Source of the DNA: a virus
Length of the DNA stretch: 31,955 nt
Reading direction: 5' to 3' (one strand)
Virus record (IMG/VR): IMGVR_UViG_3300023235_000082
Location: 1-31,955 of that record
The stretch's first letter is position 1. Each line of letters opens with the position of its first letter. Below are positions 1 to 31,955 of this stretch, piece by piece. The translations under genes were made by a program, and so were the position numbers. The notes beneath the pieces are model-generated. The model made no database searches. It worked only from the letters and a program-made list of their open reading frames with translations, and was not told where the DNA came from.

Positions 1-300
1 ATAGATGCTGGCATATTAGTGAATGTATCAGATGAAAATCTAAAGACTCTGGTCACACACCTTAAAGGTAAAGAGTTTAGTGACATGAGAAAATGGGTTG
101 TCAATAACCTTGACAATGATCCTGTTAAGATTTTTAGAAAGATATATGATACATTATATACTAATTTAGAACCATCTACAATACCTCATGCTGTATTAAT
201 CATTGCTGATTATCAGTATAAGTCGAGTTTTGTGAGCGACCAGGAAATTAATTTAGTTGCCTGTTTAACTGAACTAATGTCACAGGTGAAATTTAAATAA
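1..300 (+). CDS. 44: Sliding-clamp loader large subunit gp44, C-terminal part (5' truncated)
   Basis: The frame is open from base 1, so this is the last 99 residues of a longer protein. The segment around HAVLIIADYQYKSSFVSDQE and the final NLVACLTELM match the C-terminal collar region of T4 gp44, the ATPase subunit that forms the 4:1 complex with gp62 and loads the gp45 clamp onto DNA. The AAA+ ATPase motifs lie upstream of the window. A GTG at 19 is only an internal valine. In T4 gene 62 follows directly; here an HNH endonuclease gene sits between the two. Identification rests on recognised sequence and on the 44-62-regA-43 order. Confidence 0.88.
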   Translation: MDAGILVNVSDENLKTLVTHLKGKEFSDMRKWVVNNLDNDPVKIFRKIYDTLYTNLEPSTIPHAVLIIADYQYKSSFVSDQEINLVACLTELMSQVKFK

Positions 301-317
301 CTACAAAAGCAAGTTTG

Positions 318-325
318 TATAAATA
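318..325 (+). promoter_or_regulatory. T4-type late promoter box
   Basis: Exact TATAAATA. If the late box spans -13 to -6 as in T4, +1 falls on base 331, the A of the next gene's ATG. No sigma70 -35 element is visible upstream. Confidence 0.6.
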
Positions 326-330
326 ATACT

Positions 331-996
331 ATGGTATACAGTAATCAAATATGGTGGAATAATGGTAAAGTTAATAAACGAAGTGATAAATTACCAGGTA
401 AAAATTTTATTAAAGGCAGATTATTTTTTAAAAGAAAACCACACCCTATAGAACATTGTAGAAAAATAAGTTTATCTCTTAAAAAATATTTTAAAAATAC
501 TGAAGCTTGGAATAAAGGATTAAAAAATCCATACAATGAAATTACTTTAGATAAGATGTCATTGTCAGCTAAAAAAAGAGTTGCCAGAGGTATATTACCA
601 GATAACACAGGAAGACCTCCTTGGAATAAAGGATTAACTAAAAAAACTTCAAAAAGTGTTAAACTTTATAGTAAACAACAAGAAGGACAAACAAGAATAG
701 GAAATTATCCAAAACATAAAAATCACCCTAATTGGAACCCTAATAGAGATGAATTTAAAAAATATAGAAGCGTTGTATCAAATATAACAGAAAAAAACTA
801 TAGACTATTTAAAGACCAAATAAATCCTAAAAATTTAAAAAGAGTTAAGTGTGGTAAAAACGGCTATCAACTTGATCACAAATTATCAGTTTATTATGGT
901 TTTAATAATAACATATTACCTGAAAAAATATCAAGCGTAGATAATTTACAAATGTTAAGTGTGAAAGAAAATAGAAAAAAATGGCATACGAATTAA
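331..996 (+). CDS. Free-standing HNH homing endonuclease with NUMOD3-like repeats
   Basis: A basic 221-residue protein. Two WNKGL motifs (AWNKGLKNPYN and PPWNKGLTKK) are typical of NUMOD3 DNA-binding modules of phage homing endonucleases. The C-terminal part has an HNH-like arrangement: YQLDHKLS with D182-H183, then NLQMLSVKENRKKW carrying the distal N and K residues. It probably cuts a cognate site in related phages and spreads by homing. It lies between genes 44 and 62, which are adjacent in T4, so it is an intergenic insertion. There is no Shine-Dalgarno; an exact late box ends 5 nt before the ATG. Endonuclease class is well supported, its target is not. Confidence 0.8.
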   Translation: MVYSNQIWWNNGKVNKRSDKLPGKNFIKGRLFFKRKPHPIEHCRKISLSLKKYFKNTEAWNKGLKNPYNEITLDKMSLSAKKRVARGILPDNTGRPPWNKGLTKKTSKSVKLYSKQQEGQTRIGNYPKHKNHPNWNPNRDEFKKYRSVVSNITEKNYRLFKDQINPKNLKRVKCGKNGYQLDHKLSVYYGFNNNILPEKISSVDNLQMLSVKENRKKWHTN

Positions 997-1009
997 GTTA
1001 GGAAAATAT

Positions 1010-1405
1010 ATGAACAAAGACTACCAATTATCAGAATATCTTAACTCCATAAACTTTACTAAAAAGGACTTAATGAAGTCCGAAGATAAAGAGTGGATCA
1101 GAAAATATCCTGCTTTTATAATCAATAAGATATTGTCTGGCTTTTCAGATACCATAATGCTTGTAAATGAAGTGAATCGTAATCACTTCCTAGATAAAGA
1201 TATGCAATATCAATTTCTACTAAATAGTATTAGATCAAAGAAAAGGTTTAGTCCTTTTTTAAGAGCGAGTAAGTTGAAAGATATTGAGTGTGTAAAAGAG
1301 TTTTATGGATATAGTAATGAAAAGGCAAAGTCCGCTCTTGATATACTCACCAAAGATCAATTGAAAAATATTAAAGAGAAATTATATAAAGGTGGGATAA
1401 AATGA
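1010..1405 (+). CDS. 62: Sliding-clamp loader small subunit gp62
   Basis: This 131-residue protein matches gp62, the non-ATPase subunit that completes the gp44/gp62 clamp loader. Recognisable segments are the N-terminal YQLSEYLNSINFTKKDLM and the central FIINKILSGFSDTIMLVNEV and NRNHFLDKDMQYQFLLNSI. It is shorter than T4 gp62 (187 residues), as in many marine T4-likes. The start follows TAGGAAAATAT. It ends in an ATGA overlap with regA, so the two are probably translationally coupled. Confidence 0.85.
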   Translation: MNKDYQLSEYLNSINFTKKDLMKSEDKEWIRKYPAFIINKILSGFSDTIMLVNEVNRNHFLDKDMQYQFLLNSIRSKKRFSPFLRASKLKDIECVKEFYGYSNEKAKSALDILTKDQLKNIKEKLYKGGIK

Positions 1406-1827
1406 ATGGATTAGATAATACTTGGCATCCGGAGAAGATGTTAGAAGTACAGTTAAAAGAACCTGATGACTTTCTAAAAGTTAGGGAGACTTTAACCAGA
1501 ATAGGTGTGGCGTCAAGAAAAGATAAAAAGTTATTTCAATCTTGTCACATTTTACATAAACAAGGAAGATATTTTATAGTGCATTTCAAAGAGTTATTTG
1601 CTTTAGATGGCAAAGAATCAAACTTTTCTGAAAATGACGCTGAACGAAGAAATACAATTACCCAACTATTAAGTGATTGGGGATTAATTGCTATATTAAA
1701 CAATTCAATTGCTGAAAAGAAAGCACCTCTATCACAAATCAAAGTATTAAGTTTTAAAGAAAAAGGTGAGTGGGATCTTCAAGCTAAATATAATATAGGT
1801 AAAAAAATAGAAAATGAAAGCGCCTAA
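1402..1827 (+). CDS. regA: RegA translational repressor
   Basis: A 141-residue protein (T4 RegA is 122) with the family's features: the MLEVQLKEPDDFLKVRETLT region, TRIGVASRKDKKLFQSCHIL, and GRYFIVHFKELFALDG. RegA binds AU-rich ribosome-binding regions of early phage mRNAs and blocks initiation, including those for replication genes and itself. Position between 62 and 43 matches T4, although here a RimK-like gene intervenes before 43. Its ATG overlaps the gene 62 stop, and its 3' end overlaps the next gene by 14 bases. Confidence 0.9.
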   Translation: MNGLDNTWHPEKMLEVQLKEPDDFLKVRETLTRIGVASRKDKKLFQSCHILHKQGRYFIVHFKELFALDGKESNFSENDAERRNTITQLLSDWGLIAILNNSIAEKKAPLSQIKVLSFKEKGEWDLQAKYNIGKKIENESA

Positions 1828-3196
1828 GTTTAAAGAATTCATATCTGAAGCTAAAGACAACAAAAAATACAAGTTGTTAATTATAACAGATGAACCAGAA
1901 AAAGCAAAAACTTTTCATACTGCTAATAGATTGCAAGAAGAAGCAGAAAAATTAGGATGGAAAAGTTATCTTTATAGACTCTCTGGTGGTTATACATCAT
2001 ACGAAGATAGTATTTTTAAATTGCATAATAAAGAAGATGAAAAAGGCTTTGAAGTTTCTCCTATTGATACAATTGCAATCATAAGAGGTTCTGTTGTAAG
2101 AAAAGATAGTTGGTTAGACATTATTTCTACTTTAGAAAAACATAGTATATGTGTAGTCAATAGCAGACAGACCATTAATGTATGTGCTGATAAGTATAGA
2201 ACTTCATTAAGACTTTCAGACTATGGTATTAAACAACCTAAAACTGTTTTGATAAATGATCCTGAAAAATCAGTATTAGCATTTGATAAACTAGACACAA
2301 ACTTTCCTGTTATAATGAAAACATTAAGAGGGTCAAAAGGTGTTGGTGTATTATTTATTGAGTCAGAAAAATCATTAGATAGTATCGTACAGTTAATTAA
2401 TAAACAGGATGAAGATACTGATTTACTTTTACAAGAATATATTAAAACTGATTATGATGTTAGAGTATTAGTATTAGGTGGTAAGGTACTTGCTACAATG
2501 AAACGACCTGTAATTGAGGGCGACTTTAGAAGTAATGTATCTTTAGGTTCTAAACCAGAAAAAATTAAACTAACAGAAATAGAAATAGAAGCAAGTTTAC
2601 TAGCTGCAAAAGCAGTTAATGGAGTATGGACTGCTGTTGATTTTATACCAAGTAGAAATAGAGAAAAGGATGCTCCATTTATTATTGAAGTAAATTCTTC
2701 TCCCGGCACAGAAGGTATAGAAGAAGCAAGTGGGCAGAATATTAGTAAAGAAATTATTACTTTCTTTTCAGAAAAAAAAAATTGGGTAAAAGTACCTAGT
2801 GAGTGTGGGTACAAAGAGATAGTTTCAATTAAACCTTTTGGCGAAATAGTTGCTAAATTTGATACAGGTAATTCTGGTATGTCAGTTATTCATGCTAACA
2901 ATATGAAAGTTATTGGCAAGCAAATCAAATGGACTTTACTAGGCAAAACTATTACAAGTGATATTATTCGTAAAGAGGATATCAAAGTTGGCGGTTTAAG
3001 AAACTATGAAGAAGACCGATATGTAGTTAAACTTGATGTAGATTTTTTAGGTGGTTTATATGAAGTAGAATTTACATTAGACGATAGAGAAGAAAGAACA
3101 CCTATACTATTTGACAGAGCATTTATGGACAGAATAAATGTCATGGTAAATCCAGCAAGAAAATATGTAGTAACAACCAAATATAGTTTAGAATAA
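1814..3196 (+). CDS. RimK-like ATP-grasp ligase fused to a retropepsin-like (RimB/zinc-protease family) domain
   Basis: A 460-residue two-domain protein. Residues about 20-310 form an ATP-grasp ligase of the RimK type: CADKYRTSLRLSDYG, VIMKTLRGSKGVGVLFIES, LLLQEYIKTDYDVRVLVLGG and the metal-binding IIEVNSSPG. RimK enzymes add glutamate or similar amino acids to protein C-termini. Residues about 325-460 resemble the RimK-associated retropepsin-like family: KFDTGNSGMSVIHA holds the D-T-G active-site motif and PILFDRAFMDRINVMVN is the distal strand. The N-terminus MKAPKFKEFISEA resembles the T4 capsid-targeting leader with a gp21-type I-S-E site. It overlaps regA by 14 bases. Substrate unknown; the fold calls are confident, the leader role is inferred. 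Confidence 0.82.
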   Translation: MKAPKFKEFISEAKDNKKYKLLIITDEPEKAKTFHTANRLQEEAEKLGWKSYLYRLSGGYTSYEDSIFKLHNKEDEKGFEVSPIDTIAIIRGSVVRKDSWLDIISTLEKHSICVVNSRQTINVCADKYRTSLRLSDYGIKQPKTVLINDPEKSVLAFDKLDTNFPVIMKTLRGSKGVGVLFIESEKSLDSIVQLINKQDEDTDLLLQEYIKTDYDVRVLVLGGKVLATMKRPVIEGDFRSNVSLGSKPEKIKLTEIEIEASLLAAKAVNGVWTAVDFIPSRNREKDAPFIIEVNSSPGTEGIEEASGQNISKEIITFFSEKKNWVKVPSECGYKEIVSIKPFGEIVAKFDTGNSGMSVIHANNMKVIGKQIKWTLLGKTITSDIIRKEDIKVGGLRNYEEDRYVVKLDVDFLGGLYEVEFTLDDREERTPILFDRAFMDRINVMVNPARKYVVTTKYSLE

Positions 3197-3200
3197 ACGC

Positions 3201-3229
3201 TTTACAATCTATTCTAAATATGTTATAAT
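3201..3229 (+). promoter_or_regulatory. sigma70-type promoter for the 3254 gene and DNA polymerase
   Basis: TTTACA (3201-3206), a 17-nt spacer and TATAAT (3224-3229), in the only intergenic gap between the RimK-like gene and the polymerase unit. Predicted +1 is near 3236, about 18 nt before the ATG and just ahead of an AAAGGAG ribosome-binding site. Confidence 0.7.
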
Positions 3230-3253
3230 ATTATATAATTAAAGGAGTGAACA

Positions 3254-3484
3254 ATGGCACAAAATCATCAAACAGAAAATCCACTATATAAGGCATTAGA
3301 GAAGAAGTATATCGCTGATATTGCTTCGGCAAATGCTACAATGATAATTTATTTTGACAATCCAGTTGCAATAGGAGAACATCCTCAGCACTTGACTGAA
3401 CTAGATAAACTATTAGAACAACTTTCTAATGCGGAAGAAAAACTTGTAAATTTAAAAAAACATTTCAATAATAAACAGATATAA
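3254..3484 (+). CDS. Conserved small protein upstream of DNA polymerase
   Basis: A 76-residue soluble protein with a good AAAGGAG ribosome-binding site. NPLYKALEKKY and NPVAIGEHPQHLTELDKL are conserved in marine T4-like phages as I recall them, but no function is known to me. The C-terminal half is predicted helical and could form a coiled coil (LLEQLSNAEEKLVNLKKHF). It is the first gene after a strong sigma70 promoter and sits 5 nt before gene 43, so it is probably an early gene made together with the polymerase. Confidence 0.7.
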   Translation: MAQNHQTENPLYKALEKKYIADIASANATMIIYFDNPVAIGEHPQHLTELDKLLEQLSNAEEKLVNLKKHFNNKQI

Positions 3485-3489
3485 TATAA

Positions 3490-5985
3490 ATGAAATTCTA
3501 TACTTCGGTATTGCCATATCGTGGCAGGCTATTGGTTCGTGGTGTAAACCATGATGGTAGTCATAAGAAGTTTAGAATCAATTATAAACCATCCCTATTC
3601 ATACCATCAGGTAAAGAATCAAAATATAAAACACTAGACGGTCGTAATGTAGGTAAGGTTACTTTCGAAAGTATACCTGAAGCGAAGAAGTGGATTGAAC
3701 AGTATAAAGGTGTTAGTGATTTTAAATACTATGGTAATACAAAATATCAATATCCATTTATCGCAGACGAATTTCCTGACAAGATTGATTGGGATATCAA
3801 ACAGATAAGAATACTTACAATTGATATCGAGTGTGAGAGTGAGAATGGTTTCCCAAATCCAGATGAGGCAGATCAGCCTTTAATATCTATAACAGTAAAA
3901 GAACATACAACAAAGAAGATCATAGTCTTTGGTATGAATGACTTTGTGAATGATCGTGATGATGTAAAGTTTTTCAAGTGCGAAACTGAAATAGCATTGA
4001 TTGAAAAGTTTTTAGAATTCTGGACAGATTATAATCCTGACATTATCACAGGTTGGAATGTTAAATTCTTTGATATACCTTTTCTAATGAATAGATTTAG
4101 AAGACTCATGGGTGATGAATATATATTACAGTTTAGTCCATGGGGTATTGTAAGTGAGAGTAGCGTTAAAGTTAGTGGTTGGGAAAACAAACAAGAGAAG
4201 AAGACTTGGGATATGATGGGTATCGCTGTATTAGATTACCTTGACCTATATCGTAAGCATACATTTGTTAGACGTGAGAGTTATAGACTAGATCATATAG
4301 GTGATGTAGAACTAGGTGAGAAGAAACACGAGAATCCTTATGACACATTTAAAGAGTTTTATCAAAAAGACTATCAACAGTTTATAGAATATAATATACA
4401 AGATGTAGAACTTGTTGATAAGTTAGAAGACAAGATGAAATTGATCGAGTTGCATTTGACCATGGCGTATGAGGCAAAAGTTAATTATCAAGATTGTTTT
4501 GGTCAAGTTCGTATATGGGATACTATTATATTCAATCATCTAAAATCTAAAAATATTGTTGCACCTGCCATCATAGAACAAAAAGTATCAAGAGGTTATG
4601 AAGGTGCCTATGTAAAAGATCCTGTTGTAGGTTTTCATGATTGGATTGTAAGTTTTGATTTAAACAGTTTGTATCCGCATTTAATTATGCAATACAATAT
4701 CTCTCCTGAAACAATGATTGGTTATGACGAAGGTGTTGTTAATGTAGAAAATATGTTAAATCAAAAATCTGACTTGTCTGGTTTAGATGGCGCCACTATC
4801 ACTCCCAATGGTGCTAAATTTAGAACAGACAAGCAGGGTTTTTTACCTGAACTAATGGATAAATTATACAAAGAGAGAGTTATATATAAGAATAAGATGG
4901 CTAAGTCAAAGGCATTGTATGAGGAAACAGGTGATGAAAGATTAAAGAATGATATAACTAAAAATTATAATATACAACTGTCAAGAAAGATTGCTTTGAA
5001 TAGTGCCTATGGTGCTATCGGTAATCAATACTTTAGATACTATGATGTAAGACACGCTGAAGGTATTACAATGGCAGGTCAGTTGACAATCAGATGGATT
5101 GAACGTGATGTGAATGAGTATCTGAATAAACTATTAGGCACTAAAAGTGTAGCCTATGTTGTTGCGTCTGATACAGATTCAATCTATATCAAACTAGGCG
5201 GAATGGTTGATAAGATATTCAAAGATAAATCTGACAATAGAAAGATTGTAAAAATATTAGATAAGTTTTCTGAAGAAAAACTACAACCATTTATTGATTC
5301 TAGTTTCGCTAAACTAGCAAAGTATGTTAATGCATACGATCAGAAAATGATTATGAAACGAGAAGTAATTGCCAACAAAGGTATATGGACTGCAAAGAAA
5401 AGATATATTTTAAATGTATTTAATGAAGAAGGTCTTGACCTAAAAGAACCTAAACTAAAAATTATGGGTATTGAGGCAGTTAAGTCTTCAACTCCTGCAC
5501 CTTGTCGTGTAAAGATTAAAGAGGCTATAAAAGTTATTATGAATAAAGATGAATCGGCATTGATTGATTTCATAGAAAATTTTAGAACACACTTTAGAAA
5601 GTTACCACCAGAAGAAATTGCTTATCCTAGAAGTTGTAATAATCTTAAAAAGTATTCTTCCACAAAAGATATATATCAGAAGGCAACACCTATTCATGTG
5701 AGAGGTGCTTTACTTTATAACAATCTATTGAAGAAACACAAACTATCAAAATATGAAACAATACAAAGTGGTGATAAGATTAAGTTTATATCATTAAAAG
5801 AACCTAATACTTTAAGAGAGAATGTTATATCATTTTCAAATCAACTACCAAAAGAATTTAAACTACATCAATATATCGATTATGATGAGATGTTTACTAA
5901 ATCGTTCTTAGAACCATTAAGATTTATTGTAAATGCAATAGGGTGGAACTTTGAAAAGAAATCAAACCTAGATGAATTTTTTTAA
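3490..5985 (+). CDS. 43: DNA polymerase gp43 (family B)
   Basis: A complete 831-residue family B replicative polymerase (T4 gp43 is 898). The 3'-5' exonuclease is marked by TIDIECE near residue 111 and by ITGWNVKFFDIPFL. The polymerase domain has motif A DLNSLYPHLIMQYN near 390, motif B KIALNSAYGAIGNQYF near 500 and motif C ASDTDSIYI near 560. The last residues EKKSNLDEFF resemble the hydrophobic-acidic C-terminal peptide by which T4 and RB69 gp43 bind the gp45 clamp; the next two proteins carry the same tail. No Shine-Dalgarno is visible before the ATG (AGATATAATATAA), so translation may be weak, or subject to RegA or self-repression as in T4. Confidence 0.97.
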   Translation: MKFYTSVLPYRGRLLVRGVNHDGSHKKFRINYKPSLFIPSGKESKYKTLDGRNVGKVTFESIPEAKKWIEQYKGVSDFKYYGNTKYQYPFIADEFPDKIDWDIKQIRILTIDIECESENGFPNPDEADQPLISITVKEHTTKKIIVFGMNDFVNDRDDVKFFKCETEIALIEKFLEFWTDYNPDIITGWNVKFFDIPFLMNRFRRLMGDEYILQFSPWGIVSESSVKVSGWENKQEKKTWDMMGIAVLDYLDLYRKHTFVRRESYRLDHIGDVELGEKKHENPYDTFKEFYQKDYQQFIEYNIQDVELVDKLEDKMKLIELHLTMAYEAKVNYQDCFGQVRIWDTIIFNHLKSKNIVAPAIIEQKVSRGYEGAYVKDPVVGFHDWIVSFDLNSLYPHLIMQYNISPETMIGYDEGVVNVENMLNQKSDLSGLDGATITPNGAKFRTDKQGFLPELMDKLYKERVIYKNKMAKSKALYEETGDERLKNDITKNYNIQLSRKIALNSAYGAIGNQYFRYYDVRHAEGITMAGQLTIRWIERDVNEYLNKLLGTKSVAYVVASDTDSIYIKLGGMVDKIFKDKSDNRKIVKILDKFSEEKLQPFIDSSFAKLAKYVNAYDQKMIMKREVIANKGIWTAKKRYILNVFNEEGLDLKEPKLKIMGIEAVKSSTPAPCRVKIKEAIKVIMNKDESALIDFIENFRTHFRKLPPEEIAYPRSCNNLKKYSSTKDIYQKATPIHVRGALLYNNLLKKHKLSKYETIQSGDKIKFISLKEPNTLRENVISFSNQLPKEFKLHQYIDYDEMFTKSFLEPLRFIVNAIGWNFEKKSNLDEFF

Positions 5986-5988
5986 AAT

Positions 5989-7305
5989 ATGAAAGACTAT
6001 ACTAGAAACAATACATTATATAAACGTTTATTAGAAGCCGCTGGTGATGATAAGTTACCTGTGTTAGATAATAAAACATTTGAATCAATGAACGCAGAAT
6101 ACGGCAAAGAAGATATGAGAAAGAATCTTGCCGACTATATTGCAACTGAGCGACCTGTATTTCCTTTGAAAGAAATATCAGAAGATGATATGAGAGATAG
6201 CTTTAATTCTTTAAAGAACTTTAATACTAACTCTATATGTACACCTAAAGATCAAGTTGACAAAGAAGTCTTTGAAAAGTATGATGATTATGAATATAGT
6301 TATGATAAGTACGGCATAGGTTTGATTAACGGTCCAAGCACATACAATAACGTATCAAACTATTTCATGCAAGATTTAAGATTAGAGTGTGGCAGTTATG
6401 GGTTCAGAGCACCTAAAGAGGTATGGGAAAACGGTGACGCATATGCTATATGGAAATGTCTAGGTCCTATATGGCGTGGCATTAATGATGTTAAGAAAAA
6501 AACTGTTAGAGATTTAGATGGTACTGAAACCGAACAATTACTAGGCGGTTCATTAACTCACAAAAGTTATATGAGTGCCTTTAGATTAGGTACCTATATC
6601 GCAACACAATTTAAACCTGTTGTTGCAAAAGCAATATATGATATGACAAATGCTAAAACTGTATTAGATACAAGTTGTGGCTGGGGTGATAGACTTGCAG
6701 GTTTCTTTGCTAGTGATGCCGAAGAATACTATGGTTGTGATCCTAATCCTAATACATATGCTAGATATACACAACAGATTTCAAAATATAATAAACTATT
6801 GTCAAAACCTAAGAAGGTAACTATCTGGAGATGTGGTGCTGAAGATTTACCTTATCACAAGCTGCCACCGATAGATGTTGCCTTCACCTCCCCACCATAT
6901 TTCTCAACAGAAGAATACAATAAGGGTGGTGAGTTTCAAGAAGATCAATCGTGGTCTAAATTCAATGAGTACGAGAAATGGCGTGATGAATTTTATTTAC
7001 CTGTTGCTGAGAAGTCAATGGCAGTATCAAAGTTTCTATTTGTGAATATCATGGATCCTAAGATCAAGGGTACTAGATATAGATCAAGTGATGAGTTAGT
7101 CAATAGATTAAAAGATAAGTTTCTAGGTCAGATCGGTATGAGAATCATGCAAAGACCTAAATCAGATAAACTATTTGCAGATGACAAGGCAAAGGCTGAC
7201 TTTATGAATAAGTTGTTTATAGAGAATGTATGGTGTTTTGGTAATAAAGATTTTGATCTATTTCAAAATTCAAGAAAAGGAAATTTAGATGAGTTTTTTG
7301 GATGA
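5989..7305 (+). CDS. DNA methyltransferase-like protein with clamp-binding tail
   Basis: A 438-residue protein with a Rossmann SAM-dependent DNA methyltransferase core. Motif I is VLDTSCGWGDRLAGFF (from residue 225) and motif IV is TSPPYF (S301-P302-P303-Y304), the amino-methyltransferase type that acts on exocyclic N of adenine or cytosine. A roughly 220-residue N-terminal extension has no motif I recognise. It ends KGNLDEFFG, the same tail as the polymerase and the next protein. The N-terminus MKDYTRNNTLYKRLLEA weakly resembles a capsid-targeting leader. It starts 3 nt after gene 43 without a clear ribosome-binding site and overlaps the Mom-like gene (ATGA), so the two probably act together in DNA modification. 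Target base unknown. Confidence 0.8.
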   Translation: MKDYTRNNTLYKRLLEAAGDDKLPVLDNKTFESMNAEYGKEDMRKNLADYIATERPVFPLKEISEDDMRDSFNSLKNFNTNSICTPKDQVDKEVFEKYDDYEYSYDKYGIGLINGPSTYNNVSNYFMQDLRLECGSYGFRAPKEVWENGDAYAIWKCLGPIWRGINDVKKKTVRDLDGTETEQLLGGSLTHKSYMSAFRLGTYIATQFKPVVAKAIYDMTNAKTVLDTSCGWGDRLAGFFASDAEEYYGCDPNPNTYARYTQQISKYNKLLSKPKKVTIWRCGAEDLPYHKLPPIDVAFTSPPYFSTEEYNKGGEFQEDQSWSKFNEYEKWRDEFYLPVAEKSMAVSKFLFVNIMDPKIKGTRYRSSDELVNRLKDKFLGQIGMRIMQRPKSDKLFADDKAKADFMNKLFIENVWCFGNKDFDLFQNSRKGNLDEFFG

Positions 7306-8087
7306 TAAAAGAAATACATAAAGTTAAAGCTGCTGAATTTATAATGTCAAGACATTATTCACCAGTTATGCCTAGATTAACAAAATATTATTGTGGTTAT
7401 TATGTTGATAACACACTACAAGGAGTTATTACTTTTGGATGGGGTACTAGACCTAAACATACTATACAGAAATTGTTTCCAAAACTAGATACAAAAGATT
7501 ATTATGAAATTGGCAAGATGTGTATGGATGATTCTATGTTAAAAAATTCAGAAACGCAAATGTTATCAAGTGCATTAAGATGGTTAAAAAATAAAGAACC
7601 AAATTTAAAATATTTATTTACTTGGGCAGATGGTTTAGTAGGTAAAGCAGGTTATGTATATCAAGCATTTAATTTTTTGTATGGCGGTTACATTTGGACA
7701 GATACTTATGTCACAGAAAAAGGTGAAAAAGTACATCCTAGAACAATGCAAGGTAAAATACCAAATACTAAAAATAGAAAAGTAGGTATGCGACCAAACC
7801 CAAAACAATTGATAGAATTAAAATTAAGTAGAGTAAAGGGTAAACAATTTAGATACATTTTACCTATGAATAAAAAGATGAGAAAGTATCTAAAAAATAG
7901 TACTGAGAAGTGGGGTCTTAATTATCCAAAAGATACAGCTTTAGAATGGAAAATAAAAAGACCAGGCGAAACCTCATATACAGAAACAAATAAAATGCCA
8001 TTTAACTTGACTAAAGAAGTAGAATATAATAAAAATAATATTAATAAGTTTAAAATAAAGAATAATTTAGATGAGTTTTTTGCTTGA
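7302..8087 (+). CDS. Mom-like GNAT-fold DNA modification protein with clamp-binding tail
   Basis: A 261-residue protein resembling the phage Mu Mom family of GNAT-like enzymes, which convert adenine in DNA to an N6-carbamoylmethyl form. Visible matches are FIMSRHYSPVMPRL, LQGVITFGWGTRP, YYEIGKMCMDDSMLKNSET, a WLKNKEPNLKYLFTWADG strand-helix segment, and YQAFNFLYGG. The C-terminus KIKNNLDEFFA carries the same NLDEFF tail as the two upstream proteins. It overlaps the methyltransferase gene by 4 bases. I infer an adenine hypermodification that protects phage DNA, done at the fork through the clamp. Fold assignment is moderately sure, chemistry is inferred. Confidence 0.65.
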   Translation: MIKEIHKVKAAEFIMSRHYSPVMPRLTKYYCGYYVDNTLQGVITFGWGTRPKHTIQKLFPKLDTKDYYEIGKMCMDDSMLKNSETQMLSSALRWLKNKEPNLKYLFTWADGLVGKAGYVYQAFNFLYGGYIWTDTYVTEKGEKVHPRTMQGKIPNTKNRKVGMRPNPKQLIELKLSRVKGKQFRYILPMNKKMRKYLKNSTEKWGLNYPKDTALEWKIKRPGETSYTETNKMPFNLTKEVEYNKNNINKFKIKNNLDEFFA

Positions 8088-8111
8088 CATAACTTATAAA
8101 TAGTGTATAAT
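8084..8111 (+). promoter_or_regulatory. Near-consensus sigma70 promoter for uvsX, with an embedded late box
   Basis: TTGACA (8084-8089), a 16-nt spacer and TATAAT (8106-8111). An exact late box TATAAATA (8095-8102) lies within the spacer. The promoter overlaps the last codons of the Mom-like gene. Transcription should start near 8118, ahead of the GAGG ribosome-binding site of uvsX; the late box would give a second start near 8108. Confidence 0.75.
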
Positions 8112-8149
8112 ATACAATGAAACTATAATGAAACTAACGAGGATAATTA

Positions 8150-9199
8150 ATGAGTGATTTTTTAAAAGACATAATAAAAGAAACTGGTAATGAATATGCC
8201 AGTCTAGTATCAGACGGTGCTTCAGGTGATGTTGATTCGTTTATAGATACAGGTTCATATATATTCAATGCCTTATTAGGCGGCTCTATTCATAGAGGAC
8301 TGCCATCAAATAAGATAACAGCAATTGCAGGTGAAAGTGCCACAGGTAAAACTTTCTTTGTATTAGGTATGTGTAAAAACTTCCTTGACAAGAATCCTGA
8401 TGGTGGAGTAATATTCTTTGAATCAGAATCAGCAATTACTAAAGAGATTATAGAAGAAAGAGGAATTGATAGTACTAGAATGGTTGTAATGCCAGTCACT
8501 ACTGTACAAGAATTTAGACATCAAGCTCTTACTGTGCTTGAAAAATATACACAACAGAATGCTTCTGAAAAGAAACCATTACTATTAGTATTAGATAGTT
8601 TAGGTATGCTATCCACCACAAAAGAAATTGAAGATACAGCAGACGGAAAAGAAACTAAAGATATGACAAGGGCACAAATTGTAAAAGCAGCCTTTAGAGT
8701 ATTAACTTTAAAATTAGGTAAGGCAAAAGTGCCTTTGATTATTACTAATCATACATATGATGTTATTGGTTCTATGTTCCCACAAAAAGAAATGGGTGGT
8801 GGATCAGGATTGAAATATGCAGCGTCATCAATCGTATATCTATCTAAAAGAAAAGAGAAAGATGGTACAGAAGTTATTGGTAATATAATACATTGTAAGA
8901 ATTATAAATCAAGATTAACTAAAGAAAACAAAGTTGTAGATGTTAGATTAACCTACAGCAAAGGTTTAGATAGATACTACGGTCTACTAGACTTGGCTTT
9001 AAAACATAATATATTTAAACAAGTTTCTACTAGGATTGAATTACCAGACGGAACAAAAACATTTGGTAAAACTATTAATAATGACCCTAAAAAATATTTC
9101 ACTAAAGAGATACTAGAACAATTAGATGGAGTGTGTAGCAAAGAGTTTAAATATGGAGATGGAGTTGAAGTCGATACCGAAACCTCACAAGACGACTAA
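8150..9199 (+). CDS. uvsX: UvsX RecA-like recombinase
   Basis: A 349-residue RecA-family strand-exchange ATPase. Walker A is AGESATGKT near residues 60-68, Walker B is [11 protein letters not shown] near 144-154, and the conserved region [20 protein letters not shown] follows. UvsX forms presynaptic filaments for recombination-dependent replication and repair, with UvsY and Dda as partners in T4. Start chosen at the ATG following CGAGGATAATTA. It has its own strong promoter and precedes the helicase gene 41 as in many marine T4-likes. Confidence 0.93.
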
Positions 9200-9221
9200 C
9201 CCTAAACATAGGGAAGATTAT

Positions 9222-9497
9222 GTGTTTGTAGAAAAACCTGGACAGGATTTTACAGCACTTAAACTTATTAGTGGTCCATTTTCATCAATAGTTTATAAGT
9301 ACGGCGCCGTTGGGATCAGACCTGAGTCTGAAAAAAGACCTGATGGTACTTTGCCTATGCAATTTGACTATACTATTATAGAGAATAATATTGAAGCAGA
9401 TTGTGATAGTCAAGAATTTATTAACCATGTCGGCGATATACTTGTTGTGTTGCTTGATGAAAAACTAAAAGAAGATAAACTAAATGCCAAGAATTGA
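9222..9497 (+). CDS. Conserved small protein between uvsX and helicase
   Basis: The frame is open from an ATG at 9126 inside uvsX, but I prefer GTG 9222. It follows an AGGGAAG ribosome-binding site, does not overlap uvsX, and starts just before the conserved FVEKPGQDFTALKLISGPF. This gives 91 residues; ATGs at 9153 and 9159 are alternatives. The C-terminal part EFINHVGDILVVLLDEKL is predicted helical. Related short proteins occur between uvsX and 41 in marine T4-like phages; no function is known to me. It overlaps gene 41 by 14 bases, so the two are probably coupled. Confidence 0.62.
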   Translation: MFVEKPGQDFTALKLISGPFSSIVYKYGAVGIRPESEKRPDGTLPMQFDYTIIENNIEADCDSQEFINHVGDILVVLLDEKLKEDKLNAKN

Positions 9498-10860
9498 ACA
9501 AACAACTTTAAGTAATTTAATACATAACGAAGAATATACTAGAAAAGTTTTACCTTTTATCAAAGAAGAATACTTTGCTGATAGACTAGAAGGATTATTA
9601 TTCTCTGAGATATATCGTTTTGTTGACAAGTATAATAATCTACCAACAAAAGAATCTTTATCTATCGAAATGAACTCTAATAAGAGCGTCAATGAAGATG
9701 AATACAAAAAGATAACAGATATATTATCCACATTAAATAAAGAGCCAGTAAATTTAGAATGGCTATTAGAAACCACAGAAAAGTTTTGTAAAGATCGTGC
9801 CATACACAATGCGATACTTGGTGGTATTCAAATACTTGATGGCAAAGATAAAAAACATACCCCAGAATATCTACCTGAATTATTATCAGGTGCATTAGGT
9901 GTATCGTTTGACCAGAAAGTTGGGCATGATTATCTATTAGACTCAGAAGAAAGATATAATTTCTATAAGAAAAAAGAAGAAAGACTTGAATTAGATTTAG
10001 ATTTCTTTAACAAAATTACAAGAGGTGGTATACCAAGTAAGACTTTGAATATTTGTCTTGCAGGTACCGGTGTAGGTAAGACAATGTTTATGACACACCT
10101 TGCTTCATCTATATTATTACAAGGCAAGAATGTATTATACATTACTATGGAAATGGCAGAAGAAAGAATTGCTGAAAGAATAGATGCTAATCTATTAAAT
10201 GTTGGCATGAGTGATCTTGAAGAATTACCATACTCAATGTATGAAACAAAGATAAACAAATTACAAAGCAAGACGACAGGTAAGTTAATTATCAAAGAAT
10301 ATCCTACTGCGTCTGCTCATACAGGTCACTTCAAGAATCTATTGAGTGAGTTGTCTATGAAGAAATCATTTAAACCAGATATCATATTTGTTGATTATCT
10401 AAACATATGTTCTAGTGCTAGATTTAAGGCAGGTGCAAGTGTTAATAGTTATACTTACATTAAATCAATTGCTGAAGAATTAAGAGGTCTTGCAGTTGAG
10501 AATGATGTGCCTATATTCTCTGCTACACAAACTACAAGAGGTGGTTTTGTAAGTAGTGATGTAGGATTAGAAGATACATCTGAGAGTTTTGGTCTTCCTG
10601 CAACAGCAGACTTTATGTTTGCTTTGATTAGTAGTGAAGAACTAGAAGAAAAAAATCAGATAATGGTTAAACAATTAAAGAATAGATATAATGATCCAAC
10701 GATCAATAGAAAGTTTATTCTTGGTGTTGATAGATCAAAGATGAGATTCTATGATGTAGAACAATCAGCACAAACAAATTTAGTTGAAAGTGGTCAAACA
10801 CCTACGACTGATAATAAATTCGGGAAGAAATTAGGTCAATTCTCGGACTTTAAAATATAA
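9484..10860 (+). CDS. 41: Replicative DNA helicase gp41 (DnaB-like)
   Basis: A 458-residue RecA-fold hexameric helicase that unwinds DNA ahead of the phage fork and pairs with primase gp61. The N-terminal domain (IEQTTLSNLIHNEEYTRKVL) is of the DnaB type. Walker A AGTGVGKTM lies near 193-201, Walker B DIIFVDYLNI near 300, and the helicase signature TQTTRGGF near 350 and LKNRYNDP follow. Length is close to T4 gp41 (475). It overlaps the preceding small gene by 14 bases. Confidence 0.95.
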   Translation: MPRIEQTTLSNLIHNEEYTRKVLPFIKEEYFADRLEGLLFSEIYRFVDKYNNLPTKESLSIEMNSNKSVNEDEYKKITDILSTLNKEPVNLEWLLETTEKFCKDRAIHNAILGGIQILDGKDKKHTPEYLPELLSGALGVSFDQKVGHDYLLDSEERYNFYKKKEERLELDLDFFNKITRGGIPSKTLNICLAGTGVGKTMFMTHLASSILLQGKNVLYITMEMAEERIAERIDANLLNVGMSDLEELPYSMYETKINKLQSKTTGKLIIKEYPTASAHTGHFKNLLSELSMKKSFKPDIIFVDYLNICSSARFKAGASVNSYTYIKSIAEELRGLAVENDVPIFSATQTTRGGFVSSDVGLEDTSESFGLPATADFMFALISSEELEEKNQIMVKQLKNRYNDPTINRKFILGVDRSKMRFYDVEQSAQTNLVESGQTPTTDNKFGKKLGQFSDFKI

Positions 10861-10883
10861 GACCTAACTAAAAAGGAAAAACA

Positions 10884-11087
10884 ATGGCTACAGGAAAAGT
10901 AAAATGGTTTGACGCAAAAAAAGGATTCGGATTTATAACACCAGATGATGGTGGTAAAGACGCTTTTTTACACGTTTCAGCATTACAAGCTGCAAGTATC
11001 GAAACAATAAATGACGGACAAGCAGTAACATACGAAATAACAGAACAGCGTGGTAAAGAAGCTGCTTCTGAAATACAACTAGCATAA
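10884..11087 (+). CDS. Cold-shock domain protein (CspA-like)
   Basis: A 67-residue protein that is a complete cold-shock domain: MATGKVKWFDAKKGFGFI with RNP1-like KGFGFI, and RNP2-like DAFLHVS. It binds single-stranded RNA or DNA and in bacteria melts mRNA structure or antiterminates. The length and sequence are so close to bacterial CspA that host origin is likely. A good AAAAAGGAAAAACA ribosome-binding site precedes it. Encoded right after helicase, it might act as an RNA chaperone or single-strand binder during infection; that role is inferred. Confidence 0.93.
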   Translation: MATGKVKWFDAKKGFGFITPDDGGKDAFLHVSALQAASIETINDGQAVTYEITEQRGKEAASEIQLA

Positions 11088-11097
11088 GGAGAAAACA

Positions 11098-11337
11098 ATG
11101 GCAATAACAATTGATGGTAAGTCATATGACGAAACTAAACTAGACGAAAAGTGTAAAAACGCTATCGTACAGGTCAATTCATTACAAGGAAAACTAAGAC
11201 AGTTATCAGCAGAATTTGATAATGTAAAAGTTTTAATTAAACACCACAGCGAATACTTAACAAGTAATCTACCTGCAAGTGCTTTAGTAGAAGAACCTAC
11301 TAAAGATGGTGAGCCTGCTGAAGAACCTAAAGTATAG
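11098..11337 (+). CDS. Small conserved phage protein (DUF6447-like)
   Basis: A 79-residue protein starting MAITIDGKSYDETKLDEKCK, then a helical segment (NSLQGKLRQLSAEFDNVKVL) and an acidic, proline-rich tail (EEPTKDGEPAEEP). The opening resembles the small DUF6447 family common in phages. A strong AAGGAGAAAACA ribosome-binding site lies 10 nt after the cold-shock gene, so both are probably one transcript. Function unknown. Confidence 0.7.
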   Translation: MAITIDGKSYDETKLDEKCKNAIVQVNSLQGKLRQLSAEFDNVKVLIKHHSEYLTSNLPASALVEEPTKDGEPAEEPKV

Positions 11338-11338
11338 T

Positions 11339-11614
11339 ATGAGAAAACAGAAAAGCAGCAATAGGACTCGAACTTTTCCTGGTGATAGAAAACCAGGAAG
11401 GTCTGTATCAAAAGATAAGATGTCTTATGAAGTAAAATTGAGTAAGTATAAAGGACAAATGCGATGGATGGTTATTGAAAGACCTACCGGCAGTATTCTT
11501 TGTGCTTCAACTTTTGAAGACAAGGCTAGAGAACTAGCTGCTTTTCACAATAAACACAAACTCTGGGTGCCACAAGGCGGAGTTGTTAAGTTTCTGACCA
11601 TGGGCAGAATATAA
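11339..11614 (+). CDS. Small basic conserved protein before tRNA-Asp
   Basis: I place the start at ATG 11339, one base after the upstream TAG, giving 91 residues; an earlier ATG at 11306 would overlap the previous gene by 32 bases. The N-terminus is strongly basic (MRKQKSSNRTRTFPGDRK). RWMVIERPTGSILCASTFED and ARELAAFHNKHKLW resemble a small conserved protein of T4-like phages of unknown role. The stop ends 1 nt before the tRNA gene. Confidence 0.65.
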   Translation: MRKQKSSNRTRTFPGDRKPGRSVSKDKMSYEVKLSKYKGQMRWMVIERPTGSILCASTFEDKARELAAFHNKHKLWVPQGGVVKFLTMGRI

Positions 11615-11615
11615 T

Positions 11616-11692
<77 letters not shown>

Positions 11693-11701
11693 TATATTTG
11701 C

Positions 11702-11732
11702 TTGACTTTCTATTCATATTACTATATAAATA
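11702..11732 (+). promoter_or_regulatory. Merged sigma70 and late promoter for the 11738 gene
   Basis: TTGACT (11702-11707), 17 nt, then TATAAA (11725-11730), which is also the start of an exact late box TATAAATA (11725-11732). Predicted starts are 11737 (sigma70) and 11738 (late), at the ATG of the next gene, leaving no leader. Confidence 0.65.
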
Positions 11733-11737
11733 GTGGT

Positions 11738-12964
11738 ATGCCTAATATTAATAATATATCTATTTCAGAAGCAGAATTTACTGGTATGCAGGAGAGAGCA
11801 ACTGCGTTTATACTAGAACGAGCCTTTAAAGATAATAAAAGATTTAATAGTGTTGAAGATATTATAAAGGATAAAACAACAAAATCTGGTCTTGAAAAAA
11901 TATTTAGAACAGGCAATAAACAAATTTTTAAATTTAATCTTCCTGTTCAATCAAAAACACCTGAAGATACATGGATTACTACTTTTTATTTACAACAAAA
12001 ACGTTTACTAAGAGAATTTTCTGGTGCTAATTTTACAGTATTTAACCGTGATGGTGGGTTTATGAAATTCATATCAGATTTGATTAAATCTAAATTTGGA
12101 ATATCAAGAAAAGACGCATGGAACCCTGCTGATATATTTTTAATAAAACAAGCAAATGTCTTTAAAGAAAAGATAAAAAAAGAACTTGAAGGACCTAGTG
12201 GCACTCAAACAATAAAAGAATTGAATGCTATAATGAGGTCTATGTTTGAGAAAAGAGAAGTGGTGGGTATTTCTTTAAAAAAGATATCAGGTAAACAGGC
12301 ACTATATGAAGAAATTAATGTCAATAATGATTTTTATAAAAAATTAGAACAAAAATCAGGTGATTATAGTTTAAAACTAGGTAAGATAATTTTAAAATTA
12401 GATTTAGATAAAAATAAATTTAGAACAAAAGATTCTAATATTTTTTTATTTGATGGTGATGGTAAAGAAATCGCAAAATATCAATTAAAAGGTAACACAA
12501 CTTCCAGACTTTCAAATTTAGTATTTGAACCAGTAGAAAAAGCTGCAGGTTCGGCTAGATTAGGTAAAGCACCTTTACAGTTAGTGGCAAAACTTGCTGC
12601 ATTTTACGACAAAAGTATGTACAATGAAACAACTAAAAATAATGCAAACTATCCCCAAGATATCAAACAGTTTTTAAAAAGACAAAAAGAATATGAAAAA
12701 ATGTATGATAGATTATCTAAAAATCCACTAGTTAAAGAAATGGGTGTTAGGTCTAAAGTAGAATTTTTAAATAATTTTCAAAAGGCATTTAGCGGCCCAG
12801 AACCTTGGATTGCTAATATTAAATTAATGCAAATTTATTTTATAGATAAAGTTTTACAATTATCTAAAGACAAAAGAAATGAGTTTTTAACTGATTTGTT
12901 ATTTGTATCACAGAAAAAAGGTGATAAAGTATTTGATTTTGGACCATTTGGAAAACTATACTAG
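11738..12964 (+). CDS. Conserved protein of unknown function, possibly nuclease-like
   Basis: The true start is ATG 11738; the longer open frame runs back into the tRNA. This gives 408 residues. No Shine-Dalgarno is present and the promoter abuts the ATG. KDAWNPADIFLIKQ and VVGISLKKISGKQALYEEI recall the [P]-D ... [S-L-K] pattern of PD-(D/E)XK nucleases and of giant-virus and phage proteins with a WNPADI motif, but I cannot confirm a catalytic site. The N-terminus NINNISISEAEF contains an I-S-E-A site. The rest (FDGDGKEIAKYQLKG and a helical C-terminus) is unassigned. Low confidence for function, high for coding. Confidence 0.75.
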   Translation: MPNINNISISEAEFTGMQERATAFILERAFKDNKRFNSVEDIIKDKTTKSGLEKIFRTGNKQIFKFNLPVQSKTPEDTWITTFYLQQKRLLREFSGANFTVFNRDGGFMKFISDLIKSKFGISRKDAWNPADIFLIKQANVFKEKIKKELEGPSGTQTIKELNAIMRSMFEKREVVGISLKKISGKQALYEEINVNNDFYKKLEQKSGDYSLKLGKIILKLDLDKNKFRTKDSNIFLFDGDGKEIAKYQLKGNTTSRLSNLVFEPVEKAAGSARLGKAPLQLVAKLAAFYDKSMYNETTKNNANYPQDIKQFLKRQKEYEKMYDRLSKNPLVKEMGVRSKVEFLNNFQKAFSGPEPWIANIKLMQIYFIDKVLQLSKDKRNEFLTDLLFVSQKKGDKVFDFGPFGKLY

Positions 12965-13004
12965 TAACCTCTTGGTTGTTCATGTTTTGTTCTCATATAA
13001 GGAC

Positions 13005-13040
13005 TTGACTTTTAGTTCAAAATGTGATATAATATAAATA
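13005..13040 (+). promoter_or_regulatory. sigma70 promoter overlapping a late box, upstream of the first GIY-YIG gene
   Basis: TTGACT (13005-13010), 17 nt, TATAAT (13028-13033), then an exact TATAAATA (13033-13040) sharing one base. It probably serves the endonuclease and the ligase-like gene downstream. The 138-nt gap also contains a weak AACC-TCTT-GGTT stem near 12966. Confidence 0.7.
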
Positions 13041-13102
13041 TAAGAAACAATTGAGTTATATGGAAAATGTGATTATAGTAATGGAAACAATGAAAGAGGA
13101 CA

Positions 13103-13747
13103 ATGTTTATTTATCTTACTAATAATTTAATAAATGGTAAAAAGTATATAGGTGTATGCACAAGGAATAGTGAATCTTACTTAGGAAGTGGAACACTATT
13201 AAAGGCAGCTATAAAAAAATACGGAAGACAAAATTTCAAAAGAACAATATTAGAACATTGTTCCAGTCCTAAAGAAACATATAGCAAAGAAATATACTAT
13301 ATCCAAAAATATAACGCTGTAAAATCTGATGAGTTTTATAACTTATCGTATGGTGGTAACGGTGGTAATTCCGAAACTCAAAAAGAATACTGGTCTAACA
13401 TAGAAGATAACACGGTTGCCAGAAATTGGAGCAGAGTTCCAACTTATAGTATGTTAGGTAAAAAACATAGTGATAAAACTAAAAGACTTATAGGTTCTAA
13501 AAGTGTGAATAGAAATTGGGGTAGAAAAACTCCAGTTACAGGACACAATAATCCTAGAGCAAAAGAATGTTATGTTAATAACAAATATTATCAATGCTTA
13601 AAATATTTTTGGAATGAAAATCAAGATATACCATATTCATCATTAAAAGGTGCTGCTAGTGGCAACGGTTACCTTAAAAAATACAATTTAACAGTTATGT
13701 ATAAAGATACATTAAAAATAGAAAGGTCAGGTGCTCCGAATGTTTAG
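13103..13747 (+). CDS. GIY-YIG homing endonuclease (first copy)
   Basis: A 214-residue protein beginning with a GIY-YIG nuclease domain: MFIYLTNNLINGKKYIGVCT, then LGSGTLLKAAIKKYGRQNF and FYNLSYGGNGGN. The C-terminal half is basic with NUMOD-like DNA-binding segments (MLGKKHSDKTKRLIGSKSVN and YYQCLKYFWNEN). A good AAAGAGGACA ribosome-binding site precedes it. Its stop codon lies inside the first codons of the ligase-like gene (ATG 13740), so insertion happened exactly at that gene's 5' edge. A second, unrelated-in-detail GIY-YIG gene lies at its 3' edge. Confidence 0.85.
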   Translation: MFIYLTNNLINGKKYIGVCTRNSESYLGSGTLLKAAIKKYGRQNFKRTILEHCSSPKETYSKEIYYIQKYNAVKSDEFYNLSYGGNGGNSETQKEYWSNIEDNTVARNWSRVPTYSMLGKKHSDKTKRLIGSKSVNRNWGRKTPVTGHNNPRAKECYVNNKYYQCLKYFWNENQDIPYSSLKGAASGNGYLKKYNLTVMYKDTLKIERSGAPNV

Positions 13748-14963
13748 TTTCAAAGGTTTAATTACCGAAGAAAAGAATACTCATTTGGAGCACCTTTGAC
13801 TAGAAGATGAGATTATTAATAATGGAACAAGTGGTGCAAAAACTTCAATTGAGTTTTTAAAGTCTATCAAAAAAATGCTTCAGGGAGGTAAGGGAGGTTC
13901 AAACGTTTCAGTTAAATGGGACGGCGCACCTGCTATATTCTGTGGTATTAATCCAGAGAATGATAGATTTTTTGTTGGAACAAAATCAATTTTTAATGCA
14001 ACGCCTAAGATAAACTACACCGTGTCGGATATATCCAGAAATCACGGCGGCGCTTTAGCGGATAAACTTGCTGTTGCATTAAAATATTTACCTAAATTAG
14101 GTATCAACGGCGTAATACAAGGTGACTTATTGTTTACAGATGATGATAAGAAGATGGCTAATGTTAATGGAGAAAAGTCAATTGTATTTACACCAAACAC
14201 AATAACTTATGCAGTACCAGTTGCTAGTACATCTATGTACGATAGAATACGAGCTGCAAAGATTGGTATAATTTTTCACACATCATATTCAGGTAAGACA
14301 ATCAAAACTATGAAAGCAAGTTTTGGTGCAAGTGTGAGTGGATTAAGACAAAACAAAAACGTATTCTTTGATGACGCAAGATACAAACAGGCAGAAGATC
14401 CTGGTTTCACTAAAGGTGAAGAAAGTAAATTTGATGCCATCATAAACATGGCAGAAGGATCAGTTTACAAAGCAGGTGCTTTTATTGATCTAGTTAAAAG
14501 GGACAAAGGGCCTTTATCTTTAGGTGTTCAACTTAAAACATTTTTCAATACATACATAAGATCAGGAACAAAGATTGGTAATACAAAGGTATTGGCAAAT
14601 AACTTTGAAGTGTATTTCATAGATAAATTAAAGAAAGAAATTGACTCTGTAAAAACAGATAAGGCAAAACAAAAATACAAAGAAATACTAGAAGTAGGTA
14701 TGAAAATTTTAAGACCTAATAGACAAGGTTTATATTTTGCTATTGCTTCTTACATCACACTACAAACAGCTAAAAGTTTCTTGTTAAGTAAGTTAAATCA
14801 GATACAAAGTATAGGTTCTTTTATGAGAACTGGCAATGGATACAAAGTAACAAACCCAGAAGGATATGTTGCAATAAATAAAGGTGGTGCTGTTAAACTA
14901 GTAGATAGATTAGTTTTTAGTCAAGCAAATTTTAATGTTGCCAAGGACTGGATCCGAGGATAA
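13740..14963 (+). CDS. Covalent-nucleotidyltransferase (ligase)-like protein with leader separated by an in-frame UGA
   Basis: The open frame from ATG 13875 lacks its beginning. Reading upstream in the same frame gives MFSFKGLITEEKNTHLEHL, then TGA (13797-13799), then LEDEIINNGTSG and onward. The start therefore looks to be ATG 13740, with one internal stop. The body has VSVKWDGAPAIFCG (K-x-D-G, like motif I of RNA/DNA ligases), GVIQGDLLF, and EGYVAINKGGAVKLVDRLVF near the end, like the EG...K-x-V motif IV-V region. I infer an ATP-dependent ligase-like fold; activity is unproven. The leader resembles a capsid-targeting sequence (L-I-T-E). The stop may be bypassed, read through, or be a disabling mutation. 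It is flanked by two GIY-YIG genes. Confidence 0.7.
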
Positions 14964-14968
14964 TTAAT

Positions 14969-15442
14969 ATGAATAAAGTATATTGCATAACAAATAAAAT
15001 TAATAACAAGAAGTATGTTGGATTTACTTCTATGACTATACCTAAAAGAATGGGACAACATAGACACAAAGCAAAAAATGAGAAGAAGCAACCTATTCAT
15101 TTAGCAATAAACAAATATGGTTGGGAAAATTTTGATATTGATATATTATATGAGGGTGAAGACGCTTTAGATAGAGAAGATAGTTATATAAAACAAATGG
15201 GAGATTACAATATTACTCCTGGCGGTTCAGCAAACCAAAAAGGTAGAACTTGGAAGTGGAGTGAAGAACAAAAATTAAATGTTAAAGGTAAAATAGGAAG
15301 AAAACCTGGTTGTACACCTTGGAATAAAGGATTAAAAACAGGACCATCTAATAGAGTTTATAAATTAAAGCCTGTTGAAGAATTAACATATAGTGGATTG
15401 TATATGAGAGATTATAACAAAGGAATTAAAAGAAGAAAGTAA
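14969..15442 (+). CDS. GIY-YIG homing endonuclease (second copy) with NUMOD3
   Basis: A 157-residue protein: MNKVYCITNKINNKKYVGFT is the GIY-YIG core, with the conserved arginine in KRMGQHRHK, AINKYGWENFDIDIL and DREDSYIKQMGDYN carrying the catalytic-type glutamate. TPWNKGLKTGPSN is a NUMOD3 motif like those in the HNH protein at 331. It starts 5 nt after the ligase-like gene with a GAGGATAATTAAT ribosome-binding site. It is a free-standing homing endonuclease, target unknown. Confidence 0.87.
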   Translation: MNKVYCITNKINNKKYVGFTSMTIPKRMGQHRHKAKNEKKQPIHLAINKYGWENFDIDILYEGEDALDREDSYIKQMGDYNITPGGSANQKGRTWKWSEEQKLNVKGKIGRKPGCTPWNKGLKTGPSNRVYKLKPVEELTYSGLYMRDYNKGIKRRK

Positions 15443-15443
15443 T

Positions 15444-15878
15444 ATGAGTTTTATAGACAGCGAAGCAATGAAACTAACTGAACTATTAGTACCATGGATA
15501 GCAATATTATTTTCTATAATGATAGCATTTTGGTTAAAAGACTTTGCTCAAAACTTTATGGTCGGATTAAAGTTTCGTATGAATACTGCTTTTAACGAAG
15601 GAGATAAAGTTATACTAGATGGTAAAGACGCTCTGATAGTTAAGATAGGCATGAGAGATACAGTATTTGGTGTATTTTCTGATAAAGGATACACATGGAG
15701 ATATGTACCTAATGTAAAGATACCTAATTTAAAATTAGAAAAGATTATACATAAAGAACTACATATTGACACAGAAGAAGAAAAGGCTGGGAAACTACAA
15801 AAGATGATAGATGATTTACAAGATAAAAGAATTAAAGAAAATCAAGACGCAATTAACAAATTAAAAAAATTAAAATGA
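15444..15878 (+). CDS. Minimal MscS-like mechanosensitive channel protein
   Basis: A 144-residue protein with one hydrophobic segment near residues 12-30 (ELLVPWIAILFSIMIAFWL), followed by a domain like the MscS beta domain: NFMVGLKFRMNTAFNEGDKV, then IVKIGMRDTVFGVFSDKG and RYVPNVKIPNLKLEK. The order GD-V, T-V, VPN-x-x-I is typical of MscS. E. coli MscS has three membrane helices and 286 residues; only the pore-helix-like segment and beta domain are kept, plus a charged coiled-coil tail. It might form or modify an inner-membrane channel. It overlaps the next gene by an ATGA. Confidence 0.65.
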   Translation: MSFIDSEAMKLTELLVPWIAILFSIMIAFWLKDFAQNFMVGLKFRMNTAFNEGDKVILDGKDALIVKIGMRDTVFGVFSDKGYTWRYVPNVKIPNLKLEKIIHKELHIDTEEEKAGKLQKMIDDLQDKRIKENQDAINKLKKLK

Positions 15879-17833
15879 AAACATTTAGACAGTTAAAAGA
15901 ATCAATTATTGATATACCTAGAAGCACTTATGCTCCTGGTGTATTTGATAATGCTGACACAAAGGATCCAAAGATCAAGTCTAGTGTCAAAGTAATGATT
16001 GACAAACAGGTTGAAGACTTTGCAAAAGAGTATCCTGTTATCAAGATAGCTTTGATTGGTTCTATACTGACTAAAAAATATAGAAATGATGCTGATTTAG
16101 ATATCAATGTTCTACTTGATGTACCAAAAGATAAACAAGAAGAAGAAAGATTAAGACTATCAAAACAGTTTTTATCTGTTAAGAATCCTGACAACATTCA
16201 AGGTAAATTAATACCAGGAACAAAACATCCTGTAAACTATTATCTGATTACAGATCAGAAAACATATGACGATCAAAACAAAAAGGCAGATGCCGTATTT
16301 GATATAACAAATAATAAATTTATTAAACGACCAGATGATTTTACTTTTGATATGAGTTTATATCTAAAAGACTTTGAAAGAAAAGTACAAGAGATAGATG
16401 TAATCAAAGGTGAATTGAAAAGAGATATCATAGACTATGATGAACTATCAGATTTAAAACCAAAAGATATTGAAAACTTACAAGACAAAGTTAATGGTAA
16501 GTTAAAAGAGATAGAAAAAGATTTACAAGATATTATAAACATAGGTGATACTGTTGACGCTGAGAGAAGAGCGGCGTTTGATACAGACATGACACCAGAC
16601 CAAATAAGAACATATGGTATTAAGAATAGATTACCTAAAAATGTAATATACAAGATGTTAGAAAAATATCATTACCTAACATTCTATAAGAAATGTAAAA
16701 AGATTTTAGATGATGGTAAAGTGACGGATTCAGAAATAGATACATTAAAAACTGAACAAGCCCAAAGTAAAACTAGGGCTGTCAATGAGGCGTTAGATAA
16801 AAATACTAAACTGATATTTGCCTTTGGTAGGTTCAACCCTCCTACTACGGGACACGCTAAACTTATGAAAGAAGTGATTATACAAGCTAGAAAGAACAAT
16901 GCTAATCACGTTGTTTATGCTAGCGCCTCACAAGACAAAAGAAGTAATCCATTAGATGTAAAAACTAAAGTCAAGTTTATGAAGAAGATGTTTCCTCAAA
17001 ACAAAATTAAAGCAGCTGGCGGATCACAAAGAACTTTCATAGAGATATTAAAATTCTATGATAAGATGTACGGTGAAATCATTATGATTGCTGGTAGTGA
17101 TAGAATAAATGAGTTTCAAAAACTATCTGATAAGTACAATGGTAAAGATTACAATTACAAATCAATCAAAGTAGTATCATCTGGCGAAAGAGATCCTGAT
17201 GCTGAAGGTATTACAGGTATGTCTGCCTCTAAAATGAGAGAGATGGCAAACAATAATGATTATAGAAATTTCAAAAAAGGTGTTGTAGGTCTTTCTGATA
17301 GTGATACTAAAGCACTATTCAATGCTGTTAAGAAAGGTATGGGTGTAAATGAATCCTTTACTAACTTCTTAAACAATGATTTAAGAGAAGAATATCATCA
17401 AGAAAAAATATTCAATATAGGTGATATAGTTGAACATACAGATGGTTCAAAAGGTATGGTTGTTAGACGAGGTTCTAATTATATTTCATATGAAGAAGAT
17501 AGTATTATTAAGAAAGCATGGTTATATGATGTTCAAATGTGTGAAGAACAACCTGAAAAGAAGACTAATATAATTGAAGAACTATCAAAAGAACATGAAG
17601 AATTAGACGAATCTTACGAGATAGGCACAGACTCATATGCTCAACATACCATGAAAATGACACCAGGCCAACCTATTCAAAACTTCAGAAAATACAGCGA
17701 AACTATTAAATTGAATGATATAGAAAAATTTAAAAATGAAGAAGAAACTATTGATAAATATAAGAAACGATACAAAGAACGGTACAAAGAAGAACTAGAA
17801 AAAGCCGTTGAACGTATGAAAAAGGAACTATAA
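15875..17833 (+). CDS. Pol-beta-like nucleotidyltransferase fused to a NMNAT/cytidylyltransferase-like domain
   Basis: A 652-residue multidomain protein. Residues about 60-85 (ALIGSILTKKYRNDADLDIN) have the G-S ... D-x-D pattern of minimal pol-beta-superfamily nucleotidyltransferases. Residues about 312-460 are a second, different nucleotidyltransferase: FAFGRFNPPTTGHAKLM has the T-x-G-H form of the HIGH motif, IMIAGSDRINEF follows, and TGMSASKMREM is the ISSTxxR-like motif. The C-terminus contains FNIGDIVEHTDGSKGMVVRR, a KOW-like beta segment, and a highly charged helix. The leader MKTFRQLKESIID fits the capsid-targeting-like series (L-K-E). Possible roles include nucleotide or NAD metabolism or tRNA end modification; the substrate is unknown. 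Confidence 0.75.
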   Translation: MKTFRQLKESIIDIPRSTYAPGVFDNADTKDPKIKSSVKVMIDKQVEDFAKEYPVIKIALIGSILTKKYRNDADLDINVLLDVPKDKQEEERLRLSKQFLSVKNPDNIQGKLIPGTKHPVNYYLITDQKTYDDQNKKADAVFDITNNKFIKRPDDFTFDMSLYLKDFERKVQEIDVIKGELKRDIIDYDELSDLKPKDIENLQDKVNGKLKEIEKDLQDIINIGDTVDAERRAAFDTDMTPDQIRTYGIKNRLPKNVIYKMLEKYHYLTFYKKCKKILDDGKVTDSEIDTLKTEQAQSKTRAVNEALDKNTKLIFAFGRFNPPTTGHAKLMKEVIIQARKNNANHVVYASASQDKRSNPLDVKTKVKFMKKMFPQNKIKAAGGSQRTFIEILKFYDKMYGEIIMIAGSDRINEFQKLSDKYNGKDYNYKSIKVVSSGERDPDAEGITGMSASKMREMANNNDYRNFKKGVVGLSDSDTKALFNAVKKGMGVNESFTNFLNNDLREEYHQEKIFNIGDIVEHTDGSKGMVVRRGSNYISYEEDSIIKKAWLYDVQMCEEQPEKKTNIIEELSKEHEELDESYEIGTDSYAQHTMKMTPGQPIQNFRKYSETIKLNDIEKFKNEEETIDKYKKRYKERYKEELEKAVERMKKEL

Positions 17834-18189
17834 TGAAGTATGCAGATATGACAGAAGCGTTGAAACAAGTAAGAGAATCTACTTGTCCTAAGTGTGAAGG
17901 AGAGGGTTGTGAGTGTTCTGAACCTACTTTAGAAGAACAGAAGAATCAACTTGAAGAAGAAATAAAAATCCTATCAGATATAAAAGACACTATGATTCAA
18001 GAGAAAATACAACAAGGTTTTGCTGTTAGATTTTTTGATCCTTCTAACGGAAAAAGATTTGCAGCTGCATATCCAAATAAAAAAGACGCAGAAGATAAAG
18101 CTGCTCAACTAAAGAAAGATGGATTAAAAGACATTTCAATCACTCAACACACACTAAACTTCAAGGAAGAAAACAATGAAATCATTTAA
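17833..18189 (+). CDS. Small protein with Cys cluster and a shared 45-residue module
   Basis: A 118-residue protein. The leader MKYADMTEALKQVRES resembles the capsid-targeting-like N-termini nearby. CPKCEGEGCEC (residues about 20-30) is a four-cysteine cluster that could bind zinc. Residues about 60-105 (GFAVRFFDPSNGKRFAAAYP and KKDAEDKAAQLKKDGL) closely resemble a stretch of the protein at 25331. Start follows AAGGAACTATA; it overlaps the next gene by 14 bases. Function unknown. Confidence 0.7.
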   Translation: MKYADMTEALKQVRESTCPKCEGEGCECSEPTLEEQKNQLEEEIKILSDIKDTMIQEKIQQGFAVRFFDPSNGKRFAAAYPNKKDAEDKAAQLKKDGLKDISITQHTLNFKEENNEII

Positions 18190-20722
18190 AGATATTAACA
18201 AAAAAGAAACTGATTTAGAAGAAGCTTGTTGGGTCGGTTATAAAAAAGTAGGCATGAAGAAAAAAGGTGACCGAATGGTTCCTGATTGTGTCAAAGAAGA
18301 AGTTGTCAACGAAGTATATGGAAAAGATTGGACATACAATGAAAGTGTTGCTGATTTTTACAAAGGTAAACTTTCTGACACACAACTTATAAATTTAAAA
18401 AATCTTTGGAAGAATAAAAGAGCTTCAGATATAACTCCAAGTGTTAAGAGTTATGTTCAAGGTCTTGACCAATTCACTAAGATGGATATCAAGAAGGCAA
18501 ACATTAAACATCTTTCTAATCTAATTGATAGTGTACAAAAAGAAGAAGTTGATTTTATAACTCCTCTACAAGATCAGATAGAAATTATTGAAATGAATTC
18601 AGTTGTGAGAAAAACTGACCTGAAAGAATTTAGTTCAGATCAAATCGAAAGACTTGCAAAAGCATATAGTATGATGAAAGATAGAACTATATCAGTTGAC
18701 AATGCAAAAAAATTAGTTAAAATGATGGACGGCGTTCCTGTTAATTCACTAAACGCTTTAAGAAAGAAAAGAATACCTTTCTTATCTGGTCTAGCTATGA
18801 CTAGAATGATAAAATTAAAAATGCCTATTACAGAAACATATACTGTACAGATTACTAAAAAAGATGGTAGTAAAATGAGTCTAGGTAGATACAATACATC
18901 TGCTGAGGCACAAAGATATGTTGATCAATATGGTGCAGGTGCTAAGATAGTTAAAGAAGATTTAAATAAAGAAGAAGTTAAAGAAAGTGTTGATGATATT
19001 AGAAAGAATCCAAACTGGAAATTACAACCAGGTGGTGGAATGTATCCTAGATATAAACACCCTAAACATGGCAACATTAATATAGACCGTTATGGAGGAT
19101 GGCAGCACGCTGTCAACGGTAAAGTAGTAGCGTTTTTCAGCCCAAGTTATCCTGATAATAAATTCAGTAATACTGGCGCTACAAGTATGGACCTTTCTGA
19201 TTACATGAAACTTAAAAAAATAAACGAAGATTTGAATAAAGATGATAAGAAGACAATCGAACCTATCATCAAACAACTTCAAAAATCTGTTACAGCTCAT
19301 GGCAAACAGGCAAAACAATTGAAAAAAGATATTGCAGACGAGAAAGATTTAGAAGAAAAAACGGGTCTACAAAGAATGGGAGAGATGATGAAAAAATTAG
19401 CAACTGTCGCTGGTTATAAAAGACCATCATCAAATGACGGTTATCAAGCAATTTATGATTATAAAAATGGTAAAGGAAAATATCAAGGAAAAGGTAAAAA
19501 AACTTTTAAACAAGTACAAGACTGGATTGAAAGAAACGGTTATCATTTTCCTATGTTTATGTTAAAATCAGTACTAGGTGAAGAAGTTGAAATACAAGAA
19601 GCAGACTTATCTAAATCACAAATTACAAAAGTACACAAACAAGCTGATGATCTACCTAAGAAAGACTTTATGAAAAGATATGGTAAAGATGGTGACGCTG
19701 TTCGTTATGCGACAGCAACTAACATGGTCAAGAAGAAGTTAGGTATTGGCGAAGATAATAAATTAATCACAAAGGGAGAGTTAAAGATGAATGAATCATA
19801 CAAATTAAAACTTAATTCTGCTATGGAACATTACAAAATTGCTTCCCTGGCTGAACTAAAAGACGAAGATCAAAAAGCATTTTTCAGTTATGTAGATGGT
19901 TTAAACGAAGAAGTATCTTTAGAAGAAAAAGATGTACCAGCAGGTTCTCACAAAATGCCTGATGGAACTATTATGAAAGACAAGGATCATAAGAAAGAAG
20001 AAACAGTAGACGAAAAATTAAGTAGTCAAGATTTAGCAAAAGTAAAAAAAGATATGCACGTTGTAATTAAAGGTTCAGACTACTTAGTATATAAAGTAAG
20101 AGGTAATGAAGTTGAGGTTACTGATGCAGAAGATAGAAAAACTACTTATAGTATAAATGATATTACTAGTATTAAAGGTTTAAGAGATAATCCTTTTGAA
20201 AGTATGAGAGAAGAAGACGCTTACGACAACGATAGATTTATTATCAAAAATGGTAAAGCTACAGTAGATAATTCTAATACGGCTGATAACAAAGACCATG
20301 TTCATGCTCCGGATGCTAAAATAGCTTTACAACTTCATAAACAAGGAAAAAAAGTTTATAAAGAAGAACTATCATCAGCACAAAAGAAATTACCTGCTGG
20401 TTTACAAAAGGCTATTAAAGATAAAGAGGCAAAAGAAGATTTAGTAGGCGGTCAAAAGAAATTAGATAAAGATAAAGATGGTGATCTTGACGCAAAAGAT
20501 TTTGCTGCTTTGAGAAAAGATAAAACAGAAGACCATGACTGTGATAAAACACATCCTAATGAGTCACATAAAGAATACACAACAAATAAAGTTGCTAAAG
20601 AATACATGAATATGTCTGCTAGTAAAAACAAAATGAAAACAGAAAGTCATGGTAAATACTTACAAACAAAACCTGGTTCACTAGAGGAAGCAGTTTTAAA
20701 AGCAAGAGGCTTAATTAAGTAA
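18176..20722 (+). CDS. Large mosaic accessory or virion-associated protein (848 aa)
   Basis: An 848-residue charged protein that I do not recognise as an enzyme. It looks assembled from short modules: a leader MKSFKDINKKETDLEEA, CWVGYKKVGMKKKGDRMVPD near the start, a helical domain (DQIERLAKAYSMMKDR), a TVQITKKDGSKMSLGRYNTS module similar to those at 17833 and 25331, a segment starting MNESYKLKLNSAMEHYKIAS at residue 538, VPAGSHKMPDGTIMKDKD, and KLDKDKDGDLDAKDFAALRK, an EF-hand or dockerin-like calcium loop. Similar modules occur in proteins of marine T4-likes. A strong internal ribosome-binding site and ATG at 19787 may give a 311-residue second product. Good AAGGAAGAAAACA site at its start. 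Confidence 0.75.
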   Translation: MKSFKDINKKETDLEEACWVGYKKVGMKKKGDRMVPDCVKEEVVNEVYGKDWTYNESVADFYKGKLSDTQLINLKNLWKNKRASDITPSVKSYVQGLDQFTKMDIKKANIKHLSNLIDSVQKEEVDFITPLQDQIEIIEMNSVVRKTDLKEFSSDQIERLAKAYSMMKDRTISVDNAKKLVKMMDGVPVNSLNALRKKRIPFLSGLAMTRMIKLKMPITETYTVQITKKDGSKMSLGRYNTSAEAQRYVDQYGAGAKIVKEDLNKEEVKESVDDIRKNPNWKLQPGGGMYPRYKHPKHGNINIDRYGGWQHAVNGKVVAFFSPSYPDNKFSNTGATSMDLSDYMKLKKINEDLNKDDKKTIEPIIKQLQKSVTAHGKQAKQLKKDIADEKDLEEKTGLQRMGEMMKKLATVAGYKRPSSNDGYQAIYDYKNGKGKYQGKGKKTFKQVQDWIERNGYHFPMFMLKSVLGEEVEIQEADLSKSQITKVHKQADDLPKKDFMKRYGKDGDAVRYATATNMVKKKLGIGEDNKLITKGELKMNESYKLKLNSAMEHYKIASLAELKDEDQKAFFSYVDGLNEEVSLEEKDVPAGSHKMPDGTIMKDKDHKKEETVDEKLSSQDLAKVKKDMHVVIKGSDYLVYKVRGNEVEVTDAEDRKTTYSINDITSIKGLRDNPFESMREEDAYDNDRFIIKNGKATVDNSNTADNKDHVHAPDAKIALQLHKQGKKVYKEELSSAQKKLPAGLQKAIKDKEAKEDLVGGQKKLDKDKDGDLDAKDFAALRKDKTEDHDCDKTHPNESHKEYTTNKVAKEYMNMSASKNKMKTESHGKYLQTKPGSLEEAVLKARGLIK

Positions 20723-20730
20723 GGAATAAA

Positions 20731-21486
20731 ATGACAAGATATACAAAAACATTTGCTGAGGCAATGAAAGAAGTTAGAGAAGGATATAGTGATAAGCAAA
20801 TTAAAATGGCTTACGGTATCATAAACGATCCTAGATATAAAGGTGGTAATTATGACGGTGCTGTTGCAGCTATTGAGAAACTTGCAAAAGGTTTATCAAA
20901 ACAAAAAGATGTTGCTAATGCTTTGATGAGAGCAAATGAATCTATGAATGAAGACTATGAAGTTTCTATGGCTATTGGTCAATTAAGAACAATTAACGAA
21001 TATGCTAGTAAACTTATTTCAATATTAGAATCAAAAGGACCTGGCTATAATATTGAGGCATGGGTTCAATCTAAAATAACTACTGCTGAAGATTATATGA
21101 ATAGTGTTGGTCACTATATGGAAAACAATCCAGATGTGGCAAACGAAGCAAAAATTCCAGAAATAGATAAAAAAAAAGATACAGACTCTTTAGAGAAACA
21201 GATAGTTGCCTTACAAGGTAAATTAAATCTTGTTCAACAAAAATTAGAAAACGAAAAAAACAAAGTTGTTAAACCTGAACCAAATAAAGAAACAGGAGAA
21301 GTTCCTTTAAGAACAGGATTAGCAAATGCAATATTAGATAAAAAAATTGACACTAAAAAACTGGTTCAAGCAAAGAAAAAAGAAGAAATTAAAGTTGGCG
21401 GAAAGACTAAGATACAAATCAATCCAGATGTACAGATTGGTCAATTTTCTGGCGGAATGAAAACTAATACTGGTAATTTATACTAG
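20731..21486 (+). CDS. Accessory protein with capsid-targeting-like leader and coiled coil
   Basis: A 251-residue protein. It starts MTRYTKTFAEAMKEVREGYS, like the leaders of its neighbours. An N-terminal helical region (QIKMAYGIINDPRYKGGNYD and GAVAAIEKLAKGLSKQKDV) is followed by VQSKITTAEDYMNSVGHYME and a coiled coil (LEKQIVALQGKLNLVQQKLE). The C-terminus QIGQFSGGMKTNTGNLY is glycine-rich. No enzymatic motif seen. The VQSKITTAEDYMNSV stretch is familiar from other marine T4-like genomes as a virion or hypothetical protein. Ribosome-binding site AAGGAATAAA. Confidence 0.7.
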   Translation: MTRYTKTFAEAMKEVREGYSDKQIKMAYGIINDPRYKGGNYDGAVAAIEKLAKGLSKQKDVANALMRANESMNEDYEVSMAIGQLRTINEYASKLISILESKGPGYNIEAWVQSKITTAEDYMNSVGHYMENNPDVANEAKIPEIDKKKDTDSLEKQIVALQGKLNLVQQKLENEKNKVVKPEPNKETGEVPLRTGLANAILDKKIDTKKLVQAKKKEEIKVGGKTKIQINPDVQIGQFSGGMKTNTGNLY

Positions 21487-21500
21487 GGAGGGGATCTCTA

Positions 21501-22022
21501 GTGAGAGATTATAAAGAATTTTATAGAGAAGTAAAGGGTGATTTACCTCGTATCTATTGTGATATGGACGGTGTTCTTTGTGACTTTATAGTACAGGCCA
21601 AAAAGGCGACAGGCGTTATCTTCACACAAGATAAAGCAAAAGAACATTGGGAAGTTATTAAGAAGTTACCTAAATTCTGGTCAGATATGCCTTGGATGCC
21701 TGGAGGAAAACAACTATGGAATTATATTAACAATTATAAACCACATATATTATCTGCTTATACTGTTGAAGACCCTAACTGTATACCAGGAAAAAGAACT
21801 TGGTTAAGAAAAAATGTTAGTATTTCTACAAGTAATATTAACATGGTAAGACGTAGAGATAAGCGAAACTTTGCAATGAAAAGTGATGGTAAAAGACAGC
21901 CTGCAATACTAATTGATGACTTTAAGAACAATATTAATGAATTTAAGGCGGCTGGAGGTATTGGTATACATCATACTAGTGCTTCAAAAACAATTTCAGA
22001 ACTTAGAAGATTAGGTTTTTGA
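21501..22022 (+). CDS. HAD-family phosphatase, 5'(3')-deoxyribonucleotidase-like
   Basis: A 173-residue HAD hydrolase. IYCDMDGVLCDF (D21 and D23) is motif I with nucleophile and acid-base aspartates; HILSAYTVED is motif II-like and AILIDDFKNNINEF is the acidic motif IV. Such phage enzymes resemble 5'(3')-deoxyribonucleotidases and could trim deoxynucleotides. The start is GTG 21501 because it follows the very strong GGGAGGGG site; no upstream ATG fits. The first residues (MRDYKEFYREVKG) resemble the leaders nearby, placed ahead of the HAD fold. Confidence 0.8.
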   Translation: MRDYKEFYREVKGDLPRIYCDMDGVLCDFIVQAKKATGVIFTQDKAKEHWEVIKKLPKFWSDMPWMPGGKQLWNYINNYKPHILSAYTVEDPNCIPGKRTWLRKNVSISTSNINMVRRRDKRNFAMKSDGKRQPAILIDDFKNNINEFKAAGGIGIHHTSASKTISELRRLGF

Positions 22023-22028
22023 TAAATA
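22021..22028 (+). promoter_or_regulatory. Possible late promoter (GATAAATA)
   Basis: Matches the late box at 7 of 8 bases and overlaps the stop of the HAD gene. Predicted start near 22034, 40 nt before the virion-type gene at 22074. The leader contains the palindromes GTTATATAAC and CTTATTAATAAG just before an AAGGAGAG ribosome-binding site. Confidence 0.35.
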
Positions 22029-22073
22029 GTAACGTTATATAACAAATAAATCTTATTAATAAGGAGAGATAAT

Positions 22074-22757
22074 ATGCCTTTATGGGGAAATTCAGACGCA
22101 GTTGAAGATAAACCAAAACACTTCACAGCCGCTGAGAAATTAAACGTTTACGCTACCGAAAAAGGTTGGGTAAAAAAGGTAACTGGAACTGGTGGTCGAG
22201 CTAATCGAACACAAGAAGAAGTTATTGTGGCAATTGGTGACTTGAGCACTTCTCTGAATCTTGCAGACATCACAGCAATCGATTGGAATATAGATAGTTT
22301 TGATAAGTCTGATGGTGGTACTTTAAGTGCTACAGTTACTTTCAACGAGGAAGTTGAAGTTGCTACAGATGGTGGTACGCCACATCTTGCTGTCACAAAC
22401 AGTAATGCTGGTGCAGGTTCAGGTCGTGGTCCACACAATCTATTATACGCTAGTGGTTCTGGTACAAACAGAATTACATTTGAACTTGCAATTGCAGCTG
22501 CTAATGCCGCTACAAATGCTTCAGATGTACTTTCAATAGGTGCAAATGCAATCGCTTTGAATAGTGGTAAAATAAGTGAGAAATCTACTGAACACGTTGT
22601 TTTAGAAGAAGGAACAAACTCTGGAGATGTCGGAGAGTTCATAAGACTAGAAGGCGCTCAAGGTGGACACTTAAACCAAGAGGCAAACACTGCTTCTACG
22701 ATTACAAGTGCCGCTTCTATTGGAACTGCCGCTGGTACAATTACTGTAGCTGAGTAG
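22074..22757 (+). CDS. Virion-type protein with Ig-like beta domain
   Basis: A 227-residue Ala/Gly/Ser/Thr-rich protein. It begins MPLWGNSDAVEDKPKHFTAA, an opening I associate with structural proteins of marine T4-likes, then EKLNVYATEKGWVKK. FNEEVEVATDGGTPHLAVTN and SGSGTNRITFEL resemble a bacterial Ig/SwmB-like beta sandwich, typical of capsid decoration or fibre proteins. Composition and base use (more CG-rich, fewer Lys) differ from its accessory neighbours, as expected for an abundant structural protein. Strong AAGGAGAGATAAT site. Precise virion location unknown. Confidence 0.7.
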   Translation: MPLWGNSDAVEDKPKHFTAAEKLNVYATEKGWVKKVTGTGGRANRTQEEVIVAIGDLSTSLNLADITAIDWNIDSFDKSDGGTLSATVTFNEEVEVATDGGTPHLAVTNSNAGAGSGRGPHNLLYASGSGTNRITFELAIAAANAATNASDVLSIGANAIALNSGKISEKSTEHVVLEEGTNSGDVGEFIRLEGAQGGHLNQEANTASTITSAASIGTAAGTITVAE

Positions 22758-22766
22758 TAAAAAGAT

Positions 22767-22774
22767 TATAAATA
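22767..22774 (+). promoter_or_regulatory. T4-type late promoter box
   Basis: Exact TATAAATA in the gap between two virion-type genes. Predicted start is near 22780, so the transcript would begin with the hairpin at 22777-22800. It should drive the 22886 gene late. Confidence 0.55.
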
Positions 22775-22776
22775 TT

Positions 22777-22800
22777 GTGTAGGGCATTAGTGCCCTATAC
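22777..22800 (+). terminator. Hairpin, terminator or 5'-end stabiliser
   Basis: GTGTAGGGCA-TTAG-TGCCCTATAC forms a 10-bp stem (one G-T pair) followed by TACTTTTGAT. It lies 20 nt after the 22074 gene, so it could end that transcript. It also sits right at the predicted start of the 22767 late promoter, so it might cap the next mRNA. Confidence 0.6.
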
Positions 22801-22810
22801 TACTTTTGAT

Positions 22811-22862
22811 CCCTTACGAGATAACATCAATGTATGGGCTAACATTCCCGAATACATAAGGG
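22811..22862 (+). other. Nested hairpin in the 5' leader of the 22886 gene
   Basis: Outer arms CCCTT (22811-22815) and AAGGG (22858-22862) enclose ATGTAT-GGG (22830-22838), an 8-nt loop and CCC-GA-ATACAT (22847-22857). Both stems are perfect except for the 2-nt GA bulge and a 14-nt single-stranded side. It lies between a late promoter and the ribosome-binding site ATGGAGAAAATAAA. Role unknown. Confidence 0.45.
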
Positions 22863-22885
22863 TATAAACAAATGGAGAAAATAAA

Positions 22886-23431
22886 ATGGCTGACAAGAAA
22901 ATCACGGCATTAACTTCATTAGGAACAGCGACTGCAAGAGAAGACTTACTTCACTTGGTTGATGATCCTTCTGGAACGCCGATTAACAAAAAAGTAACTA
23001 TTGGTGAAATGGAAAATGCTCTAAGAACACCTGTTGTTTTAGCTGACGCCTCATCAACATCATTAACTGCAGCTGCAAACGCTGGTAGAACTAATGTTGT
23101 TCCTGATGTTTCACAATCATCAACTTACATCTTACCAACACCTTCTGCTGGATTATCTTTTAGATTCATCTATGGCGGTGCTGCTGCAGACGCTTCACCA
23201 CACATTATCAAAACTACTGGTAATACACTTTTCTTCAAAGGTGCTATCAATCATTTAGATCATGATGGTGATACTAACGCTCCTATCTTTTCAGACGGTA
23301 ACTCAAATAGTATATTTACTATGACTACACCGGCTGCTTACGTTTTAGATATCGTTGGTGTAAGTGCAACTGTTTACTACATTTCTGGTACTGTTGGCGA
23401 TGCCGCAGCTCCAGCATTCTCAGACGCTTAA
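22886..23431 (+). CDS. Virion-type protein, tail-fibre or decoration-like
   Basis: A 181-residue Ala/Thr/Ser-rich protein. [20 protein letters not shown] followed by [20 protein letters not shown] is a common opening in phage structural proteins of the fibre and neck type. The rest is beta-rich with little charge ([20 protein letters not shown] and [20 protein letters not shown]). No enzymatic motif. The gene is framed by two strong hairpins and has its own exact late promoter, so it is probably made late and in quantity. Base use is more GC-rich than the flanking accessory genes. Confidence 0.7.
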
Positions 23432-23460
23432 TAACTGAGGATAACTGTAACTAAACTTAT

Positions 23461-23484
23461 GTGGAGGGGGTTCGCCCCCTCTAC
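23461..23484 (+). terminator. Rho-independent terminator
   Basis: GTGGAGGGGG-TTCG-CCCCCTCTAC, a 10-bp stem (one G-T) closed by a TTCG tetraloop, 29 nt after the virion-type gene and followed by TACTTAATTAAAT. T4 terminators also favour UUCG loops. Confidence 0.8.
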
Positions 23485-23509
23485 TACTTAATTAAATAAT
23501 GGAGAATAT

Positions 23510-23743
23510 ATGACTATATCAAAAGATCAATTAATAACAAGAAAAGAAGAAATTAAAAAAGACTTTGATACACTTGTTAAACAGATTGACGTAAAAGAAT
23601 TAGAAGTTAAAAGCATGAAGAACAATTTGAATGCTTTAGCTGGGGCAAGTCAACAAGTTGATTTGTTCTTAAAACAACTAGAAGACAAAGATAAACCAAT
23701 GCCAAAAGATAAAGAGGCGGCATTGAATATTGCAACTTCATAA
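23510..23743 (+). CDS. Small coiled-coil protein
   Basis: A 77-residue highly charged helical protein. MTISKDQLITRKEEIKKDFD and VKELEVKSMKNNLNALAGAS fit a coiled coil with heptad-like spacing, and ASQQVDLFLKQLED follows. Proteins of this size and pattern, opening with DQL...R, are common in marine T4-like genomes without known role. Good ATGGAGAATAT ribosome-binding site right after the terminator, so it starts a new unit or uses a promoter I cannot see. Confidence 0.65.
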   Translation: MTISKDQLITRKEEIKKDFDTLVKQIDVKELEVKSMKNNLNALAGASQQVDLFLKQLEDKDKPMPKDKEAALNIATS

Positions 23744-23754
23744 GGAGAGAAAAA

Positions 23755-23949
23755 ATGACAAAAGGTAAAGTAAAATATGGTGTAGGTGGCGTTCCTTACT
23801 ACAAAACTGATGTTGTAGAAGCAAAGGAAGAAAATGGTGTACTGTCAGAAATTTTAAATGAAAACCCTAACGCTGTTGAAATAGATGATGATACAATAGA
23901 AGAAAAGACTAAAGAAATAAAAAAGGGAAAGAAAAATGAAAAGTTTTAA
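23755..23949 (+). CDS. Small hypothetical protein
   Basis: A 64-residue protein: a glycine-containing basic opening (MTKGKVKYGVGGVPYYKTDV), then an acidic stretch (EIDDDTIEEKTKEIKK) and a basic end. No motif recognised. Strong AAGGAGAGAAAAA site; it overlaps the next gene by 14 bases, so translation is probably coupled. Confidence 0.6.
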   Translation: MTKGKVKYGVGGVPYYKTDVVEAKEENGVLSEILNENPNAVEIDDDTIEEKTKEIKKGKKNEKF

Positions 23950-24373
23950 ACAATTTGATGAAAGTCATAGTGTTGCTCTTAATTCAGCTGAAGATGACAA
24001 CTTAGGTCTTGTTAATGTACAAGATGAAAGAGTACAACAAAGATTAAATGCTTTCGTTGGTGCAATCGCTCAACAAGAGTATATGCAACCTGACGCTGCT
24101 ATGAAACAACTTAATAATAAGTTAAATGTAGTAGGACTAAACTTTGTTGAACCTAAGATTGAATCTGACAAAGGAAACGCAACTGTTGACTTAACTCAAT
24201 TTGGTGGAAGATATGGAAAAACTCCAGAAAATTCTAACGGCCCTATGTCAAAAGGTAAAGAACTTGAAGATGGTGATGGAATATCTCACAAAAGAGATGG
24301 TGGATTGAAGATTGAATTTAATTGGGAAAAACAAAAGAACAATCAATACAAAGTTTTCGCTAGCTTAAAATAA
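23936..24373 (+). CDS. Accessory protein with capsid-targeting-like leader
   Basis: A 145-residue protein with opening MKSFKQFDESHSVALNSAED, which matches the MK-S-F-K-x-F pattern and has an F-D-E site. The rest includes ERVQQRLNAFVGAIAQQEYM and a beta-like C-terminus (LKIEFNWEKQKNNQYKVF) joined by a Gly/Asp-rich linker. No enzyme motif is seen. If the leader is a targeting signal, the mature protein would start at S10. AAAGGGAAAGAAAA ribosome-binding site. Confidence 0.65.
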   Translation: MKSFKQFDESHSVALNSAEDDNLGLVNVQDERVQQRLNAFVGAIAQQEYMQPDAAMKQLNNKLNVVGLNFVEPKIESDKGNATVDLTQFGGRYGKTPENSNGPMSKGKELEDGDGISHKRDGGLKIEFNWEKQKNNQYKVFASLK

Positions 24374-24413
24374 TACGCTGCTACTATATACATTAACTAC
24401 AAGTGAATAAATT

Positions 24414-24779
24414 ATGGCTGATTTTAATATACTAACGCATGAAACTATTGATCTATTTGCTTTAAAGCATTATGATAATGGTGGTGCTAGTAAAGAAGAA
24501 TTTGAAGATGATCTAAAACGTTTTAAGTATCTAAAGAGATTATTTAGAAAGTATGATACATCTAAAGAATTCAAGTCAAGACTAATTATTAATCATGTAA
24601 TTATTTTGGCAAATGTATTCGGTATTGACGCTGCAACTACACTATTGTTTTTTAAAATAGATAAAGAACATTGGAGTATATTAAAAACGATTCTTATCTT
24701 TTTAAATTATATGCCAGAAGACGAAATGATTGATGTAGAAATAGATCAAAACGTAATGGAAGAATTAAAAAGGATATAA
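24414..24779 (+). CDS. Conserved T4-like protein of unknown function
   Basis: A 121-residue helical protein starting MADFNILTHETIDLFALKHY. FEDDLKRFKYLKRLFRKYDT and LIINHVIILANVFGIDAATT are well conserved in marine T4-likes as I remember them. No membrane segment is certain; the ILKTILIFLNYMP stretch is hydrophobic. No clear Shine-Dalgarno precedes the ATG (GTGAATAAATT), and the 40-nt gap upstream holds nothing I can name. It is followed after 1 nt by the next gene, with which it probably forms a pair. Confidence 0.65.
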   Translation: MADFNILTHETIDLFALKHYDNGGASKEEFEDDLKRFKYLKRLFRKYDTSKEFKSRLIINHVIILANVFGIDAATTLLFFKIDKEHWSILKTILIFLNYMPEDEMIDVEIDQNVMEELKRI

Positions 24780-24780
24780 A

Positions 24781-25338
24781 ATGGGAAGAATCATAGACGC
24801 CTTAATCGCTTATCGATTATTAAAACTATTAATAACACCTTTCAAGAAGACCAAAGCATATGAACTTGGTATTATTGACGAAAAAGGTAAAGTTTTAATT
24901 AAATCAAAACAACTTGAAAAATCATTCCCTCCAATCAAACGACAAGAAGCAAGAAAGTCATACACTTTACTTATTCGTTTTGTATTCAATCTTAAAAGAA
25001 TACTATCAAAAGTAGGCATAAGAGGTGCTTTAGGTTCAGCAGCTGCTGCCGCAATCGCATTTTTTAGAGAACAAAACGATTACAATCCCATCATAGAAAA
25101 AGAAGTTTACAAACATATCAAAGAACAAGGTTTTGAATTTGATATTAGCGAGAACTATGGTGAACCTATATCTCACGGTAAATACATAGTAAACAAAGAC
25201 ATTTATGATTTAGAAGGTCAAATTGTCATAAATAGTGGTGAGGTTATTGATTTCAATGAAGACACACAACCTATCATGGGTTATGATGTATTCAAGTATA
25301 ATAATGCATTTTTAACAACAGAGGATTTAAATGGCTAA
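24781..25338 (+). CDS. Conserved T4-like protein with Ala-rich hydrophobic segment
   Basis: A 185-residue protein. The basic N-terminal half (MGRIIDALIAYRLLKLLITP and TPFKKTKAYELGIIDEKGK) resembles a family seen next to the 24414 gene in related phages. A short Ala-rich segment near residues 80-96 (RGALGSAAAAAIAFFRE) could insert in a membrane or pack as a helix. The C-terminal part (HGKYIVNKDIYDLEGQIVIN) is beta-like. Function unknown. Ribosome-binding site AAAAGGATATAAA; it overlaps the next gene by 8 bases. Confidence 0.65.
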   Translation: MGRIIDALIAYRLLKLLITPFKKTKAYELGIIDEKGKVLIKSKQLEKSFPPIKRQEARKSYTLLIRFVFNLKRILSKVGIRGALGSAAAAAIAFFREQNDYNPIIEKEVYKHIKEQGFEFDISENYGEPISHGKYIVNKDIYDLEGQIVINSGEVIDFNEDTQPIMGYDVFKYNNAFLTTEDLNG

Positions 25339-26383
25339 ATCAAGTTTCAAAGATATGATTTTTAAACTTCTTCAAAAAGATGAAGATAGTCAAATGGGAT
25401 ATGTGGTAAAATTTGCCAAGAGTAAAGGTGGTAAGATATCAACTGCTTGGTATAAGAGTGAAGTTGATGCTAAAAAAGCATTATATATGTTAAAGAAAGA
25501 TGGTCTTAACGGTATCATAACAAGAGGACCTATGGATGAAGGTAAATCTTATAATGTAAATAATAATGTAGGATCATCAAAATATGTTATTAATTTTCAT
25601 AATGGTATTAAAAAACATAACGATGGAAGTAATTTTTATGATATAAAAACTTTTAAAAATATTCCTGATTTAAATAATTTTGAAAAAGAATTAAAATCAA
25701 AAGGATATATAAAAGAAGACACTCCAGCAAATGCAACTGGTACTGCTGTTGTAGGAACTGGTGATGATTCTTCTACTGTCGTTGTTAAGAAGAAAAAAGA
25801 ATTACAATCTAAATTAATGAAAAGATTTAAGATTAAAGAAACAATTGATAGAGTAATCCCTGATTTATTTGAAGAAGAAGATGAGATTACAAAAAGAACA
25901 AATCAATTAAAAGAACTTGCTTTAAAATCAGAAGGTGCTGCTGTACCTAAAGACAAAGATACAGATCAACCTAAAAAATATGTTGCTGGTCTTTCTGATA
26001 AAGAAAAGAAATCACACGATAGACATTTAGAAAAACAAGGTAAGAAATCTGATAGTGATAAGTCTGCTTACAAACAATCACCTGCTGACAAAGTTGCAAA
26101 GACTAAACCATCAAAATTTACAAACAAGTTTAAACAAATGTATGGTGAAGAAACTTTAGATGAAGTGACAGCAGTAAAAAACAAAGCAGAAAAATCAGGT
26201 ATGCCTTATCCTATATTAAAGAAAGTATATGATAGAGGAATGGCTGCATGGAAAGGTGGTCATAGACCTGGTACTACACCACAACAATGGGCACTTGCTA
26301 GAGTAAATTCATTTATAACTAAAAGTCCAGGAACTTGGGGTAAGGCGGATAGTGATCTTGCTAAACAAGTAAAAGGATCATAA
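25331..26383 (+). CDS. Mosaic protein with DUF5824- and DUF5872-like segments
   Basis: A 350-residue basic protein with several modules. Residues about 22-70 (MGYVVKFAKSKGGKISTAWY and VDAKKALYMLKKDGLNGI) match the module in the 17833 protein. KYVAGLSDKEKKSHDRHLEK with KTKPSKFTNKFKQMYG resembles DUF5824, and AAWKGGHRPGTTPQQWALAR with VNSFITKSPGTWGKADSDLA resembles DUF5872; both types also occur in giant viruses as I recall, and the names should be checked. The N-terminus MAKSSFKDMIFKLLQ is a weak leader match. Possible DNA-associated head protein; not proven. Ribosome-binding site GAGGATTTAA. Confidence 0.65.
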   Translation: MAKSSFKDMIFKLLQKDEDSQMGYVVKFAKSKGGKISTAWYKSEVDAKKALYMLKKDGLNGIITRGPMDEGKSYNVNNNVGSSKYVINFHNGIKKHNDGSNFYDIKTFKNIPDLNNFEKELKSKGYIKEDTPANATGTAVVGTGDDSSTVVVKKKKELQSKLMKRFKIKETIDRVIPDLFEEEDEITKRTNQLKELALKSEGAAVPKDKDTDQPKKYVAGLSDKEKKSHDRHLEKQGKKSDSDKSAYKQSPADKVAKTKPSKFTNKFKQMYGEETLDEVTAVKNKAEKSGMPYPILKKVYDRGMAAWKGGHRPGTTPQQWALARVNSFITKSPGTWGKADSDLAKQVKGS

Positions 26384-26670
26384 TGGTTAAATCTTATAAA
26401 ACATTTATCAAAGAGTATTCTATGGGACTTCAAGTACCTTCTACAAGTTATTTGAAAGGCGTTGGTTCTTTAAAGAATTTGACAAAGAAAGAAACTTCTT
26501 CAATGAATACAGCAGGAGGTGATGTTGCTTCTAAATCTTCAGCATTATCTAATGGAACATCATTGAAAAAGAATGAAGTATCTGATAAACTTAAAGGTAA
26601 AGTATTAGATAGAAAAATTAAAAGAATGAAAGCAAAAGTTATGACAAAGAAGTTTTTGTCAAGACCGTAA
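26383..26670 (+). CDS. Small basic protein with capsid-targeting-like leader (internal-protein candidate)
   Basis: A 95-residue Lys/Ser-rich protein. Its start MVKSYKTFIKEYSMG is one of the best matches in the window to the T4 leader MKTYQEFIAEA: S-Y-K-T-F-I-K-E, cleavage-like I-K-E at 9-11. The body has low complexity and a very basic C-terminus (GKVLDRKIKRMKAKVMTKKF), like T4 internal proteins IPI-IPIII that fill the head and are injected. Ribosome-binding site AAAGGATCATA, ATG overlapping the previous stop by one base. Confidence 0.6.
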   Translation: MVKSYKTFIKEYSMGLQVPSTSYLKGVGSLKNLTKKETSSMNTAGGDVASKSSALSNGTSLKKNEVSDKLKGKVLDRKIKRMKAKVMTKKFLSRP

Positions 26671-26679
26671 AGGATAATC

Positions 26680-27168
26680 ATGGGACAATTTAACGATAAA
26701 ATATTAGCAGAATTTCAACCACCTAAAAAGTGGAAACTAGGTAGAGATTTATCATACACTACAAGTGATCTTACATCAGACGAAGTTAGATCATTACACG
26801 GCGTTGGTGTAGCAGTAGTAAGAGATACAAACAAAACTGAAACTATTACAGTACCAACTGGATTTATAACTGATCTAGCATCCACACCAAGAATATTATG
26901 GAATGTAATTGCACCATTTGATGTTGCAAGAGCAGCCATTGTACATGACTTATTATACAAGGCGATAAGAAATTACAGATGGGGAAAAGGTGCAATAGAA
27001 GAAGACAAAGAATTAATTGCAAAGGCTAAAAAGGCGTCTGATAAAGTATTCCTTTTAGCAATGAAAGACGCACACCCTAAAGTATCAAGATGGAAGATTT
27101 ACTGTGCTTGGAAAGCAGTTGATCTATTTGGTAGATGGTCAATCATACCTAACGAGAGTAATATATAA
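26680..27168 (+). CDS. DUF1353 family protein
   Basis: A 162-residue protein with the DUF1353 signature: ITVPTGFITDLASTPRILWN, then AAIVHDLLYKAI with the conserved H-D, and VFLLAMKDAHPKVSRWKIYC. DUF1353 proteins are common in phage genomes, often near lysis or tail genes; their biochemical role is unknown to me, although the conserved D and H-D residues suggest metal binding. The N-terminus MGQFNDKILAEFQPP contains L-A-E. Ribosome-binding site AAAGGATAATC. It is followed by TAATG overlap with the first small membrane-type gene. Confidence 0.85.
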   Translation: MGQFNDKILAEFQPPKKWKLGRDLSYTTSDLTSDEVRSLHGVGVAVVRDTNKTETITVPTGFITDLASTPRILWNVIAPFDVARAAIVHDLLYKAIRNYRWGKGAIEEDKELIAKAKKASDKVFLLAMKDAHPKVSRWKIYCAWKAVDLFGRWSIIPNESNI

Positions 27169-27437
27169 TGTGGTTCTTTTTAATTAAATCTATCGTAGGT
27201 GCAGTTGTAGGTCAATCTACAAATACTTGGTTTAAGAAAACTAAAATGGGTATGTGGTTCTATAAGAAGATGGATTCTTGTTATAATTGGGCTGCTAAAA
27301 GATATCATATAGATGTATTGACAAAAGAAGAAAAAGAGATTAAGAAGTTTCCTGCTCTAACAACAAAGATAGATAAGTTAGAAGATCAACTAGCGAAACT
27401 TAAAGTAGAAATAACAAAAATAAGAGGTAAAAAATAA
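27168..27437 (+). CDS. Small membrane-associated protein with coiled-coil tail
   Basis: An 89-residue protein. The N-terminal MWFFLIKSIVGAVVGQSTNT is hydrophobic and may lie in the membrane; FKKTKMGMWFYKKMDSCYNW is basic-aromatic; the C-terminal KIDKLEDQLAKLKVEITKI is a coiled coil. It is coupled by TAATG overlaps to both neighbours, so it is part of the lysis-like or envelope cassette. No function can be assigned. Confidence 0.6.
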   Translation: MWFFLIKSIVGAVVGQSTNTWFKKTKMGMWFYKKMDSCYNWAAKRYHIDVLTKEEKEIKKFPALTTKIDKLEDQLAKLKVEITKIRGKK

Positions 27438-27544
27438 TGTTTTTAACAATTGGATTACTTATAGGTTTTATACTAGGATGGTATGTCAACGAGAAGTTTG
27501 AAGACTTAGCTGCTGGTATTAAACTATTAAAATTCTGGAAGTAA
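27437..27544 (+). CDS. 35-residue single-span membrane peptide
   Basis: A short gene reading MFLTIGLLIGFILGWYVNEK, then FEDLAAGIKLLKFWK and stop TAA at 27542-27544. It starts in the TAATG overlap of the upstream stop and ends 3 nt before the next ATG, which fills an otherwise unexplained 110-nt gap exactly. The Gly-rich hydrophobic segment (residues 1-17) spans a membrane and the rest is amphipathic. Possible small holin or antiholin, or a membrane regulator; inferred only. Confidence 0.6.
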   Translation: MFLTIGLLIGFILGWYVNEKFEDLAAGIKLLKFWK

Positions 27545-27547
27545 ATT

Positions 27548-28018
27548 ATGTTTGGATCATTGAAGATTGCCATGGTGGTAATATTAATTACTAGTGTCGC
27601 AGGTGCTGGTATGTATGTGATGAAGTTAAGATCAGATAATGCTATTCTAAAAGCAAATCAACTCAAATTAGAATCAGCAGTCGCTGATCAACAAGAACTT
27701 TTACAAAGTCAGAAGAAAGACTTTGATGATATACTAGCGGCAAATCAAAAGATGAATGAGTTAGTAAGTGTTCTTAAAAAAGACCTTACAGATTTAGATA
27801 AAAGATTCAATAAAAAAAATAGAGATGTAGGCAAACTTGCAATTGCTAAAACAGAATCTATTGAGAGAATAACAAACGGTGCAAGTGCATTGGCTACAAG
27901 ATGTATTGAGATTGCAAGTGGATCACAATTAACGGAGAAAGAAAAGAATGCTACAAAGAAGTCAGAAATCAATTCTGAATGTCCTTCAATAGCAAATCCG
28001 AATTTCATAAATTATTAA
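27548..28018 (+). CDS. Rz-like inner-membrane spanin candidate
   Basis: A 156-residue protein with an N-terminal membrane anchor near residues 6-26 (KIAMVVILITSVAGAGMYVM), a periplasmic coiled coil (KLESAVADQQELLQSQKKDF and further to about 100), and a C-terminal segment ATRCIEIASGSQLTEKEKNA ... EINSECPSIANPNF that I know from Rz-type spanins of T4-like phages. Rz-type spanins bridge to an outer-membrane lipoprotein and fuse the two membranes at lysis. A lipoprotein gene follows at 28075, consistent with a spanin pair. Confidence 0.65.
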   Translation: MFGSLKIAMVVILITSVAGAGMYVMKLRSDNAILKANQLKLESAVADQQELLQSQKKDFDDILAANQKMNELVSVLKKDLTDLDKRFNKKNRDVGKLAIAKTESIERITNGASALATRCIEIASGSQLTEKEKNATKKSEINSECPSIANPNFINY

Positions 28019-28040
28019 TCTTTACCCAGAATGGAGACAA

Positions 28041-28082
28041 ATGCTAAGTGAAAGAATGAAAAGAAGGTGGGCAAATGCGTAA
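28041..28082 (+). CDS. Possible 13-residue leader peptide
   Basis: ATGGAGACAA-ATG gives MLSERMKRRWANA and stops at 28080-28082, overlapping the start (28075) of the lipoprotein gene by 8 bases. The ribosome-binding site is good and the peptide is basic. It may couple translation to the lipoprotein. Coding status is uncertain at this length. Confidence 0.3.
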   Translation: MLSERMKRRWANA

Positions 28083-28428
28083 TATTATATTAGTTATTTT
28101 ATTAGGTTTTGTATTAACAGGTTGTTCAGGTGTAAAAACTTTAGAGATATTTAAGAAAGAAGTACCTAGAGAAAATCTAAATTTAGATAAACCCACACCA
28201 TTAGAACTAGAAAATTTAAAATGGATTATTATCACTAGTGAAAATGCAGAAGAAGTATTTAAGAAGTTAGAAGAACAAGGTATTGATCCTGTGTTATGGG
28301 GACTAACAGATAAAGACTTTGAAATGTTAGCAAAGAACTTTGCTCAAATAAGAAACCAATTAACAATAACAAATGAGTTACTAGACAAGTATAAAGAATA
28401 CTACGAACCTAAACCTAAGATTAAATAA
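28075..28428 (+). CDS. Lipoprotein, outer-membrane spanin or lysis-cassette candidate
   Basis: A 117-residue protein with a lipoprotein signal: MRNIILVILLGFVLTGC with lipobox L-T-G-C17, so lipidated and probably outer-membrane. The mature part has a short Pro-containing linker, then WIIITSENAEEVFKKLEEQG and LWGLTDKDFEMLAKNFAQIR, a conserved domain that I recall next to Rz-type genes in marine phages, and ends KYKEYYEPKPKIK. It directly follows the Rz-like gene, so it is the best outer-spanin candidate, although longer and less proline-rich than a classic Rz1. Confidence 0.6.
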   Translation: MRNIILVILLGFVLTGCSGVKTLEIFKKEVPRENLNLDKPTPLELENLKWIIITSENAEEVFKKLEEQGIDPVLWGLTDKDFEMLAKNFAQIRNQLTITNELLDKYKEYYEPKPKIK

Positions 28429-28703
28429 TGTTTTTTGATATATTAACACAATTTGGATTACCTGTTGCGGCTGCTATTACCATGGGTGTATTCATTTATA
28501 TTATTTTAAAATATATCTTAGGTGGCGTTGTAGGTTCAGTAAAAGGTTTACACGGTATCATTATGGGTTTAGAAAACAGAATAGATACAATGAATAACGA
28601 CTTGATACATATTGATACTTTAATATCAGCAGCTTTACATTTAAAACCTGATTTAGATAGAATTGCTAGAGCAGATGGTAAAGATGACGCAAGGAAAGAT
28701 TAA
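28428..28703 (+). CDS. Small single-span membrane protein (paralogue A)
   Basis: A 91-residue protein. MFFDILTQFGLPVAAAITMG and VFIYIILKYIL form one membrane span near residues 10-31, followed by a helical soluble tail (RIDTMNNDLIHIDTLISAAL). It shares its plan, the I-L-x-Q-[FY]-G opening and the -x-N-D-L-I-x-I- motif with the next gene. One-span proteins with coiled-coil tails are frequent in phage lysis regions, so a holin or antiholin role is possible. TAATG overlap with the lipoprotein gene. Confidence 0.6.
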   Translation: MFFDILTQFGLPVAAAITMGVFIYIILKYILGGVVGSVKGLHGIIMGLENRIDTMNNDLIHIDTLISAALHLKPDLDRIARADGKDDARKD

Positions 28704-28954
28704 TGCCAATTTTAGAAATACTTAATCAATACGGTTTTGCGACACTGGCTGCTATTGCTATGGGTTGGTTTATTTGGTTCATCTATAATTTCATAACACA
28801 AGAAGTCACTAAAAAATTAAGTGAAGCTTCAGGCGCACTAATACAATTATTAGATAAAATAAGAAGACTTGATAACGACCTTATAAGAATTAAGGCAAAA
28901 TTAAACACTATTTTAACGATTAGAGAACTAGAAAAAAATAAAGACAAAGATTAA
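28703..28954 (+). CDS. Small single-span membrane protein (paralogue B)
   Basis: An 83-residue protein. MPILEILNQYGFATLAAIAM and GWFIWFIYNFI give one membrane span, then a charged helical tail (LLDKIRRLDNDLIRIKAKLN). Shared with paralogue A: IL-x-Q-[FY]-G, a central A-x-A-I-x-M-G and N-D-L-I-x-I, so the two likely arose by tandem duplication. Joined to A by a TAATG overlap. A holin/antiholin pair is an attractive but unproven reading. Confidence 0.6.
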   Translation: MPILEILNQYGFATLAAIAMGWFIWFIYNFITQEVTKKLSEASGALIQLLDKIRRLDNDLIRIKAKLNTILTIRELEKNKDKD

Positions 28955-28958
28955 TTTA

Positions 28959-28966
28959 GATAAATA
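28959..28966 (+). promoter_or_regulatory. Possible late promoter (GATAAATA)
   Basis: Seven of eight bases match the late box, in the 69-nt gap before the 29024 gene. Predicted start near 28972, leaving a 52-nt leader. Weak evidence. Confidence 0.25.
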
Positions 28967-29023
28967 TAAGAAGTATTATGAAACTGACTTGACAATCAAA
29001 AAATAAAAGAAAAGGTTTCATAC

Positions 29024-29479
29024 ATGGATGAATTACACAAATTACAAACTAAAGTAGCTTTGCTTGAAAAAGATGCTAAGACAGGTCAAGATATACACAA
29101 TAGATTAGAAACCGCAATAAGCAAATTATCTGATTGTGCTATAAGCATTAAGGGTATGCTTGCTCAACAAGAGCAAAAACTAACTAAAGCAGAAGAAACA
29201 GATGAAGATATCTTTATCACTTTAGAATCTCGTAGAAAAGAATGGGATAATGATTTAAAAGAACTTCATTCCAGAATAACTACTAATAGTAGAGAATTAA
29301 GAGAACATCAAGTACAATCCGAAAACACAATGTTAAATGAGCTTCGGTCTATGAAACATCAACTATCAGCAAGAGTTGGTGTATTAGAAAAGTGGAGATG
29401 GTTAATTATTGGTGGTGCTATTATTATTGGACTAATGATGTCTAATCCTAGTGATAATATATGGGAGTTTTTAAGCTAA
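29024..29479 (+). CDS. C-terminally anchored coiled-coil membrane protein
   Basis: A 151-residue protein: a long coiled coil (MDELHKLQTKVALLEKDAKT onward through about 120) and a C-terminal membrane span (WRWLIIGGAIIIGLMMSNP) near residues 123-142, ending NIWEFLS. This type, with an L-x-x-K-V-A-L-L-E opening, recurs in marine T4-like genomes. The tail anchor with an N-terminal cytoplasmic coil resembles some phage membrane or lysis-timing proteins, but no function is established. No strong ribosome-binding site (AAAGGTTTCATAC). Confidence 0.6.
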   Translation: MDELHKLQTKVALLEKDAKTGQDIHNRLETAISKLSDCAISIKGMLAQQEQKLTKAEETDEDIFITLESRRKEWDNDLKELHSRITTNSRELREHQVQSENTMLNELRSMKHQLSARVGVLEKWRWLIIGGAIIIGLMMSNPSDNIWEFLS

Positions 29480-29483
29480 TCGC

Positions 29484-29512
29484 TTGACAATTAATCATTT
29501 ATTTGATATAAT
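29484..29512 (+). promoter_or_regulatory. Consensus sigma70 promoter giving a leaderless primase mRNA
   Basis: TTGACA (29484-29489), 17 nt, TATAAT (29507-29512). With +1 seven bases after the end of the -10, transcription starts at 29519, the A of the primase ATG. No Shine-Dalgarno exists between. Confidence 0.75.
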
Positions 29513-29518
29513 AAGTCT

Positions 29519-30532
29519 ATGTCAAGTTATATAGATACCAAGTTTATCAACCTTCTATCAGCAAGACTTCCTAAGTTTAAAAGAAAAGCAGAGTATCTAT
29601 TCAATTTTAGATGTCCGCATTGTGGTGACTCTCAGAAATCACAATCAAAAGCTAGGGGTTTTGTCTATAAGAAGAAAAATGATATGTTCTTTAAGTGCCA
29701 CAACTGTGGTGTAGGACAATCATTAGGTAATCTAATTAAACATCTTGACCCTAATCTATATAAAGAATACATATTTGAAAGATTTAAAGATGGTAAACCT
29801 ACAAAAGATAAACCTGAGTTTGACTTTACACCATCAAAAGAACTAAAGACTAGAACTGCTGATGAGAAGTCATTAAATGAATTACAATCATTTGACAAGT
29901 TAGTACAAACACACCCAGCAAAACAATTCGTATTCAAAAGACTTATACCTAAAGAACATTGGGATAAGTTTTTCTTCTGTCCTAACTTCTATGAGTGGAC
30001 TAATACTATTGTACCTAATAAGTTTACAGATTTAAGACAAGATCATCCTAGAGTTGTAATACCTTTCTATGATAGAGCAGGTAAATTCTTTGCGTTTCAA
30101 GGTCGTGCCTTTGGTAAAGAACAACCAAAGTATATCACAATCAAGTTTGATGAAACAAAAGAAAAGATATATGGTCTTGATAGATTAGATTTGAATAAAC
30201 CTGTTATGGTAACAGAAGGTCCTATTGATAGTTTGTTCTTAGATAACGCTATTGCTCTTGCAGGTGCAGACGCTAACATTAAAATACAACCTCAACAATG
30301 TACTATGATATTTGATAACGAACCTCGTAATAAAGAAATTGTGAATAGAATGATAAAAGCTGTAGATAAAAATTATAATGTCGCAGTATGGCCAAAATCG
30401 TTGAAATACAAAGATATAAATGATATAATAATGTCAGGAAAGACAGCAACAGAAGTACAAACTCTTATAAGTAATAACACACATTGCGGACTAACAGCAC
30501 TTCAAAACATCAATAACTGGAAAAGGATCTAA
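29519..30532 (+). CDS. 61: DNA primase gp61
   Basis: A 337-residue T4-type primase. The N-terminal zinc-binding domain has C32-P-H-C35 and C60-H-N-C63. The Toprim-type catalytic part has VMVTEGPIDSLFLDNAIAL, the conserved E-G-P-x-D-S, and TMIFDNEPRNKEI with the second acidic cluster. Gp61 makes RNA primers for lagging-strand synthesis together with helicase gp41. Length matches T4 gp61 (342). It is the first gene after a consensus promoter and has no leader. The ribonucleotide reductase gene follows immediately. Confidence 0.92.
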   Translation: MSSYIDTKFINLLSARLPKFKRKAEYLFNFRCPHCGDSQKSQSKARGFVYKKKNDMFFKCHNCGVGQSLGNLIKHLDPNLYKEYIFERFKDGKPTKDKPEFDFTPSKELKTRTADEKSLNELQSFDKLVQTHPAKQFVFKRLIPKEHWDKFFFCPNFYEWTNTIVPNKFTDLRQDHPRVVIPFYDRAGKFFAFQGRAFGKEQPKYITIKFDETKEKIYGLDRLDLNKPVMVTEGPIDSLFLDNAIALAGADANIKIQPQQCTMIFDNEPRNKEIVNRMIKAVDKNYNVAVWPKSLKYKDINDIIMSGKTATEVQTLISNNTHCGLTALQNINNWKRI

Positions 30533-31955
30533 ATGGCAAATAACGAAATTAACGTACTTAAGCGAAATGGTCGTGGTAAAGAACCTCTTAATATTGACAA
30601 GATTCATTCTATGGTTGGTTATGCAACACAAGAAATCACAGGTGTAAGTGCTTCTCATGTGGAGATGAATAGTGGTATTCAATTCGCAGACGGAATGAGT
30701 ACAGATGATATTCAACAAATCCTTATCAAGTCGGCTAATGATCTAATTAGTTTAGAAAATCCTAACTATCAATATGTTGCTGCTAGACTATTATTATTCT
30801 CCCTTCGTAAAAAATTATATCATAGATTATGGGAACATCCTAAATTCATAGATCAAATTAAAACTTGTATCAAACAAGGTGTATATGATAAAGACATACT
30901 AGCACAATATACTGAATCTGAAATAGATAGAATGGGTATGTGGATTGTACATGAAAGAGATTACAAATTTACCTATGCAGGTTTAAGACAAGTAATGGAT
31001 AAGTATCTAGTACAAGATAGAAGTACAGGTGATGTTTTTGAAACTCCACAATTTATGTACATGATGATTGCGGCTACATTATTTGCTCAATATTCTAAAG
31101 AAATAAGATTAACTTATGTCAAAAAATATTATGACGCAATCAGTAAGTTTAAGATTAACATTCCTACTCCTGTTATGGCAGGTGTGAGAACACCTATTAG
31201 ACAGTTTGCTAGTTGTGTTTTAGTTGATAGTGATGATACATTACCAAGTATCTTTTCAAGTGATATGGCTGTTGGTAGATACGTTGCTCAGAGAGCAGGT
31301 ATTGGTATCAATGCAGGTAGAATTAGAGGTATCAATAGTAGAATTAGAGGAGGCGAAGTACAACACACAGGTGTTATTCCTTTCCTTAAAAAGTTTGAAG
31401 CAACTGTTAGATGTTGCACACAAAATGGCGTAAGAGGTGGTAGTGCTACTGTACACTTTCCAATATGGCACCAAGAGATAGAAGATATACTTGTTCTAAA
31501 AAACAATAAAGGAACAGAAGATAATAGAGTTAGAAAATTAGATTACTCAATACAAATAACTAAACTATTCTATGAAAGATTTATTAAGAATGAAGATATA
31601 ACTTTATTCTCTCCTAATAATGTACCAGGTTTATATGAGGCATTTGGTATGCCTGGGTTTGATGAACTATATAAAAAATATGAAGCAGATAAATCTATAC
31701 CTAAATCAACAATAGGTGCTCAAGAGTTGTTTATGAATATGTTAAAAGAAAGAGCAGAAACTGGTCGTATCTATATTATGAATTTAGACCATTGTAATAC
31801 ACACAGCTCTTTTAAAGATAAAATCTATATGTCAAACCTTTGTGTATCAGGAGATACTAGTATATCTATATTATCAGATAAAATAGGTGTAAAAGACATT
31901 GAAATTAAAGATTTAGAAACATATCTAAAAGAAGATGATACTATAAAGGTATATT
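30533..31955 (+). CDS. nrdA: Ribonucleotide reductase large subunit NrdA, N-terminal part, interrupted by an intein
   Basis: The frame is open from ATG 30533 (AAAAGGATCTAA ribosome-binding site) to the window end. It is the large subunit of class Ia ribonucleotide reductase, which makes dNTPs for phage replication. An ATP-cone-like opening (INVLKRNGRGKEPLNIDKIH) is followed by PTPVMAGVRTPIRQFASCVL, with the redox-cysteine region, RAGIGINAGRIRGI, GGSATVHFPIWHQE, and NLDHCNTHSSF then KDKIYMSNLC. The last C (codon 437 at 31841) corresponds to the thiyl-radical cysteine. After it the sequence leaves the family and reads VSGDTSISI, an intein start. The remaining intein and the C-terminal part lie outside the window. 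Confidence 0.92.
   Translation, partial: MANNEINVLKRNGRGKEPLNIDKIHSMVGYATQEITGVSASHVEMNSGIQFADGMSTDDIQQILIKSANDLISLENPNYQYVAARLLLFSLRKKLYHRLWEHPKFIDQIKTCIKQGVYDKDILAQYTESEIDRMGMWIVHERDYKFTYAGLRQVMDKYLVQDRSTGDVFETPQFMYMMIAATLFAQYSKEIRLTYVKKYYDAISKFKINIPTPVMAGVRTPIRQFASCVLVDSDDTLPSIFSSDMAVGRYVAQRAGIGINAGRIRGINSRIRGGEVQHTGVIPFLKKFEATVRCCTQNGVRGGSATVHFPIWHQEIEDILVLKNNKGTEDNRVRKLDYSIQITKLFYERFIKNEDITLFSPNNVPGLYEAFGMPGFDELYKKYEADKSIPKSTIGAQELFMNMLKERAETGRIYIMNLDHCNTHSSFKDKIYMSNLCVSGDTSISILSDKIGVKDIEIKDLETYLKEDDTIKVY
31841..31955 (+). mobile_element. Intein (start) inserted at the NrdA catalytic cysteine
   Basis: In NrdA homologues SNLC is followed by Q/L/M-E-I. Here the codons read CVSGDTSISILSDKIGVKDI and then EIKDLETYLKEDDTIKVY. 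C-[LVF]-x-G-D-T-x-[IV] is the classic N-terminal splicing block (block A) of inteins, with Cys1 as nucleophile. The C-extein should restart with the catalytic Cys. The homing-endonuclease and C-terminal (HN-C) blocks lie beyond the window. Confidence 0.8.

Follow-up and report, generated by a model that had tools for sequence, protein, structure and literature searches.

A polymerase-like C-terminal tail on phage DNA-modification enzymes suggests tethering to the gp45 sliding clamp

Why should a phage DNA polymerase and the two DNA-modifying enzymes encoded next to it end in the same short peptide? The question is raised by an IMG/VR virus record of 31,955 bases, analyzed here over its full length (the window). 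It is a T4-like fragment with the gene order gp44 (end), gp62, regA, ATP-grasp protein, small protein, gp43, methyltransferase (MTase), Mom, uvsX and gp41; gp45 is absent because the record begins inside gp44. A sequence-only reading had claimed that gp43, MTase and Mom are consecutive, share NLDEFF ends and are otherwise unrelated. This proved exact: the three genes follow one another on the plus strand, and their products terminate in EKKSNLDEFF (gp43), SRKGNLDEFFG (MTase) and KIKNNLDEFFA (Mom). By profile and fold matches they belong to three different families, a family-B polymerase, an MTase and a GNAT-fold Mom protein. When all ORFs of the window were checked, no other ended in an NLDEFF-type tail.

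The three tailed proteins and their neighborhood

The fragment opens with the C-terminal part of the clamp loader gp44 (1..300, plus strand; phrog_168) and the clamp loader subunit gp62 (1010..1405, plus strand; PF16790, phrog_225). The polymerase gene (3490..5985, plus strand, 831 aa) matches PF00136/PF03104 and phrog_262 (1082 bits), and its product is nearest to cyanophage gp43, at ~53% identity. It has the attributes of T4 gp43, namely a family-B polymerase with an exonuclease domain, encoded in a gp44-gp62-regA neighborhood. The RB69 and T4 gp43 sequences from the PDB align with it through the C-terminus, where EKKASLFDMF of RB69 gp43 lies opposite EKKSNLDEFF, and the putative clamp-binding tail NLDEFF is encoded at 5965..5982 (plus strand).

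The MTase-like protein (5989..7305, plus strand, 438 aa) scores 22.2 bits against PF01555, below the cut-off of 26.7, and matches phrog_12517, which is also matched by a clear PF01555 MTase (L246). The motifs SPPY (residues 301-304) and DTSCGWG (residues 227-233) are invariant across 19 homologues. Judged by the sub-cut-off PF01555 match and the phrog_12517 link, it is probably a diverged N6/N4-type enzyme. Its AlphaFold model is weak (pLDDT 61.6) and was left out of the fold searches. The tail NLDEFFG, present also in near homologues, occupies 7282..7302 (plus strand).

The start of the Mom gene (7302..8087, plus strand, 261 aa) overlaps the MTase stop (ATGA). The protein scores 171 bits against PF25680 (cut-off 27.1), and its predicted fold is GNAT-like, as in the family, with Mu Mom (8bv8) as the best match (E 4e-13). 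Between the core and the tail NLDEFFA (8064..8084, plus strand), which recurs in Mom homologues, lies a linker (7986..8063, plus strand) that differs among homologues in length and sequence; the last residues are modeled at low confidence (pLDDT ~55). The next gene, uvsX recombinase (8150..9199, plus strand; PF00154), is untailed and served as a negative control.

Other features of the window were recorded in passing. An ATP-grasp RimK-like protein (1814-3196, phrog_2599) lies directly upstream of gp43, and the cultured phage Melnitz has an annotated counterpart in the equivalent place (82-1131). A phrog_5104 protein between gp44 and gp62 (331-996) resembles a homing endonuclease, and a second homing-endonuclease match (phrog_314) lies at 13103-13747. 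Homologues of the gp41 helicase (9484-10860) have a short C-terminal peptide of their own in common (KFSDFK[IV]-like), which might be a docking tail too.

Conservation of the tail and its link to gp45

Tail counts among IMG/VR homologues were taken from complete C-termini only. Comparing the C-termini of homologues, as the sequence-only reading had proposed, we found the tail in 79/79 Mom proteins (from a sample of 80 loci), with or without a neighboring gp43 or MTase gene, and in 74/75 near MTase homologues, mostly on contigs without a Mom gene in view; the sole untailed one (L114) is a stop-loss after NLDDFF. The implied peculiarity of this cassette thus falls away, since Mom and the MTase are each tailed also where the other is missing. 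The pattern also fits 141 of the 144 gp43 homologues and 64 of the 65 TET homologues, and was absent from uvsX (0/86), gp41 (0/15) and the C5-MTases adjoining the TETs (0/66). In Mom, the 18 residues preceding the tail show a mean pairwise identity of ~25%, against 89% at the L, F and F positions of the tail. A variable, flexible linker ahead of the tail is therefore evident for Mom; the MTase linker is short, and the MTase model poor.

One real counter-example was found. A distant MTase clade of 10 loci (the L007-L017 group and L050) ends in SRRATLF, three residues shorter, apparently through a three-residue deletion within the tail, while gp43 and Mom on contigs of this clade retain full tails. 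An untailed modification enzyme beside a tailed polymerase, which the sequence-only reading had named as evidence against its idea, thus occurs in this one clade only.

Two further arrangements were seen among these loci. In L165 (4010-6194) and its relatives L168-L238 a C5-MTase adjoins a TET dioxygenase, and the TET is tailed and the C5-MTase never; a different C5-MTase family (L244, L293) is itself tailed. In L107, a 133-aa protein ending in TTLDEFFA (1723-2124) occupies the place of Mom directly after a tailed MTase. It has an HNH-like pattern by eye and no Pfam match, and the two may form a clamp-tethered MTase and nuclease pair.

Could such endings coincide by chance, as a common hydrophobic terminus? 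A loose motif, LxxF[FLMYIW], ends ~2% of random windows, so that counts from it alone mean little, and we relied instead on a tighter motif, family-level conservation and gene length. The tighter pattern [NST]L[DENSQK]xF[FLMI]x(0-2) stands at the end of 4 of 51,302 internal windows in long ORFs of relatives (8e-5), which gives ~0.003 expected matches in a few tens of genes; three were observed, and they are adjacent. Together with the conservation in Mom and MTase homologues, this leaves coincidence a negligible probability, and the shared tail is not chance. The tail might instead reflect the DNA, if the end of a gene had recently been duplicated or converted, or if it held a conserved signal for translating the gene that follows. 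In favor of this, the MTase and Mom tails have 19 nucleotides in common (AATTTAGATGAGTTTTTTG), and the sequence immediately ahead of the Mom start is partly occupied by the MTase tail. The gp43 tail, however, uses other codons, and among homologues the tail codons differ while L, F and F are kept; it is therefore the peptide that is conserved, not the DNA, and gene conversion is rejected on this codon variation. The tail also persists where the next gene is different or more distant, and in unrelated IMG/VR families, so we regard an origin at the DNA level as very improbable.

The tail is a hydrophobic and acidic peptide of the LxxF[FL] type at the extreme C-terminus, as in the T4-type motif, and its occurrence follows that of gp45. 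A gp45 gene (PF09116) is present in 11/11 tested tailed contigs of at least 50 kb, and the five contigs without one are all of 44 kb or less. Among 15 cultured phages with a Mom gene, two (Melnitz and PX29) combine a gp45 gene with a tailed Mom and the 13 without gp45 have an untailed Mom, a correspondence expected by chance in 1/105. PX29 Mom, ~29% identical to the Mom of the window, ends in GLTDLFGDF and the gp43 of PX29 in SLTDLFGDW; by sequence, the Mom tail there takes after that of the polymerase encoded in the same genome. A loose-pattern match in an Elizabethkingia Mom (LIQFINDI) was set aside as chance, as that genome has no gp45 match and the strict motif does not fit.

In Melnitz, the only annotated proteins with a strict tail are gp43, Mom and protein 6, a TET/JBP dioxygenase (PF12851). 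In the deposited record (MZ577098), Mom (69571-70380) is annotated as 'DUF465' and the TET dioxygenase (5208-6194) as 'hypothetical protein'.

Recurrence of the tail on other protein families

IMG/VR was also scanned at the DNA level for ORFs ending in [NSTI]L[DE][DE]FF(x)-TAA, independently of protein family; the resulting family counts are a sample and not a census. The scans returned at least 264 ORF ends, at least 227 of them in ORFs of 60 aa or more. Among the matches listed, 154/227 are gp43 polymerases and 73 are not, and about 60 of these 73 belong to DNA-modification families: TET/JBP dioxygenases, C5 and N6/N4 MTases, TAGT and alpha-glucosyltransferases, and Mom. By family there are at least 22 TETs, 15 C5-MTases, 7 TAGT glycosyltransferases, 6 group-1 glycosyltransferases (whose DNA target is inferred), 4 MTases of the type in the window, 3 homologues of T4 alpha-glucosyltransferase (alpha-GT), 2 Mom proteins, 2 copies of the late sigma factor gp55, 2 members of a 307-424 aa family without assignment and ten singletons. 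Phage structural proteins are absent from the assigned matches listed. The singletons listed include two N6/N4 MTases, one HNH protein and one T5orf172-domain (GIY-YIG-type) protein; because the tail is also found on these last two, it appears to be a general client tag and not one specific to modification.

A census of the fetched loci added a tailed 5-hmdU kinase domain protein (L293, PF18723), a tailed amino acid:DNA transferase (L495, PF18724), a tailed GNAT protein (L299) and a second tailed MTase (L246). Three tailed genes stand together in 23 loci, for example gp43, TET and TAGT in L188 and L455. Tailed proteins of unassigned function are encoded in L384 (2945-4258), L418 (5668-6939), L244 (4759-6018), L210 (5927-7222) and L453 (1430-2011); if the rule developed below holds, they are candidates for new DNA-modification enzymes or other clamp clients.

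Tethering to the clamp and comparison with known systems

We propose that the tail is a T4-type sliding-clamp-binding motif. The extreme C-termini of the MTase and Mom would dock, like that of gp43, on the hydrophobic patch of the ring-shaped gp45 trimer, and a flexible linker would hold each enzyme to its docked tail. Such a tether would concentrate post-replicative modification enzymes on clamp-bearing, freshly copied phage DNA, which could then be modified ahead of host restriction. Many families of phage DNA-modifying enzymes would have gained this clamp-tail solution independently of one another.

That the tail tethers the MTase and Mom to gp45 is, in our assessment, highly probable. The sequence-only reading had both enzymes riding the clamp at the fork, and the first half of that claim is strongly supported by comparison, through the conservation of the tail, its dependence on gp45, the match in PX29 and its recurrence on unrelated families and on gp55; physical binding of the tails to gp45 is very likely on the same grounds. 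That the enzymes act at the fork or closely behind it is an inference, for which the balance is only somewhat favorable.

The closest competing explanation keeps the clamp and moves the site of action: the enzymes would ride gp45 to mark phage against host DNA, or for processivity on any clamp-loaded DNA (nicks, recombination intermediates, late-transcribed DNA), and not for the fork as such. Away from the polymerase, orphan gp45 clamps move along DNA and have a role in late transcription (PMC2988020, PMC9690074), and gp55 and nucleases bear the same tail; nothing in the sequences speaks against this account, which differs from fork action only in where the enzymes work, and we hold it to be a serious possibility, if the less probable of the two. 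More distant is the proposal that gp45 is uninvolved and the tail contacts another replisome protein or serves as a signal for stability or degradation. The gp43 and gp55 tails, however, are established gp45 ligands (PMC2988020), cultured phages have a tailed Mom only if they encode gp45, the PX29 tail takes the form of its polymerase, and uvsX and gp41 carry no tail, all of which make it improbable.

These modification-enzyme families act on DNA already made, and the likely benefit of clamp tethering is therefore rapid, phage-specific modification of clamp-marked DNA. As a general rule, which we think likely, phages with a T4-type gp45 clamp would arrange post-replicative DNA hypermodification as a clamp-tethered toolbelt, in which many unrelated families (MTases, TET oxidases, glycosyltransferases, 5-hmdU kinase, amino acid:DNA transferase and Mom) would each have acquired the polymerase's tail and up to three clients could share a trimeric ring. 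If true, this would explain how nascent DNA is protected in time in phages that modify after synthesis, and how their own genome is singled out for modification. The tail would also serve as a sequence tag for modification enzymes and other clamp clients, several of unassigned function among them. A link between replication and phage DNA modification has long been suggested by T4 alpha-GT and gp45; with short peptides and the culturable Melnitz it becomes directly testable.

Both the tail motif itself and the notion that a modification enzyme can bind a clamp (T4 alpha-GT with gp45, DNMT1 with PCNA) are already known. The searchable literature gave no account of the tail as a rule repeated across Mom, MTases, TETs, TAGTs and others in gp45 phages. 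Modification enzymes with such tails were not described in the open-access papers searched, and as subscription papers lay outside the scope of the search, this absence is not proof.

In T4, the C-termini of gp43, gp55 and gp33 resemble one another, bind gp45 and can be freely interchanged, and the gp55 linker varies and tolerates change (PMC2988020). According to the same source, RB69 gp45 was co-crystallized with the last 11 residues of gp43, and the 11-mer lies on the gp45 hydrophobic patch. T4 gp43 ends in ASLDFLFG and T4 gp55 in SLDFLYEAND. The tails described here resemble those of T4 and RB69 in being extreme C-terminal hydrophobic and acidic peptides, often after a variable linker, and differ in standing on DNA-modifying enzymes, for which such tails are undescribed in the papers found. 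Mu Mom (PF25680, PDB 8bv8) has the fold and family of the window's Mom, with 30% identity over 188 residues, but Mu is without gp45, and its Mom is without linker and tail.

A clamp-bound phage modification enzyme is not without precedent: T4 alpha-GT binds gp45 according to PMC13216743, citing Sommer 2004. It is, like the enzymes proposed here, a post-replicative phage DNA modification enzyme bound to the sliding clamp, although that 2026 study puts most of its contribution to glucosylation down to expression and not to clamp binding. Unlike them, it has no C-terminal tail (it ends in FKEQFDIITK), whereas metagenomic alpha-GT homologues such as that of L302 do (TSLEDFFG); inspection of the C-termini of T4's own Dam, alpha-GT and beta-GT revealed no tail. 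The DNA methyltransferase DNMT1 is similarly tethered on newly replicated DNA to a sliding clamp, in its case PCNA, which it binds through a PIP motif (PMC9690074); it differs in performing eukaryotic maintenance methylation with another motif on another clamp.
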